This document shows positions 1-61,359 of a DNA stretch of 61,359 nucleotides, piece after piece (the stretch's first letter is position 1; each line of letters begins with the position of its first letter). A program made the position numbers and the translations under genes. The notes below the pieces were generated by a model. It made no database searches. It was given only the letters and a program-made list of their open reading frames with translations, and had not been told where the DNA came from. The stretch is from Pelotomaculum sp. PtaU1.Bin035 (GTDB lineage Bacteria > Bacillota > Desulfotomaculia > Desulfotomaculales > Pelotomaculaceae), in the NCBI GenBank assembly GCA_002067965.1, contig MVRN01000059.1, positions 1 through 61,359 of the forward strand, in the 5' to 3' direction.

Positions 1-32
1 CCATGCTTAGCGCTCTTTTCAAACTTTACCAC
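1..32 (-). CDS. Possible 5' end of a gene leaving the window
   Basis: The minus strand has a strong ribosome site (GGAGGG, 39-44) six bases before GTG at 32-30, with TTG at 35-33 as the alternative. The open frame reads VVKFEKSAKH to the window edge. It lies just downstream of the broken CheB-CheR-PAS gene, where a sensor kinase or regulator would be usual, but about ten codons cannot show a function. Confidence 0.35.
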   Translation of the reverse strand, partial: MVKFEKSAKH

Positions 33-88
33 CAATATCCCTCCGTAAAACTAATATTTCTTAGATAAACCGGTAGGTTTATCCCTCC

Positions 89-2916
89 CTAAACTAAATA
101 TCCGCCGTGGTTTGTGATGTCTTCAATAGCCATAAGGATCAATTTCGTCTTGTTGTTCGATCCAACAATCCGGCGGGCATTGACCAGCATCTTTTTGCAG
201 CCGATATTCGGAAAATCATGAATGACTTCGAAGCCTTCAAATATAGTTTCATTATGGAGAATGTCTTCCAAAAGGACACGCAGGCCGGGGATATTCCACT
301 GTTCATTCCCCAGATCGAATACACTCTTGTCCGCGGTTTCTTCTGGTGTAACCAAGAAGGTCTGATAGAAAGCTTTATTCACCGACTTAACATGCAAATT
401 GGCGTCGAGGATCAGGAGAGGCTCACGCACAGTCTCAACGATCGCTTCCGCATATTCCCGTGCCTCATCGGATAATGCGAGGCTTTTTTTGATCTTATCA
501 ATATCTGCATATGTAATAACAACGCCATCTATTTTGTTCTCCAAGGTCCTGTAGGGGCGTATTTGCACGGAATACCAGCGGCCATAACGGTCTTGCACTT
601 CCTCTTCTGTGCTGATCAGGGTATCGATCACTTCCAGGATTGCTTGCTCTAAATCATAGTTGTTGAAATTTGTGTTGATATCGGTAATAGGCCGCCCGAC
701 GTCAGTGGCAATCAGGTTGAATACTTTTTCCGCCGCGGGGTTAAAGCGACGGATATGCAAATTATTGCTGAGCATGACGACTGGAATATTGATGCTGCGG
801 AACAGATTAAACAAATCACCGCTGATTTTACCCAATTCATTGTTACGGTTTTGCACTTCATCGTTTAATGTCATCAATTCTTCATTGGACGATTGAAGCT
901 CTTCCTTGGCGGTTTCCAGTTCTTCATTCATGCTTTGCAATTCTTCGTTGCTTGACTGAATTTCTTCGTTGGCAGCCCGGAGTGCCTCATTAGTAAACTC
1001 ATGTTTTTCAATAACGCATTGAAGATATTCTTTGGTAGCAATAAGTTCATGTTCCAATCTGATCAGTTCGCTATTTTCGCACCCCCTTGCCGCTTGTTCC
1101 AGTCCAGGCGCAGTGCTTCCGGCATTATTCTCCTCGGGCATAGCTTGAGGGACAACTTTCTCAAACAATACCAGGAAGTATTTTTCTTTGCTATGTGGCT
1201 TCCCGATGGGTATCACGTCGACATCGACACGGTTGGCTTGCCCATTGTAGCGTCCCTGAAGCTGGTTCGAGAAAGGCCCCGGTACGGCCTCGGAACTGGA
1301 TAATTTCCAGGTCACTATTAATAATCACTCCAGGCGGGGCATGTTGACCGAGGACAATACGGTTGGCTTCTTCTATTACATTAAATTTCAAATTAGCGCC
1401 AGGGCTGCTCCGGCTGATCTTCTCGCGGTTTTCTATTGTCGACGCCACATATTCGCTAGCGGTAAATTCGGGTAATAATGGGGTTGGAACGGCTTTTTTC
1501 GAATAGACCTTGTACTTTTTGTCATCTAAATTAAACAAGTTTGCATAGGCGCCGATGGATTCCGAAGACCCCAGGAAAAGAAAACCTTTCTGCTTGAGAG
1601 CATAATGAAAAACCGGGAAAAGCTTTTTTTGCATTGCCGGCCCGAAATAAATAATCGCGTTCCGGCAGCTGATCAGGTCCAACCGGGAGAAAGGCGGGTC
1701 CTTGACCATGTCGTGCTTTGCGAAAATGCACATATCACGGATAGTCTTACTGATCTGGTAGCCGCCGTCCACCTTAACAAAAAAGCGCCGGAGACGCTCA
1801 AATGAAACATCAGTATTAATGTTTTTCGGATATATGCCTGCCCGTGCCTTATCGATGAGAATTTCATTTATATCCGTGGCAAAAATCTGTATTGGAGTAT
1901 TGACAGCATCATCCCCCAAAAACTCCATCAATATTATTGCTATTGAATAAGCTTCCTCGCCTGTTGAGCTCCCTGCCACCCATATCCTGACCGGCTCATC
2001 AGGCGCCCTGTCTTTCATAATTACCGGGAAGGCCAATCTTTTTAAAGTCTCAAACGCCTGAGGATCCCGGAAAAAGCTAGTGACATTAATCAGGATGTCT
2101 TGATATAATGCCTCAACTTCCGCCGGGTTTTTCCTCAGGTAATCGACATAATCACCCACTTTCTCTATTTTGTGCAGGGCCATCCGCCGCAATGTGCGCC
2201 GCTGTATGGTTAATTCCCTATACTCGGAGAAATTTGTGCCGCTGGTTTTTCTCAGTATAGTAAAAATTTGTTTTAGTTCATCGGCGCTGGTAGTAAATAT
2301 TTTCCGGGGATCTGCTATTTTGGTCCCATAGATGCTAGAACGGGCGATTCCTGCCAGTTCATATGCTATTTCTTCCGGGGATAAGATAAAATCAACGCTA
2401 CCGGTAGCGATAGCATTGAGCGGCATACTGTCGTACTTTGCCGTTTGTGGTTCTTGGGCAAAGGTAATACCTTCAAAGCTTTTTATCTCTTTCAGTCCTT
2501 TGGAACCGTCCGCAGCTGTACCTGATAATATTACACCTATCGCGTTACTGCCTTGATCTTTTGCCAGTGATTCCAAAAAATAATCAATCGGCATAAAATG
2601 TCTCGCAGTATCTTCCCGCGGCACAAGGTCCAGGATTCCTTGAGATAATGTCATGAATTTATCAGGTGGAATGATATAGACGTGGTCAGGTTCCACAACC
2701 ACTTTATTTTCCACTTCGCTGACTGGCATAGGGGTAACCTTGGAGAGAATGCCGGCTAACGCGCTCTTGTGATTGGGGTCCAGGTGCTGAACAAGCACGA
2801 AGGCCATGCCGGTATCACTGGGCAGCTTTTCAATTAGCCGCGTAAAAGCTTCGAGACCCCCGGCGGAGGCTCCGATTCCGGCAATCGCGGGGGTTCTTTC
2901 CGGAACTGTTCATCAT
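89..2916 (-). pseudogene. CheB-CheR-PAS fusion gene, broken at two points
   Basis: The intact family fuses a CheB-type methylesterase, a CheR-type SAM methyltransferase, a coiled coil and PAS domains in one signalling protein. Reading leftward, the start is ATG 2916-2914 behind GGAGG. The CheB active-site serine motif GIGASAGG and VLVQHLDPNH follow, then CheR (RIWVAGSSTGEEAYS), a coiled coil rich in SNEEL repeats (about 850-1050), and two PAS-like segments. Two lesions are visible. First, a run of five G (2889-2893) puts the start out of frame with GIGASAGG; four G would restore MMNSSGKNPAIAGIGAS. Second, around 1253-1260 the text jumps from AFLEPASG directly to RYNGQANRVDV in another frame, so the linker usual in this family, roughly 35 residues, is missing. 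The first lesion could be a sequencing error. The second looks like a real deletion. Function is probably lost. Confidence 0.8.
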
Positions 2917-3463
2917 TGGTGAATCCTCCAGCTATGTTTGAACTGTTTTTCTCTGTCAACGTCCTCATCCCATCTTTCCGAGTGATAACCCGTTATTATA
3001 CCTTTACCCTATCCAAGCCTTATTCAACAAGATTCCATAGGTCACTTTCTAAGCATCAGAATGGATTCTTTTTCATAAAAATAACCAGCCGGGATAAATC
3101 TCTTTATGTTTTTGCAATTGATTCATGTATTTGACAGACACGTGCAGATTACCTTTAGAGAAAAAGTTGAATTTCGCCTAAAGTAATTTTATTTTCAGCA
3201 CTTCAATTGACTGCCTAATCAAAAAAGGGATGGAGTTAATGAAATAATTCTAATAATTACCATATGGAATAGACGGAACTTATAGTACCAAACAATATTA
3301 ATTAAGGGTACAAAATACTATACAATTCAATGTCTGGAGGGTACTTTTTAGAATACAAAAGTGATAATATGGAATTTGAAACTGTAGAATTTTGTTCAGT
3401 GGCTAAAAGCTAAAACATCATATATACTATTGGTAATTCATTGAGGTAAGGAGATGTTGAATT
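2917..3463. other. Long AT-rich gap without a recognisable gene
   Basis: No open frame here resembles a known protein. An AT-rich inverted repeat (TTACCTTTAG at 3149-3158 with CTAAAGTAA at 3178-3186, then TTTTATTTT) could be a weak terminator. TTGACA at 3131-3136 has no convincing -10 partner. On the minus strand TATAAT (complement of 2996-3001) could serve the broken chemotaxis gene, but no good -35 was found. The length suggests a lost gene. Confidence 0.4.
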
Positions 3464-3523
3464 ATGTACAAAACAACGGATATTGTAGTCATTGCCTATA
3501 ATAGGGAGGTGTGTGTAAAATAA
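3464..3523 (+). CDS. Possible 19-residue leader peptide upstream of rsgA
   Basis: ATG 3464 follows AAGGAGA (3448-3453) and encodes MYKTTDIVVIAYNREVCVK before TAA. Its last codons run over GGGAGGT (3504-3510), the left arm of the first hairpin in front of rsgA, so translation would disturb that hairpin. Alternatively it is the decayed start of a FAD/NAD-binding protein, since TDIVVI resembles the first beta strand of such folds, but no GxGxxG follows. The evidence is position and ribosome site only. Confidence 0.35.
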   Translation: MYKTTDIVVIAYNREVCVK

Positions 3524-3574
3524 AATAAACACATGGGACCTCCCAAAAAATGATTTAATCATTTTTTTAGGAGG
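3504..3574 (+). promoter_or_regulatory. rsgA leader with two mutually exclusive hairpins
   Basis: ACCTCCC (3538-3544) can pair in two ways. Hairpin A pairs it with GGGAGGT (3504-3510). Hairpin B continues it into AAAAAATGAT (3545-3554), which pairs with ATCATTTTTT (3558-3567), and lets CCTCC (3539-3543) pair with GGAGG (3570-3574), the Shine-Dalgarno sequence of rsgA. Hairpin A would free the ribosome site and hairpin B would hide it. This is read from complementarity alone; no folding energy was computed. Confidence 0.45.
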
Positions 3575-3582
3575 AAACAATA

Positions 3583-4665
3583 TTGTTGGATAATATCTTA
3601 AAAAAATACGGTGTCAGCGGACGTTTTTTACAAGAGGCAGCTCTATATCCTGATTTGTTCATTGGCCGTATTTGTTCGCAATACAAGGATTTGTATAAAG
3701 CAGTTACCCATCAGGGGGATGTTTCCGCGGAAATATCCGGTAAGCTCCGGTACGTGGCGGCCCGCTTATCCGATTTTCCCGCGGTTGGGGATTTTGTGAT
3801 GCTTGACCGTAGTGACAATGAATATGGAAACGCGATTATTCACCATGTTCTTACCAGAAAGAGCTCCTTCGAGCGTAAGGCGGTGGGAACGGAAAATGAT
3901 ATTCAGGTAGTCGCGGCAAATATTGACACGGTATTTCTTTGTATGGCACTGAATAATGATTACAATCTGCGGCGGCTGGAGCGTTACCTTTCGATCGCGT
4001 GGGACAGCGGGGCCGTTCCCGTGGTTGTGCTGACCAAATCCGACCTTTGCTCTAACTTGCATAATAGGCTGTCAGAGGTCTCGTCAGTGGCAATTGGTGC
4101 GGATGTCCTGGCCACTTCGGCTATGTCTGAGGAAGGATATAAAAATATTCAGTCTTATATTCAACCGTGGAAAACTGTTGCCTTCATTGGTTCCTCGGGT
4201 GTGGGCAAGTCTTCATTAATTAATCGCTTGGCGGGTAGGGAAATTCTGGAGACCCGCGAAATCCGCAAAGACGATAAAGGCAGACATGCTACTACACGCA
4301 GACAATTACTGGTTCTGCCAAACGGCGGTATTGTCATTGATACGCCCGGCATGAGAGAGTTGGGTGTGGAAAGCGTTGATTTATCAAGAGCATTTGCGGA
4401 TATTGATCAGCTGGCTGAGCAATGTAAATTTAGTGACTGTTCTCACCAAAGCGAGCCGGGGTGTGCGGTGAGAAGGGCTATCCAAAAAGGTGAGCTTACG
4501 GATAAACGGTTGGAAAACTACCTAAAGCTTCAAAAAGAAGCAAAATACGGTGGACTAAGCTCAAAACAAATTGAAACAGAAAAAATTACCGCTATGTTTT
4601 CCAGTATGGGCGGTTTGAAAAACGCCAGGAAATTTATTAAAGCACAAAGCAGGAAAAAAAGATAA
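3583..4665 (+). CDS. rsgA: Ribosome small-subunit-dependent GTPase RsgA
   Basis: RsgA is a circularly permuted GTPase that binds the 30S subunit late in its maturation and checks the decoding centre. The protein has 360 residues, with an OB-fold-like N-terminal region, then the permuted G motifs: G4 TKSD (about 151), P-loop GSSGVGKSS (about 203) and G3 DTPGMRE (about 253). A C-terminal zinc-binding segment follows, with cysteines and histidine in CKFSDCSHQSEPGC (from about 284). The start is TTG 3583, eight bases after AGGAGG. It stands alone between its unusual leader and a terminator, so it seems to be its own transcription unit. Confidence 0.93.
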   Translation: MLDNILKKYGVSGRFLQEAALYPDLFIGRICSQYKDLYKAVTHQGDVSAEISGKLRYVAARLSDFPAVGDFVMLDRSDNEYGNAIIHHVLTRKSSFERKAVGTENDIQVVAANIDTVFLCMALNNDYNLRRLERYLSIAWDSGAVPVVVLTKSDLCSNLHNRLSEVSSVAIGADVLATSAMSEEGYKNIQSYIQPWKTVAFIGSSGVGKSSLINRLAGREILETREIRKDDKGRHATTRRQLLVLPNGGIVIDTPGMRELGVESVDLSRAFADIDQLAEQCKFSDCSHQSEPGCAVRRAIQKGELTDKRLENYLKLQKEAKYGGLSSKQIETEKITAMFSSMGGLKNARKFIKAQSRKKR

Positions 4666-4706
4666 AGCTGAATTCATCAAAATGATTTATAACATTCGCG
4701 TATTAT

Positions 4707-4738
4707 AACCCTACAGGTTTAGCTTGTGGGGTTTTTTA
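4707..4738 (+). terminator. Intrinsic terminator of rsgA
   Basis: AACCCTACA (4707-4715) pairs with TGTGGGGTT (4725-4733) with one G-U pair, followed by a run of T (4732-4737). Confidence 0.75.
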
Positions 4739-4836
4739 TGTTATGGGGGGATGACTTTATGGCTGGTATATGTATGGTTAGAGTCACTTCCAGGCTCTGT
4801 TTTGCATAAGGTGCTGTAAAGGCCGGGGGTGAAAAT

Positions 4837-5268
4837 ATGAAACTGTTTCTTATGTTTTTAGGGCTGCTGGCTATAATATGCGTTTGTATATTCATGAGAG
4901 TGGCTGCCTGTAGAAATAATTCCGTTAGCACCGGTAACGTCAGGCTTGTGGTTATTGTTAAGGATCAAGAGCCGTGGGTGGAGGGCTTTATTCGCAAAAT
5001 ATTCTACAGAACGATGAGGTGCACACAGCAGGTGGCGGTACTGTTGGTGGACGATTGTTCCCGGGACGGTACCCCGGAAATTATGAGCCGGCTACAAAAA
5101 TATTACCCGTTTGAAGTGTTGTTTGCAGGAGATGGAAATGATGTCGACACAATTTTGGAATCAACCGGGGTGGGTAACAAGTTTCAGGATGCGTTGCTGT
5201 TTGACGCCAGGGGGTTAAATGGGAAGGAACTCCTGCGAGCGCCCTTGTTTTCCAACCTGTCCTGTTAA
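4837..5268 (+). CDS. Short membrane-anchored glycosyltransferase-2-like protein
   Basis: The 143-residue protein starts with a hydrophobic segment (LFLMFLGLLAIICVCIFM) that would anchor it in the membrane. The rest resembles the first half of a GT-A fold: VRLVVIVKDQE, then VAVLLVDDCSRDGTPEI, like the nucleotide-sugar-binding start of family 2 glycosyltransferases. The acceptor half and the QxxRW region are absent, so it is too short for a normal enzyme. It may be a degenerate or regulatory relative. The start is ATG 4837 after GGGGGTG. A 16-codon open frame lies between the rsgA terminator and this gene. No substrate can be inferred. Confidence 0.6.
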   Translation: MKLFLMFLGLLAIICVCIFMRVAACRNNSVSTGNVRLVVIVKDQEPWVEGFIRKIFYRTMRCTQQVAVLLVDDCSRDGTPEIMSRLQKYYPFEVLFAGDGNDVDTILESTGVGNKFQDALLFDARGLNGKELLRAPLFSNLSC

Positions 5269-5320
5269 GACGCAGGTAAAATAGACATTATGTCGAAATA
5301 ACCGTAGAGGTGTAATTACT

Positions 5321-7024
5321 TTGCGGTCAAAACGGGGCGTTATTCACTTTCTTTATATATGGTTTATAGTTGGCCTGGCGGTCTGGCAACTCTACCTCCT
5401 TTTCCCTGCCCTGGATATAGACAGGGGGCGGGAGTTATTGGCCATCATTCTCCTTGGGGTGCTGGCCGAGTGGCTGTCGGTGCCCTTCCCGCACGGACAG
5501 CTTTCAGGCGGTTTTACCCTGGTTTTGTCGACATTTTTAATTTTCGGCCCCGCGGCGGCCGCCTGGGTGAGTGGCCTTTCCGCAGTTTTAGGCCAGGGGA
5601 CAGCCAACCGCGGCAACCCGATGCGAACTACTATCTTTAACGCCTGTCAGTATGTGCTTGCGGTAGTAGCGGCCGGGCACGTTTTTGAGCTAAGCGGAGG
5701 CGAGCCGGGCCTGGCGGGCGCGGTAAGCATATTCCCGCTGGTTGCTTTTACCGTGTGCTATATCGTAATAAACCACCTGCTGGTTTATTTTTACCTTCTG
5801 CCGAAGAGGCTTCATTTCCCGCATTCAGCATGGCAGGACGCGGTTAAATGGGACGGGCTGACTTATCTGTTCACTATCCCCCTGGGGCTTCTGACCGTAA
5901 TGGTATATAATTATACAGGTTTAACCGGTATCCTGATGTTATTTTCTTCCGTGCTGGCATTCCAGTTTATCCTGCGTTACTATATACGCCTGCAAGTTAC
6001 CAACCGGGAACTGACAGCCTTTTATGATGTGGCGATGTTTATAGAAAAGAACCCCAAGCCCGCCGAGGTGCTGAATTTCATTTTGAAAAGCGCGGGCAGG
6101 GCTTTCTCTTTTCATACCGGAGTGGCATACCTTCATTCCGGGGAGAGGGATACCTTTATGCCGGCTGCTGTTTCCGGGCCATTCTCCAGACAATTGCATT
6201 CTACCGCTGTTTATAGAGGTGAGGGGATATTCGGCCAGTCTTTGACCAACCGGGAGCCCGAAATTATTTTTGATTCCAGAACGGATCCCCGTACCAGGAA
6301 CGAGGCCGGCCTATGCCAGGTTCTACGCTCGCTGCTGATCATCCCGCTTTTGTCCGGCAAAGAATCGCTGGGGGTAATTGTGCTTGGAGAAAAAAGACCC
6401 ATGGCTTTTGATGAAAAACATCTGCATATAATGACTATTTTAGGAAGACAAGCAGCCATTACCGTTGAAAACTCAGTCCTCACCGGCCGTCTGGAACATA
6501 TTGTGTCGCGGGACGCGTTAACCGGGTTTTATAATTCCGGCACTTTTTATAAAACGGTGTCAGAGATCTGCGAAAGCGCCGGGGAGAGCGGCGCTGCGGC
6601 CGGGCTGATTATTATTGATGTGGACCAGTTTGGTATTTTTAATGAACGCTACGGCCGGCCGGCTGGTGACTGGCTGCTGGCCGAACTGGCAGGGATTATT
6701 GAAGGCGAGATGCGCGGTGACGACATTGTCTCGCGCTGCGGCGGAGATGAGTTTGCTTTATTGCTGCCGGGCGCCTGTGGCCATCGCTTGTTAAATTATG
6801 CTGAAAATATAAGAGAGGAAATCCGGGGGCATTATTTTCTTGAAAAAGTTGGAAGGCAGGCCAGGATTACCGTCAGCATAGGGGTGGCGGAATTTCCAAG
6901 GGACGCCGGTGATGCGGCAGGCTTGTTCAAGGCGACGCAGCGGGCATTGGAGAAGGCGAAAAAAGATGGCAGGGACCAGGTTGCGGCTGCCGCTGTTTCA
7001 ATTATTGGAGCGTATGGAGAATGA
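5321..7024 (+). CDS. Membrane GAF-GGDEF diguanylate cyclase
   Basis: This is likely a diguanylate cyclase making c-di-GMP from GTP. The N-terminal ~215 residues contain several hydrophobic helices, a membrane sensor module resembling MASE-type regions. A GAF-like domain follows (about 230-385; starts near FYDVAMFIEKN), then a GGDEF domain (about 400-560). The signature RCGGDEFALL is intact (about residue 473) and an RxxD inhibitory site (RGDD) stands in the usual place before it, so catalysis and product inhibition are both expected. The start is TTG 5321 after AGAGGTG. comF follows after 12 bases and is probably cotranscribed. Confidence 0.85.
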   Translation: MRSKRGVIHFLYIWFIVGLAVWQLYLLFPALDIDRGRELLAIILLGVLAEWLSVPFPHGQLSGGFTLVLSTFLIFGPAAAAWVSGLSAVLGQGTANRGNPMRTTIFNACQYVLAVVAAGHVFELSGGEPGLAGAVSIFPLVAFTVCYIVINHLLVYFYLLPKRLHFPHSAWQDAVKWDGLTYLFTIPLGLLTVMVYNYTGLTGILMLFSSVLAFQFILRYYIRLQVTNRELTAFYDVAMFIEKNPKPAEVLNFILKSAGRAFSFHTGVAYLHSGERDTFMPAAVSGPFSRQLHSTAVYRGEGIFGQSLTNREPEIIFDSRTDPRTRNEAGLCQVLRSLLIIPLLSGKESLGVIVLGEKRPMAFDEKHLHIMTILGRQAAITVENSVLTGRLEHIVSRDALTGFYNSGTFYKTVSEICESAGESGAAAGLIIIDVDQFGIFNERYGRPAGDWLLAELAGIIEGEMRGDDIVSRCGGDEFALLLPGACGHRLLNYAENIREEIRGHYFLEKVGRQARITVSIGVAEFPRDAGDAAGLFKATQRALEKAKKDGRDQVAAAAVSIIGAYGE

Positions 7025-7036
7025 CGGAGGTGACGA

Positions 7037-7780
7037 GTGTTTACAATATTCTGGAAAGGCTTGCTTGACCTGGTTTTTCCTCCGCGCCCGGAGTGCCCTC
7101 TTTGCGGCTCGCCCGGTTCCGGGTCACAGATCTGCGGATCTTGCCGGTCAATAATAAGCGGGTACCGCCGGGAGCCTTATTGCGGGCGGTGCGGCCGTCT
7201 GCCGGGAAAAGGGGCGGTGATTCCGGCTGATGGCCCGCACTTGTGCTTAGAGTGCCGGAGGCATGGCTGGCCCTTTATCCTTGCCCGGGCGCCGGGCGCC
7301 TATGAAGGTCATTTAAAGGAAGCGGTTCACCGGTTTAAGTACGGCGGCAGTCGCTGGCTGGCTGGTCCGCTGGCTTCACTGATGTTGGAGGTGTTGTTAC
7401 CCGAAATTTTATCAGCCGGAATTGAACTGGTGGTGCCCGTGCCGCTATCAAGAGACAAACTGCGGCAGAGGGGATTTAATCAGGCTGCCCTGCTGGCAAA
7501 AGAAATCGGCTCCGCGCTGAAAATACCGGTAAACGCGCGCACCTTGGTTAAGGTACTGGATACGCCCGCGCAGACCGGCCTGCCCAAGGCGGCGCGGGAA
7601 TTGAATCTAAGAACTGCTTTCAAGGTGATGAATAAAGAACATTTTCAAAATAAAAACATCTTGATCGTTGATGATGTTTTCACCACCGGCTGTACCATGT
7701 CTGCTGTTGCGGAAGCGCTTAAACGGTCCGGGGCGGGGCAGTTATTCGGTATTACTGTGGCTAACGGCCGGTACTTCTAA
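7037..7780 (+). CDS. comF: ComF family phosphoribosyltransferase-like protein
   Basis: ComF proteins act in DNA uptake in naturally competent bacteria and carry a phosphoribosyltransferase fold. The 247 residues begin with a zinc-ribbon region (CPLCGSPGSGSQICGSC, then further Cys pairs). The C-terminal half has the PRPP-binding loop ILIVDDVFTTGCTM (about 210-223) and PVPLSRDKLRQRGFNQ, both typical of the family. The start is GTG 7037 after GGAGGTG. It lies right behind the GGDEF gene. No other competence gene is visible, so a role in transformation is only possible; comF also occurs in organisms not known to be competent. Confidence 0.85.
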   Translation: MFTIFWKGLLDLVFPPRPECPLCGSPGSGSQICGSCRSIISGYRREPYCGRCGRLPGKGAVIPADGPHLCLECRRHGWPFILARAPGAYEGHLKEAVHRFKYGGSRWLAGPLASLMLEVLLPEILSAGIELVVPVPLSRDKLRQRGFNQAALLAKEIGSALKIPVNARTLVKVLDTPAQTGLPKAARELNLRTAFKVMNKEHFQNKNILIVDDVFTTGCTMSAVAEALKRSGAGQLFGITVANGRYF

Positions 7781-7886
7781 AAAAATACAAAAATCATGCC
7801 AGTTAATAACATATTTTGACACTCTTTTTACGGGAAGTAAGAGTTACTCACATTTCAACTACTGATTTTATGAGTTATTAACAACC

Positions 7887-7904
7887 TTATCCACATTATC
7901 CACA
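7887..7904 (+). promoter_or_regulatory. Two abutting DnaA boxes
   Basis: TTATCCACA occurs twice head to tail with no gap (7887-7895 and 7896-7904). Both match the DnaA-box consensus TTATNCACA exactly. They lie about 90 bases upstream of the csp promoter, downstream of comF. No dnaA, dnaN or gyrase gene is near, so this is not evidently the origin. A regulatory or DnaA-titration site is possible. Confidence 0.6.
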
Positions 7905-7989
7905 AGAACTTCTGCACAATCAACATTCAACAATATTTTTTTCGACAATAATAAAGATATGGACGATATTATGTGTGTTGTGGAAAGGC

Positions 7990-8018
7990 TTGACATTCTT
8001 ATGTCCCTGTGTTAACAT
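7990..8018 (+). promoter_or_regulatory. Promoter of the cold-shock gene
   Basis: TTGACA (7990-7995) and TAACAT (8013-8018) are 17 bases apart. They predict a 5' leader of about 45-50 bases before the csp start. Confidence 0.6.
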
Positions 8019-8072
8019 TGCTATGCGTGAGTTTAAGACCCACGGAATTAAGTTTTTTTAGGAGGTATGCAT

Positions 8073-8270
8073 GTGTTAGGTACGGTCAAGTGGTTCAATC
8101 AAGAAAAGGGTTACGGGTTTATCGAGAGGGAAGATGGTGGGGACGTATTCGTCCACTTTTCGGCGATTCAGGAAGAAGGCTTTAAGACCTTAAATGAAGG
8201 TCAGAAGGTTGAATTCGATATTGTCGAAGGCGCCCGGGGGCCGCAGGCGGCCAACGTTTCAAAAATATAA
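8073..8270 (+). CDS. Cold-shock protein, CspA family
   Basis: A 65-residue OB-fold protein that binds single-stranded RNA or DNA and keeps mRNA unfolded. RNP1 (KGYGFI) and RNP2 (VFVHFSAI) are both present. GTG 8073 is chosen as start because it is seven bases after AGGAGG (8060-8065) and gives the family's usual N-terminus (LGTVKWFN). The in-frame ATG at 8067 touches the ribosome site and would be too close. The gene has its own promoter and terminator, so it is monocistronic. Confidence 0.93.
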
Positions 8271-8280
8271 ATGCCGGTTT

Positions 8281-8304
8281 ACCCCAGCCAGGCTGGGGTT
8301 TTTG
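8281..8304 (+). terminator. Terminator of the cold-shock gene
   Basis: CCCCAGCC and GGCTGGGG are separated by one A (a shorter stem with a normal loop forms in practice) and followed by five T. Confidence 0.85.
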
Positions 8305-8385
8305 CTTATTTAAACAGATGAAGCAGGTATTATCGTTTTTTTAGGGAATAATAATAGTAAGATTATCAAGAAGGGGGTTGTTCTC

Positions 8386-8910
8386 ATGAAAGTTCAGGTG
8401 CGCGGCAGAAATATTGAAGTAACTGATGCGTTAAAGGACTATGTTGTAAAGCGTGTTGGCAAGCTGAATAAATTCATCGATAACATGGGTGACGCCCAGG
8501 TTACTATGACTGTTGAGAAGGATTCCCACCGGATTGAAGTGACCGTACCGATTAACGGGATGATTTTGAGAGGTGAAGAAAGCACCGGGGACATGTATAC
8601 TTCTACCGATTTGGTGGTAGAAAAACTGGAGAAGCAAATTGGGAAGTATAAGGGCAAGCTGCAGAAACGGGGCGTCCGGATTGTGAATGAACAAAAACTT
8701 CCGCTTCCCGCCGCTTATGATGAAGAAGCGCCGCGGCTGGTCAAAACCAAGCGCTTTGCGATCAAGCCGGTATCGGTGGAAGAGGCTTTGCTCCAGATGA
8801 ACCTGCTTGGGCACAATTTCTTTGTTTTTTCCAATGCGGAAACCGAACAGGTCAACGTGGTTTACAAGCGCAAGGACGGCAATTTCGGATTGATTGAGCC
8901 GGAGTTTTGA
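8386..8910 (+). CDS. hpf: Ribosome hibernation promoting factor, long form
   Basis: Long HPF binds the 30S subunit in the mRNA/tRNA channel and joins two 70S ribosomes into inactive 100S dimers in stationary phase. The 174 residues contain the N-terminal beta-alpha-beta domain (MKVQVRGRNIEVTDALKDYV, about 1-100), a linker, and the C-terminal dimerisation domain (VKTKRFAIKPVSVEEALLQMNLLGHNFFVF). The start is ATG 8386 behind AAGGGGG. It sits between csp and secA with its own terminator, the same neighbourhood as in many Firmicutes. Confidence 0.92.
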   Translation: MKVQVRGRNIEVTDALKDYVVKRVGKLNKFIDNMGDAQVTMTVEKDSHRIEVTVPINGMILRGEESTGDMYTSTDLVVEKLEKQIGKYKGKLQKRGVRIVNEQKLPLPAAYDEEAPRLVKTKRFAIKPVSVEEALLQMNLLGHNFFVFSNAETEQVNVVYKRKDGNFGLIEPEF

Positions 8911-8950
8911 ACGGGGGATACCGGCCCCCGGCAAAGGAATTATATTTGAC

Positions 8951-8979
8951 GCGCCTCGCAAGAGGCGCTTTATTTATTT
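8951..8979 (+). terminator. Terminator of hpf
   Basis: A perfect 7-bp stem, GCGCCTC / GAGGCGC, with a GCAA loop and a T-rich tail. Confidence 0.85.
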
Positions 8980-9105
8980 ACCGGGGAAGCGAATAAGCGC
9001 TTGGTTTTAATAACGAGGCTGAATGCATTCCGCGGAATGGCGGCATTTATCTTTTCGCGTCATCAGCTGCGGACCGCGCTTCCTAATTGGTAGAAAATGC
9101 AATAA

Positions 9106-9135
9106 TTGACGGTTTTATTATTTATGAAGTATAAT
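9106..9135 (+). promoter_or_regulatory. Promoter of secA
   Basis: TTGACG (9106-9111) and a perfect TATAAT (9130-9135) are 18 bases apart, about 55 bases before the secA start. Confidence 0.65.
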
Positions 9136-9193
9136 ATCATGGTGAAATTGTCGTTTATTCTATATGAGTCCGAACAATTGAGAGGTGATATAA

Positions 9194-11854
9194 ATGCTCG
9201 GATTTATAAAAAATTGGCTTGATGATAACGCCCGTGAAGTAAAAAAACTACAGCGGTATATTGATGAGATCAATACCCTGGAACCAAAGATATCCGCTAT
9301 GCCGGAGGATGAACTTAAAAGCATGACTGCGGTATTCCGGGAACGTTTAGATAATGGCCTGGCTTTGGACGATATCCTTCCGGAGGCCTTCGCCGTGGTG
9401 CGGGAAGTTTCCCGGCGGGTGCTGGGAATGAGACATTTTGACGTCCAGCTTATGGGCGGGATAGTCCTGCATCAAGGCCGCATTGCTGAAATGAAAACCG
9501 GTGAAGGTAAAACTCTGGTGGCGACATTGCCGGTCTATCTGAACGCTCTCACCGGTAGAGGCGTTCACGTTGTAACTGTAAACGATTACCTGGCCCGCCG
9601 GGACAGCGAATGGATGGGTCAAGTTTATGGCTACCTGGGATTAAGCGTGGGTTTGGTGGCGCATGGCTTGGAATGGGAGGACCGCAGGCGCGCCTACCAC
9701 TCGGATATCGTTTACGGCACCAATAATGAGTTCGGTTTCGATTACCTGCGGGACAATATGGCCAATCACCCGGATCAGCTGGTGCAGCGGGAGCTAAACT
9801 ACGCCATCGTTGACGAAGTGGACAGCATCCTTGTGGACGAGGCCAGGACCCCGCTGATTATTTCAGGCCAGGCTGAAAAATCTACTGAGTTATACTACAC
9901 TTTTGCTAAAATAGTGCCAAAGCTCACCCGGGAAACTGACTACAACGTTGATGAAAAAGCGCATACTGTGGTCATTGCCGAGTCCGGAGTCGCCAAAGTG
10001 GAAAAGATGCTTGGCGTTGACAACCTGTATGACGACAAAAATATCGAGCTCACTCACCACCTGAACCAGGCTTTAAAGGCCCACGGGTTAATGAAGCGGG
10101 ACCGGGACTACGTGGTGAAAGACGGGCAGGTGATCATTGTTGATGAGTTTACCGGCCGGCTGATGTTCGGCAGGCGCTACAGCGACGGCCTGCACCAGTC
10201 AATAGAAGCCAAAGAGGGCGTCAAGATCGAGCGGGAATCTCAGACACTCGCCACTATTACGTTTCAGAATTACTTCCGGATGTATGACAAGCTGGCCGGC
10301 ATGACTGGAACGGCGGCGACGGAGGAACAGGAATTTAAGAAAATTTACGATTTGGACGTCGTGGTAATACCAACCAACAAACCGATGATCCGGAAAGACT
10401 TGCCGGATGTTATCTATAAAACCGAACAGGCCAAGTTCCTGGCGGTTGTTGATGAAATCGCGGCCAGGCATGCCAAGGGACAGCCTGTTCTGGTAGGTAC
10501 AATTTCTATCGAAAAATCAGAATTCCTTAGCCATCTTCTCAGGAAGAGAGGAATTAACCACCAGGTATTGAATGCCAAGTATCACGACAAGGAGGCCGAG
10601 ATTGTGGCACAAGCCGGCCGCCGGGGAGCAGTGACCATTGCTACCAACATGGCCGGCCGCGGCACCGACATCCTGCTGGGGGGCAATCCGGAATTTCTGG
10701 CTCGGCAGGAACTGCGCGGTAAGGGATATAATTTTGAATCCGCCGGGGAAATTACTTCCGGGCAGGCTGAGCCGGATGACCGTATCTACCAGGCGCTGTT
10801 GGATAAATACCAGAAACAAACGGAGGAAGAGCGGAGCCTGGTTGTTGAGCAGGGCGGGCTGCATATCTTCGGTACGGAGCGGCATGAGAGCCGGCGTATT
10901 GACAACCAGCTCCGCGGCCGTTGCGGCCGCCAGGGAGACCCGGGTTCCACCCAGTTTTACAGCTCTCTTGAAGATGACCTGATGCGCCTTTTCGGCTCGG
11001 ATAATATTTCAAGTATCATGGACCGGCTGGGTATCGAGGAAGATATGCCCATTGAGCATTCCATGATCACAAAATCAATTGAGACCGCCCAGAAGCGGGT
11101 GGAAAACCGCAACTTTGAAATCCGCAAGCATGTGCTTCAGTATGACGATGTGATGAACCAGCAGCGTGAGTTGATTTATAAGCAGCGCCGGCAGGTGCTC
11201 ACCGGTGGCGATCTCAAGGCTAACATTATTGAAATGATCAATGCCTCGGTGGAACGGGCTGTAACTTCCTATGCCCCGGAAGGGGTCCACCCTGAAGAGT
11301 GGGATTTGAAAGGTCTTCTGGAGTATTCCGAGCAGCTTTTCCTGCCCGGTCACAAGCTGGCGCCCGAAGACCTGGAAGATATGGGCCGTATGGAATTGCA
11401 TTCTTACCTTGCTGAGCGTTCCCGGGCGATTTACGAAGCCAGGGAACAGGAGCTGGGCTCTGAAACGATGCGGGATATCGAGCGGGTGATCATGCTCCGC
11501 ATTGTGGACGGCAAATGGATGGACCACCTTGATGCCATGGACCAGCTCAGGGAGGGTATCGGCCTTAGGGCGTACGGCCAAAAAGACCCCCTGGTAGAGT
11601 ACAAATTCGAGGGGTATGAGATGTTTCAGAACATGATCGATGCTATTCAGGATGACGTGGTGCGCTATATTTTCCGGGTAAATTTGGTTCGGCCGGAACA
11701 GCAGCAAAAAAGGCAGGTGGTGGAAAACCGCTACGCGGAGGACGGACTGAAGCAGCCGGTGCGCAGGGAAAATAAGATAGGGCGAAACTCTCTCTGCCCT
11801 TGCGGCAGCGGTAAGAAGTATAAAAAATGCTGCGGCCGGGCCGAAGCTGTCTAA
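9194..11854 (+). CDS. secA: Protein translocase ATPase SecA
   Basis: SecA is the motor that drives preproteins through SecYEG. The 886 residues cover the full family length. Visible parts are Walker A MKTGEGKT (about 98-105), [19 protein letters not shown] (motor and start of the preprotein-binding domain), the second nucleotide-binding fold with [10 protein letters not shown], the helical scaffold, and a C-terminal zinc-binding SEC-C motif ([13 protein letters not shown]) that contacts SecB or the ribosome. The start is ATG 9194 after GAGAGGTGA. prfB begins 50 bases downstream with no terminator between them, the conserved secA-prfB order of Firmicutes. Confidence 0.98.
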
Positions 11855-11904
11855 TTTGTATAAAAAATTTTGTATAAAAAAATCAAAAAGAAAATGGTGA
11901 GAAA

Positions 11905-13018
11905 ATGTTTGCAGAATTAAGCCGGGAGTTTGAACCATTAAGCAAGCGTGTGGAAGATTTGAGGGTTTCTCTTTGACATAGCCAAAAAGGAAGAGGAAAT
12001 ATCTTTATTGGAAACGCAAATGCTCGAAACCGGTTTTTGGGAAGACCAGGAAAAAGCTCAGAAGATTGTCCAGCGAGTGGCAAATTTAAAAGACAGGGTT
12101 TCAGTTTTCCGGGAACTAACCAGAGATTTTGAGGACCTGGAAGTATTGGCGGAACTGGGTGAAGAGGAGGAGGACGAAGCAGTTGCCGCCGAGGTGAAAG
12201 ATGGATTGGCATCTGTTTCACGAAGGGTGACTGAACTGGAACTGGCTGTCCTCTTGAGCGGGCAATACGACCGGGGTAACGCCATCATCGCTCTCCACGC
12301 CGGGGCCGGGGGCACCGAGGCCCAGGATTGGGTGGAGATGCTCATCAGGATGTACACCAGGTGGGCGGAACGCCACAAGTTCAAGATCGGTGTCCTCGAC
12401 ATGCTGCCCGGTGATGAGGCGGGCATCAAAAGCGCCACCTTGGAGATAAGAGGTCCCAACGCTTACGGATACCTGCGGTCCGAAAAAGGGGTGCACCGGC
12501 TGGTGCGTATTTCCCCATTTGACGCCGCCGGCCGCCGTCATACATCTTTTGCGTCGTTGGATGTGCTTCCCGAGGCGGATGAAGATGTGGACGTGCGGAT
12601 CAGCCAGGAAGATTTAAAAATAGACACTTTTCGCTCAAGCGGAGCCGGAGGGCAGCATATTAACAAAACAGAATCCGCTGTCCGGATTACTCATATTCCC
12701 ACAGGAATTGTAGTTTCTTGCCAAAATGAGCGTTCCCAGATCTCCAACCGGCTGGCGGCTATGAAAATGCTCCAGGCGAAGTTGATCGATCTGGAGCTGC
12801 GCAAAAAGGAGGCTGAACTGGCAGCCTTGCGAGGCGACCAGCAGGATATTGCGTGGGGCAGTCAGATACGTTCTTATATCTTTCACCCGTACAGCCTGGT
12901 TAAAGATCACCGCACCGGTGAGGAGGCCGGAAACGTCAATGCTGTCATGGACGGGGAGATCGATTCCTTTATAGCCGCCTATTTAAAGGAAAAGGCGCGG
13001 GTACAGGGGCGCGGGTAA
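11905..13018 (+). CDS. prfB: Peptide chain release factor 2 with programmed frameshift
   Basis: RF2 ends translation at UGA and UAA. The gene starts at ATG 11905 and reads 23 codons to an in-frame TGA at 11974-11976. Ribosomes must shift +1 at CTT-T to continue as DIAKKEEEIS, so the coding sequence is 11905-11973 joined to 11975-13018. The catalytic GGQ (GAGGQHINKTESAVRI) and the anticodon-like tripeptide SPF (RISPFDAAGRR) are both present. Regulation is autogenous: scarce RF2 lets the ribosome pause at TGA and shift, giving more RF2. It lies 50 bases after secA. Confidence 0.97.
11960..11977 (+). promoter_or_regulatory. Programmed +1 frameshift site of prfB
   Basis: The site reads TTGAGGGTTTCTCTTTGAC. 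GAGGG acts as an internal Shine-Dalgarno-like element, followed by the slippery CTT-T and stop TGA with C after it. The layout is the same as in other bacterial prfB genes. Confidence 0.93.
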
Positions 13019-13045
13019 TTGAGCAAAGGAGGCCGTTGCCATACT

Positions 13046-13888
13046 ATGCGCCGCAAATTTGTCTACGAAATTGCCGGGGTAAGCGCCGGTGTTGTTTTGA
13101 CCGCCCTGGGGCTGGATATGTTTCTCATTCCCAATAAAATCGCCGCTGGAGGAGTCAGCGGCATTGCCATTATCCTGCACTATTTGATTAATGTGCCGGT
13201 TGGGGCGGCTATGCTTGTCTTGAACGTGCCGCTTTTTGCCATGGGCATTTTCCGCCTGGGGCTGCATTTTGGCTTTCGTTCCCTCTTCGGCACTATTTCT
13301 CTTTCGTTAGCCGTTGACGCGCTGGCGCCTTTTCTGCCCGTCCCAACTCACGACCTCCTGTTGGCCGGTCTGTTCGGCGGTGTGCTGGTTGGCCTGGGGC
13401 TGGGGTTTGTTTTTAAGTATCAGGGCACAACGGGGGGTACCGACTTGCTGGCGGCTGTTTTGCGTACATACACCGGGGTAAATATCGGGCAATTGCTTTT
13501 TCTGGTGGATGCCACGATTGTGATTACCGCGGGGATTGTTTTTGATTCGGCCGAGTTGGCCATGTACGCGTTGATAACCATTTTCATCACCGCTTGGCTG
13601 ATTGACATGGTTCAAGAGGGATTTAGCTACACCAAGGCCTTTTTGATAATTTCCAGCCGTCCGGCGGAAATATCCGCCGCAATCGTGGAGGGGTTAAACA
13701 GGGGCGCCACTGCCTGGCCGGCTCGCGGGGTATACACGGGCGTGGAAAAGGAAGTCCTTCTCTCGGTCGTGAATAGGTCGGAGGTGACCCGCCTTAAAGA
13801 TATCATTTACAATGTTGACCCGCATGCCTTTGTAATCCTGGCGGACGTGCACGAGGTGCTCGGGGAAGGCTTTACAGAGTATAAATAA
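13046..13888 (+). CDS. YitT family membrane protein (DUF161/DUF2179)
   Basis: A protein of unknown biochemical role found widely in Firmicutes. The N-terminal two thirds contain about five or six hydrophobic helices ([46 protein letters not shown]), and the C-terminal 80 residues form the soluble DUF2179 domain ([27 protein letters not shown]). ATG 13046 is preferred, 13 bases after AAAGGAGG; an in-frame TTG at 13019 lacks a ribosome site and would add nine polar residues. It follows prfB closely and may be cotranscribed. Confidence 0.85.
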
Positions 13889-13907
13889 AATAACCGGAGG
13901 TTTAAGG

Positions 13908-14720
13908 ATGGGGGAAATCGAAGAACTCAAAAACAAGGCAAAAGAAATTAGAAAACATATTGTCAGAATGTTGGGCGAGGCCGGTTCGGGGCACCCGGGA
14001 GGTTCTCTGTCCGCGGCTGACATTGTTGCTTCACTCTATTTTAAAGAGTTGCGCCTTGACCCTGCCCGTCCGGATTGGCCCGGGCGCGACCGTTTTGTGC
14101 TGTCCAAGGGGCACGCTGCCCCGGTATTATACGCGGCCCTGGCCGAAAGGGGATTCTTCCCGTTGGAGGAACTGATGACACTTCGCAAATTGGGGAGCCG
14201 CCTGCAGGGGCATCCGGATATGCGCAAGCTCCCCGGGGTGGATATGTCTACCGGTTCCCTGGGACAGGGGCTTTCCTCTGCCAACGGCATGGCCCTGGCT
14301 GCCCGGCTGGACAAAGCGGGCTACCGTGTCTACGCGCTTCTTGGCGACGGCGAATTGCAGGAAGGGATGGTCTGGGAAGCGGCCATGGCGGCGGCTCACT
14401 ACAAATTGGACAACCTGGCGGCTTTTGTCGACCATAACGGTTTGCAGATAGACGGCCCGGTGGTTGATGTAATGTCACCCGAGCCGGTAGCCGACAAATG
14501 GCGCGCTTTCGGCTGGCATGTGGTCATTATCGACGGGCACGACATCAAACAAATCCTGGATGCCCTGGACGAGGCAAAAACGGTAAAAGGAAAGCCCACC
14601 ATGATTGTTGCGGAAACTGTAAAAGGCAAGGGTGTTTCATTCATGGAAAACCAGGTGGGCTGGCATGGCGCCGCGCCAAAACCCGGCGAGGTGGAGAAAG
14701 CGCTGGCGGAATTGGCGTGA
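13908..14720 (+). CDS. Transketolase, N-terminal subunit
   Basis: One half of a split transketolase, which moves two-carbon units between sugar phosphates in the non-oxidative pentose phosphate pathway. The 270 residues bind thiamine diphosphate: SGHPGGSLS near the N-terminus, [14 protein letters not shown], and the GDG...N pyrophosphate/Mg motif ([15 protein letters not shown], later DHNGLQ). The start is ATG 13908 after GGAGG. The C-terminal subunit follows after 84 bases. The split form is common in anaerobic Firmicutes and archaea. Confidence 0.93.
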
Positions 14721-14804
14721 GATAGTACTTGTGCCGGTGTTTGCTTTTGGCTGCTATTAACGTAAGGATAGATGATTCGCGTCCTTGAGGAGGAATGGGC
14801 TGAT

Positions 14805-15746
14805 ATGAGCAATAAGATTGCGACCAGGGAGGCTTACGGAGAGGCGATACTGCAGTTGGGCCGGGAAAACCCGGACATTGTGGTGTTGGACGCCGACCTG
14901 GCGAAGTCTACCAAGACATATGATTTTGGGAAGCACTTTCCCGAACGTTTCTTTGATATGGGTGTGGCTGAGCAAAACATGATCGGGACGGCAGCCGGCC
15001 TGGCTGCGGCCGGCAAAATTCCTTTCTGTAGTTCGTTTGCGGTTTTTGCCTCGGGCCGGGCTTTCGAGCAGGTGCGCAACAGCGTTGCTTACTCTGCGCT
15101 GAACGTTAAAATCGGGGCCAGTCACGCCGGGATTACTGTGGGTGAGGACGGCGGCTCACACGAATCGGTAGAAGATATCGCCATTATGCGGGTACTGCCG
15201 AATATGACTGTGTTTGTCCCGGCTGACGCTGTCGAAACCGCGGGAGCGGTCAGGGCCGCGGCGGCAATGAAAGGCCCGGTTTATATTCGGCTGGGCAGGG
15301 CCGGGGTACCGGTTTTACATGGAGCGGATTTTCAGTTCGAACCAGGAAAAGCGGTTGCATTGCGGGAGGGAACAGACGCAGCAATTATCGCCACGGGCAT
15401 CATGGTCGCCGCAGCTCTGGAAGCAGCTGACCTTTTAGCGGAAGAAGGAATCAAGGCCGGGGTCCTGGATGTCCATACGATCAAGCCCCTGGACGTAGGC
15501 GCTATAGTCCGGGTTGCCCGGGAGACGGGCGCCCTGGTAACCGCGGAGGAACATAGCGTCATTGGAGGCCTGGGCGGGGCAGTGGCTGAGGCGCTTGTTG
15601 AAAATTGCCCTGTTCACCTAAAGCGGGTGGGTATACCGGACAGGTTCGGCGAGTCGGGAGCGCCAGCCGAATTATTGGAAAAATACGGCCTTTCCCCGGC
15701 GGCCCTCGCTGCGGCAGTTAAAGAAGTCATTGCGAGAAAAGGATAG
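14805..15746 (+). CDS. Transketolase, C-terminal subunit
   Basis: The partner half carries the pyrimidine-binding domain of thiamine diphosphate (residues about 1-170, with the catalytic glutamate in GVAEQNMIGTAAGLA) and the C-terminal domain (VLDVHTIKPLD, TAEEHSVIGGLGGAV). ATG 14805 is chosen because GAGGAGG lies 11 bases before it; the in-frame ATG 14772 has no ribosome site. It must assemble with the N-terminal subunit to be active. A weak hairpin after the gene may end the transcript. Confidence 0.92.
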   Translation: MSNKIATREAYGEAILQLGRENPDIVVLDADLAKSTKTYDFGKHFPERFFDMGVAEQNMIGTAAGLAAAGKIPFCSSFAVFASGRAFEQVRNSVAYSALNVKIGASHAGITVGEDGGSHESVEDIAIMRVLPNMTVFVPADAVETAGAVRAAAAMKGPVYIRLGRAGVPVLHGADFQFEPGKAVALREGTDAAIIATGIMVAAALEAADLLAEEGIKAGVLDVHTIKPLDVGAIVRVARETGALVTAEEHSVIGGLGGAVAEALVENCPVHLKRVGIPDRFGESGAPAELLEKYGLSPAALAAAVKEVIARKG

Positions 15747-15767
15747 TCCGCGTGGTTTTGCATGGCC

Positions 15768-15790
15768 ACTCACCTGATGGTGAGTAAAAT
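15768..15790 (+). terminator. Possible terminator after transketolase
   Basis: ACTCACC TGAT GGTGAGT is a perfect 7-bp hairpin followed by AAAATTTAATAAT. It lacks a clean T run, so termination is uncertain. Confidence 0.45.
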
Positions 15791-15801
15791 TTAATAATGA
15801 A

Positions 15802-15856
15802 CCAAAATAGCGACCCCGCGCCACCACTTTGATAGTGATACGGGGTCGCTATTTGG
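15802..15856. repeat. Long near-perfect inverted repeat in an otherwise empty gap
   Basis: The gap 15747-16086 holds no credible gene. CCAAAATAGCGACCCCG (15802-15818) pairs with CGGGGTCGCTATTTGG (15841-15856) with one bulged base, and the 22-base interior contains CACT/AGTG. The stem is much longer than a normal terminator and symmetric on both strands. It could be a bidirectional terminator or a small palindromic repeat element. No second copy was noticed in the window. Confidence 0.7.
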
Positions 15857-16086
15857 ATCATCTTGGGATTTAGTGTTTTGCTCTTGGAATATTGTAAAGA
15901 AATTTATTGATGAAAAGGAAGGATTTTGCGCCAACTTGTCGAAGTTTTTACTTGGCTTGCAGTATGCTGTCAATTTATACGTAAAATATATTTGCAGTAG
16001 CAAAGCATAACAGCGGTCCTTGGACAGTATCGCAAACGATGTGATAACTGGCCGGTTTTTTGTTTGTTCTAAAGCGGGGTGGGCGG

Positions 16087-16773
16087 TTGATCCAATTATA
16101 CAATGTTACAAAAATTTATCCCAGCGGTGTTAAGGCCCTGACCGATGTTACCCTGCGCGTCCATAAGGGTGAATTCGTCTTCCTGGTTGGCCCCAGCGGC
16201 GCCGGAAAGTCGACAATTACTAAATTAATCTACCGGGAAGAGTTTCCCACCCGCGGGCAGGTCATCTTCAACGGGAAAAATGTTATTCGTATGCGCCAGC
16301 GAGAGGTGCCTTACTTGCGCCGCGCAATGGGGATGGTATTCCAAGATTTCCGGCTGCTGCCGCAAAAAACAGTATTTGAAAATGTAGCTTTTGCGATGGA
16401 GGTAGTTGGTTCTTCCGGTCGGGATATCAAAAAAACAGTGCCTAAAGTACTCAACATGGTCGGTTTAACGAAAAAGGCCGATGTGTTTCCCGGACATCTT
16501 TCGGGTGGTGAGCAACAGCGGGTGAGTGTCGCCCGCGCCATTGTCAATAATCCGGTTTTGATTATCGCTGATGAGCCCACGGGTAATTTAGATCCGGAAA
16601 CCTCCTGGGATTTAATGAATCTGTTTTTGAACATTAACAAGCGGGGCACCACCGTTATTATGATTACACACGCCCGGGACATTGTGGACGCTATGAAAAA
16701 ACGCGTTGTCGAAATGGCCGGCGGCCAGATAGTGCGGGACGAGAAGGAAGGAACGTACCGCTATGAGGCTTAG
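16087..16773 (+). CDS. ftsE: Cell-division ATP-binding protein FtsE
   Basis: FtsE is the ABC ATPase that, with FtsX, couples ATP hydrolysis to activation of peptidoglycan hydrolases outside the cell. The 228 residues have Walker A GPSGAGKST, signature LSGGEQQRVSVARA, Walker B VLIIADEPTGNLDP and the H-loop ITHA. TTG 16087 is chosen because it gives the family N-terminus MIQLYNVTKIYP; upstream in-frame codons are not family-like. The end overlaps ftsX by 11 bases, so the two are translationally coupled. Confidence 0.95.
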   Translation: MIQLYNVTKIYPSGVKALTDVTLRVHKGEFVFLVGPSGAGKSTITKLIYREEFPTRGQVIFNGKNVIRMRQREVPYLRRAMGMVFQDFRLLPQKTVFENVAFAMEVVGSSGRDIKKTVPKVLNMVGLTKKADVFPGHLSGGEQQRVSVARAIVNNPVLIIADEPTGNLDPETSWDLMNLFLNINKRGTTVIMITHARDIVDAMKKRVVEMAGGQIVRDEKEGTYRYEA

Positions 16774-17650
16774 AACGGTTAGATATTATTTTTGCGAAAC
16801 AATTCAATCGATTTTGCGCAACAGTTGGCTTTCCGTGGCCTCAGTGGGTGTCGTTGCCGTGTCTTTGATGATCCTGGGCAGTTCTCTGCTGTTGGTTATA
16901 AACGCCAGCAATATGGCGGCCAACCTGGAGTCAAGTGTTGAAATGAGCCTTTTTTTGAAGGATAAGTCCACTTCTGCTCAAATAAAAGATCTGGAAGACA
17001 AACTAAAAGCTATGCCTGATGTGGCCCAGGTTGAATTTGTAAGCAAGCAGCGGGCGTTGGAGGAGATGAAGAAGAACTTTGGGGATAAAAAGGACATCCT
17101 TGCCGGATTGGAGGAAAAAAACCCGCTGCCGGATGCTTTCCGGATAAAGACCCGTACGGTTGAGCAGGTGGCGCCGCTGGCCCGGCAGTTGGAAGGCCTT
17201 GCCCAGGTGGATCAGGTCCGCTATGGACAGGGAGTGGTTGAAAAAATGCTGGCTTTTAGCCGTTGGATACGCGTTGCCGGTCTGGTTACTATGGTTTTGC
17301 TGGGGGTCGCGGCGGTTTTTCTTATAGCCACCACTATCCGCCTATCAGTTTTTTCTAGGCGCAAAGAAATTGGAATCATGAAGTTTATCGGGGCGACCAA
17401 CTGGTTCGTGCGCTTTCCATTCCTGCTGGAAGGGATGTTCCTTGGGCTGGCCGGGTCGTTGCTGGCGGTTGCCGCCATCTACTTTGGGTATTTTACTTTG
17501 ATTGGAAATATTCAAGTTTCATTGCCTTTTATGCAACTGGTTAGCGACCGGGATTTAATTATAACCTTAATGGAGCGCCTTCTCCTCCTCGGGTTGGTCA
17601 TTGGGGCGGCGGGCAGTATGATTTCCATGCGAAAGTTCTTAAAAGCGTAA
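16763..17650 (+). CDS. ftsX: Cell-division membrane protein FtsX
   Basis: The permease-like partner of FtsE. The 295 residues have one N-terminal membrane helix (about 22-45), an extracellular loop of about 120 residues (MSLFLKDKSTSAQIKDLEDKL onward) that contacts the hydrolase activator, and three C-terminal helices (from VTMVLLGVAAVFLIATTIRL). The motif RRKEIGIMKFIGATNWFVR is typical. The next gene encodes a coiled-coil M23 protein, the expected extracellular target. Confidence 0.95.
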   Translation: MRLRTVRYYFCETIQSILRNSWLSVASVGVVAVSLMILGSSLLLVINASNMAANLESSVEMSLFLKDKSTSAQIKDLEDKLKAMPDVAQVEFVSKQRALEEMKKNFGDKKDILAGLEEKNPLPDAFRIKTRTVEQVAPLARQLEGLAQVDQVRYGQGVVEKMLAFSRWIRVAGLVTMVLLGVAAVFLIATTIRLSVFSRRKEIGIMKFIGATNWFVRFPFLLEGMFLGLAGSLLAVAAIYFGYFTLIGNIQVSLPFMQLVSDRDLIITLMERLLLLGLVIGAAGSMISMRKFLKA

Positions 17651-17681
17651 TTATCCCAAATAACCGGGAGGGCTTACCCAG

Positions 17682-18812
17682 ATGGATTCAGGATCCTTGA
17701 AGAAAAAGATAATATCGGGAGCATTGAGCCTGGTTTTGCTGGTGGGGGCCATTGGAGCGGCTTACGGTGATGAACTTCAACAACAGTTGGACAGCACCAG
17801 GGAGCAATTATACCAAAAGAAAAATGAGGCGGGCCAGGCCAAAGACGTTGTTAAGGATTATTCCTCTCAGGTAGCTTCCCTGAACCGGTCCATCAGTGAA
17901 AAAACCCTTCAGTTGAATGATCTTGAAGACAGCCTTGACCAGGCTAAAGAAAAATTGCGCGGGACAGAGGCTGATCTTAAAGAGGCGGAAACTAAACTGG
18001 AGCAGAGCACTGAAATTCTTAACAAGAGAGTCCGTAATATGTATCAGGCGGGAAACGTCAGCTACCTGGAGGTCCTCTTCGAAGCTCGAGATTTCAGTGA
18101 CTTTATCAATCGTTTTGAACTTTTAAAGCGGGTGGTCCAGGAGGATATTTCCACCGTTAACCAGGTCAAGGCAGACCGTCAAAAATTAAATAGCCGGAAA
18201 GCCGATCTTGAGGTGCAGCGGGAGAGGCTTACCGCAATGATTACTGAACAGGACGCGGCCCGCAAAGAATTGACGGCTAAACAAAGTGAAAAAAATGCTT
18301 TGTTAAAAGAAGCTGACGCGAACCTGTGGGATTTGGAGCAGGAAGCCGCCCGCCTTGAGGCCCAGGAGCAGGATATCTTGCGTGAGATCGCCAACCGCAA
18401 CTCGAGTTCCCGGCCGCGTTCCACCGGGGCTTTCACCTGGCCGGTACCGGGCTATACCGATATTTCCTCTCCTTTTGGCATGCGTTTGCACCCCATTACC
18501 GGGGAGTACAAAATGCATAACGGGATTGACATTCCCGCTCCCACCGGTACCACCGTGGTGGCCGCTCAGGACGGCGCGGTAATTGATGTGGGCTATATGA
18601 GCGGCTATGGCAATATTGTAATGATCGACCACGGAGGCGGCCTGACCACCCTTTACTCCCACCTGTCGTCACAACTCGTTGGGAACGGAGCGGAAGTCGT
18701 CAAGGGCCAGGCTGTCGGCAGGGTGGGAAGCACCGGTATGGCAACCGGGCCGCACCTTGATTTTTCAGTAAGGGTAAACGGCAATCCGGTCAGCCCCTGG
18801 AATTACCTTTAG
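17682..18812 (+). CDS. EnvC/CwlO-type murein hydrolase factor with M23 domain
   Basis: An exported protein of 376 residues: signal peptide ([19 protein letters not shown]), a long coiled coil (about 30-235) like that of EnvC or PcsB, and a C-terminal LytM/M23 fold (about 250-375). Its place behind ftsEX fits the hydrolase or activator controlled by FtsX. The first zinc motif is intact (HNGIDIP, about 278-284) and the catalytic YSHLS is present. The last motif reads GPHLDFSV instead of HxH, so the third zinc ligand is Asp. The protein may be a weak enzyme or, like EnvC, only an amidase activator. The start is ATG 17682 after GGGAGG. Confidence 0.9.
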
Positions 18813-18917
18813 CCACCAAATGGTGGCTTTAATTTTGCCCATCCGGGTTGTAATTTTTCCCAGATTGTTGTAGTATAGTAAAGTATGTGAAGACAGGATC
18901 GGCAGGTGTGTTGAATA

Positions 18918-20075
18918 TTGGGATATCATGGTTTCGAAGCCGGTTCCAGAAACAGCAGGTGGCGTTCGGTTCTGGCGGTCTTACTCTTTGTGGTTTTTTT
19001 AGCGGTTGGCGGCCTATTAGCGAGTAATTACAGGCATTTCGGCAACTTGTTTAAGGTAATCGCCCTGGTGCGGACACAGTATCTGCACCCGGTGAGCTCC
19101 ACGCAACTGGTAGACGGGGCAATTAAAGGGCTGGTAAATTCTTTAAACGACCCGTATTCAGTTTATCTCGATCCCAAGACCTTCTCCCAGCTCCAAGAGC
19201 AGATCAAGGGTTCTTTCGGCGGGTTGGGTATTTTGGTGGGGGTGAAAGATCAGTATTTGACGGTGGTGCGTACCTACCAGGGAACGCCTGCCGCCAGGGC
19301 GGGGATCAAAGAAGGAGATGTAATAGCAAAGATTGACGACCGTGACGCTAAAGGTATTGATCTGGAGACAGCCATAAACTTGATGCGGGGGCCGGTCGGG
19401 TCAAAAGTCAACCTTACCGCCAACAGGCAGGGAACTTCTGAACAACTGCAATTTTCCCTGGTAAGGGAACAGATCAGCGTTCCCACGGTCGACGGGCGGA
19501 CGATTCCGGACACCGGCATCGGGTATATTATCATCAGCCAGTTTACCGAGCGGACCGCTGATGAAATGAACGAAACCCTGGGCAGGCTGAAAAGTGAGCA
19601 CGTGAAAGGAATAATTTTGGATCTCAGGGATAACCCGGGCGGTGAGCTAACAGCGGCGGTAAATGTGGCAAAGAATTTTATCCCTGAAGGGCCGGTTGTT
19701 TATATCGACTACCGGGTGGGGCGCGAACAGGTTTTTCAATCCGAGGGGCGAACGCTGCAGCTTCCCCTGGTGGTTTTAATTAACGAAGGCAGCGCAAGCG
19801 CCGCCGAAATCTTGGCCGGGGCGGTAAAAGACACCGGCGCGGGAACCCTGGTTGGGACTAAAACTTTTGGCAAGGGAATTGTGCAAACTGTATTTCCATT
19901 GGACGGCGGCGCGGGGCTAAAACTGACCACCGCGCGCTACCTGACGCCGGCCAAAAACGATATCCACGAAAAAGGTATCCAGCCTGATGTTCAGGTCCAG
20001 TCCCCGGAGGACCGTACCCAAGACGTCCAGCTTGAAAGGGCGGAAGAAATTATGAAACAAAAGATTGCCCGATAA
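18918..20075 (+). CDS. Carboxy-terminal processing protease, S41 family
   Basis: A membrane-anchored serine protease that trims C-termini of exported proteins. The 385 residues show one N-terminal membrane helix (VLAVLLFVVFLAVGGLLAS), a PDZ domain (about 95-180, GGLGILVGVKDQYLTVV) and the S41 core with the Ser-Lys dyad: serine in EGSASAAEILAG (about 293) and lysine in TKTFGKGIVQT. TTG 18918 is the only possible start, since TGA lies two codons upstream; AGGTGTG is eight bases before it. Its place between ftsEX and the MinJ-like gene matches ctpB of Bacillus. Confidence 0.93.
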   Translation: MGYHGFEAGSRNSRWRSVLAVLLFVVFLAVGGLLASNYRHFGNLFKVIALVRTQYLHPVSSTQLVDGAIKGLVNSLNDPYSVYLDPKTFSQLQEQIKGSFGGLGILVGVKDQYLTVVRTYQGTPAARAGIKEGDVIAKIDDRDAKGIDLETAINLMRGPVGSKVNLTANRQGTSEQLQFSLVREQISVPTVDGRTIPDTGIGYIIISQFTERTADEMNETLGRLKSEHVKGIILDLRDNPGGELTAAVNVAKNFIPEGPVVYIDYRVGREQVFQSEGRTLQLPLVVLINEGSASAAEILAGAVKDTGAGTLVGTKTFGKGIVQTVFPLDGGAGLKLTTARYLTPAKNDIHEKGIQPDVQVQSPEDRTQDVQLERAEEIMKQKIAR

Positions 20076-20091
20076 GAGAATATAATTGGTA

Positions 20092-20121
20092 AGCCGTGGG
20101 AAGGTTTCTCCGCGGCTTTTT
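20092..20121 (+). terminator. Terminator of the ctp gene
   Basis: AGCCGTGG pairs with CCGCGGCT (one G-U pair) around a short loop and is followed by five T. Confidence 0.7.
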
Positions 20122-20175
20122 CGATATGTGTAAGGACTTGCAAACCAATGTTGGTTGTTAGCGAGGTGAAACAAT

Positions 20176-21429
20176 TTGTTTCCCTTTGTTGATGTTTTAC
20201 CACTGATCCTGGGGGCTTTCCTGCAGGCGTTTCTGGATCCGCAATTTTGGCCGCTCTTTCTGCTGGTGGCCGCTTTGATTGCTCTGCAATACAGGCGCAT
20301 GGAGAGAATTAAGGAAAGTTTCTTCAACTTAAAAACCGGCAGGGCCTGGGCCGGCGTGTTCATAGCGGTCGGTTTCGGATTGCTGGGCGGCCTCGCCGGA
20401 AGCTACCTAATGGTTTTCGTCGGCCTGACCCTCTCGGGTCCAAGCCTGATTTATCTTTGGCCGGTAGCAATCTTATTGATGTTGTTAAACATGCGCTTTC
20501 TATGCTTTGCCTATTCGGGCGGGGTGCTGTCTTTATCCAGCTTGCTGCTGGGGTTCCCCCAAGTAAGCGTTCCGCAGATTATGGCTCTGGTAGCCGTGCT
20601 GCACATGGTAGAAAGCCTTTTAATACTGGTCAGCGGCCACCTGGGAGCGACGCCGGCTTTTATTAAAGGGGCCGGCGGGCGGGTGATCGGCGGCTTTACC
20701 CTGCAGAAGTTCTGGCCGATACCGCTTGTGGTGCTGGCCGTGGCGGGCACCGGTTTTTATCAGGGTGGGGTTGAGATGCCTCAATGGTGGCCGCTGATCA
20801 AGCCGGATGTACCGGTGGATACACGGGACCTGGCATACGCCTTGATGCCTGTGATTGCCGGGCTGGGCTACGGCGATGTGGCGATTGCCAGAAGCCCTGC
20901 GGAAAAAAGCCGCCTGTCTGCGTTTAATCTAAGCCTGTATGGCATAATCTTGTTATTTATGGCTGTGCTGGCAGGACAAAACCGTGTGGCGGCGCTAGCC
21001 GCGGCGTTTTTCTCCCCTCTGGGACATGAAGCGGTGATTTTTATCAGCCGGCGTAGCGAGTTTGGCGGGAGGCCGCTATATGTGCCGCCCGGCCGGGGGG
21101 TAAGGGTCCTTGATGTTTTGCCGGACGGGGCGGCCTGGCGTGCGGGAATCCGTTCAGGAGATATTATCTTTTCTGTGGACGGTGTGGATTTGGCGGATAA
21201 AAATGAATTCTTTCAGTGGCAGCAGAGTGTTTTTTTACCGTTGAAGGTAGATTACTTCAGCCGCGCGGCAGGTGAAAACCGGCGGAAGCTCCTGGTCCCA
21301 CCCGGACCGGGTAAACAGTGGGGTGTCTTGCCTGTGCCGGAAGGAAATGAAAATAAATATGTCGAATTGCTTACAACAGGTCCATTGGGGCGTTTGTTGG
21401 GGAAATATTGGAGGAAATTTAAGAGTTGA
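20176..21429 (+). CDS. MinJ-like polytopic membrane protein with PDZ domain
   Basis: The 417 residues hold about seven to eight membrane helices in the first 290 residues and a C-terminal PDZ domain (GVRVLDVLPDGAAWRAGIRSGD, about 308-385). This is the architecture of MinJ, which links DivIVA to MinD at Bacillus cell poles, and the position after ftsE-ftsX-ctp is the same as in Bacillus. That it works as MinJ here is inference; other PDZ membrane proteins share the plan. The start is TTG 20176 after GCGAGGTGA. Confidence 0.75.
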   Translation: MFPFVDVLPLILGAFLQAFLDPQFWPLFLLVAALIALQYRRMERIKESFFNLKTGRAWAGVFIAVGFGLLGGLAGSYLMVFVGLTLSGPSLIYLWPVAILLMLLNMRFLCFAYSGGVLSLSSLLLGFPQVSVPQIMALVAVLHMVESLLILVSGHLGATPAFIKGAGGRVIGGFTLQKFWPIPLVVLAVAGTGFYQGGVEMPQWWPLIKPDVPVDTRDLAYALMPVIAGLGYGDVAIARSPAEKSRLSAFNLSLYGIILLFMAVLAGQNRVAALAAAFFSPLGHEAVIFISRRSEFGGRPLYVPPGRGVRVLDVLPDGAAWRAGIRSGDIIFSVDGVDLADKNEFFQWQQSVFLPLKVDYFSRAAGENRRKLLVPPGPGKQWGVLPVPEGNENKYVELLTTGPLGRLLGKYWRKFKS

Positions 21430-21515
21430 CACCCCGCAACATTCCGCGGATTGGGGCAGTTGGCCCGGCTCCGTGGTTTTTATTTTATGGAAGATGATTA
21501 TTGGAGGTTGCTGGT

Positions 21516-22115
21516 TTGAATAAGGTTGTCTATGAAAATGATCATGACCTGAGTGTAATAAACAGCTTAACGGAATTGTATAATGCCGCAAAGGACTGTG
21601 CCAGGTGCGGGCTGCGGGCCGGGTGCTCCGGAGTGGTCTTTGGAGAAGGAAATCCGGAGGCCCGGTTGATGCTGATCGGAGAAGGGCCGGGGGCCGATGA
21701 GGACCGGTTGGGCCGTCCCTTTGTCGGCAAGGCGGGACAGTTATTGGACAAAATTTTGGCAGCAATCGGCCTGGAGAGGTTTGCGCATGCTTATATCGCC
21801 AACGTAGTGAAATGCAGGCCGCCCGGAAACAGGGCGCCGGGCCCGAACGAGGCTGATTCATGCCTGCCGTGGCTATACCGCCAGATCGAGCTGGTTTCCC
21901 CCAGGATCATTGTCTTACTGGGCAGCACTGCCTTGCAGAACCTGATCGACCCGGATGCCAGGATCACCGTTATGCGCGGCAAATGGTTAGTTAGCAAGAG
22001 CGGGATCATGATCATGCCCACTTACCACCCGGCTGCTCTACTGAGGGATACCAGCAAAAAACGCCCTGTTTGGGAAGATTTTCAGCAAGTCAGGGATGAA
22101 TATTTAAAGGTATAG
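21516..22115 (+). CDS. Uracil-DNA glycosylase, family 4 (iron-sulfur type)
   Basis: Removes uracil from DNA to start base-excision repair. The 199-residue protein has the active-site segment GEGPGADEDRLGRPFVGKAG and the C-terminal HPAALLR. Four cysteines that would hold a 4Fe-4S cluster are seen: CARC near residue 25, one in VVKCRPPGNRAP and one in DSCLPW. TTG 21516 is taken as start because GGAGG lies eight bases before it; TTG 21501 overlaps that ribosome site. The 3' end overlaps the convergent DUF2508 gene by 26 bases. Confidence 0.92.
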   Translation: MNKVVYENDHDLSVINSLTELYNAAKDCARCGLRAGCSGVVFGEGNPEARLMLIGEGPGADEDRLGRPFVGKAGQLLDKILAAIGLERFAHAYIANVVKCRPPGNRAPGPNEADSCLPWLYRQIELVSPRIIVLLGSTALQNLIDPDARITVMRGKWLVSKSGIMIMPTYHPAALLRDTSKKRPVWEDFQQVRDEYLKV

Positions 22116-22395
22116 TAGCAATTTTATCCGGGGCGGCGGACCAGGCCGTGACCCCTTCTTGTTTAGCTTGTTTTAACAGTAGCATATAATGCCTTTCCGC
22201 CGAGTTAATTTTAAAAATAATATAATCAGAAAGCTCACCGTCAGCATGGTCCATTTCCTTTAATGCCTGCTGCCAGTCCCGCCGGGCGCTTTCAATGGCC
22301 GTCATCAGGGTGGGTGTGCCGGGCATGTCCGCCCGTTTTTCTATAAGCCCTGACATTTTCGCCGGCAATAATTTTATCACTGATAAGATGTCCAT
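22090..22395 (-). CDS. DUF2508 (YaaL-like) small protein
   Basis: A soluble, mostly helical protein of 101 residues. The central part (IESARRDWQQALKEMDH... INSAERHYMLLLKQAKQEGV) fits the DUF2508/YaaL family, whose role is unknown and whose members often lie near recR. ATG 22395 is chosen since GAGG is eight bases upstream; GTG 22404 and ATG 22401 overlap that site. It faces the glycosylase gene and the two coding regions overlap at their 3' ends. Confidence 0.65.
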   Translation of the reverse strand: MDILSVIKLLPAKMSGLIEKRADMPGTPTLMTAIESARRDWQQALKEMDHADGELSDYIIFKINSAERHYMLLLKQAKQEGVTAWSAAPDKIATIPLNIHP

Positions 22396-22483
22396 CGCCA
22401 TCACCTCATTATATTAATATGCCTTTCGGATGTTAATTAGTAGCTCAATAATTGCTTTTATCCAAACAGCGGGATGGTGGTCG

Positions 22484-22570
22484 GCAAGGTAAGCAAGCCG
22501 GCAGGCCGTTCGGAACGCTGTGCCGGTCCAGGCTGCCGGCGGCCAGGGTGGTCAGCTGGACCAGCTTTAT
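22484..22570 (+). other. GC-rich structured segment upstream of dapL
   Basis: In an AT-rich gap, CCGGCAG (22498-22504) and CTGCCGG (22533-22539) form one inverted repeat, and TGGTC-AGCTG-GACCA (22549-22563), followed by GCTTTATTT, forms a terminator-like hairpin. It may be a small RNA ending in a terminator. The elements of a lysine riboswitch were looked for because dapL follows, and were not seen. Confidence 0.35.
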
Positions 22571-22675
22571 TTAATATGATGGTTATTTATTGACAATTGT
22601 GATAAAATGCAATTTAGAAGTTTGAAAAGGGCCTATACTGGCGGTTTCAACAGTACTGAAAAAGGGTGATCAGAA

Positions 22676-23914
22676 ATGCCGGATAGTTTTGTTCAAAATA
22701 TGTTTGCTGAGAGAATAGGTGGCTCGGAGTTCGGTAAGGATACGGTTATTTACAAGTTTGAAAAGATAAAACGCGCAAAAAGCGCAGCCAGAAAAGCTCA
22801 TCCGGGCGTTGAAATAATCGATCTGGGAGTCGGAGAACCTGACGAAATGGCTGATATGGGAATTGTCGCTATACTGGCTGAAGAGGCGGCAAAGCCTGAG
22901 AACAGGGGATATTCCGATAACGGAATCCAGGAATTCAAGGATGCGGCGGCTAAACACCTGGATATGGTTTACGGCGTAAAAGGTTTGAACCCCGAGACGG
23001 AAATTATCCATGGTATCGGTTCAAAGCCGGTGCTGGCAATGCTCCCGGCAGTTTTTATAAACCCTGGAGATATTGCCATCATGCCGGTGCCAAATTATCC
23101 GGTGCTGGGAACCCTGACCAAGTGGTTCGGCGGACAGGTGGTCAATCTGCCAATAACGCCGGAGAACGGGTTTTTCCCGGATATAGATTCTCTTGACCGG
23201 GAAACAAGAAAAAAAGCCAAGCTGTTATATTTGAATTATCCCAACAATCCCACTGGAGCGTGCGCAACCAGGGAATTCTTTGAAAAAGTTGTTAAATTTG
23301 CAAAAGAGAACGACATTGTGGTTGTTCATGACGCCGCTTACGCCGGGCTGGTGTTCGACGGAGAGAAGCCTTTGGCTTTCCTGTCGGTCGAAGGGGCTAA
23401 AGATGTCGGGATAGAACTGTTTTCCTTATCCAAAGCGTACAATATGACCGGCTGGAGACTGGCGGCCGTCGCAGGTAATGAACTGATTATCAAAGGATTT
23501 GCCACTGTGAAGGATAACAATGATTCCGGCCAGTTTATCGCTATCCAAAAAGCCGGGATTTATGCTTTGGAGCATCCGGAGATCACGGAAAAAATAAGCG
23601 AAAAGTATTCAAGAAGGCATAATATGCTCGTATCAGCCTTGAATGAGGTTGGATTTAGCGCCAAAAAGCCTAAGGGCTCATTCTACCTTTATGTCAAAGC
23701 CCCGAAGGGAATCAAGGGCGGCAGGAGGTTTGAAAACGCTGAGGACTTCTCTCAGCACCTGATTGCGGAAAAGCTTATTTCAACCGTTCCGTGGGATGAT
23801 GCGGGCAGTTATGTCCGCTTCTCGGTAACTTTTATCGCGGACGGTATCGAGGAGGAGAAAAGGGTTATAGATGAGGTGAGAAAAAGATTGTCGGATGTGG
23901 ATTTTGAGTTTTAG
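22676..23914 (+). CDS. dapL: LL-diaminopimelate aminotransferase
   Basis: A PLP enzyme that converts tetrahydrodipicolinate directly to LL-diaminopimelate, with glutamate as amino donor, for lysine and peptidoglycan synthesis. The 412 residues match the DapL subfamily: DLGVGEPDE near the N-terminus, YPNNPTGA, and the PLP lysine in SLSKAYNMTGWR (about 252). The C-terminus contains SFYLYVKAP. The start is ATG 22676. TTGACA (22590-22595) upstream lacks a convincing -10. The gene stands alone. Confidence 0.92.
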   Translation: MPDSFVQNMFAERIGGSEFGKDTVIYKFEKIKRAKSAARKAHPGVEIIDLGVGEPDEMADMGIVAILAEEAAKPENRGYSDNGIQEFKDAAAKHLDMVYGVKGLNPETEIIHGIGSKPVLAMLPAVFINPGDIAIMPVPNYPVLGTLTKWFGGQVVNLPITPENGFFPDIDSLDRETRKKAKLLYLNYPNNPTGACATREFFEKVVKFAKENDIVVVHDAAYAGLVFDGEKPLAFLSVEGAKDVGIELFSLSKAYNMTGWRLAAVAGNELIIKGFATVKDNNDSGQFIAIQKAGIYALEHPEITEKISEKYSRRHNMLVSALNEVGFSAKKPKGSFYLYVKAPKGIKGGRRFENAEDFSQHLIAEKLISTVPWDDAGSYVRFSVTFIADGIEEEKRVIDEVRKRLSDVDFEF

Positions 23915-24063
23915 AGGCTGTATATTTAACTGTGTAACCGGGATCAACAGGAAAATCTGCTTGATGTACAGGTGTGCCACATTTGACGCTTACGGTCCGG
24001 ATATAACGGGATTCTTGTTCGTAATGTGGAAATATTAATGAAAAAGTGGAGAAAGGGCGGGTT

Positions 24064-24585
24064 ATGGAAAACAGAAAGTATCTTTTTTCATGGGATTTAC
24101 TCGGGGACATTGCTGTTGGCCGCCCAAACCTCGGTCAAGTAACTAGGATCGAGTTGTACCGGCTCATGCAATATACTTTTCGTGACGTAATTGAGGAAAA
24201 GTTTGGTACTGAAAAAGCTGACGAAATTTTTTACGAGTCCGGCAAATTGGCTGGACGTGAATTTTATAAAAATATCATCGGCAAGATAAACGACTTTCAT
24301 GAATTTATCCGTAAGCTGCAGGAGTCGTTTCGAGAGTTGCGGCTCGGAATTCTCAGAGTGGAAAAGGCTGATATTGATCAAGGTTCATTCGTTATGACCA
24401 TTGATGAGGATCTTGACTGCTCCGGGCTGCCGGAGTCTGATCATGAGATCTGTAAATACGACGAGGGATTTATAGCGGCTCTTATGGAATCTTTCTTCTC
24501 CGGCCGGCAATTTCACGTGAAGGAAGTAGACTGTTGGTGCACCGGTGACCGTACCTGCCGGTTTACCGCCGAGGTTGTAGTCTAG
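24064..24585 (+). CDS. V4R-domain (4-vinyl reductase type) sensor protein
   Basis: V4R domains bind small hydrophobic molecules and occur in regulators such as XylR/DmpR. The 173-residue protein has an N-terminal segment (LGDIAVGRPNLGQVTRIELYRLMQYTF) and a C-terminal V4R fold with DEGFIAALMESFFSGRQF and the Cys-rich end VDCWCTGDRTCRF. ATG 24064 is preferred over GTG 24046, which has no ribosome site of its own. It ends 16 bases before a PAS-PucR regulator and is probably cotranscribed, so it may supply the ligand-sensing half of a two-protein regulator. Confidence 0.8.
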   Translation: MENRKYLFSWDLLGDIAVGRPNLGQVTRIELYRLMQYTFRDVIEEKFGTEKADEIFYESGKLAGREFYKNIIGKINDFHEFIRKLQESFRELRLGILRVEKADIDQGSFVMTIDEDLDCSGLPESDHEICKYDEGFIAALMESFFSGRQFHVKEVDCWCTGDRTCRFTAEVVV

Positions 24586-24601
24586 TTTGGAGGGAGCAGT
24601 T

Positions 24602-26179
24602 ATGGCTATGCAAGGCGACCGGCAGGAAGCGCTCCTTGACCTTGCTGTACGGACATTGGAAGATGTGATATCAAATAAGGTGCCGGCTGATACATTGCCG
24701 GCCGCTTTACAGTTATACCCGGAGTTTGTCAATTTACATGAGAAACTCACAGCCATCAGAGGTTTTATCTCAGCCTTGGCAAACGGAGATCTATCTCACA
24801 GTATGCGAGTGAAAGGGTTTCTTTCCGGTGGGCTGCGAACTCTTCAGGCAAATCTGCGGCATTTGACGTGGCAGACCCAGATGATTGCGAGCGGAGATTT
24901 TACCCAACAGGTCGACTTTATGGGAGATTTTTCAGCCGCGTTTAATTCACTGACAAATGTACTGGCAAAGGCAACGGCAGAACTGAAAGAAAGTGAAACC
25001 AGGTATCGCCTGCTGGCGGAAAACGTGTTGGATGTCATTTGGGTCATAGACCTGGCAGGGCGATTTACATACGTTAGTCCGTCAGTTGTCCGGCTTTTGG
25101 ATTGTACCCAAGAAGAGATTACCGGCCGTACCATAGGAGAAGTTCTGTCATTCGATTCCTTTCGGGCATTATGTGTGAAGTTAAGGCAGTTTTTAGCTGA
25201 TGAGGAGTTAGTCGGCCAGGGACATGTTTTTGAATTGGAGCAATTAAAAAAAGACGGTCAAATCTTGTGGATAGAGGTTTCCGTAAGCGTTCTGCGCGAT
25301 GATAACGGTAAGATGGCGGGAATTGTAAGTGTGGTTCGGGACATCTCGAAACGGCGCAAAGCTGAAAGAATGCTGCTGGCGGCCTATGATTTGCAGCGTA
25401 AAAGCGATTTTTTCAATGATATTATTAGTGGTAATGTCGCTATAGATAAAGGTGCTATGACAACTGCAGAAAAATGGGGAATAGATTTAACGGGTCCTTT
25501 TTTTTGCTGCTTGATTGATATTGTGAATAAAGAACACATCCAACAGAAAAAAAGATACATTTACAGTTTTTTGAGCAAAAGCCCGGAGTATGTTTTGTGG
25601 GATATTAGAGATAACATCGGTGTTTTGTTACAGGCTTTTCATACACCTGACATGTTGGACGCGGGTATACGGGCTGCCGCACAAATCAAGGAAAAAATAA
25701 ACCTTTATGCGCCTGAACTTATAGTAACTATTGGTGTGAGCGACATGCATAGCGGGCCGGACAGCTTGAAAAAAAGTTGTCAGGAAGCGGGGAGCGCAAT
25801 CATTTCGGCTAAATGCCAAGGGGAAAATAGCGGGGGAATTTATTGTTACCGGGATATCGGCCTCTATCAACTTCTTGCAACCTATGATGAAAAAGATCAT
25901 GCCGCAGAGTATATTCAAAAAATGATCGGCCCGCTTATAAATTACGATCGCGAAAAAGGAGCCAGCCTTTTACACACTCTTGAAATAATTCTACAAAGCA
26001 GCAACTTGAAGGAAGCGGCCCAAAAAATTTTTCTGCACCATAAAACTTTGGTCTTTAGAAAACAGCGCATTGAAAAAATATTAGGGGTATCTATTGACCA
26101 TTTTGAGACTAAACTAGCTTTAGCGGCAGCAATTAAAATGCATAAATTAAGCGCAATAGTCAATAATTGGAAGCACTAG
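24602..26179 (+). CDS. PAS-domain regulator with PucR-type helix-turn-helix
   Basis: 525 residues without membrane helices. An N-terminal part (IRGFISALANGDLSHSMRVKG) resembles HAMP-like linkers. A PAS domain follows (about 130-255: YRLLAENVLDVIWVIDLAGRFTYVSPSVVRLL). The C-terminal half looks like a CdaR/PucR regulator: a degenerate nucleotide-cyclase-like region, then the HTH at the end (NLKEAAQKIFLHHKTLVFRKQRIEKILG). ATG 24602 follows GGAGGG. The PAS and upstream V4R protein suggest a ligand-controlled transcription factor; its targets are unknown. A strong terminator follows. Confidence 0.82.
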   Translation: MAMQGDRQEALLDLAVRTLEDVISNKVPADTLPAALQLYPEFVNLHEKLTAIRGFISALANGDLSHSMRVKGFLSGGLRTLQANLRHLTWQTQMIASGDFTQQVDFMGDFSAAFNSLTNVLAKATAELKESETRYRLLAENVLDVIWVIDLAGRFTYVSPSVVRLLDCTQEEITGRTIGEVLSFDSFRALCVKLRQFLADEELVGQGHVFELEQLKKDGQILWIEVSVSVLRDDNGKMAGIVSVVRDISKRRKAERMLLAAYDLQRKSDFFNDIISGNVAIDKGAMTTAEKWGIDLTGPFFCCLIDIVNKEHIQQKKRYIYSFLSKSPEYVLWDIRDNIGVLLQAFHTPDMLDAGIRAAAQIKEKINLYAPELIVTIGVSDMHSGPDSLKKSCQEAGSAIISAKCQGENSGGIYCYRDIGLYQLLATYDEKDHAAEYIQKMIGPLINYDREKGASLLHTLEIILQSSNLKEAAQKIFLHHKTLVFRKQRIEKILGVSIDHFETKLALAAAIKMHKLSAIVNNWKH

Positions 26180-26190
26180 GCATCGCCAGG

Positions 26191-26230
26191 CAGTTTATTA
26201 TCTTCTGGAGATAATAAACTGTCTTTTTTT
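26191..26230 (+). terminator. Strong terminator after the PAS-PucR gene
   Basis: A perfect 12-bp stem, CAGTTTATTATC / GATAATAAACTG, with a 7-base loop and TCTTTTTTT. Confidence 0.92.
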
Positions 26231-26309
26231 ATTGAAATAATTTGGTTTCGCGGAGAATAGTAGAATCACTTAATAGGTTTTATAATCTGTTAAAGGAGGA
26301 AGCGGGCTT

Positions 26310-27512
26310 ATGAATCATTACGTGGCCAGACAGCCGATATTCGGCCGGGATCAAGAGGTCTCCGCCTACGAATTATTATATCGCTCAGAGCTATATAACA
26401 GCTATAACAATCGGGACGGTGACCGGGCAACAACAGATGTTATCACCAATAGCCTTCTGCTGATTGGCTTGGATACGCTTACAAGGGGTAAAAAAGCTTT
26501 TATTAATTTTACCAGGAACTTGCTGGAAAACGAGGTCGCAACCCTTTTACCCACCGGACTTGCCGTGGTGGAGATTCTGGAGGATATTGAGCCTGACGAA
26601 AAGATTATTGAAGCTTGCAAAAAATTAAAGAAAATGGGATACCAACTGGCCTTGGACGATTTTGTTTATGATCAAAAGTTTAAACCATTGATTGAACTGG
26701 CGGATATCATTAAAGTTGACTTCAAGGCTACGGGTGCGGAAGAAAGAAAAGCCATTATTAACCGGATCGGAAAAAATAAAAAGTATCTGGCCGAGAAAGT
26801 GGAGACCAGGAAAGATTTCATTCAGGCGCTGGAAATAGGCTATTCTTATTTTCAGGGATATTTTTTCAGCAAGCCTATCATTGTTTCAGGAAAAGATATT
26901 CCCTGCAACAAGCTTATTTATCTTCAATTATTGAGGGACCTCCACTCGCAAGGATTCGACTTTGATCAAATTGAAAGCCTTTTTAAAAGGGACGTTTCCC
27001 TTTCATATCAACTACTCAAGTATATCAATTCCGCAGTCTTTTCCTTCAGGTCGGAAATTAACTCCATTAAGCAGGCGCTGGTTATGCTTGGGCAAAAAGA
27101 AATAAACAAATGGCTCTCCTTGGTGGCACTAAAAGGAATGGGTAAAGATAAACCGGACGAGCTTTTCGTCACATCTATCTGCAGGGCTACATTATGTGAA
27201 TTGATTGCGCCGAAAGTTGGTTTGTCAAATTGTCGCTCCGACCTATTCCTGTTGGGCATGTTTTCTTTAATCGACGCTTTTCTCGACCAGCCCCTGCCTG
27301 CCATTTTAGCTGGACTGCCTATATCCATAGAGATTAAAAAGGCGTTATTGGGAGAGCAAAGTATATTTAACGATGTATATAATCTGGTGCTGTTTTATGA
27401 GAAGGGTGACTGGGAAAACCTTCATGAAATAACGCTTAAACTGGGCCTTGATGAAGCGGAGGTCATAAGATTTTACATTGATTCTTTAGAAATGGTAAAT
27501 CAAATATTCTAA
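26310..27512 (+). CDS. EAL-HDOD signalling protein with degenerate EAL domain
   Basis: The N-terminal half (about 1-205) is an EAL fold of the YuxH group, and the C-terminal half (about 205-400) is an HDOD domain (SYQLLKYINSAVFSFRSEINSIKQALVMLGQKEI). The EAL motif is changed to ELL (YELLYRS), and DDFGTG has become DDFVYD, so c-di-GMP hydrolysis is unlikely; it may bind c-di-GMP or act as a scaffold. The start is ATG 26310 after AAAGGAGG. It lies 29 bases before a soluble chemoreceptor and is probably cotranscribed. Confidence 0.88.
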   Translation: MNHYVARQPIFGRDQEVSAYELLYRSELYNSYNNRDGDRATTDVITNSLLLIGLDTLTRGKKAFINFTRNLLENEVATLLPTGLAVVEILEDIEPDEKIIEACKKLKKMGYQLALDDFVYDQKFKPLIELADIIKVDFKATGAEERKAIINRIGKNKKYLAEKVETRKDFIQALEIGYSYFQGYFFSKPIIVSGKDIPCNKLIYLQLLRDLHSQGFDFDQIESLFKRDVSLSYQLLKYINSAVFSFRSEINSIKQALVMLGQKEINKWLSLVALKGMGKDKPDELFVTSICRATLCELIAPKVGLSNCRSDLFLLGMFSLIDAFLDQPLPAILAGLPISIEIKKALLGEQSIFNDVYNLVLFYEKGDWENLHEITLKLGLDEAEVIRFYIDSLEMVNQIF

Positions 27513-27541
27513 TAAAGATTTGAAAAGGAGTGACTAATCTA

Positions 27542-28726
27542 ATGTTCTTTTTTTCTAAGAAGCAACAACTATCCGGCGTGGACGATGCCAACCAGGCGGA
27601 AAAGGATTTCCTAACTGCTTTGTTTGATTTTTCACTGGCTCATAGTGAGATGATGGCTTTCAGTACATCGATTAAGGTACGGGAAATCTCGGAGAAATCG
27701 GCGGATTTGGCTGACGCTACTGAAGAAATGTCGGCCACGGCGGAGGAAACATCTGCTTCCACCCAGCAAATTAGCGCGGTAATGCAGATGGTTGATGCGA
27801 AGGAATTGGAAAGCTTTAATAATATTAATGAATTAGCGTTATTGACAAAAAATTCAAGTGGAATGCTTAATAACATGGTTAACAACGCCACAGAATTATT
27901 GGAAAAGATTAAAACTATCGACTATATCAGCCAAAACGTATCGGATATAGCCGATCAAACAAATTTACTCTCATTAAACGCCGCCATTGAAGCCGCTCGC
28001 GCGGGGGAGCATGGCAGAGGCTTTTCCGTCGTGGCTGAGCAGGTTCGAAAGCTGGCTGATCAAACTAAGCAAGCAGTTAAGGAAGTCAAGAGTATTTCGG
28101 ATGATATGAATGGTAAAGCCATGAATACTAATGATACTGTTACGAACGTAAAAGATGTTTTCGAGCGGTATTTGAATGATACGGAAAGAGTTGCCGATGT
28201 CATGCGCGAAAACAGGCGGCAAGTTAGCGAAACTGCAAATGCTATTGACAATATTGCAAAAGCGGCGCAACAACAAGCTTTGACCACTGAAGACCTTGCC
28301 AGGCTCTCGGGAGAGTTAGCTTCCGTAACGGATTTCGGAGACGTTTTAAATCGAGATGTCCAGAGATTGAGCAAAATTATAAAACCATATTTAAACGTTG
28401 CCGAGAAGGAACATATTTTAACAATACTTGCGGCCAGGCTGGTTGACCACGCTAACTTCTTGCGCAATGTAATAAAAAGCGTCGGGAAAGGAATAAAGTT
28501 GGCAACACACCGCGAGTGCGCTTTCGGTAAATGGTACGAGAAAGAACGTGGCCAATATCAAAATATTGCCGCTTACTTGGCAATTGAAGAGCCGCATAAG
28601 AAATTCCATGAAGTTTCTAACGCTCTTTCAATCGATTGCAGTTCGAAAAACGCGGAAGCCGTGGTTGACACGTCGTTAGAAATTCTCGAGGCGTTTATTA
28701 AGCTGTCATCCGCTTTGAGGTTATAA
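27542..28726 (+). CDS. Soluble chemoreceptor with C-terminal CZB domain
   Basis: A cytosolic methyl-accepting chemotaxis protein of 394 residues without membrane segments. The signalling hairpin contains the conserved tip ([36 protein letters not shown]). The C-terminal ~110 residues are a chemoreceptor zinc-binding domain with its His/Cys set: [15 protein letters not shown] (Cys about 324) and PHKKFHE. CZB domains bind zinc through 3 His and 1 Cys and respond to zinc or oxidants such as hypochlorous acid. ATG 27542 follows AAGGAG by 11 bases; GTG 27530 touches the ribosome site. Confidence 0.88.
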
Positions 28727-28734
28727 TCTCCAAA

Positions 28735-28762
28735 TTGAGCAAAACTAAGTATATAATATAAA
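28735..28762 (+). promoter_or_regulatory. Possible promoter of rubrerythrin
   Basis: TTGAGC (28735-28740) and TATAAA (28757-28762) are 16 bases apart, about 28 bases before the start codon. Confidence 0.4.
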
Positions 28763-28789
28763 TTAATCAATTTAAGGGGGAAATTTATC

Positions 28790-29323
28790 ATGGAACTAAA
28801 AGGCAGCAAGACCGAAGCTAACTTAAAAGCGGCTTTTGCCGGCGAGTCGCAGGCACGTAACAAGTATACTTATTTTGCCAGCGCGGCTAAAAAGGAAGGC
28901 TACGAACAGATAGCGGCGATTTTTCAGGAAACTGCGGATAACGAAAAGGAACATGCAAAAATGATTTTAAAATTTTTAGATGGCATTGGAAATACGGAGG
29001 ATAATCTACGGGCATCTGCGGAAGGAGAAAATTACGAGTGGACTTCAATGTATGAGGAATTTCAGATTACCGCGGAAGAAGAGGGTTTTACAAACATAGC
29101 AGCTTTCTTTAGGTCAGTAGCAACCATAGAAAAAGAGCACGAGCAACGTTTTCTACGTCTCCTGGAAAACCTTAGAAGCGGCAAGGTTTTTAAGAAGGAA
29201 CAAGCGCTGGCGTGGAAGTGCCGGAACTGTGGCCACGTCCATTATGGTGAAGAAGCTCCAAAGGTTTGTCCGACTTGCGCGCATCCACAAGCGTATTTTG
29301 AGGTCATGGCTGAGAATTATTAA
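28790..29323 (+). CDS. rbr: Rubrerythrin
   Basis: A non-haem iron peroxidase that reduces hydrogen peroxide in anaerobes. The 177 residues form the four-helix diiron domain (AGESQARNKYTYFASAAKKEG; EKEHAKMI; IEKEHEQRFL) and a C-terminal rubredoxin-like domain with CRNCGHVHYGEEAPKVCPTC, whose four cysteines hold one iron. The start is ATG 28790 after AAGGGGG. It follows the CZB chemoreceptor, which may sense the same kind of oxidative stress. Confidence 0.96.
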   Translation: MELKGSKTEANLKAAFAGESQARNKYTYFASAAKKEGYEQIAAIFQETADNEKEHAKMILKFLDGIGNTEDNLRASAEGENYEWTSMYEEFQITAEEEGFTNIAAFFRSVATIEKEHEQRFLRLLENLRSGKVFKKEQALAWKCRNCGHVHYGEEAPKVCPTCAHPQAYFEVMAENY

Positions 29324-29408
29324 GGAAGGAAAAACACTTCTTATTGTTTAACTATTCCACAGCTTAAATATTGTTTTTTGTTATTCTAATGTTTAATGGA
29401 GGGATACA

Positions 29409-30638
29409 ATGGAATATTCAATTGATATCTGCCGCATGCTTTCAACCCTGTCCCTCTGCCTGGACTTTACAAGCAAAGGAATTCAACGGCATCACCAAAG
29501 GGTAGCCCATATTGGATTAAGTTTAGGTAAAGAAATTGGACTAACTGAAGAAGAAAACAACCTCATTTTCATGGCGTCAATTATTCACGATGCCGGCGTT
29601 AGTACATGGCAGGAAAAGAATAAACTATTAAATTTTGAAGTAGAAAAGCCGTGGGATCACTGTTACAAAGGTTATGAGAAAATTTCCAAGGTGGATATTT
29701 TACATCCGGTTGCCAAGATTATATTTACCCATCATGACCGTTTTGACGGCAATAATAAATCCGGTCTTTCGGGCAAAGATGTACCCTTAATCTCAAGAAT
29801 CGTCCACCTGGCCGACCGTATTGAAGTTTTATTAAGCCACGAAACACATATATTAAAACAAAATAACAATGTGACTAACGCTATAGAAAAAAATTCCGGA
29901 CAAGTCTTTGATCCAGAACTTGTGGCTGCCTTTAAAAGCCTTGCCAATAGGGAAAGTTTCTGGCTAGAATTGACATCACCTTTCTTAAAGCACGCGCAAA
30001 CAAATGTCTGCACAAATCCGATGGTTAATATTAAAGAAAATGATATGCGGCAATTAGCAAAAATGTTTGCCAGTGTTATTGATGATAAAAGCCCGTTCAC
30101 CCACAAACACTCTCAGGGTGTGGCTTCCGTTGCTATGTATCTGGCAACAATAATGGGCTTTAAAAATGAAGATGTATATTTAATAGAATTAGCCGGACTT
30201 ATGCATGACATCGGCAAGCTCTCCGTACCAGATGAAATTCTTGAGAAACCTGGGCAGTTAACCACTGAAGAATTTGCCATAATTAAGCAGCATAGTTTTT
30301 ATAGCTACCAAATTCTTAAAGAAGCAGGCGCTCCTTCTCCAATTCCAGAATGGTCTGCCTACCACCACGAAAAATTAGACGGTAGCGGCTATCCATTTCA
30401 TTTGAATGCCTCACATCTTCAACTCGGCTCAAGAATATTAGCTGTCGCAGATGTTTTCACTGCCCTCCGTGAAGAGCGTCCCTACCGTCCGGGTATGAGC
30501 AGAAAAAATATCGAGGGAATTATGAATAAAATGGTCTCTGGCACAGCTTTAGACAAGAGGTTAGTTAGCGTTCTGTTTGACAATTACAATGAATTTGATG
30601 AAATTTTTATGAGTTTGTCAGCAAAACAAGACTATTAA
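29409..30638 (+). CDS. Tandem HD / HD-GYP protein, putative c-di-GMP phosphodiesterase
   Basis: 409 residues with two HD-type domains. The first (about 15-185) has HHQRVAHIG, IIHDAG and THHDRFDG. The second (about 215-405) is a full HD-GYP domain: HKHSQGVAS, MHDIGKLSVPDEILEKPG and HHEKLDGSGYP. The second is expected to hydrolyse c-di-GMP; the first keeps its metal-binding histidines but lacks GYP. No membrane or sensor domain is seen. The start is ATG 29409 after GGAGGG. With the degenerate EAL protein nearby and the GGDEF protein at 5.3 kb, c-di-GMP signalling is well represented. Confidence 0.88.
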   Translation: MEYSIDICRMLSTLSLCLDFTSKGIQRHHQRVAHIGLSLGKEIGLTEEENNLIFMASIIHDAGVSTWQEKNKLLNFEVEKPWDHCYKGYEKISKVDILHPVAKIIFTHHDRFDGNNKSGLSGKDVPLISRIVHLADRIEVLLSHETHILKQNNNVTNAIEKNSGQVFDPELVAAFKSLANRESFWLELTSPFLKHAQTNVCTNPMVNIKENDMRQLAKMFASVIDDKSPFTHKHSQGVASVAMYLATIMGFKNEDVYLIELAGLMHDIGKLSVPDEILEKPGQLTTEEFAIIKQHSFYSYQILKEAGAPSPIPEWSAYHHEKLDGSGYPFHLNASHLQLGSRILAVADVFTALREERPYRPGMSRKNIEGIMNKMVSGTALDKRLVSVLFDNYNEFDEIFMSLSAKQDY

Positions 30639-30729
30639 GCGTGGATAATTGTATTTATTATGTAGAAAAATGAGTTGATGCCCGTTGGTATGATGAACAA
30701 TGTAAAGAAGACCGGGGAGGGGACTTTGT

Positions 30730-33309
30730 TTGAAACCAATCAAGATTATTTTTAAACCTGTACGCATTTGCACGATTGCTTTAGCTGTCATAACTTCAAT
30801 AACTCTCTTAGCCACCGCCAGCGCTTTTGCCGCCGGGCCGGTCTTTACAGACCTGCCTGAAACCGATCCTTTCTACCCTTACGTCAACTACCTGGTGAAA
30901 ATAAACCTCATCCAGGGATACCCCGACGGCAGCTTCCGGCCGGCCGATTCCATCACCAGGGCCGAGGTAGCCGAACTGTTGATCAGAGCCGGCAAATTAG
31001 ATGAGGGGCGAGTTCCCGATACCCGGACATACGGCGACGTCGGCCCCGGCCACTGGGCGTACGCAACAATCGAAAGAGCAGCCCAGGCCGGCCTTATTAA
31101 AGGGTACCCCGACCAAACATTCAGGCCGGAAGCGCCTGTCAGCCGGGCGGAAGCCTGCGCCTTGCTCCTGCGCCTGGCCAATAAGCAGGTACCGGACACC
31201 CCACTGGATGAAACCGTCACGGACATTGATCCCTCGTACTGGGCCGGGCGGCAGATAGCCGCGGCGTTGCAGGCCGGCATGTTTACGATGGCCTCGGATA
31301 ACAGCTTCGAACCCGAAGCCCAGGCCACGCGCGCGCAACTGGCCAGAGGCCTGGCCATAGCGCTGAACACGGCGGACAGCTTGCCGCCTGCCGGCGCCAG
31401 CGGCGGTATCACCGCGGGGACTTTTGGCCCCCGAAACCACATTGCCGGGGGTGCGCATCACACTCTTTTCCTGAATAATGGCGGCACAGTCTGGTCATGT
31501 GGGGGGAATATGTACGTCCAGCCTGGCGGCGGGACGTTTATTGGGATGGGTAATCCGGTGGAAGTACAGGGCCTGACCGGCGTGGTATCGGTGATAGCGG
31601 GAGTTAATCATTCCCTGGCTCTGAAAAATGACGGCACGGTCTGGGCTTGGGGCAAAAATGATTGCGGCCAGCTTGGCGACGGGACAACGACAGACAGGTA
31701 CACTCCGGCACAAGTAACCGGTTTGTCCGACATAGTGTCGGTAGCAACCGGGGGAGATCACAACCTGGCGCTAGAAAGAGATGGCACGGTCTGGGCCTGG
31801 GGGAATGATTTCTCTGGCCAACTTGGCGACGGGACTACAACAGAAAGCCACACCCCGCGGCAGGTGCAAGGACTGACCGGCGTGGCGGCGGTAGCCGCCG
31901 GCTCCGGGCATTCCCTGGCTCTGAAAAATGACGGCACGGTCTGGGCCTGGGGGGCAAATGATTTCGGCCAACTCGGCAACGGGACAAGAACATACGGGTT
32001 GACTCCAACTTTTCCCACCCCGGCGCGGGTGGAAGGACTCACCGGCGTAACGTCGGTAGCCGCAAGAAGAGATTATTCCATAGCTCTTAAGAGCGACGGC
32101 ACAATCTGGTCCTGGGGTCAAAATTACATGTGCCAGCTTGGCGACGGTACGGCGATAGACAGATGTACTCCAGTGCAGGTGCTGGGCCTGTCCAGTGTGG
32201 TCTCGGTATCCGCCGGGGCGGCGCATGTGCTTGCTCTCAAAAGCGACGGCACGGTCTGGGCCTGGGGGTTAAATATAAATGGCCAAGTTGGGATGAAATT
32301 TTCCGATTCCGGCCCTTTGCAGCTTCAAGGCTTGACTGACGTGGAGGAGGTAGCGGCCGGCGAGCGCTTTTCCCTGGCTCTCAAAAGCGACGGCACGGTT
32401 TGGGCGTGGGGTCAACATTATGTTGACCCGGTGGTAGATGAGATTGCTTTAGAGAGTTTCAGCCCGGTTCAGACACCCAAGATAATAAACAGCATTACAG
32501 CAACAGACAACGGGAACAATGCCGGATTAGAAAACGACACCATTACAATCGCGTTTAGCGTGAGCATAAATCAGCCCCCGGTTAACAGCAAGGCGGCTGT
32601 GGACGATTTAATCGACTTCGGCGGGAAGTCATTCGGCGCAAACTACAGCGGGACGTGGGCGGACGCCAATACTCTGGTGCTCACCGCAAGCGACGCAACC
32701 GGCGCAAACCTGGCTGTCGGCGACACGCTCATAATCAATGCCGGCGTTGACTTGAAAGCTGCGGGCGGAATTTCCTGTTCCCGCACCTCCAGCGGCATCA
32801 TCGGCGGCACCTTCGATAAGGCAGGTATTGTGCGCTTTACCGATGCGAACTTGGAGGCCGCTGTCGGGGCGGCTTTAAACGTGCCGGTGGGGTATATAAC
32901 TAAAACGGAAATGCTCGGTTTAACGAACCTGAAAGCATCAGGGAGTTACGTTTTGGCAAGTAATAGAATCCGGGATTTAACCGGTCTTGAGTTTGCCTCC
33001 AACCTGCAATCTCTTGATCTCAGTGACAATAATATCAGTGACATAGGGGTGCTGTCCAAATTAGCTGACCTGCAAAACCTTAATCTTAGATTTAACCGGA
33101 TTTATGATATAGAAGTGTTGACAAGACTGCCCAACCTTCATGCTATTGACCTTAGTTATAACCTAATCAGTGACATAGGGGCGCTGTCCGGTTTACCCGA
33201 CTTGCAAAGCGTCAGCATAAATAATAACCCGATAGACCTTGACCCTGATTCACAGGCGGCGGATATTATCAAGGCGCTGTCATCCCGCGGTGTGACGGTG
33301 TCTTATTAA
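30730..33309 (+). CDS. Surface protein with SLH, RCC1 and leucine-rich repeats
   Basis: An exported protein of 859 residues. A signal peptide (CTIALAVITSITLLATASAFA) leads to three SLH repeats (about 37-215; GYPDGSFRPADSITRAE, GYPDQTFRPEAPVSRAE) that bind cell-wall polymer. About seven RCC1-type blades follow (about 235-580), each with SLALKNDGTVWAWG, enough for a beta-propeller. Next are an Ig-like or SbsA-like domain (about 585-690) and a leucine-rich repeat domain of internalin type (about 705-855; LQSLDLSDNNISDIGVLS). The blades share DNA sequence, which suggests recent duplication. TTG 30730 follows GGGGAGGGG. The ligand is unknown; binding to a partner cell or extracellular polymer is a guess. 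Confidence 0.9.
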   Translation: MKPIKIIFKPVRICTIALAVITSITLLATASAFAAGPVFTDLPETDPFYPYVNYLVKINLIQGYPDGSFRPADSITRAEVAELLIRAGKLDEGRVPDTRTYGDVGPGHWAYATIERAAQAGLIKGYPDQTFRPEAPVSRAEACALLLRLANKQVPDTPLDETVTDIDPSYWAGRQIAAALQAGMFTMASDNSFEPEAQATRAQLARGLAIALNTADSLPPAGASGGITAGTFGPRNHIAGGAHHTLFLNNGGTVWSCGGNMYVQPGGGTFIGMGNPVEVQGLTGVVSVIAGVNHSLALKNDGTVWAWGKNDCGQLGDGTTTDRYTPAQVTGLSDIVSVATGGDHNLALERDGTVWAWGNDFSGQLGDGTTTESHTPRQVQGLTGVAAVAAGSGHSLALKNDGTVWAWGANDFGQLGNGTRTYGLTPTFPTPARVEGLTGVTSVAARRDYSIALKSDGTIWSWGQNYMCQLGDGTAIDRCTPVQVLGLSSVVSVSAGAAHVLALKSDGTVWAWGLNINGQVGMKFSDSGPLQLQGLTDVEEVAAGERFSLALKSDGTVWAWGQHYVDPVVDEIALESFSPVQTPKIINSITATDNGNNAGLENDTITIAFSVSINQPPVNSKAAVDDLIDFGGKSFGANYSGTWADANTLVLTASDATGANLAVGDTLIINAGVDLKAAGGISCSRTSSGIIGGTFDKAGIVRFTDANLEAAVGAALNVPVGYITKTEMLGLTNLKASGSYVLASNRIRDLTGLEFASNLQSLDLSDNNISDIGVLSKLADLQNLNLRFNRIYDIEVLTRLPNLHAIDLSYNLISDIGALSGLPDLQSVSINNNPIDLDPDSQAADIIKALSSRGVTVSY

Positions 33310-33346
33310 CAACGGCGTCTTCAACGACATAAGTAAATGAACAGAA

Positions 33347-33386
33347 AAAAGCCGGGATAGGCGCAGCGCCTCCTGGCTTTAATATT
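33347..33386 (+). terminator. Terminator of the surface-protein gene
   Basis: AAAGCC / GGCTTT encloses AGGCGC-A-GCGCCT with small internal mismatches. Only a weak T-rich tail follows. Confidence 0.6.
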
Positions 33387-33479
33387 CTAATTTAATCTTC
33401 CTCGCTCTCTACACTACTATCAGTTAGAAATAATTTTACCGGTGGTGGCGAGGGAATAAGCTAAAATCAAACTCAAGAC

Positions 33480-33917
33480 TTAGTTTTTGATAATCAAGAT
33501 TGAACATTTAGCGTGATGAAGTACATAATTGGAGACACTACCCAACCCCAGGAGCACCCTTTCTACGGTTCCCCGATTTGCTGAGCCCATAACAATTAAG
33601 TCGAATTTTTCCTTGTTGGCATAACTGACAATCGCTTCGCCAGGGCTCTCATTAAGGATAACCGATTTTACCGGGATACCTTCTTTTCCAACTTTGTCTT
33701 CAGATTCTTTTAGGATATCCATAAAATATTGACGGTTTTTCTCTTCCAGATCCTTAAGAATATCGATACTAGTTACGGTTGATATAAATTGAGGCATTTT
33801 TACTGAGACCAACAAGCAAATTTCAGCCTTGCTACCTTTTGCAATCTCAATCGCAGTTTCTAAGGCTTTTTGAGACTTTACTCCGTTATCATAAGCAACC
33901 AGTATTTTTTTAATCAT
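33480..33917 (-). CDS. Universal stress protein, UspA family
   Basis: 145 residues with the Usp fold: MIKKILVAYDNGVKSQKALE at the start and the ATP-binding signature GSANRGTVERVLLGLGS near the C-terminus (G-2x-G-9x-G-S). It should bind ATP and dimerise; its stress role is unspecified. The start is ATG 33917 with AGGAGC upstream on the minus strand. It is divergent from the ion permease gene, sharing an intergenic region of about 320 bases, so the two could be controlled together. Confidence 0.92.
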   Translation of the reverse strand: MIKKILVAYDNGVKSQKALETAIEIAKGSKAEICLLVSVKMPQFISTVTSIDILKDLEEKNRQYFMDILKESEDKVGKEGIPVKSVILNESPGEAIVSYANKEKFDLIVMGSANRGTVERVLLGLGSVSNYVLHHAKCSILIIKN

Positions 33918-34093
33918 AGCTTCCGCTCCTTTGCGGACTTAATTATTTTTACTGGTACAATCTATTCTTCCATATATTTGATGTTAATGCTGTTTTAGGC
34001 TGACCTAAAACAATTGACTTATCAGTTGACCAAGAACATGATCTTATGTTATCGTTTAGTAAGCAAAATTATATAGCATTTAACTGTGTTGGG

Positions 34094-34184
34094 CAAGCTT
34101 AAAACCAGGCTTGTTTTCAAGGAACGCAGGCTTCTGGGGTGGGAAGTCAGATATTTTTGACTTGGCCACCTATTTTGTTTTTAC
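34094..34184 (+). promoter_or_regulatory. Structured leader with intrinsic terminator before the permease gene
   Basis: This lies in the 318-base gap 33918-34236. GGTGG-G-AAGTCA (34138-34149) pairs with TGACTT-GG-CCACC (34158-34170), followed by TATTTTGTTTTT, which is a classical terminator shape about 50 bases before the start codon. Upstream, CAAGC (34094-34098) pairs with GCTTG (34109-34113), while CTTG-TTTT-CAAG offers a competing pairing and CCAG/CTGG another. A 5' attenuator or riboswitch is possible. No known riboswitch class was recognised. Confidence 0.45.
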
Positions 34185-34236
34185 ACAGTAAATATTATAG
34201 TTGTACCTTTTGCGTTTATTATGAGGAGTGGTATCA

Positions 34237-35631
34237 ATGGACGGTCATTACCATGCAGCATTAGCCATTGCAGTATTTTTGATTACCTATGTGTTCATTG
34301 TTTCTGAGAGATTTCACCGCACGGTGGTGGCCTTATTAGGGGCGGTAGTGTTATTATTAACGGGACTGATTACCTGGGATAATGCCATCCATGCTATCGA
34401 TTTCAATACCATCGGCCTGCTAATTGGCATGATGATTATTGTTGGCATTACAAAAAATACCGGGGTTTTTGAATATATGGCCATTAAGGCTGCTAAAATG
34501 GCAGGTGGTGAACCGCTAAGAATTCTTGCTTCCATCTCCCTAGTCACAGCTATCCTCTCAGCTTTACTTGATAACGTAACAACAGTACTTTTGATTGTAC
34601 CAGTTACCTTTGCCATTACCAATAAGCTTAAGATAAACCCGCTGCCTTTCCTTTTCGCCGAAATTTTAGCTTCAAATATAGGAGGAACAGCCACGCTGGT
34701 TGGAGATCCACCCAATATTATGATCGGCAGTGCTACCAAACTGGGTTTTATGGACTTTGTTCTCACCCTGGCCCCGGTCGTAGTGGTCATATACATATTA
34801 TCGATCTTCTGGCTTCATTTCCTCTACCGGAGTCAGCTCAGTACGAAAAAAGAGATGCAATCTAATATCATGCAACTGAACGAGCGAGATCATATCAAGG
34901 ATCCCCAACTCATGCGAAAAAGCCTGGTGGTACTGGTTTTGACCATTCTGGGCTTTGTCTTGCACCAGTACGTTCACCTCGAATCTTCAATCATAGCCCT
35001 TTCGGGAGCCAGTCTCCTGCTCTTGATTACAGGAGAAGATGTTGAACACGCCCTGCAGACAGTGGAGTGGCCGGTGATCTTCTTTTTCACCGGACTTTTC
35101 GTGGTAGTAGGGGGGCTAGAAGAGGCCGGCGTAATTGAATCGGTGGCCAACCGGGCTCTTGAGACGACTGGCGGCAACCTTTTGCTGACCGGTTTGCTAA
35201 TTCTCTGGTTATCCGCTATGGCCTCAGCTTTTGTTGACAATATTCCTTTTGTAGCAGCCATGATCCCGCTAATCCAAGATATGGGACGTCTCGGAGGTAT
35301 CACAGAGCTAAATCTGCTCTGGTGGTCATTGTCTTTAGGTGCTTGTCTCGGCGGCAACGGAACTATCATTGGTGCCTCCGCCAACATAATTGTTGTCGGC
35401 TTGGCGGAAAAAAGGGGGCATTATATTAGCTTCATGAATTATTTTAAATTAGCTTTCCCGATGATGCTGATGTCTATAATAATTTCTACTGGATACCTGA
35501 TGTTTTGGCACCTATATGGTCATTTGCTCGCAGCCGGCTTTACACTTGGTTTGGGGGTTGTTTTGGCAGTGCTCTCAAAGCCTTTGAAAAACCTGCTAAT
35601 CAGATCTGAGGGAAAGGAGTCCAAATATTAA
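34237..35631 (+). CDS. NhaD/ArsB-type (SLC13-like) ion permease
   Basis: 464 residues with about 11-12 membrane helices in two halves, each with a conserved polar stretch (ALLDNVTTVLLIVPVT and AFVDNIPFVAAMIPL), plus GTATLVGDPPNIMIG and LGGNGTIIGASANI. This is the pattern of the ion transporter superfamily that contains ArsB, NhaD and citrate permeases. The substrate (Na+/H+, arsenite or an organic anion) cannot be told. ATG 34237 is preferred, eight bases after GAGGAG; GTG 34228 touches that site. Its leader may control it by termination. Confidence 0.88.
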   Translation: MDGHYHAALAIAVFLITYVFIVSERFHRTVVALLGAVVLLLTGLITWDNAIHAIDFNTIGLLIGMMIIVGITKNTGVFEYMAIKAAKMAGGEPLRILASISLVTAILSALLDNVTTVLLIVPVTFAITNKLKINPLPFLFAEILASNIGGTATLVGDPPNIMIGSATKLGFMDFVLTLAPVVVVIYILSIFWLHFLYRSQLSTKKEMQSNIMQLNERDHIKDPQLMRKSLVVLVLTILGFVLHQYVHLESSIIALSGASLLLLITGEDVEHALQTVEWPVIFFFTGLFVVVGGLEEAGVIESVANRALETTGGNLLLTGLLILWLSAMASAFVDNIPFVAAMIPLIQDMGRLGGITELNLLWWSLSLGACLGGNGTIIGASANIIVVGLAEKRGHYISFMNYFKLAFPMMLMSIIISTGYLMFWHLYGHLLAAGFTLGLGVVLAVLSKPLKNLLIRSEGKESKY

Positions 35632-35648
35632 TTAAAGAACACCGGTAA

Positions 35649-36062
35649 TTAATCGTTGTTCCGGCAACTCTCCTGATAAAATTTACAATTGCTGCAGAGG
35701 TCGGCCTGATCCTCGATCACTGTGCAATAATACCCCTCTTTTTTCCAGCACGGTTTCGACTTGTTTATCGACTCATCTTTATTTATTATTTGGTTATCCG
35801 GGCAAATTTTATTTTCCCAGCAGGAATACATTGCCAGAACTTGTTGGACCCCTGCTATATTAAGGCCTTTTTCATTGATCAGGTGGTGAATAAAATTCAA
35901 CCTTTTCAGGTCATTGTTAGAATATAACCTTTGCTTATTTTTTCGAGCCGGGCAGATTAGATTATTTCTTTCCCATATCCGGAGTGTTTCAGGGTGAACT
36001 TGAAGGAATTGTGCTATTATGCCAATGTTTAACATGGGCTTATCATCATCCCAGGCGGACAT
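35649..36062 (-). CDS. MerR-family regulator with Cys-rich C-terminus
   Basis: 137 residues. The N-terminal ~75 form a MerR-type winged helix (IGIIAQFLQVHPETLRIWERNNLICPARKNKQRLYSNNDLKRL), near the HspR/GlnR branch. The C-terminal tail has eight or more cysteines (CWENKICPDN; KPCWKKEGYYC; CSNCKFYQESC), which suggests a metal or iron-sulfur sensor. The start is ATG 36062 behind AGGGAG. It converges on the permease gene and lies downstream of a metallo-hydrolase gene on the same strand, which it may control. Confidence 0.85.
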   Translation of the reverse strand: MSAWDDDKPMLNIGIIAQFLQVHPETLRIWERNNLICPARKNKQRLYSNNDLKRLNFIHHLINEKGLNIAGVQQVLAMYSCWENKICPDNQIINKDESINKSKPCWKKEGYYCTVIEDQADLCSNCKFYQESCRNND

Positions 36063-36120
36063 TTAATCGCTCCCTTAAATATGTTAATTAAAACTTATTA
36101 AAAAGTAACCAGCAAAACTA

Positions 36121-36963
36121 TCATTTGTGAAAGATGAAGCTGCTACCAGCCGGACAAAATCTGAAACGGGATCCGAAAATGCCTGCTAACCGGGAGATTG
36201 CAGCCAGTCCGGTGCAATGGTTGGCACCAAGAAATTGAAGGTCAAGTCCTTTAAGATAATTGATTGTTGCTTCCCGCTGTTCAACAGCCACAGGACCCAG
36301 GTGAGTGCCGCCGATAATTCCAAATACGCGGTTTTCCCCAGTAACCTCCCGGGCATGTTCCACAATATTTGCCAGTCCCGCGTGGGCGCAGCCCAATACG
36401 ATAAATATCCCTTCAGGAGTAACACAGTATAAACTCATGTCGTCATGGAACGGATCCGGACTTATCTTCCTGCCGTTTTCCATGCAGAACAATGCATCAT
36501 CAGCCTTTTCAAAAACGGTTTTTCTGGGTACCTCGCCACTGATGAACACACCTGGCCGAATTTCAAGAGAATCTCTAACAAAGACAAATTCCGCTCCGAG
36601 GCTTTCCAGCTCTTCTTTCATGTAGGGAATTCCGATATATCGCGGTTTCTCCGGCGAATTGCAGTGGTAAGCAAATAAATCGGGATGCGCGTAAACCGGC
36701 AATTTCCCCCGGTATTTCAGAAAAGAACGGATACCGCCTGTATGGTCGTAATGTCCGTGGCTCAATACCAAAGCGTCCACGAGTTTAAGGTCGGTTCCCA
36801 TCACGACTGAATTGCCCAGCAGGTTGCCGCGCTCCCCTGTGTCAAAAAGAATTTTCATTCCACTAACTTCAATTAAGATGGATAAGCCCCATTCACCCAC
36901 TATGCCGAGCGGAATACCAACAGTATTTTCACTAAGCACCGCAAGCTTTAAAAAATCTTTCAC
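36121..36963 (-). CDS. Metallo-beta-lactamase-fold hydrolase
   Basis: 280 residues of the MBL fold with the zinc motif LSHGHYDHTGG (HxHxDH, about 68-78), a further His in GCAHAGLANI, and the late GGTHLGP. It belongs near the family annotated as dihydropterin ribofuranosylaminobenzene phosphate synthase-like proteins common in anaerobes; the real substrate is unknown. The start is GTG 36963, with AAGGGG upstream. The MerR regulator follows 58 bases downstream. Confidence 0.85.
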   Translation of the reverse strand: MKDFLKLAVLSENTVGIPLGIVGEWGLSILIEVSGMKILFDTGERGNLLGNSVVMGTDLKLVDALVLSHGHYDHTGGIRSFLKYRGKLPVYAHPDLFAYHCNSPEKPRYIGIPYMKEELESLGAEFVFVRDSLEIRPGVFISGEVPRKTVFEKADDALFCMENGRKISPDPFHDDMSLYCVTPEGIFIVLGCAHAGLANIVEHAREVTGENRVFGIIGGTHLGPVAVEQREATINYLKGLDLQFLGANHCTGLAAISRLAGIFGSRFRFCPAGSSFIFHK

Positions 36964-37280
36964 TGCAGCCCCTTCCCGCCGCTTCCCCTGAACAGATCCA
37001 TTGTACCGGCCTTGAGTAATGATGGTGGTTCAGGTAGGCATTGAAATGCGGGTATTCTCTACGCCAAGCCACTTCTTCTTTATAGGCATGGTTTTAATAT
37101 AATATTATAAATTGTTCATGATATATGTCAATAACAGCCTTGTGTTATTAATACATGTGTTAGAAGCAGGATAATATATATATATGTTTTATAATTATAG
37201 TAGGATACTTTATTTGTAGACTTTATTATTTGATATATAATATACTTATAAACGGACGTCCAGCAATATAGCTATTACTA
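36964..37280. other. AT-rich intergenic region between divergent genes
   Basis: No gene is supported here. The stretch is rich in TATA-like steps (37160-37260). Close to the hydrolase gene the minus strand holds a short frame reading LNHHHYSRPVQW with no start codon. It may be a decayed gene end. Confidence 0.4.
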
Positions 37281-37309
37281 TTGACTAAAGTATTTGGATC
37301 TTATATAAT
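37281..37309 (+). promoter_or_regulatory. Promoter of the NifX-like gene
   Basis: TTGACT (37281-37286) and a perfect TATAAT (37304-37309) are 17 bases apart, giving a leader of about 70 bases. Confidence 0.7.
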
Positions 37310-37388
37310 TCTTATGAAACAATGTTCACAATAACCACCGGCTTTTCTGGGAGGATGTTTAAAAAATTATTGCGGGGGTTTAAAGTAA

Positions 37389-37760
37389 ATGAAAATAGCA
37401 ATGCCTTATAGTATGGGCAGGATAAACGAACACTTTGGCATTACCCGGGAATTTGTTGTTTTCAACGTTGAAGATGGTAAAATTGCAGGAAAGAAAGTAA
37501 TTTCGAATCGGGGCTTGCAGCATAACCACGGCGGCCTGGCCGACTTAATTACTAAAGAAGGCGTCGAGGTGATTATAGCCGGCGGCATGGGCCCCCCGAT
37601 GGCTAACGCGCTTCGCTCGGTGGGACTGAATGTAATTACAGGCGCCTCAGGCGATGCGGAGAAAGCGGCGTTGGATTATTTAAACGGGCAACTGACGACC
37701 AATCCGGCCGCATGTGGCCACGGTTGCAAAGGACATGAACATCCTGGTAATGAGTTGTAA
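37389..37760 (+). CDS. Dinitrogenase iron-molybdenum cofactor (NifX/NifB-type) protein
   Basis: 123 residues with the NifX-like fold: MKIAMPYSMGRINEHFG, VVFNVEDGKI, and VIIAGGMGPPMANALRSVGL. Such small proteins bind iron-sulfur or molybdenum cofactor clusters and are widespread in anaerobes even without nitrogenase. The C-terminus is His/Cys-rich (CGHGCKGHEH), a likely extra metal site. The start is ATG 37389 and a strong promoter lies upstream. It is divergent from the MBL-fold gene, a common neighbour of NifX-like genes. Confidence 0.88.
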   Translation: MKIAMPYSMGRINEHFGITREFVVFNVEDGKIAGKKVISNRGLQHNHGGLADLITKEGVEVIIAGGMGPPMANALRSVGLNVITGASGDAEKAALDYLNGQLTTNPAACGHGCKGHEHPGNEL

Positions 37761-37770
37761 AGCAAAAACA

Positions 37771-37800
37771 AAGGCGCCGCAATCTTCGCGGCGTCTACGG
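37771..37800 (+). terminator. Possible terminator of the NifX-like gene
   Basis: CGCCGC / GCGGCG (37775-37780, 37788-37793) forms a 6-bp GC stem but has no T run directly after it. Confidence 0.35.
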
Positions 37801-37851
37801 CTTTTCAGGGGTATTTAGGTAATCGCGTATTGGCGAATTGTCAATCCATTG

Positions 37852-38352
37852 TTAAATCTTGGGTATGTGGACGGTGCTGATCATCGCCAGCGCCAGGATA
37901 AAACCTGATGCCAATATTGCAACAGGGTTGGGAATAAGAAGTACAATTATAGCAAGGACAGATCCGGCAACGGTAATAGGGACACCCTGGAAGTAAGAGG
38001 GGTTTCCGGATATGTTGAACCTAGCCAAGCGCAAACTTCCGCATAATGTAAAGAAACCGAAACAAACCAATCCCGCCAGACTCCACTTTTCCATTAAATA
38101 GCTATACGACAGGGCGGCAGGCGCTACTCCGAAAGAAATAAGATCAGCCAGGGAATCAAATTCTTTGCCAAATGCGGAAACGGCGTTATAGTGGCGGGCC
38201 AGCATGCCGTCGACTCGATCAGTCAAAGCTGCCAAAATAATCAGGACGACGCTAGCGTTATAATTATGGTCAAGTACATTAGCAAGGGCAGTAACGCCAA
38301 GCAGCAAATTTGCAGCGGTACATATGTTGGGTACTATCTCTATCCTGGTCAT
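37852..38352 (-). CDS. pssA: CDP-diacylglycerol-serine O-phosphatidyltransferase
   Basis: Joins serine to CDP-diacylglycerol to make phosphatidylserine at the membrane. The 166 residues have about five membrane helices and the CDP-alcohol phosphotransferase motif DRVDGMLARHYNAVSAFGKEFDSLAD (split here by position: DG-x2-AR-x8-G-x3-D-x3-D, about 46-70). The start is ATG 38352 after TGAGGTG. It follows the decarboxylase gene by 33 bases on the same strand, so the two steps to phosphatidylethanolamine form one operon. Confidence 0.93.
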   Translation of the reverse strand: MTRIEIVPNICTAANLLLGVTALANVLDHNYNASVVLIILAALTDRVDGMLARHYNAVSAFGKEFDSLADLISFGVAPAALSYSYLMEKWSLAGLVCFGFFTLCGSLRLARFNISGNPSYFQGVPITVAGSVLAIIVLLIPNPVAILASGFILALAMISTVHIPKI

Positions 38353-38385
38353 ATGTCACCTCAATAAGTATTTATAACGTGTGTT

Positions 38386-39060
38386 TTATTTTATGTCCGG
38401 CAAAATTCCGATAATAGTTTCTCCTCCCCTGACCTTTTCACCTTTTTTCACCAAAATTTTTGAATCAGCCGGAAGGAAAAGTTCACTGCCCGATCCAAAC
38501 TTAATGATCCCGATAATTTCTCCAGCGGACAACTTTTTACCTTCATCGACCCAGCATTTTATCCTCCTGGCTATAAATCCGGTAATCTGGCAGACCATTA
38601 TTTTTATACCATTACTTTCAATACCAATGAAATTCTTTTCATTGATATCCGAGGCATGACATTTGAAAGCCGGTAGAAATTTGCCGGGACGATAATACCT
38701 GTATTTGACCTCTCCTTGCAACGGAGAGCGGTTCAAATGTACGTTGAAAATGGAAAGAAAAATAGCGACCCTGATAGTTTTATCCTTGATGTATCTTTCT
38801 TCAAAAACCTCTTCTATTTCAAGAATCACACCGTCCGCGGGTGAAAGGATCAGGCTTTCATCCGCGGGAATGTTTCTTCCAGGGTTGCGGAAAAAAAAGA
38901 GTACAAAAATAAATAATAGCGCTGGTATTATGGAAAAAAACGGATAGTTGAGATACAAAAGTACGAACAACCCGGCTAGCAATAATAGGTAATGCCAAGT
39001 CAGCCGGAGCGTTAGGGTGATTCTACCCGCTATGTTATCACATTGGTTTTTTTTCGCCAA
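38386..39060 (-). CDS. psd: Phosphatidylserine decarboxylase proenzyme, short type
   Basis: Makes phosphatidylethanolamine. The 224 residues have N-terminal membrane helices and the late FGSGSELFLP, where self-cleavage before the serine would create the pyruvoyl group, then VRGGETIIGILP. This is the short form, common in Firmicutes and archaea, not the E. coli form. The start is ATG 39060 on the minus strand. It is upstream of pssA in the same operon. Confidence 0.92.
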   Translation of the reverse strand: MAKKNQCDNIAGRITLTLRLTWHYLLLLAGLFVLLYLNYPFFSIIPALLFIFVLFFFRNPGRNIPADESLILSPADGVILEIEEVFEERYIKDKTIRVAIFLSIFNVHLNRSPLQGEVKYRYYRPGKFLPAFKCHASDINEKNFIGIESNGIKIMVCQITGFIARRIKCWVDEGKKLSAGEIIGIIKFGSGSELFLPADSKILVKKGEKVRGGETIIGILPDIK

Positions 39061-39255
39061 TTGAATAGGGTTCTCCTTTGCAAATGCTTAAATAGCACGT
39101 AAATTGCATTAAGATAATCATAACCTGTAAGACAATCCATTGCAAGAATAAAGGTTGTCCAAATTCTCAGTTATTCCAATTCTCTAATGTGTTAATATCA
39201 TGAATAGGCGTGTTGTGGTAGAATAGTTATGATATTTGGGTAGAGGAAGGTATCT

Positions 39256-40209
39256 GTGAAAACAACCCGTTACAACCAATATTCCGATCACCTGATTGAA
39301 AAGTATGGAGAAAAAGTATATAAACTTCCTGTTAATATACCGGGGACATGCCCTAACAGGGACGGCAAGTTGGGAAAAGGAGGGTGTGTTTTTTGTGATG
39401 AACAAGGTTCTGGATTCGATTGCCTGCCTAATACCATGCCTGTTAAACACCAGATTGCTGAGAACAAGGTTTTTTTCCGTAAACGGTTTAACGCAAGTAA
39501 GTTTATTGTTTATTTCCAGGCGTTTACCAACACATACATTCCATTTGACCGTTTTAGGAAGAATATCCTGGAAGCAGCGGCTGAAAATGATCTGGCGGGC
39601 ATATCTGTTTCAACCAGGCCGGATTGTGTCAATGATCGCTACCTAGACTTTTTGCTGGAAGTAAAAGGTAACAACAACTTGGATATAGATATAGAATTAG
39701 GTCTCCAGACGGTTAATTACCACACCTTGACCCAGGTCAACCGCGGGCACACTCTGGCCGAATTTATTGACGCCGTTTACCGGATTAAGGCTAGAGGTTT
39801 CGCGGCCTGCGCCCACCTCATCCTTAACTTGCCCTGGGATAACCATGTGGATGCGGTGGAAAACGCCAAAGTTCTTTCCGCTTTGGGTGTGGAGTATGTT
39901 AAGCTGCACAGTCTTTATGTAATCCGGGGTACACCGCTCGGCGATATGTACGAGAGAGGTGAGTTCAAAATAATCTCCCTGGGAGATTACGTTGAAAGAG
40001 TGTCTTCTTTTTTGGAGTGCCTCGACCCCAAAATAGTAATCCAACGCCTGGTGGGCAAGGGGCCGAGAGAAAACCTGTTGTTCAGCAACTGGGGAGTTAG
40101 CTGGTGGTTGGTCAAAAAAAAGATAGAGGATTACCTGGAGGAAAAAAATACTTATCAGGGAAAGAAATTTGATTATTTAAACGGAAAAGCATTGATAGGT
40201 ATGCCGTAG
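39256..40209 (+). CDS. Radical SAM protein, YtqA/TIGR01212 family
   Basis: 317 residues. The iron-sulfur cluster cysteines are in CPNRDGKLGKGGCVFCDEQG, with a longer spacing before CxxC than the usual CxxxCxxC, which is typical of this family. A TIM-barrel core follows (GISVSTRPDCVNDRYL, LGLQTVNYHTLTQVNRGH, AHLILNLPWD). Family members such as YtqA have been little studied; a tRNA or sulfur-related modification is guessed by similarity to Elp3-like proteins. The start is GTG 39256 after GAGGAAGG. Confidence 0.9.
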   Translation: MKTTRYNQYSDHLIEKYGEKVYKLPVNIPGTCPNRDGKLGKGGCVFCDEQGSGFDCLPNTMPVKHQIAENKVFFRKRFNASKFIVYFQAFTNTYIPFDRFRKNILEAAAENDLAGISVSTRPDCVNDRYLDFLLEVKGNNNLDIDIELGLQTVNYHTLTQVNRGHTLAEFIDAVYRIKARGFAACAHLILNLPWDNHVDAVENAKVLSALGVEYVKLHSLYVIRGTPLGDMYERGEFKIISLGDYVERVSSFLECLDPKIVIQRLVGKGPRENLLFSNWGVSWWLVKKKIEDYLEEKNTYQGKKFDYLNGKALIGMP

Positions 40210-40212
40210 TCC

Positions 40213-40803
40213 TCATTCATCTTTATAAAGATAGCGGTAAATATGGTAATACAATAATACTTTTTGCACAAAAAGACGGGTTTCCGGAAATGGTATCTGG
40301 TTAATAGAGTTTACCCCTCCGCTGAGACTCTTTTTATCCAGCCATTCTTCCACATTGCCCCGCCCACCGTTATATGCGGCGAGGACAAGTATGGTATCAC
40401 TGCTAAATTCTTTTTCCAGGTCTGCAATATACCATGTTCCCAGCTTGATGCTGGTATTAGGATCAAATAACTGGTCGGGGTTAAATGTCTTTTCACCTAT
40501 TTGCCGGGCAACCCACTCGCCGGTTTCCGGCATGATCTGCATCAGGCCGCGCGCGCCTTTTTCTGAAACGGCCCGGCTGTCGAAATTACTTTCAGTTTTT
40601 ATCACCGCTGCAAGGAGAAAGGGGTCAACCCGATATTCGTTTGCGTAATAAATCGTTTCTTCCCGGTAAGAGAAAGGGTAAATAATACGTGCTATGTTGT
40701 CTAAGTTTAAGATTAAAAATATAAATAAAAGAAGGAATATTATCCGTTGTTTTATTTTTCTTCTTTTTATCCTTCTGCGAAAAACCGCGGCCAAAATGAT
40801 CAC
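40213..40803 (-). CDS. Membrane-anchored lytic transglycosylase (SLT domain)
   Basis: Cleaves peptidoglycan to 1,6-anhydro products. The 196 residues have one N-terminal membrane helix (IIFLLLFIFLILNLDNIARII) and a goose-lysozyme-like SLT domain with the catalytic Glu in KTESNFDSRAVSEKGARGLMQIMPETGEW (positions about 69-97), then AYNGGRGNV. It is the last gene of the polA-mutM-coaE-slt run on the minus strand and converges on the radical SAM gene with three bases between the stops. Confidence 0.92.
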   Translation of the reverse strand: MIILAAVFRRRIKRRKIKQRIIFLLLFIFLILNLDNIARIIYPFSYREETIYYANEYRVDPFLLAAVIKTESNFDSRAVSEKGARGLMQIMPETGEWVARQIGEKTFNPDQLFDPNTSIKLGTWYIADLEKEFSSDTILVLAAYNGGRGNVEEWLDKKSLSGGVNSINQIPFPETRLFVQKVLLYYHIYRYLYKDE

Positions 40804-40841
40804 TCCGCATACTGCAAGTAGTTCTTTATCTAATGTTATAT

Positions 40842-41465
40842 TTAATCAGTTTCCTGAAAATGTTCTTTTCTTATATCAGCCAAGCAGCGGTCGACCTGCT
40901 TTATAGTATCTTCACGGGAACCGCTGTTATCAATCACCCGACGCGCATATTTTTGTTTTTCTTCCTGAGACATCTGAGCTGCAATACGCAGGCGGGCCTC
41001 TTTACTGCTCAAGCCGTCCCGCTCGCCCAACCTCTCGATTTGCTTATTTTCGTTTACTATTACCACCCATATTTCGTCAACACCTTTATACAGCCCTACT
41101 TCTATTAAAAGTGGAGCTTCAATAACCAGCAACTTATTACGGGATCCGGGAGAAAGATTAGTTTTTTGCATTTCTAAGTTGATTGCTTCAACGATCCGTG
41201 GGTGGGTAATTTTGTTCAACCTGGCCATGGCACGAGGGTCGGAAAAAACGATGGATCCCAATTTTTTACGATCCAGGGATCCATTACTGTTTAATATATC
41301 CGGCCCAAAATTCTCGACGATTTCTGCCATGGCCGGGGTGCCGGGGGTTACCACTTCCCGCGCTACTTGGTCGGCATCGATCACTATTGCACCCAGGCTT
41401 TCGAGATAGCGGGCCACTGTACTCTTTCCGCTTCCTATATTCCCGGTGAGGCCGATGGTTATCAT
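40842..41465 (-). CDS. coaE: Dephospho-CoA kinase
   Basis: Last step of coenzyme A synthesis: phosphorylates the ribose 3'-OH of dephospho-CoA. The 207 residues have P-loop GLTGNIGSGKSTVA, then DADQVAREVV and HPRIVEAI, all typical. ATG 41465 gives MITIGLTG, eight bases after GGGGGG; the in-frame TTG 41480 overlaps this site. It follows mutM, a common neighbour in Firmicutes. Confidence 0.95.
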   Translation of the reverse strand: MITIGLTGNIGSGKSTVARYLESLGAIVIDADQVAREVVTPGTPAMAEIVENFGPDILNSNGSLDRKKLGSIVFSDPRAMARLNKITHPRIVEAINLEMQKTNLSPGSRNKLLVIEAPLLIEVGLYKGVDEIWVVIVNENKQIERLGERDGLSSKEARLRIAAQMSQEEKQKYARRVIDNSGSREDTIKQVDRCLADIRKEHFQETD

Positions 41466-41504
41466 GCTGATTCCCCCCAACTATGTAATCTTTTTTTTAC
41501 CGGA

Positions 41505-42332
41505 CTATATTTTCTGACAGGACGGGCAGAAGTAAGTACTGCGCCCGCACACTTTTTTTCTAAGGATATTTTGGCTGCAATGGCAGCAGGGCTTGCCCTC
41601 CCTGTTATAAACTTGTAAGAACTCTTGGTAGTTGCCGGCCCGGCCATCCCCGTCAATAAAATCCCGTACAGTTGTCCCCCTGTTTTCAATTCCTTCCTGA
41701 AGGACCTCCTGTATGGCGTGGAAAAGGCGGGCTATTTCCCTGGGAGAAAGGGTGGTGGCCAGACGTTCCGGGTTTATTTTAGCCCGGTGGAGCACCTCGT
41801 CAGTATAGATGTTCCCCAGTCCTGCTATAAAAGTTTGGTCAAGCAGCAAAGGTTTGATACGGACATGGCGCCGCCTGAGTTCCTTCTTTAGGAATCCTTT
41901 GGTGAATAGATTATCCAGAGGTTCTATGCCAAGGTCTTTATAACCGGCCAGGTCGTTCATGGAGGTATCGGGAACCAGCCAAATCCTGCCGAACTGACGC
42001 ATATCGGCAAAGCGCAGTTGGCTGTTGTTGCTCAGACTCAGGATAAGGTGGGTATACTTTGATAAAGGTTTGTCAGGTTCGCAGTATACGAGACTGCCGG
42101 TCATGCGCAAGTGGACTGCCAAGTTTAACCCGCCGTTCAAGTTAATCAACAAGTACTTGCCGCGCCTGTTCACTTTTACTATTTTTTTATTTATTAACTT
42201 CGCCTTGAACTCTTCAGGTTCCGGGGTACGGATTATTTTTGGAAGAAATATTTGGACATCAGTGAACGTCAATCCGGCCAATTTGGGCTGGAGCGTTCTC
42301 TTAACAGTTTCCACTTCGGGCAATTCCGGCAT
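41505..42332 (-). CDS. mutM: Formamidopyrimidine-DNA glycosylase (Fpg)
   Basis: Removes oxidised purines such as 8-oxoguanine and nicks the strand. The start is ATG 42332, since the mature N-terminal proline of PELPEVETVKRTL is the catalytic nucleophile; codons before it are not family-like. The 275 residues contain the helix-two-turn-helix region (DQTFIAGLGNIYTDEVLHRAKI) and a C-terminal zinc finger with cysteines in CCHCSQN and CPSC. It lies just downstream of polA, forming a repair pair. Confidence 0.96.
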   Translation of the reverse strand: MPELPEVETVKRTLQPKLAGLTFTDVQIFLPKIIRTPEPEEFKAKLINKKIVKVNRRGKYLLINLNGGLNLAVHLRMTGSLVYCEPDKPLSKYTHLILSLSNNSQLRFADMRQFGRIWLVPDTSMNDLAGYKDLGIEPLDNLFTKGFLKKELRRRHVRIKPLLLDQTFIAGLGNIYTDEVLHRAKINPERLATTLSPREIARLFHAIQEVLQEGIENRGTTVRDFIDGDGRAGNYQEFLQVYNREGKPCCHCSQNILRKKVCGRSTYFCPSCQKI

Positions 42333-42425
42333 TTCCTCATCCCCTTGATAGATAGTATGGAAAAGAGAAGATATAGAAAAGCTTGTCATGAATGTGAGAC
42401 TGAAGGGTGAAAAAAGGCGCTCGCA

Positions 42426-45113
42426 CTATTTTGGGACCTTTTTTGCGTCATACCAGTTCGGCCCGGTTTTAATATCAACTTCAAGTGGGACATCCATAAC
42501 GAAGGCATTTTCCATGCACCGTTTTACCAACTGGATAAGTTGCTCGATCTCATCCGCGGGTGTGTCAAAAATCAACTCGTCATGCACCTGTAGGATCATT
42601 TTTGCTTTTAGATTATGTTCAGCAATCTCCCGGTGAATGTTGATCATGGCCAGTTTGATGATGTCCGCCGCGCTGCCTTGGATTGGCGTATTCATCGCTG
42701 TGCGCTCGCCGAAATTACGAACGGTGCGGTTGGGACTAAAGAGATCCGGTAGATAACGCCGCCTGTTCAAAAGAGTGGTTACGAACCCTTTCTTCCGGGC
42801 TTCTTGGATTACCCGTCCGATATAGGTTTTAACCCTTGAATAACGCGCGAAATAATTATCGATATATTGCTTGGCTTCCTGGCGTCCCACTTTGGCGTCT
42901 CTAGCCAGCCCAAAGTCACTCAATCCGTAAATGATGCCGAAATTTATCGATTTGGCCTTACCGCGCATCTCCCGGGTTACATCTTCCGGGCGGACACTAA
43001 AAATCTCCGCCGCTGTCCGGGTGTGAATATCCTCCCCGTTTTCAAACGCGTTAATTAATACCGGGTCACCGCTTATATGGGCCAGGACGCGGAGTTCAAT
43101 CTGGGAGTAGTCTGCGGCGAGAAGCAAGTTCCCCTCCCGGCAGGGGATGAAAACCTTTCTGATTAACCTTCCCTGTTCAAGGCGTATGGGTATATTTTGT
43201 AGATTAGGCTCTGAACTCGAAAGCCTTCCGGTGGCGGTGACAGTCTGGTGGAAAGAGGTGTGCAGCCGGCCGGTTGTTGAGTCTATCAAAGCTGCCAGGC
43301 CGTCGGCGTAAGTTGATTTGAGCTTCATCAACTGACGGTACTCAAGCACTTTTGCGACCACGTCGTGGGCTACAGCCAATTCCTCCAGCACCTCGGCGTC
43401 GGTGGAATAACCTGTCTTTGTTTTTTTTATAACCGGCAGTTTTAATACCTCAAATAATATTCTTCCCAATTGTTTGGGGGAATTAATATTGAATTTCTGC
43501 CCGGTCATATTATAAATTTCACCGGCCAATTTTTCAAGCAGCCGGCCCAGGTCCTTTGACATGGCGTCAAGCTGGTTTTTATCCACGGCCACGCCATGTA
43601 TTTCCATTTCTCCAAGCACATGTACCAGCGGCAGTTCTACATCGTAAAAAAGCCTGTCCAGTTCATGAAGCTTGAGTTTGCTGTCCAAAAGCCGGACTAG
43701 CTGCATGATACAACCGGCCCGTGCGGGTAATGATTCTTCGCCTCCAGGGAGGACTGTGCTCAAATGCTCTAGTGAAACATCTTCCAGTTCCCGGTTGGGG
43801 GATGCCGGGTTAAGCAGATAGGAGGCGATCATGGTATCAAAAGCAAGATGCTCTAATTTTATGTCGTGCCGGTGCAGAAGCCAAATGATTTCCTTTCCGT
43901 TATGACAGTATTTTTTTATAGTAATGTCTTCACAAATATTTTTTAGCGCCTCAAGGGCTTTTTCCGGGCGGATCCCGCCGCCTGACATATCCAGGTAATA
44001 GTAGGCTTGTTCTTCTTCCATTGCGAAGCCGGCCGCGGTAACGCCTGCGTTTGGGTTACCGGCTAACGCGAGGCATACCCGTCCTAACTTTTGGACCTTT
44101 TTTGTAAAGGCTCCCAGCTTGGCTTCGGTATCCAGGCGTTGGTATTCAACAAAGTAAGTATCCAAATCAGGCTCCGGCAATCCCTGACTCGTGCTTTGAC
44201 GTCCACGGCCATTGCCCTTAAGTTTTTTATTGACGGTATTTTCCTGGTTTTCAAAGTAAATAGATTTAATTAATGTTTTAAACTCAAGCTTTTTAAATAA
44301 CTCAAGGAGTTCTTTGTAATCCGGGCTTTGCCGGTTGCATTGTTCCAGGTCGATTTCTACCGGTACTTCACGGCAAATGGTGACTAGCCGTTTGGAGAAC
44401 TCTGCCTGGTGGCCGAAGCTTCTTACCTGTTCCCTGGTGCGTCCGGCCAGTTCATCCGCATGGGCGATTATTTCCTCTAAGCTGCCATACTCCTTGAGCA
44501 ACCTGGATGCTGTCTTTTCTCCGATGCCGGCTATGCCGGGCACATTATCTGAGGGATCGCCGGTCATTCCCTTTAAATCTGTATATTGCCGCGGGGTTAT
44601 CCCGTATCTGTCCCAAACCTTACCCTCGTCGTACTCATCAAGTTCACCAATCCCTTTTTTTGTCAATAATACTTTTGTCATTGGGGATATAAGTTGCAGG
44701 GCGTCACGGTCGCCGGTAATAATAGTCGTTTTCAGACCTGCCTGCTCAGCTTTTGACGCAAGAGTTCCAATCAGGTCATCTGCTTCGTATCCCTCAATTT
44801 CATAAATTTTAATACGCATTGCGTGAAGGACGTCCTTTATAATTGGAAACTGTGGTCTCAGATCGTCCGGCGTAGGACTGCGGTTTGCCTTATACTGGTC
44901 ATAATCACTGTGGCGAAAAGTGATTTTTCCGATGTCGAAAGCCACAGCAATCTTTCCCGGGCGTTCTTTAGCCAAAAGTTTTAATAGCATATTGGTAAAT
45001 CCGAAAACTGCATTAGTTAGCAGGCCCTGGCTTGTGGACAGCGGGGGGATTGCGTGAAAAGCCCGGTGGACCAGGCTGTTGCCGTCAATAATGACGATAG
45101 TATCTGGGGACAC
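42426..45113 (-). CDS. polA: DNA polymerase I
   Basis: Fills gaps and removes RNA primers. The 895 residues have the N-terminal 5'-3' exonuclease/flap nuclease (IVIIDGNSLVHRAFHAIPPL; GDPSDNVPGIAGIGEKTA), a middle domain, and the C-terminal polymerase (AADYSQIELRVLAHISGDP; REMRGKAKSINFGIIYG; VHDELIFD). In the middle domain the DxE metal motif of proofreading is missing: the expected strand reads GRVCLALAGN. The 3'-5' exonuclease is thus probably inactive, as in Bacillus PolI. The start is GTG 45113. mutM follows 93 bases downstream. Confidence 0.97.
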   Translation of the reverse strand: MSPDTIVIIDGNSLVHRAFHAIPPLSTSQGLLTNAVFGFTNMLLKLLAKERPGKIAVAFDIGKITFRHSDYDQYKANRSPTPDDLRPQFPIIKDVLHAMRIKIYEIEGYEADDLIGTLASKAEQAGLKTTIITGDRDALQLISPMTKVLLTKKGIGELDEYDEGKVWDRYGITPRQYTDLKGMTGDPSDNVPGIAGIGEKTASRLLKEYGSLEEIIAHADELAGRTREQVRSFGHQAEFSKRLVTICREVPVEIDLEQCNRQSPDYKELLELFKKLEFKTLIKSIYFENQENTVNKKLKGNGRGRQSTSQGLPEPDLDTYFVEYQRLDTEAKLGAFTKKVQKLGRVCLALAGNPNAGVTAAGFAMEEEQAYYYLDMSGGGIRPEKALEALKNICEDITIKKYCHNGKEIIWLLHRHDIKLEHLAFDTMIASYLLNPASPNRELEDVSLEHLSTVLPGGEESLPARAGCIMQLVRLLDSKLKLHELDRLFYDVELPLVHVLGEMEIHGVAVDKNQLDAMSKDLGRLLEKLAGEIYNMTGQKFNINSPKQLGRILFEVLKLPVIKKTKTGYSTDAEVLEELAVAHDVVAKVLEYRQLMKLKSTYADGLAALIDSTTGRLHTSFHQTVTATGRLSSSEPNLQNIPIRLEQGRLIRKVFIPCREGNLLLAADYSQIELRVLAHISGDPVLINAFENGEDIHTRTAAEIFSVRPEDVTREMRGKAKSINFGIIYGLSDFGLARDAKVGRQEAKQYIDNYFARYSRVKTYIGRVIQEARKKGFVTTLLNRRRYLPDLFSPNRTVRNFGERTAMNTPIQGSAADIIKLAMINIHREIAEHNLKAKMILQVHDELIFDTPADEIEQLIQLVKRCMENAFVMDVPLEVDIKTGPNWYDAKKVPK

Positions 45114-45348
45114 GTATTACACCTGCCTTGAATATTCTCCACTAGTATTTCACCACATGGGATCAAAATACCTGCTCTCAAAACGCATTGTTAAAAAGAG
45201 TTAATTATTAATTTACTATCGGGCAGCAGGTTGTCTTATGGATCAAGCGCTTGTTAATATAATTTAGCACTTCTAAATATTTGCAGGACTTTTATCGGCG
45301 GGAGCGAATTAAACCATTAAAAGACTCGAAAACTTGAGGTGATAGATT

Positions 45349-46836
45349 TTGCGTAAACTTTTTATGACTTTGGCTCTAATGTTTGTTTTGTTATTGTGCT
45401 TTACCGGACCTTCATATGCGGACGATAACCCTGTTGCTGATAATCCTGTTATTGATAGAGGAACATTTGAAGAAATTTTTGATTACGTCCAGCGTTTTCA
45501 TATTAGCAAGCCTGCTTCAGATATTATGATCCGGGGCGCTATCGAAGGCTTGATCGGTTCCTTGAACGATCCTTACACCGTATATATGCCTCCGGAGCAG
45601 TTGAAAGATTTTAATGACTCGCTGGACGGCGGTTTTGTGGGTGTGGGTATCCATCTGCGGCCGGGAGAACGTTACCCTGTAGTTGTCGATACGATTGAGA
45701 ATACTCCGGCCGAGAAAGCCGGCATCAAGCCAAATGACCAGGTAATCAAAGTGGATGGCGAAGATGTCGCTAATGAGCCATTAGGCAAGGTTGTGCAAAA
45801 AATCCGCGGCCCGGAAGGAACAAAAGTATTACTGAATATCAGGAGGGAAGGCGCCGATGATTTTGAACTGGAGCTGGCGCGCTCAAGTATTAATGTTCCG
45901 ACTGTAAACTGGAAGGTACTTGATGATGGCTCCGGGTATATCAGGATAAATACATTCGGCGTATATACCTCCGAAGAATTTACTAAAGCTTTGACAGACC
46001 TGAATCAGCAGGGAGTGGCCGACCTGGTGCTGGATCTAAGGGACAATCCTGGCGGAATTCTCAGCGCGGCGGTGCGGATCGCAAGCAGTTTTGTTGAGCC
46101 AGGCCAGGTGGTGGTGAGTACCGTGGATAGGAACGGCAAACGCGAGGAGCACCGGACTGAAGGCCGCGCTATCGGTAAGGGCATGCAAGTTGCTGTCTTG
46201 GTTGACCATGACAGCGCAAGTGCCGCGGAAATATTGGCAGGTGCCCTTCAGGACTACCAAGCGGCCACAATAATTGGTGGCCGGACTTACGGCAAGGGCA
46301 CTGTTCAGGTGGTGGTGCCACTAGATGCGGGCGGGGCTTTAAAGCTTACTGTCGCCGAATATCACACTCCAAAAGATAGCGTGATCAACGGCATAGGCTT
46401 AAGCCCCGATATCCAGGTAATCACCCCGGGGCTGCAAATGTTCACCGCGCAGCATTTGTTCAAACCGTCTGAAAAGAACACTGTGGATCTAGAGCTTGAA
46501 AAGCCGGAAGCTATTGTGAATGGAATGACTGTACAACTAAAATATCCGGCGGTGCGTTTTCCGGATGCAACATATCTGCCGCTGAGATTTGCTCTTGAGG
46601 CGCTGGGGTACAGGGTGGATTGGCAGCCTGCCGACAGTAGCGTAAGAGTAACCGGTCACGGCTCCGATATGATTTTATACACTGAAGACGGGCGGGCTAT
46701 TTCGGGCGGGCAGGTAATACCCGTTGCGGCGCCGCTGTTAATAGATGAAGGAGTAACATATATTCCGCTTTCTGATTTGAATATTTTTGATATTAGCTCT
46801 AAAATAGATGGCAGTAAAATCTCCATTGAGAAATAA
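45349..46836 (+). CDS. S41 processing protease with C-terminal copper-amine-oxidase-like domain
   Basis: A second C-terminal processing protease, 495 residues. A signal peptide (LALMFVLLLCFTGPSYA) precedes a PDZ domain (about 95-180) and the S41 core with serine in DSASAAEILAGALQD and lysine in TYGKGTVQ. The last ~110 residues form a copper-amine-oxidase N-terminal-like domain (VRFPDATYLPLRFALEALGYRVDW), a small module common on secreted proteins of Clostridia that may bind the envelope. TTG 45349 follows GAGGTGA. It is divergent from polA. Confidence 0.9.
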   Translation: MRKLFMTLALMFVLLLCFTGPSYADDNPVADNPVIDRGTFEEIFDYVQRFHISKPASDIMIRGAIEGLIGSLNDPYTVYMPPEQLKDFNDSLDGGFVGVGIHLRPGERYPVVVDTIENTPAEKAGIKPNDQVIKVDGEDVANEPLGKVVQKIRGPEGTKVLLNIRREGADDFELELARSSINVPTVNWKVLDDGSGYIRINTFGVYTSEEFTKALTDLNQQGVADLVLDLRDNPGGILSAAVRIASSFVEPGQVVVSTVDRNGKREEHRTEGRAIGKGMQVAVLVDHDSASAAEILAGALQDYQAATIIGGRTYGKGTVQVVVPLDAGGALKLTVAEYHTPKDSVINGIGLSPDIQVITPGLQMFTAQHLFKPSEKNTVDLELEKPEAIVNGMTVQLKYPAVRFPDATYLPLRFALEALGYRVDWQPADSSVRVTGHGSDMILYTEDGRAISGGQVIPVAAPLLIDEGVTYIPLSDLNIFDISSKIDGSKISIEK

Positions 46837-46917
46837 TTTTTTGGGTATATATATTTCAGTTAATATGGCAAAAATATATTGCTACACCGGCATAACTTAT
46901 ATGGGGAGGTGTTATCA

Positions 46918-48432
46918 GTGCCCGGTACCAAAAAGTCATGTCCGTGCGGCAGCGGAAGGCCCTATGAAAAATGCTGCGGAGTGCGGAAGGTTTACTATTC
47001 TCTCGACCAGGTCAGGTGGCGTCACGCTGGCCAGGAACTGCGGCGTAAACTTGGCGAATTTGCTGATCAGCCTTCTTTTGCTTGGGACGCGGCCCGTGCT
47101 CAAGATATGTACCTGGGCTGCATCGACCAGCAGTTAGTGGTGCAAGACGATGATTTTACTATGGAACGTTGTTTTGAGTGGTTTATTTTTGATTATTATA
47201 TTTCAAGCGGGTTGACTATAATTGAAACCTTTTGGGAGGATTACCCTTACCCCCTGAGTGATTATGAGAACATATTGGTCAAGGAATGGGCGCTTTCACG
47301 AATTTCTCTGTATGAAGTTAATGGAGTTATACCGGCTGAAGGGCTTATAATAAAGGATTTATTAAGCCGAAAGAAACTAAAGGTTCGCGATATCAATGCT
47401 GCCGCAGATATAAAAACAGGTAGTATTCTGTTGATGAGGGTACTAAAAGTTGGGGAAGAATACGAGTTTTCTACCAGCGGTTTGGCTTTGCCTGACTGGT
47501 GTAAAGAACCGCTTTTAAAACGGCTGCAACAGGATCGCCGTCAATATTATAATGATAAAATGACAAGTATACGGGGATGGGGAGCTTATCTTAAAGAACG
47601 AGCCCACAAGATTAACGCCTGGGTTATGGAATTTGGAACTTCCAATCCCCCTTGCAGAAGCAATTTCACAGAAAGGATGCAGTACAGGACAGTATTCGCC
47701 ATAAATAACTGGCAGGAATTATTGGAGTATCTTAAAAAAACTGATTCATTTATACTTATTCAAGACTTAAGAGATCGTTCAGGTACATTTCAGCAGGCAG
47801 TGGCAGCCTGGCTCGGTGAGCCCCGTTTAAGAAACGGGAGTGATGAGTCCAAAAAAGAAGGACTGCGCCGGGTATTGGGCAGTCTTACTCTGATGCCCAG
47901 GTTTGTAATGATTACAGCGGATTCGCCAGGGTTATTGTCACAAGGCAAAAAATTCTTAATGGCTAAGTTTAAAGAACTTGTTGAAGAAAGCGTGGATGGT
48001 TTCCCGTGCCTGTGGGCCACTCCCGCTGATGTCATTGAAGATTATTCATGGCCCGCGCCGGGCTACGCCGCCGTGGCGAGACGCGTTCGGGAGGGATTTC
48101 AGTCGCTTGGATACAGCACTAAGCAGCAGAAAGGCGCTATGAAGCTTTGGCTTGATTTCTGTTCAAAAGAGCAGCCATCCGTCCGAAATCCGGCTGTTTG
48201 GGCAGCTGCGGTAATATATACTTTTGCCAGGCTGGAAATGGAAGAAGGATTAAAGCAACAGGATCTGGCAGGGCAATTTGGTGTTGCTCCTTCCACTGTC
48301 TCCATAAAGTTCAGGCTGCTTTGCCGGTCTTTGGATCTGGTTGCTTTCGACAGGCGTTATTCTACAAAAAAGCCGCCTGTTAAAGGGCGAAGGAAAAACG
48401 AACCGCGGCTGCTGGATAATCCGCGATTGTAA
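46918..48432 (+). CDS. Unrecognised protein with N-terminal SEC-C motif and C-terminal HTH
   Basis: A 504-residue cytosolic protein. It opens with a SEC-C zinc motif (KKSCPCGSGRPYEKCCG, residues about 5-21), like the tail of SecA but at the N-terminus. The middle is not recognised. The end (about 440-490; LAGQFGVAPSTVSIKFRLLCRSLDL) reads as a helix-turn-helix. GTG 46918 follows GGGGAGGTG and places the SEC-C motif at the very start; 46879 has no ribosome site. A nucleic-acid or ribosome contact is possible from the two motifs, but the role is unknown. Confidence 0.75.
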   Translation: MPGTKKSCPCGSGRPYEKCCGVRKVYYSLDQVRWRHAGQELRRKLGEFADQPSFAWDAARAQDMYLGCIDQQLVVQDDDFTMERCFEWFIFDYYISSGLTIIETFWEDYPYPLSDYENILVKEWALSRISLYEVNGVIPAEGLIIKDLLSRKKLKVRDINAAADIKTGSILLMRVLKVGEEYEFSTSGLALPDWCKEPLLKRLQQDRRQYYNDKMTSIRGWGAYLKERAHKINAWVMEFGTSNPPCRSNFTERMQYRTVFAINNWQELLEYLKKTDSFILIQDLRDRSGTFQQAVAAWLGEPRLRNGSDESKKEGLRRVLGSLTLMPRFVMITADSPGLLSQGKKFLMAKFKELVEESVDGFPCLWATPADVIEDYSWPAPGYAAVARRVREGFQSLGYSTKQQKGAMKLWLDFCSKEQPSVRNPAVWAAAVIYTFARLEMEEGLKQQDLAGQFGVAPSTVSIKFRLLCRSLDLVAFDRRYSTKKPPVKGRRKNEPRLLDNPRL

Positions 48433-48473
48433 TAAGATGCGGAAGACGCGGTTTCTCTTAAGGAGGACTCATC

Positions 48474-49073
48474 CTGACCGAATTAATTGAAGAAGTCTTG
48501 AAAGTAATAACAAACGCCATAGCGGCTATGGGCTACTGGGGAATAGCGATGGGCATGGCCATTGAGAGCGCAAATATCCCACTGCCGAGCGAAGTTATCC
48601 TGCCTTACGGTGGGTATCTTGTGTCCACCGGCAGGCTGGAATTTTACACCGTGGTAATAGCGGGGACAATCGGGGGCGTTGTGGGCTCAGGCCTGTCATA
48701 TTATCTCGGCGTTTGGGGAGGGCGGCCTTTCCTGGTAAAATACGGGCGTTATTTTGGTTTTTCCCTGGAGCACCTTGCCCTGGCCGACAGGTGGTTTGTG
48801 AAATACGGTGAGGCAACGGTCTTTTTTACCCGCCTGATGCCCATCGTACGGACTTTTATCTCACTTCCAGCCGGAATTGCCAGGATGAATTTTTCAAAAT
48901 TTCTGATTTATACTTTCTTAGGTTCACTTCCGTGGAGTTTGCTGCTCACTTATATCGGCCTGGTACTTGGTAATAACTGGAATTCAATCGAGCCCTGGTT
49001 CCACAGGTTGGATGTTGTGGTAGTACTTGGCATGGCAATTGCAATTATTTACTTTTGGCGCAACAAGCGGTGA
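48474..49073 (+). CDS. DedA family membrane protein, apparent CTG start
   Basis: DedA proteins are polytopic membrane proteins, some of which flip or recycle undecaprenyl phosphate or phospholipids. About 200 residues with the family motifs IPLPSEVILPYGGYL, ARMNFSKFLIY and FFTRLMPIVRTFISLPAG. AAGGAGG (48460-48466) is seven bases before CTG 48474, which gives the family-like N-terminus (TELIEEVLKV). The first standard in-frame start, TTG 48498, has no ribosome site. The PAP2 phosphatase gene follows eight bases after the stop, fitting a lipid-carrier recycling pair. Confidence 0.85.
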   Translation: MTELIEEVLKVITNAIAAMGYWGIAMGMAIESANIPLPSEVILPYGGYLVSTGRLEFYTVVIAGTIGGVVGSGLSYYLGVWGGRPFLVKYGRYFGFSLEHLALADRWFVKYGEATVFFTRLMPIVRTFISLPAGIARMNFSKFLIYTFLGSLPWSLLLTYIGLVLGNNWNSIEPWFHRLDVVVVLGMAIAIIYFWRNKR

Positions 49074-49080
49074 TTTATTA

Positions 49081-49656
49081 ATGGAGGAGAAAGTTATTTT
49101 TTTCCTGCAAACTTTTGACGTAAAGTTGTTTGAACGGATAAACCATACGATGCATAATTCTATTATGGATGCTTTTATGCCCCTGATTACCAATACTGGT
49201 GAGGGGGGTCTGATTTGGATTATTATAGGCCTGGCTTTATTTATTTCAAGACGGCCTGGTGTTAAAAAAACCGCTCTTCTGATGCTAGTGGCATTGCTCG
49301 CCAGTTTCCTGGCCGGGGAATGCATAAAGCACATCTTCCAACGGCCCAGACCTTTTGAGACTTTACCTGATGTTGAACTGTTGGTGCGACCTCCTTATTC
49401 TTTTTCGTTTCCATCAGAACATGCGGCAAACGCATTTGCCGCGGGGCTTGTACTGGCGCGGAAACTGCCCGGCCTGGCCTGGTTTTTTATCCCGCTGGCC
49501 TGTGTGATGGCTTTTTCCAGAGTTTATGTCGGGGTTCACTATCCGGCCGATATCTTGGTTGGTTCATTACTGGGGACGGCCTGCGCCGCTTTAATCCTAA
49601 GATATGAATATTATGTTTTCCCGGTGGGCGATAAATTGAAGCCTCCTATCGGTTGA
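49081..49656 (+). CDS. PAP2-family membrane phosphatase (BcrC-like)
   Basis: Probably an undecaprenyl-diphosphate phosphatase or other lipid phosphatase. The 191 residues have about five helices and the three catalytic motifs: KHIFQRPRPF, PSEHAANA, and SRVYVGVHYPADILVG. The start is ATG 49081, just after the dedA stop, with GGTGAT upstream. Coupling to dedA suggests work on the lipid carrier of cell-wall synthesis. Confidence 0.88.
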   Translation: MEEKVIFFLQTFDVKLFERINHTMHNSIMDAFMPLITNTGEGGLIWIIIGLALFISRRPGVKKTALLMLVALLASFLAGECIKHIFQRPRPFETLPDVELLVRPPYSFSFPSEHAANAFAAGLVLARKLPGLAWFFIPLACVMAFSRVYVGVHYPADILVGSLLGTACAALILRYEYYVFPVGDKLKPPIG

Positions 49657-49791
49657 GCGCATGGCTGACGTAAGTTGCTGCGCGTTCCCCGGCATTTTTT
49701 CCCGAGCATAAAAAAGGTGTAATTATTGAATTCTATAGTTATTAATGACATAAAATATATTAAATACTATTTTATTAGGGGGAGTCTTTAA

Positions 49792-50700
49792 TTGTCTTCC
49801 CGGAAGCAATCAAGAATTACAAATATCTGGTCCAAGGTTATTAAAGACGGAAGCGGTAATATCTGTACCAAAGTGGTGGTTGAGGCCACCAGTGCTTTCG
49901 AATACAGGGTCAGCAGACGGGGTAATGATGTTATTCTTAAAGCTGCCGGTGTCGCGGCCAATATGCCGGAGGGAACAATTGAGGTAAATGACGGGTTGGT
50001 GAGGAAAGTGTCCTTGATTCAAACCAGCGCCGGCGAAGCGGTATTTGAGATCCATCCTGAGCATCCATGTGAATACAGGGTGGAAGCGGCTGAAGGAATA
50101 CCGTTTAGGACAGCAATAATTTTAAATTGGGCTTTTTTAATAAAAATGTTTAAAGGCAAGAAGTTGGTAATCGATCCCGGGCACGGAGGAGATGACTGGG
50201 GCGGCAAAGGTCCGGTCAGCCTGATTGAAAAAAATGTTGTGTTGCTTATTGCAAGGGCTGTAGAGGATCTCTTTGGCCAGGTGGGGATTCAAACAGTTGC
50301 AACCCGGGCAGCCGACGAAAATATTTCAGCTGACAGCAGGTTTGAACTGGCCAAGAATGAAAAGGCGGATCTTTTCATAGGTATTCATACTTATTCTGAC
50401 AACAACAGCAAAGTGGGTGGCGCCGCGGTACGTTATAAGCCGTCCTGCAAGGACAGCTTGCTCGTTGCGGGAATGATCAAAGAAGAATTAATTCAAAAAC
50501 TAAAAGTAGCGGATAGAGGCCTCAAGGAAAGTCGGGAACTTGCTGTTCCGGGAGAAATTCCCGGCGTGGAAGTGGAAGTGGTTACGATAACCAACTGGGT
50601 GGAAGAAGGGCTGTTGCGCAGTCCCACCATTCATAAAAAAGCGGCCGAAGGTATTTTTAACGGGGTGAGAAAATATTTTGCCAATATCGGCGGACACTAA
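49792..50700 (+). CDS. N-acetylmuramoyl-L-alanine amidase (Amidase_3), no signal peptide seen
   Basis: 302 residues. The N-terminal ~115 resemble an AMIN-like beta domain (GNICTKVVVEATSAFEYRVSR). The C-terminal part is an Amidase_3 zinc hydrolase: LVIDPGHGGDDWG (first His), LIEKNVVL (Glu), FIGIHTYSD (His). TTG 49792 after GGGGGA starts a polar sequence, with no signal peptide, though substrates of this family are outside the membrane; one hydrophobic stretch occurs near 115. Export may use another start, or the protein may act at lysis. The CofE-like gene follows 11 bases downstream. Confidence 0.85.
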   Translation: MSSRKQSRITNIWSKVIKDGSGNICTKVVVEATSAFEYRVSRRGNDVILKAAGVAANMPEGTIEVNDGLVRKVSLIQTSAGEAVFEIHPEHPCEYRVEAAEGIPFRTAIILNWAFLIKMFKGKKLVIDPGHGGDDWGGKGPVSLIEKNVVLLIARAVEDLFGQVGIQTVATRAADENISADSRFELAKNEKADLFIGIHTYSDNNSKVGGAAVRYKPSCKDSLLVAGMIKEELIQKLKVADRGLKESRELAVPGEIPGVEVEVVTITNWVEEGLLRSPTIHKKAAEGIFNGVRKYFANIGGH

Positions 50701-50711
50701 GAGGTGATAAT

Positions 50712-51356
50712 ATGATATTAGGCAAGATCCCGATCAGGACCCATATTATTACTGAAAAAGATGATATGATAGATGTGGTTAAAAAATATGCGGGTGACGT
50801 CGCGGAACCAGGCGATATTATAGCCGTGGCTGAAAGCGTGGTTGCGATTACGCAAGGCAGGGCCATCCTGCCGGAAACTGTCAAACCGGGTTTGTTGGCC
50901 CGGTTTCTGTGCCTTTTCCCCGGTAAGGACGGAAGCCTCGCCACACCTCAGGCGATGCAGCTGGCTATCAGGGAAAGCGGTAGCCCGCGAGTCCTGCTCG
51001 GCGCCGTTGCGGCGGCATTTGGCAGAATAATTGGCCGCAGGGGTGATTTTTACCGGGTGGCCGGCCGTCACCTGGCTCAGATCGATGACATCGCCGGGAC
51101 TATGTGGCCTTTTGAGAGGCACATTATCCTCGGTCCTAAAGACCCGCATAAAATAGTAAGAAGGATTAAAATAGTTACGGGAGTAGATGCCGTAATCACT
51201 GATGTTAACGATATTAAGAAAGTTGATATTATTGCCGCGTCCGGGGGAGTGGACCAGGAGAGCCTGATAAAAGACCTTGCGGATAATCCTTTTGGAAACG
51301 ATGACCAGCAAACGCCTATTGTAATTTTAAAAATGGCATTAAATACCACTGATTAG
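50712..51356 (+). CDS. Coenzyme F420-0:gamma-glutamyl ligase-like protein
   Basis: 214 residues similar to CofE (IPIRTHIITEKDDMIDVVKKY; DIIAVAESVVAITQGR; GRRGDFYRVAGRHLAQIDD). CofE adds glutamates to F420-0 in archaea and actinobacteria. No other F420 biosynthesis gene is visible. Such stand-alone relatives occur in Firmicutes and may modify another substrate, so F420 use is not shown. The start is ATG 50712 after AGAGGTGA; a terminator follows the stop. Confidence 0.8.
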   Translation: MILGKIPIRTHIITEKDDMIDVVKKYAGDVAEPGDIIAVAESVVAITQGRAILPETVKPGLLARFLCLFPGKDGSLATPQAMQLAIRESGSPRVLLGAVAAAFGRIIGRRGDFYRVAGRHLAQIDDIAGTMWPFERHIILGPKDPHKIVRRIKIVTGVDAVITDVNDIKKVDIIAASGGVDQESLIKDLADNPFGNDDQQTPIVILKMALNTTD

Positions 51357-51393
51357 CATTACTGGTAAACCGGTCACGCATGGAGTAAAGAAA

Positions 51394-51422
51394 GCCCGCA
51401 GCTTTAGCGGGTTATTTATTTC
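51394..51422 (+). terminator. Terminator of the amidase/CofE-like pair
   Basis: CCCGC / GCGGG with a 7-base loop and the tail TTATTTATTT. Confidence 0.7.
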
Positions 51423-51432
51423 CCCCGCAAGT

Positions 51433-51462
51433 TTGAATAACCTTATAAACTTTTGAGATAAT
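51433..51462 (+). promoter_or_regulatory. Possible promoter of the DacF-type gene
   Basis: TTGAAT (51433-51438) and GATAAT (51457-51462) are 18 bases apart, about 60 bases before the start codon. Confidence 0.45.
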
Positions 51463-51522
51463 AATTTTTAGAGAACCGTATCATATAAATGCGGTTCATT
51501 ACAAGTATTTGGGGGAAGTAAA

Positions 51523-52665
51523 ATGTCACTCCGGTTTATTTGCAAAATGGTGGTAATTGCCGCTTTGGTTTATTGCTTATTTTCACCCGGTACTGCTGTT
51601 GCCGCTATGCCAAGGGTTACAGCCGATGCCGCAATACTATTGGATGTTGAAACCGGGCAGGTTTACTTTGCTAACAACCACACGATGAGGCGCGAACCGG
51701 CCAGTCTTACCAAAATTATGACCGCCGTGGTGGCTTTGGAAAACGGCAACCTTAACGATGTTGTTACTATCGGGAGCAAGGCCGCCGGTGTTTCAATGGG
51801 GTCGATCATCGAATTGAGAAGAGGTGAAAAAATTACTCTTGGCGAGTTATTAAAGGCGGCGCTGGTTTACTCCGCGAATGACTCCACCGTCGCCATTGCG
51901 GAGCATGTGGGCGGTGATCATGACCGCTTTGTAACAATGATGAACACGAAAGCGGCAGCGTTAGGGATGTTTGGGACAAGGTACGTGAATACCAACGGTT
52001 TTCATGATCCAAATCACTATACAACAGCTTATGACTTGGCGGTGCTCACCAGATATGCCCTGGGCAATCCCAAGTTCAACGAACTGGTACAGACCAGGGA
52101 GACGACGGTCAGTTGGGTCGAGCCGCCAAATAGGGAGTCAATAATAGGAAATACTAACCGTTTGCTTTTGGGTGGTTATGGAGGAGTAGACGGAGTAAAA
52201 ACAGGTACCACTTCTATGGCCGGAAACTGCCTGATTGCGTCTGCCACCGGAGAGGGACGCAGATTGATTGCGGTAGCGCTTCATAGTGATGATCGTTATC
52301 AGGATTGTATCAATATGTTTGATTATGGTTTCAAGGTAATTCGTGAGGTATTAATTATCAATACCGGCCAGGCCGCGGCAAGCCCTGCCGTAGAAGGCGG
52401 CGCAAGCCCAACGGTTGAAGCGTTGGCTGAAAGAGATCTGGAAATCCGCCTGGACCCTGACGATTTGCCCAAGCTGGAGAGGCGGTTAGAGTTGATAGAG
52501 CCATTGGCCGCGCCGATAAAAAAAGGGCAAAAGCTGGGTGAGGCAGTATATTTTGTTCGCGGTCAAGAATTAGGCCGGGTGAATCTGGTAGCCGGCGCCG
52601 ACGTACTCAGAAAGGGCTGGTATGGGCGGTTCTGGGATAAATTGGTTGAAAATTTGCCTCATTAA
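51523..52665 (+). CDS. D-alanyl-D-alanine carboxypeptidase, DacF/DacB type
   Basis: A low-molecular-weight penicillin-binding protein that trims the terminal D-Ala of peptidoglycan stem peptides. The 380 residues start with a signal peptide (VVIAALVYCLFSPGTAVAA). The active site shows SLTK (about 61), SAN (about 117) and KTG (about 226). A C-terminal beta domain (about 290-375; ERRLELIEPLAAPIKKGQKLG) is the usual PBP5 stalk that ends near the membrane. The start is ATG 51523 after GGGGGAAG. In this group DacF/DacB paralogues often act in spore cortex; which one this is cannot be told. Confidence 0.94.
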   Translation: MSLRFICKMVVIAALVYCLFSPGTAVAAMPRVTADAAILLDVETGQVYFANNHTMRREPASLTKIMTAVVALENGNLNDVVTIGSKAAGVSMGSIIELRRGEKITLGELLKAALVYSANDSTVAIAEHVGGDHDRFVTMMNTKAAALGMFGTRYVNTNGFHDPNHYTTAYDLAVLTRYALGNPKFNELVQTRETTVSWVEPPNRESIIGNTNRLLLGGYGGVDGVKTGTTSMAGNCLIASATGEGRRLIAVALHSDDRYQDCINMFDYGFKVIREVLIINTGQAAASPAVEGGASPTVEALAERDLEIRLDPDDLPKLERRLELIEPLAAPIKKGQKLGEAVYFVRGQELGRVNLVAGADVLRKGWYGRFWDKLVENLPH

Positions 52666-52699
52666 GTAAGTGCGGCTGCTGTATGATTAAGGGAAAGGC

Positions 52700-52728
52700 T
52701 TGACTTTTATAAGTCTATCTGTCAAAAT
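52700..52728 (+). promoter_or_regulatory. Promoter of the tRNA pair
   Basis: TTGACT (52700-52705) and CAAAAT (52723-52728) are 17 bases apart, ten bases before the first tRNA. Confidence 0.5.
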
Positions 52729-52737
52729 ATATTTAAT

Positions 52738-52812
52738 GGGCGGGTAGTTCAGTGGGAGAACGTCTGCTTGACACGCAGAAGGTCGTAAGTTCAATTCTTA
52801 TCCCGCCCACCA
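52738..52812 (+). tRNA. tRNA-Val (anticodon GAC)
   Basis: GGGCGGG pairs with CCCGCCC at the acceptor stem. The anticodon arm is TCTGC-TTGACAC-GCAGA, with anticodon GAC. The T arm is GTAAG-TTCAATT-CTTAT with one G-U pair. A CCA end is encoded. Confidence 0.95.
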
Positions 52813-52819
52813 GTAATTA

Positions 52820-52904
52820 GGAGGGATTCCCGAGTGGCTAAAGGGAGCAGACTGTAAATCTGCCGTCGACGACTTCGCTGGTTCGAATCCAGCTCCCTCC
52901 ACCA
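52820..52904 (+). tRNA. tRNA-Tyr (anticodon GTA)
   Basis: GGAGGGA pairs with TCCCTCC. The anticodon arm is GCAGA-CTGTAAA-TCTGC, with anticodon GTA. A long variable arm, typical for bacterial tRNA-Tyr, and T arm GCTGG-TTCGAAT-CCAGC follow, then encoded CCA. It is seven bases after tRNA-Val, so both share a transcript. Confidence 0.96.
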
Positions 52905-53009
52905 TTTTGCAGCATAATAATTTATTATACTAGCCTTATTTCTTTACTTTAGGAAGGATATTTTATTTTTTCACAATTATTTATTAATGTTAATAAAAGG
53001 AGTGAGGAC

Positions 53010-53408
53010 TTGAGGCGCGTTCTGTTCCTGATGATATTATTTTCTCTGATTACTGCCGGTTGTTCTGCATTGCAAAATCCTGAAGCGTCAAAAAAGACAC
53101 TCACCGAACAAGATGTACGTAACGCTGTAACCGAGTTAGTTAATGGGATAAATAACGGTAATTCTGAAATTGTCAAAAAATATGTCGGTTCCGCCAGTCC
53201 GGTTGCGGATAAGTTAATTGAAAAACTGAAAGGCAACATCAAGTTATCCGATATACGTGATGTATCAATTCAGGGAACAAAAGCTCAGGCAACCGTTACT
53301 TTAGAGGTGGTTCCACTAAAAGTGACTAAAAACGTTACAATGAATTTTGATGTGACAGATGTCCTTCTATTGAATAGCCCGCTGGGCTTATTATCACTCA
53401 TTATATAA
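53010..53408 (+). CDS. Small lipoprotein of unknown function
   Basis: 132 residues. The signal peptide ends in the lipobox LITAGC, so the mature protein should be lipid-anchored through Cys18. The remainder resembles a short NTF2-like or DUF4878-type domain (VRNAVTELVNGINNGNSEIVKKYVG ... KAQATVTLEVVP), seen in many small Firmicute lipoproteins. TTG 53010 is nine bases after AAAGGAGTG. It has its own terminator. No function is known. Confidence 0.75.
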   Translation: MRRVLFLMILFSLITAGCSALQNPEASKKTLTEQDVRNAVTELVNGINNGNSEIVKKYVGSASPVADKLIEKLKGNIKLSDIRDVSIQGTKAQATVTLEVVPLKVTKNVTMNFDVTDVLLLNSPLGLLSLII

Positions 53409-53431
53409 TAATGTTGATATTATTGAGGAGT

Positions 53432-53460
53432 GGAGCGTGAATTTCTGCTCCTTGTTTTTA
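53432..53460 (+). terminator. Terminator of the lipoprotein gene
   Basis: GGAGC / GCTCC with a 10-base loop, followed by TTGTTTTTA. Confidence 0.65.
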
Positions 53461-53559
53461 TATGGTTTTACGATGTTATAAAAGGTAATGGTTGTAAATA
53501 TTTGCTGATTAAAATAAAATAAATGTGTTAATACTTTTAAACTAGGGAGGTATCATTCC

Positions 53560-54402
53560 GTGAATACCGTCAAAGTTTGGTTTCTAATGGGTATCTTATC
53601 GATTTTACTGGTCTTAATTGGCGGTGCAATCGGAGGCAAATCGGGGGCGATGCTGTTCTTTTTAATTTCCCTTGGAACAAATTTCTTCAGTTACTACTTT
53701 AGCGACAAGGTTGCCATTTCTATGACCGGTTCACAGCCGGTTTCTGAGGATCAAGCGCCTGATTTGTACGATGTGGTGCGGAGGCTCACAAAAAGAGCTG
53801 GAGTTCCCATGCCCCGTATTTATATTACACCGTCGCCGCAGCCTAACGCTTTTGCGACTGGGAGAAATCAGGACCACTCGGCTGTCGCCGTTACGGAAGG
53901 GCTATTACGAATATTAAGCCGTAGTGAGCTGGAAGGTGTCCTGGCGCACGAACTGTCTCATATAAAAAACAAAGATATAATGATCGGAACCATTGCCGCC
54001 ACCTTTGCGGGGGCAATTACCATGATTGCTAACATTATCCAGTGGGGCGCCATGTTCGGTATGGGCCGGGATGATGATGAAGGTGGCGGTAGCTTTATTG
54101 GGGCGATCATATTGGCCATTTTGGCGCCGGTTGCTGCTTTAATTGTTCAAATGGCCATTTCCCGTTCGAGAGAGTACCTGGCTGACGAAACTGGCGCTCA
54201 TATCGCCGGCAATGCGGGAGGTTTGGCAAACGCCCTGCTCAAGCTTGAAAGCGCTGCTCAAAGAATACCAATGCAGGTAAACCCGTCAACTTCACATCTA
54301 TTTATTGTTAACCCGCTGTCAGGCGCTTCCATTACCCGGTTATTCAGCACTCACCCGCCTATCAGTGAAAGAGTAAGGCGATTGAACGAAATGAGATTTT
54401 AG
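53560..54402 (+). CDS. htpX: Membrane metalloprotease HtpX
   Basis: An M48 zinc protease of membrane protein quality control. The 280 residues have two N-terminal helices (LMGILSILLVLIGGAIGG; AMLFFLISLGTNFFSYYF), the zinc motif HELSHIKN (about 130), two more helices (IAATFAGAITMIANIIQWG; IIAILAPVAALIVQ; order as listed) and the third ligand region SREYLADETGA. The start is GTG 53560 after GGGAGG. Confidence 0.95.
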   Translation: MNTVKVWFLMGILSILLVLIGGAIGGKSGAMLFFLISLGTNFFSYYFSDKVAISMTGSQPVSEDQAPDLYDVVRRLTKRAGVPMPRIYITPSPQPNAFATGRNQDHSAVAVTEGLLRILSRSELEGVLAHELSHIKNKDIMIGTIAATFAGAITMIANIIQWGAMFGMGRDDDEGGGSFIGAIILAILAPVAALIVQMAISRSREYLADETGAHIAGNAGGLANALLKLESAAQRIPMQVNPSTSHLFIVNPLSGASITRLFSTHPPISERVRRLNEMRF

Positions 54403-54470
54403 TAAAATAAAAAATGAGTCAAACCCTTTTCTTAACGCGCATATACTAATGCATAAGGGGTGATTGTCTG

Positions 54471-55373
54471 GTGGCCCGGATCATTTCTATTGGCACAACG
54501 CAGCATATCGATTTGATAAAGGCTAAACTGGGCCGGGAACTGAAGCTGTTTGAGAGAGACGGGCTAAAGATAAATCTTGAAGAAAGTCCTGCCGGAAAAT
54601 TTACTTTTTTATCCTGCTGTTTGGTCGACTTCCGTGAAAACGGCTGTACGGAAGAAGATATACAAGTAATTTTAAAGAATTATATAGCTGAAATTATATC
54701 AGACATTATCATGTCGCATTGGGAAGCTTTTCTGTTAGAAAATATCATCAGAGAGAATTATTATTATTTCGGTAATGAAGAAAAGAAGATAATATATGAC
54801 TATGCTACAATGCACATCAACAGCAAGTTAGAGGAAGAACCCTGGAAATCGGTTTACTGGGTGAACAGAAAAAATAAGATCCTGCAAAAGATATCGGAGT
54901 TTTTGAATTTTAATAATCATATTGTCATTGACGGGTTTATCCGTTTCAGGCTAAAAGAATATCTTAGTGAGTTGAGGGAAGCCGCGGATAAAGCTGTAGA
55001 CGACTTTCTTATGGAAAGGGAATACAAGGAGTTTATACAGCTCTTAAAATATTTCGTAGAGATTCAGGAACCGCAAATAGATATTGTGCATGTGCTGATC
55101 AATTCTAGCGGGGTATTTAAGCTGTTTGACGGTAATATGCGGCCTATCAGAAGCGATTGCTTGGGAGGCTTTATATTAGACTTGATGGACAGCGAAGTGA
55201 ATTATGAAGATCTGTTGATCGGTGTTCTAGTCACCGTCGCGCCCAAGAAAATAACGCTCCATTATAAAAAGGACAAGTGGAAGCAGGCCATGGAAACCAT
55301 TAATAACGTATTTGCCGGTAGAGTTAATGAATGCGTGGGCTGCCACCTTTGCAACCCTTTATTGAACAATTAG
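54471..55373 (+). CDS. ytxC: Sporulation-associated protein YtxC
   Basis: A 300-residue cytosolic protein of the YtxC family, found in endospore formers and usually next to thrS as here. No catalytic motif is known. Recognisable stretches are CCLVDFRENGCTEEDIQVILKNYIAE, ENYYYFGNEEKK and VIDGFIRFRLKEYLSEL. The C-terminus has a CVGCHLC group that could bind metal. The start is GTG 54471 after AAGGGGTGA. Its presence is the best single sign that the organism sporulates. Confidence 0.85.
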   Translation: MARIISIGTTQHIDLIKAKLGRELKLFERDGLKINLEESPAGKFTFLSCCLVDFRENGCTEEDIQVILKNYIAEIISDIIMSHWEAFLLENIIRENYYYFGNEEKKIIYDYATMHINSKLEEEPWKSVYWVNRKNKILQKISEFLNFNNHIVIDGFIRFRLKEYLSELREAADKAVDDFLMEREYKEFIQLLKYFVEIQEPQIDIVHVLINSSGVFKLFDGNMRPIRSDCLGGFILDLMDSEVNYEDLLIGVLVTVAPKKITLHYKKDKWKQAMETINNVFAGRVNECVGCHLCNPLLNN

Positions 55374-55404
55374 GCTTGTGGTATTTTATGGCTAATTTGT
55401 TATG

Positions 55405-55433
55405 TTGACAAAAAGGCGGTTGGTCAATATAAT
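55405..55433 (+). promoter_or_regulatory. Promoter of thrS
   Basis: Perfect consensus TTGACA (55405-55410) and TATAAT (55428-55433) with 17 bases between them. Transcription would start near 55440, at the head of the T-box leader. Confidence 0.85.
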
Positions 55434-55439
55434 ACTGTA

Positions 55440-55697
55440 ATAATATTGTAAACTGGTATTGAAAAGGAAGAGTAAATCCATTATGTTCATCAGAGAGAAA
55501 GTGCCGAGTCTGCAAGCATTTTCAGAACAATGGGTTGAAAACCACCTTTGAACTGCCGGCTGAAACCTCCAGTAAGCCGTGCCGGAAGCAACCGTTAACT
55601 GCGAAAGTGAGGGAGATTATTCTTCCTAATCAGGGTGGAACCGCGGGAATGTCCCGTCCCTGACAATAGTCAGAGGCGGGTTATTTTTATTTTTATT
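55440..55697 (+). promoter_or_regulatory. T-box riboswitch controlling thrS
   Basis: The T-box sequence AGGGTGGAACCGCGG (55632-55646) precedes a terminator, CCCGTCCCTGAC (55653-55664) with GTCAGAGGCGGG (55669-55680), and a long T-rich tail. The leader from 55440 holds stem I; ACC codons in the segment at 55533-55545 could be the threonine specifier, but that placement needs folding. Uncharged tRNA-Thr would pair with the T-box and prevent termination. Confidence 0.9.
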
Positions 55698-55719
55698 GGA
55701 AAAGGAAGTGTAAAGTGTT

Positions 55720-57633
55720 GTGAATAATATTAAGATTACCTTGCCTGACGGGTCGGAAAACGAATACCCGGCAGGAACGACCCTTATTGAAATAGCGAAA
55801 GGGATCAGCCCGCGCTTGGGCAAAGAAGCTCTTGTCGCTAAAGTGAACGGCCAACTGATGGATATGGGAAGTCCTATAAAGAAGGACGCTTCCGTGGAGT
55901 TTCTCACTTTTGAAGACGAAGAGGGTAAGCAGGTATACCGCCACAGCACTTCGCATGTTATGGCGCAGGCAGTGCAAAAGTTGTTTCCCGGCGTTAAATT
56001 CGCTATCGGACCGGCTATCAACGACGGTTTTTATTACGACTTTGACGTCATTGATACTTTTACGCCCGATGACCTCGCTAAAATAGAAAAAGAAATGGAA
56101 GCCATCATCAAGGCCAACCTGCCGTTTGAGCGATTCGAACTTCCCCGGCCGCAAGCCCTCGCATTGTTTGAGGAATCCGGCCAGAATTATAAAGTGGAGT
56201 TGATCGAAGACCTGCCTGACGACGCTATCCTCTCATTCTACCGGCAGGGTGATTTTACGGATTTGTGCGCGGGGCCGCATATTCCTTCAACCGGGCGCTT
56301 GAGAGCGGTGAAATTGTTGAATGTGGCCGGAGCTTACTGGCGTGGCAGCGAGAAAAACAAAATGCTCCAACGTATTTACGGCGTTTCCTTTCCAAAGAAA
56401 GCGATGCTGGATGAATATCTTTTCCGGATCGAGGAAGCCAAACGCCGTGATCACCGTAAGCTGGGAGCCGAGTTGGATTTATTCAGCATCCAGGACGAGG
56501 GGCCGGGTTTCCCTTTTTTTCATCCTAGGGGGATGATCCTGCGCAATGAATTGGAAAAATACTGGCGGGAGGAACATCAAAAAAGGGGCTACCAGGAGAT
56601 ACGCACACCAATTATTTTGAACCGGGCCTTATGGGAGCAATCAGGGCACTGGGATCACTACAGGGAAAATATGTATTTCACTAAGATTGACGAAGCTGAT
56701 TACGCTGTTAAGCCGATGAATTGTCCCGGCAGTATTATGGTATACAACAACAGGCTCCATAGCTATCGTGAACTTCCCATACGGCTGGCTGAACTTGGCC
56801 TGGTGCACCGCCACGAGATGTCCGGGGTGCTCCATGGTTTAATGCGGGTACGTTGTTTTACTCAAGACGATGCGCATATTTTTATGCTGCCACACCAGGT
56901 TAGGGAAGAAATAACCGGGGTTATAGATATGATCGACGACTTTTACAAAGTATTTGGCTTCTCCTACCATGTGGAGCTTTCCACCAAGCCGGAAAAAGCT
57001 ATGGGTGCGGATGAAATCTGGGAACTGGCTACCGGGGCGTTGCGGGATGCTCTAGAGGCCGGGGGGCTTAACTATAAGGTAAATGAAGGTGACGGCGCTT
57101 TTTACGGACCCAAAATTGATTTCCATCTTGAAGATTCCCTTGGCCGCACCTGGCAATGCGGCACTATCCAGCTCGACTTCCTGATGCCGGAGAAATTCAA
57201 CCTGAGCTATGTGGGCGAGGATGGACAAAAACACAGGCCGGTGATGATCCACAGGGTAGTATTCGGCAGTATCGAACGGTTTATCGGCATCCTGACAGAA
57301 CACTACGCCGGGGCATTCCCTGCCTGGCTGGCGCCGGTCCAGGCCCGTGTTATTCCCATCACCGATCGGCACGCCGGATACGCCCGGGAGGTTGTCGGGA
57401 GATTGGACAAGGATGGTATCAGGGTGGATCTTGATGCCCGCAGCGAAAAGATAAATTACAAAATTCGTGAGGCTCAGGCGCAAAAGATTCCTTACATGCT
57501 GGTGATCGGGGACAAAGAAGTCGATCACTGCGCGGTTGCGGTGCGCCACCGTGTCAGGGGAGATCTCGGCGCCATACCGATTGGCGAGTTTGAAGAAAAG
57601 TTGCTGGAAGAAATCAGGGTAAAGGCATATTAA
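55720..57633 (+). CDS. thrS: Threonyl-tRNA synthetase
   Basis: Charges tRNA-Thr. The 637 residues hold a TGS domain (about 1-62), the editing domain with HSTSHVMAQAV and the later CAGPHIPSTG (C-x-GPH), the class II core (motif 1 near FFHPRGMILRNELE; motif 2 LAELGLVHRHEMSG; motif 3 VFGSIERFIGIL), and the C-terminal anticodon-binding domain. The start is GTG 55720 after GGAAAAGGAAG. The T-box in front regulates it. Confidence 0.97.
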   Translation: MNNIKITLPDGSENEYPAGTTLIEIAKGISPRLGKEALVAKVNGQLMDMGSPIKKDASVEFLTFEDEEGKQVYRHSTSHVMAQAVQKLFPGVKFAIGPAINDGFYYDFDVIDTFTPDDLAKIEKEMEAIIKANLPFERFELPRPQALALFEESGQNYKVELIEDLPDDAILSFYRQGDFTDLCAGPHIPSTGRLRAVKLLNVAGAYWRGSEKNKMLQRIYGVSFPKKAMLDEYLFRIEEAKRRDHRKLGAELDLFSIQDEGPGFPFFHPRGMILRNELEKYWREEHQKRGYQEIRTPIILNRALWEQSGHWDHYRENMYFTKIDEADYAVKPMNCPGSIMVYNNRLHSYRELPIRLAELGLVHRHEMSGVLHGLMRVRCFTQDDAHIFMLPHQVREEITGVIDMIDDFYKVFGFSYHVELSTKPEKAMGADEIWELATGALRDALEAGGLNYKVNEGDGAFYGPKIDFHLEDSLGRTWQCGTIQLDFLMPEKFNLSYVGEDGQKHRPVMIHRVVFGSIERFIGILTEHYAGAFPAWLAPVQARVIPITDRHAGYAREVVGRLDKDGIRVDLDARSEKINYKIREAQAQKIPYMLVIGDKEVDHCAVAVRHRVRGDLGAIPIGEFEEKLLEEIRVKAY

Positions 57634-57703
57634 AAGCGGAATTAAACGTATATATAATGTAGTTAAATAGTTGACTTTTGCATGTATAAAAAGGAGGAAG
57701 TTA

Positions 57704-57733
57704 ATGAGGCGTGTGAAATATTGTCAAACTTAG
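57704..57733 (+). CDS. Nine-residue leader peptide
   Basis: ATG 57704, after AAAAGGAGGAAG, encodes MRRVKYCQT and stops at TAG 57731-57733. The stop overlaps the Shine-Dalgarno sequence (AGGAGG, 57732-57737) of the next gene. That arrangement couples the two: a ribosome ending here sits on the next ribosome site. It is too short to recognise; the reading is based on the two strong ribosome sites. Confidence 0.45.
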   Translation: MRRVKYCQT

Positions 57734-57745
57734 GAGGCGCCTTCC

Positions 57746-58198
57746 TTGGAATGGTATGATATTGTTAATTTTATTGTTGGGATTTCCGCGCTATCTGTGT
57801 CTATAATCTCTATTTGGCTTAGTTTAATGTTTTATTTTCGCACCAGTGAATTATCATCTAAAATGGATAACACTTTAGTGGAAATTAAAGCTATTACACA
57901 GAACATGTATCATGATAATACCGGAATGCTCAAGGATATGATCCAGAGAGCTTTTGAAAACAAAAAAACGGAAAACCAGATTGCTGATGGTGTGAGTGAA
58001 GAACTTGCTGAGCAAATTAGCAATACAGTGCTTAAGATGACTGGCAATACAAAAGAAGATATAGAAAAAGAATTGAAATTAATTATCCCTCATTTCATTA
58101 CTGAGGCATTAAATGAATATGACTTAAAGAAACGTGTCGAACAGGAAAAAGTAGCGGATTTGTTACGAGTAGCGTTACCTTTTCGCAATAGGAATTAA
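57746..58198 (+). CDS. Small single-pass membrane protein with cytoplasmic coiled coil
   Basis: 150 residues, not recognised. One membrane helix near the N-terminus (IVNFIVGISALSVSIISIWLSLMFYF) is followed by a mostly helical, charged domain that may form a coiled coil (MDNTLVEIKAITQNMYHDN ... IEKELKLIIPHFITEAL). TTG 57746 is eight bases after AGGAGG. It sits between thrS and the tRNA-Ala remnant, so it is probably chromosomal, not part of the integrated element. The leader peptide suggests translational control. Confidence 0.7.
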   Translation: MEWYDIVNFIVGISALSVSIISIWLSLMFYFRTSELSSKMDNTLVEIKAITQNMYHDNTGMLKDMIQRAFENKKTENQIADGVSEELAEQISNTVLKMTGNTKEDIEKELKLIIPHFITEALNEYDLKKRVEQEKVADLLRVALPFRNRN

Positions 58199-58347
58199 CA
58201 GCAGTCACTTTTGTTGCAGATTTTGAACCCGGCGATCTGCGCTCTGGCCGATCCAGGAATCCCTGGACGCCACCTTCCAAGCTGCGGCAGAAGATCCAAC
58301 GGCGCAGAGTGCCGGATGACGAGTTGATCAGATAACTCTAAATCACA

Positions 58348-58371
58348 AAGGCTCCGGTTGCCCGGAGCCTT
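58348..58371 (-). terminator. Terminator downstream of the tRNA-Ala remnant
   Basis: A perfect 10-bp stem, AAGGCTCCGG / CCGGAGCCTT, with a 4-base loop; on the minus strand a T-rich stretch follows. It lies nine bases after the tRNA 3' end and was probably the tRNA's own terminator. The rest of 58199-58347 holds CCAGG/CCTGG and GC-rich inverted pieces but no gene. Confidence 0.75.
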
Positions 58372-58379
58372 GATACTCT

Positions 58380-58425
58380 TGGTGGACCCAAGGGGAATCG
58401 AACCCCTGACCTCCTGAATGCCATT
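58380..58425 (-). tRNA. 3' remnant of tRNA-Ala(GGC): element attachment site
   Basis: On the minus strand the sequence matches the 3' half of tRNA-Ala(GGC): anticodon loop ATGGCAT, stem half TCAGG, variable AGGTC, T arm AGGGG-TTCGATT-CCCCT, acceptor TGGGTCC and ACCA (58383-58380). T at position 70 would allow the alanine G3-U70 pair. Upstream of position 31 the expected stem half CCTGA is replaced by unrelated sequence, so no cloverleaf forms. This is what an integrase leaves at the left end when it enters the anticodon stem-loop; the intact gene should be at the other end. Confidence 0.85.
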
Positions 58426-58452
58426 TTCAAGTTGTGTCAAATATTGTCACAT

Positions 58453-58552
58453 TATCAAATACCTTTTAATTTTATTATTTATTACCTTTTCCCTTTTATT
58501 CATGTATATCAAGGCTTTCAGGAATTTCATGTTTTATCTAATACCTTTCAAT
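58453..58552 (+). repeat. Two imperfect direct repeats near the attachment site
   Basis: TATCAAATACCTTTTAAT (58453-58470) and TATCTAATACCTTTCAAT (58535-58552) match at 16 of 18 positions, 82 bases apart. They may be a second class of recombinase or excisionase sites. Confidence 0.5.
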
Positions 58553-58572
58553 CCCTCTTATTTCCCTCTGTA

Positions 58573-58624
58573 CTGGCATAAAAATTGGCATAAAACTCCC
58601 CTATTGGCATAACTATTGGCATAA
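58573..58624 (+). repeat. Four direct repeats TTGGCATAA in two pairs
   Basis: Copies start at 58573 (CTGGCATAA), 58585, 58604 and 58616. The steps are 12, 19 and 12 bases, so they form two pairs with equal internal spacing. They lie about 150-200 bases inside the element from the tRNA remnant, where tyrosine recombinases have arm-type sites. That role is inferred. Confidence 0.6.
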
Positions 58625-58668
58625 AAAAATAAACCCGCCAGGGCAGGTATATCAACGGCTGGCGGGTT
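58623..58668 (-). terminator. Terminator of the unrecognised cargo gene
   Basis: AACCCGCCAG / CTGGCGGGTT (58632-58641, 58659-58668) followed on the minus strand by TATTTTTTTAT. The stop codon of the gene lies in the loop, so the stem overlaps the last codons. Confidence 0.75.
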
Positions 58669-59710
58669 TTGTATGTTTACTTCTAAGTGCTTCAATCTCC
58701 TTAGTTAGTCGATCCTTTTCCTCTTGACTGTTACTTCGCTTACATCTCATCTGGAGAGCTTTTATCTTATTATAGTTTGTATTTTGTTTATTAACTCTTT
58801 TTTCAGCTTCGGCGCTACATCTTTCAGAACAATACTTATGATTATACTTTCCATTAGTTATTGGAAACTTCCTATAACAAACAGTACAAGTGTTAATAAA
58901 TATGTTATTCCTTACCGCATAGCCTATTTCGGCCCAAGCCAACGGTAAAAGGCCATTAAAAGAAGTATAAAACTCAGACGTAATAGATTTTTCACGGATA
59001 TGCTTAAATTGACCAATGCCACTTTTATGTATAACCTTACTTGAAGATACGGTTGTAAGTTGGTTGGAAACCTGAAGACTTCTTTCTTGATAGGCTTCAT
59101 AAATACCTATAATAATGGCCCATCTTTCTTTCTCATCAGAAACCATGTCAGAATTACCATACAACCATTTATAAGCGTTACTTAATGATTGATCCGCAAT
59201 TAAAGGATGAAAGTATTCATCTAAATACCATGCATATCTTTGCGATGGTGTTTTTCTTCCCTGGGTTCCAACTCGCCCCTTTCCATGTGGAGCTAGCCAA
59301 AGGCTTACACTATCTTTAATAAATAAAAACTCCATGCCATAACTTAATCTTTCTTCTATCTGTGTACCGGAAGCACCTAATTTAAGCGGTGTTTCAAAAT
59401 GGCAATTATTAGCTATAAGTATATTTTTATTAATTAATAGTGAAAGTTTCATTTGAGATTTATCCATGTTTGGATCACTATTTCCTAAAAGAAAATCTTC
59501 AACAGCCCCAACGCTATTTGCGAATTTAAAAAGTACATCATAAATCCCTTCAATGCAGACAGGTCCCTCCATTTTTTCTGGTAAAGCAGCAATTAAAGCA
59601 TTGGTTAAACCCAAAAAATCACAATGATATAAACGCCCTGTTGGCATAACTAAAATTTCTTTAAACTTAGCACCTTCTTTATATATGCACAACTTAAAAT
59701 CGAATTTCAT
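58652..59710 (-). CDS. Unrecognised element-borne protein with C-terminal zinc ribbon
   Basis: 352 residues; I do not recognise the family. The first ~240 residues are mixed alpha/beta without clear motifs. Near the C-terminus (about 275-300) is a treble-clef or zinc-ribbon signature, CTVCYRKFPITNGKYNHKYC and C three residues on (CxxC...CxxxC), followed by a basic helical tail. Similar Cys clusters occur at the end of CGNR-type transcription factors. Its base composition is more AT-rich than the chromosomal genes. ATG 59710 follows GGAGG. It is the first gene inside the attachment site, a usual place for cargo, and has its own terminator. Confidence 0.7.
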   Translation of the reverse strand: MKFDFKLCIYKEGAKFKEILVMPTGRLYHCDFLGLTNALIAALPEKMEGPVCIEGIYDVLFKFANSVGAVEDFLLGNSDPNMDKSQMKLSLLINKNILIANNCHFETPLKLGASGTQIEERLSYGMEFLFIKDSVSLWLAPHGKGRVGTQGRKTPSQRYAWYLDEYFHPLIADQSLSNAYKWLYGNSDMVSDEKERWAIIIGIYEAYQERSLQVSNQLTTVSSSKVIHKSGIGQFKHIREKSITSEFYTSFNGLLPLAWAEIGYAVRNNIFINTCTVCYRKFPITNGKYNHKYCSERCSAEAEKRVNKQNTNYNKIKALQMRCKRSNSQEEKDRLTKEIEALRSKHTKPASR

Positions 59711-59904
59711 TTTTTCCTCCGGAAATGTGGTGCTTATTTATTCCCCTTGGCTATTGCTATTCCTATGTTACGACGGCACTGCACTTTTAGTTAAGTGTAA
59801 CATTTAATTAAAATTAATACAAAGTGAAATAAAAAGATACACGCAACGAAACAGTACGACAACTAAATAACATGTCGTTAAGCTCAAAACCGGAGAAGTA
59901 GCGC

Positions 59905-60051
59905 ATGAAGCGTACTAAGGTAGAGAGAACACCCGAGGAGATAACAGCCGAACGAGGAGCGCGCCTGGGGAAAGCGGATAGCAAAAAAAATAAAAAAAGA
60001 GGTGTTATAAATGATCGATTGGCAGAACTACCCGTTAACACTGAGCGTTAG
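59905..60051 (+). CDS. Possible small basic protein overlapping the HTH gene
   Basis: ATG 59905 follows GGAG at ten bases and gives 48 residues rich in Arg, Lys and Glu (MKRTKVERTPEEITAERGAR), overlapping the next gene by 41 bases in another frame. It could be a short regulatory gene or chance. The rest of 59711-60010 is AT-rich with no other visible gene and should hold the divergent promoters. Confidence 0.3.
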   Translation: MKRTKVERTPEEITAERGARLGKADSKKNKKRGVINDRLAELPVNTER

Positions 60052-60214
60052 CCACGTTGCTGACATTTTGCGCATTGGCAAAAATTCTAGCTATGAACTA
60101 TTTCATAGAAAAGATTTCCCTGCCGTGAGGATAGGGAAAAACTTCCGTGTGTCTCGTGATGCCTTCCGGCGCTGGCTGGAAGGGCAAGGCGAAGCACAAA
60201 AAAATACCCGGTGA
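60011..60214 (+). CDS. Excisionase-like helix-turn-helix protein
   Basis: 67 residues of the HTH_17/excisionase type: LTLSVSHVADILRIGKNSSYELFHRKDFPAVRIGKNFRVSRDAFRRWLEGQ. Such proteins bind DNA near attachment sites and direct excision, or act as small repressors. ATG 60011 follows AGAGGTG. It is the first gene of the rightward replication module and is divergent from the zinc-ribbon gene. Confidence 0.88.
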   Translation: MIDWQNYPLTLSVSHVADILRIGKNSSYELFHRKDFPAVRIGKNFRVSRDAFRRWLEGQGEAQKNTR

Positions 60215-60241
60215 CTGGCCGGGAGCGAGAGGTGATTCAAA

Positions 60242-60832
60242 ATTTCTACATTTATCTTATCACGAAACGTTGACGTTTTCCAGGTAACTAGACAAATACC
60301 CGTTATCGAAGTAGCCCGCCGTTACCTGCCTGGTGAACTGCGGCGCCAGGGGAGTCGGTGGGTGGCCCGCTGCCCGTTTCATGAGGACCGCCACCCTTCG
60401 CTGGTGGTGTTTGGGAACGGCTGGAAATGCTTTGGCTGTCAGGAACATGGTGACGGCGTTGACCTGGTGGCCCGGTTGTATAACCTTCGGCCGATAGATG
60501 CCGCGCGAACGATAGCCCGCGACTTTGGCCTGCATGTAGATGTTAGTCAGCCTATTTCCACCGATGCACGGCGCAAAATTGAACAAGCCCGGAAAAAGGC
60601 AGCGCGACGGCGGCAACTTGAAAAGGCTTTTTCCCGAAAAGTTGAGGAAGTCTATTTACAACTTGCAATAGTCCGGCGTTTTGTACTTAATTTAAAAACT
60701 TTTGTAGAGTATGAACAAGTTGCCGATCTAGTTCACGCTGAACCATATTTGGAATATCTTCAAAGCGAACTACAAAGCCGGGACATAACCCGACAAGTGG
60801 AAGCTGTCCGTGCTGCTGAGAGGTGGTTTTAG
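60242..60832 (+). CDS. CHC2 zinc-finger primase-type protein, non-canonical start
   Basis: The start of a DnaG-like primase: CPFHEDRHPSLVV and WKCFGCQEHGDGVDLVARLY give the CHC2 zinc finger; no TOPRIM domain follows, so the protein is a primase fragment as in many elements. The first standard start (GTG 60362) would cut off VIEVARRYLPGELRRQGSRW, which is family-like, and the frame is open to 60236. ATT 60242 lies six bases after AGAGGTGA, so ATT is proposed. The length is then about 196 residues. The DUF3987 gene overlaps by one base. Confidence 0.75.
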   Translation: MSTFILSRNVDVFQVTRQIPVIEVARRYLPGELRRQGSRWVARCPFHEDRHPSLVVFGNGWKCFGCQEHGDGVDLVARLYNLRPIDAARTIARDFGLHVDVSQPISTDARRKIEQARKKAARRRQLEKAFSRKVEEVYLQLAIVRRFVLNLKTFVEYEQVADLVHAEPYLEYLQSELQSRDITRQVEAVRAAERWF

Positions 60833-61359
60833 TGGAACTTGAAGAAATTCTAACAGGGGAAGAACAAGAGGAATTGTTGGGAGAAATGAATGAAAGCAAT
60901 CAAGCTGAATGGCCGGAACTAGAGGAAATCAAGAGCGAACTGCTGCCGGTAGAAAAATTACCACCTGAAATAATACCGGAACCCTTTAGGGACTGGCTAA
61001 CTGATATAAGTTATCGCATGCAATGCCCTCTGGACTTTGTTGCCACTGCTGCCGTACTGGTGACAGGCGCTGTTATTGGTGCAAGCTGTGGAATACGACC
61101 AAAGAAACGTGATGACTGGTTGATAATCCCAAACCTTTGGGGTGGAATAGTAGCCCGCCCTTCTATGTTGAAAACGCCTTCCCTGGCCGAAGTAATGAAG
61201 CCCCTTATCCGGCTGGAAATTGAAGCAAGGGAAGAGTACGAGCAGCAAATGAATTTTTATAATACCGAACTAGAAGTATTCAAGGCAACTAAGGAAGCTC
61301 TAAAGGGTGAAATGCTCACAGCAGCAAAGGGAAGAGGGAAAAAAGGTGAACTTGTTCCA
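60832..61359 (+). CDS. DUF3987 (YfjI-like) protein, 3' truncated by the window
   Basis: GTG 60832 overlaps the stop of the CHC2 gene (TAGTG), behind GAGAGGTGG. The 176 codons seen match the N-terminal part of DUF3987 proteins (PEPFRDWLTDISYRMQCPLDFVATAAVLVTGAVIGA; LWGGIVARPSMLKTPSL). Full members are primase/helicase-like ATPases of mobile elements. The Walker region would be near GRPSMLKT, where the usual GxxGxGKS is not conserved. The end of the gene is outside the window. Confidence 0.85.
   Translation, partial: MELEEILTGEEQEELLGEMNESNQAEWPELEEIKSELLPVEKLPPEIIPEPFRDWLTDISYRMQCPLDFVATAAVLVTGAVIGASCGIRPKKRDDWLIIPNLWGGIVARPSMLKTPSLAEVMKPLIRLEIEAREEYEQQMNFYNTELEVFKATKEALKGEMLTAAKGRGKKGELVP

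Follow-up and report, generated by a model that had tools for sequence, protein, structure and literature searches.

Introduction

In translational attenuators of the Erm/Cat type, an upstream open reading frame (uORF) and mutually exclusive hairpins keep the Shine-Dalgarno sequence (SD) of a resistance gene hidden until a drug stalls the ribosome. The leader described here resembles these attenuators in its uORF, its mutually exclusive hairpins and its hidden SD, but it precedes a gene for a paralog of the GTPase RsgA (here RsgA2), its motif is [E/D][I/S]V, and it contains only three RNA segments, so that the untranslated leader is predicted to be partly ON. In vmlR of Bacillus subtilis, a stall on the uORF likewise alters RNA pairing and exposes the SD, but regulation is mainly by transcription attenuation and the gene encodes an ABCF protein (PMC9226507). 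The Escherichia coli toiL/topAI leader also controls access to the SD through a uORF and senses several classes of ribosome-targeting drugs, but with a different RNA and peptide and in front of a toxin-antitoxin gene (PMC12121999).

In Listeria, hflXr (lmo0762) encodes a duplicated ribosome-associated GTPase and has its own uORF attenuator, while a second HflX homolog has no part in resistance (PMC6310831). HflXr is the closest biological parallel to the RsgA2 leader, from which it differs in that its leader acts by transcription attenuation through a terminator and carries the macrolide motif RLR, and in that HflXr is a ribosome-splitting factor (PMC6310831). An RsgA paralog of Streptomyces coelicolor, SCO6149, belongs together with 16 GNAT acetyltransferases to the tetracycline-induced WblC regulon (PMC7157823). 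This WblC/WhiB7 response is induced by antibiotics and, as in our system, brings together an RsgA paralog and GNAT acetyltransferases, but it is transcriptional and depends on one activator (PMC7157823), whereas the genes described here are each preceded by a leader of their own. Induction of SCO6149, which was not placed in our tree, would fit a role of RsgA2 in translation stress. In the literature searched, which excluded subscription literature, no paper was found that links RsgA with its own leader peptide or uORF.

The gene behind the leader

The window, i.e. the whole stretch of 61,359 nucleotides from Pelotomaculum sp. PtaU1.Bin035 that was analysed, carries on its forward strand a TTG-initiated gene (3583..4665) for an RsgA-family GTPase of 360 aa. 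The protein scores 163 bits against TIGR00157 (cut-off 100) and 167 bits against PF03193. Its GTPase (G) motifs and Cys/His motif are intact when aligned with E. coli RsgA, and the test for family membership, a circularly permuted GTPase plus a zinc motif, is met. A PADLOC search returned only a weak P-loop match to LeoA.

A better-scoring, canonical rsgA lies on contig C90 of the same genome, and both types occur in 19 of 20 other genomes checked, the remaining one (G401) showing only the paralog. A FastTree phylogeny of 132 proteins separates the 113 paralog-type sequences, as one group with full support, from the 18 canonical copies and E. coli RsgA; branches are long, and the deep order is not relied upon. 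The separate clade and the canonical copy on C90 rule out that the window gene is the housekeeping RsgA orthologue. The switch anatomy described below was absent from the upstream regions of all 18 canonical rsgA genes examined, and many rsgA paralogs lack this leader class as well. A preliminary description had placed a translational switch in the leader of the ribosome-assembly gene rsgA; the switch held up, while the gene proved to be a paralog, with the canonical rsgA elsewhere. Since the gene is not the ribosome-assembly rsgA, the signal is likely translation stress, perhaps caused by ribosome-targeting antibiotics, rather than the state of 30S assembly.

Streptomyces plasmid-borne paralogs group inside the RsgA2 clade. 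Among plasmid-borne relatives of the paralog, one (L093) lies near the fosfomycin resistance gene fosM and another (L174) near GNAT, aminoglycoside acetyltransferase and methyltransferase genes. Two leaders stand before decayed genes: L186 (G008:C131) precedes a damaged rsgA2, with no intact gene found downstream, and L201 (G016:C7) precedes an internally deleted rsgA2 remnant of 173 aa. Divergently upstream in the window (89-2807, minus strand) lies what looks like a CheB/CheR/PAS hybrid gene. It is broken into two ORFs (89-1315 and 1191-2807) that overlap in different frames, through either a frameshift or an assembly error.

Anatomy of the leader

All leader features lie on the forward strand. 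The uORF, MYKTTDIVVIAYNREVCVK, has 19 codons and runs from an ATG at 3464 to a TAA ending at 3523, preceded by the SD AAGGAG (3448..3453). Its start and stop are kept at 52 homologous loci, where an SD also precedes the uORF. Within it lies the candidate arrest motif D-I-V-V-I (3479..3493). A likely promoter lies upstream of the leader, with a weak -35 and a -10 box TATACT (3423..3428) that is kept in 8 of 8 close relatives compared, about 35-40 nt 5' of the uORF start; other leader groups have TATACT or TATAAT at comparable positions. Since TATACT is conserved in front of the uORF, the leader and the GTPase gene are likely transcribed together, as far as sequence can tell. Inside the window leader, no promoter candidate rose above a poor match, which removes one objection that the preliminary description had raised against itself.

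The 5' arm of hairpin A, GGGAGGTGTGTGT (3504..3516), spans the codons REVCV and begins with GGGAGGT (3504-3510), within the last codons of the uORF. It folds with an inner 3' arm, ACACAT (3529..3534), and with ACCTCCC (3538..3544), for a hairpin of -16.2 kcal/mol (3504-3544). Hairpin B (3538-3574, -13.9 kcal/mol) consists of the same ACCTCCC, an A/T-rich inner stem and loop (3545..3567) and the SD of the GTPase gene, AGGAGG (3569..3574), which is separated from the TTG start by 8 nt. As 3538-3544 is common to both, pairing either with 3504-3510 or with 3570-3574, the two hairpins are mutually exclusive. The coordinates given in the preliminary description are exact to the base, and its two competing hairpins with a sequestered SD are borne out by these folds. 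The 161-nt leader folds with a z of -3.7 against dinucleotide shuffles, and GGGAGGT..ACCTCCC..GGAGG occurs only once in the window, both strands searched. No regulatory RNA family was matched in an Rfam covariance-model search of the window leader and 12 representative related loci.

A transcription attenuator with an intrinsic terminator was rejected, as the window leader has no such terminator; one is present only in a second leader class, described last.

Ribosome position and access to the SD

The 52 loci share an SD-preceded uORF, a GGAGG arm in its last codons, CCTCC and a GGAGG SD, and comprise 38 distinct leaders after removal of near-identical ones. For these 38, a ribosome was moved along the uORF in one-codon steps, and the RNA left uncovered was folded by partition function. 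Modelled SD accessibility was about 0.45 as long as the P site had not passed the acidic codon of the motif, and about 0.03 over the stretch between the V codon and the stop; depending on the front edge assumed for the ribosome (P+11 to P+15), this ON/OFF boundary shifted by roughly one codon. The difference between an upstream stall and a ribosome at the stop codon was 0.40 in the real leaders versus 0.03 when the spacer between stop and SD was shuffled. Read-through that hides the SD and an upstream stall that opens it, as first proposed from the window alone, is thus what the real leaders give and the spacer-shuffled controls do not. In five leaders (L026, L030, L087, L088 and L096) the SD was closed in every modelled state, with at most a partial opening when the ribosome is at the stop codon.

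Placing V in the P site under a 15-nt front edge was rejected as the stall position because this state is predicted to be OFF; at P+15, V, the most conserved residue, already falls in the OFF zone. The stall is therefore placed at E/D or I/S, and the model works if E/D is in the P site (or I/S at a front edge of P+11).

We consider it probable that the leader is a ribosome-mediated translational attenuator of RsgA2, a putative translation-stress GTPase; uORF translation, ribosome stalling, the identity of the inducer and the role of the protein are all inferred. The uORF would be translated constitutively, and a ribosome reading it to the end would melt hairpin A, freeing ACCTCCC to capture the SD of the gene (OFF). 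If the ribosome instead pauses at the [E/D]-[I/S]-V codons or shortly upstream of them, the GGGAGGT arm would stay uncovered, so that hairpin A sequesters ACCTCCC and the SD is open (ON); for the untranslated rsgA2 leader, a half-open SD is predicted. The likely trigger would be the slowing of a ribosome, via the nascent peptide, by an antibiotic or a comparable translation stress. RsgA2 itself would likely be induced under such stress, bind the 30S subunit and, as a GTPase, protect, recycle or re-mature ribosomes. Four features were taken as the marks of an attenuator: a short ORF that lies between promoter and gene and carries its own SD, covarying exclusive helices of which one hides the SD, a ribosome position that decides which helix forms, and a conserved stall signal at a fixed spacing to the switch. 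The first two are met, the third in the folding model only, and the fourth with a candidate signal.

The leader peptide motif

The motif [DEQ][ISL][VA] upstream of the arm was found in 32 of the 38 distinct leaders, against 2.2 +/- 1.5 expected from codon shuffles, with Glu, Asp or Gln in the first position and Ile, Ser or Leu in the second. The acidic codon lies 14-17 nt 5' of the arm in 26 of 38 leaders (0.3 expected), and its spacing to the hairpin is exactly 16 nt in 28 of the 52; the window group differs from the other leaders in that its motif stands 9 nt farther 5'. The motif serine is encoded by both TCN and AGY codons, which shows that the residue itself is kept. The remaining peptide drifts freely, with no visible purifying selection. 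Two of three groups showed no overall excess of synonymous substitutions, and the case for coding therefore rests on ORF, SD and motif and not on dN/dS. A conserved short motif in a drifting remainder is what would be expected of an arrest motif and not of a functional protein. The macrolide +x+ motif (R/K-x-R/K) is absent from MYKTTDIVVIAYNREVCVK, and the leader peptides compared contain no run of cognate codons of the kind found in amino-acid biosynthesis attenuators.

The search of 113 genomes of the class for the switch pattern returned rsgA2 leaders and, unexpectedly, leaders of GNAT acetyltransferase genes. Their peptides include MKNNKIPEIVG, MKNNNILEIVD, MKKNNTLEIVS and MKKTSRAMEIVG, each followed by a stop codon. 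In these, E-I-V comes shortly before the stop, and 17 nt separate the E codon from the arm. GNAT genes follow an E-I-V (or E-I-A) leader peptide at L180, L189, L190, L228/L248, L232, L233, L250 and L258, and the three-part SD switch is present in most of these leaders. At L258 the arm reads GAGAGG and its partner CCTCTC, and L250 has TTGG with CCAA; both are compensating changes. The same type of leader, e.g. MTKYFQEEIVR followed by a stop, precedes genes of the RNHCP zinc-ribbon family (PF12647) at L212/L235, L236 and L241, likewise with E-I-V and a distance of 17 nt between E codon and arm. In other genomes, RNHCP and an RsgA-family GTPase form one fused protein (L239, L240 and L243; the GTPase of L240 is of the paralog type), which suggests a joint function. 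The fusion is absent from the Roseburia paralog, and the literature searched contained no paper on RNHCP proteins.

An SD that would respond only to how often the leader is initiated, with less uORF translation leaving hairpin A intact and the SD open and the peptide sequence being irrelevant, cannot be dismissed but is unlikely. Its triggers would be scarce ribosomes or initiation inhibitors, as proposed for default-ON uORFs, and it gains from the ribosome-free SD, which is on average half open in the modelled rsgA2 leaders (0.33 in the window leader), as well as from the freedom of most of the peptide to vary. Against this, the conservation of [E/D][I/S]V and of its spacing far exceeds chance expectation, and the motif recurs before unrelated genes. 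Moreover, the free RNA of several GNAT/RNHCP leaders is predicted to be closed (0.01-0.44 in 8 of 9), and in the folding model it opens with the ribosome on the motif. For example, SD accessibility at L212 is 0.01 free, 0.86 with the ribosome on E and 0.01 at the stop, and at L190 0.13, 0.51 and 0.00, respectively; in some leaders the SD is predicted to open only with the ribosome on the motif. The modelled SDs of L228, L232 and L250 do not fit this behaviour.

It is quite unlikely, too, that the motif is no peptide signal at all and that its nucleotides are an RNA element that pairs with loops and tunes the switch. In the rsgA2 leaders, the motif pairs better with its native stretch between anti-SD and SD than with swapped ones (p 0.0016); with the other region tested there was no signal, and the overall picture is weaker and more mixed than in the GNAT leaders. 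There, the motif codons (GAGATTGT) pair with the loop of hairpin A (ACAATCTC), with one compensating change in L250. A ribosome on the motif would displace this competing helix, which in several GNAT leaders makes a stall there the modelled state with the most open SD. However, the partners of the motif vary from group to group, and in many cases the pairing is weak or missing; serine is kept across its codon switches, and ultrashort uORFs with EIV, VIV or AIV occur in quite different RNA contexts. Motif conservation may thus be partly at the RNA level.

Conservation and covariation of the hairpins

The attenuator that we favour requires two partners for one segment, and both pairings are conserved. 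Leaders of this class were found in relatives of the window organism, Sporomusa, Lucifera, Anaerovirgula, Fontibacillus, Proteiniclasticum and Peptoclostridium, and beyond Bacillota in one carrier, Cetobacterium (Fusobacteriota). The core GGGAGG/CCTCCC is fixed, and the inner arms differ by group yet still pair: GTGTGT/ACACAT in the window, CATAC/GTATAT in the Sporomusa group, GTGC/GCAC in Fontibacillus and GCAGAG/CTCTGC in the AESV group. Because a MAFFT alignment misregisters the inner stem between groups, energies of native versus swapped arms were used in place of covariation counts. Inner arms of hairpin A gave -5.43 kcal/mol for native versus -3.00 for permuted partners (z -7.6), and those of hairpin B -1.95 versus -0.90 kcal/mol (z -4.8), with 0 of 20000 permutations as good in either case. 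Conservation of the pairing in related leaders, named at the outset as a check, is therefore present, with compensating changes. The switch is real and ancient, and the proposed way in which it acts has good support in outline, though without experimental data.

Two stable hairpins could also act without any leader translation, as a static brake or an RNA thermometer, and the A/T-rich SD stem of the window might melt with heat. We hold this to be very improbable, as uORF start, SD, stop and peptide motif are all conserved, hairpin B of the AESV group has no A/T stem, and a thermometer has no need of a segment that can choose between two mutually exclusive partners. Chance complementarity among purine-rich SD-like sequences, GGAGG and CCTCC being common words near gene starts, is already refuted by the conservation and by the arm permutations, by the lack of the pattern at all 18 canonical rsgA loci, and by a reversed control pattern that matched 3 places in the 113 genomes versus 17 among the matches listed for GGGAGGT..ACCTCCC..GGAGG, mostly before rsgA paralogs and GNAT genes.

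RsgA paralogs are annotated everywhere as ribosome-assembly GTPases, and a conserved, stall-responsive leader would instead make one branch of RsgA inducible by translation stress, pointing to a new small-subunit ribosome-protection or rescue factor. The evidence leaves us evenly poised on the wider reading, in which [E/D]-[I/S]-V arrest peptides are a widespread family and a common sensor of ribosome stress for a small, scattered set of genes (RsgA-like GTPase, GNAT and RNHCP), and RsgA2 is an unrecognised, inducible, 30S-directed antibiotic-resistance or ribosome-rescue factor similar to HflXr. With the common motif, further genes of the response can be looked for by sequence, and the leader provides a reporter for finding the unknown inducer directly.

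Other leaders of rsgA paralogs

Some paralogs without the main leader have an ultrashort frame followed by a terminator-like hairpin before the gene. From the upstream regions of L008, L100, L025, L079 and L065 we noted the frames ATG-SVVR, TTG-VIVR, TTG-EIVL and TTG-AIVLSGTC, each closed by a stop codon; being short and picked by eye, they are treated as a lead. This second class perhaps consists of transcription attenuators.

Divergent paralogs of 45-51% identity (L114, L116, L117, L121, L132 and L115) retain ESV, DSV or EIV leader peptides with other hairpin layouts. In Listeria monocytogenes (L091), an rsgA paralog lies beside pnp and has its own uORF, MAIVKMENLIINTGVFYL, ending at a stop codon; the SD of this gene can pair with GCTCCC just upstream.
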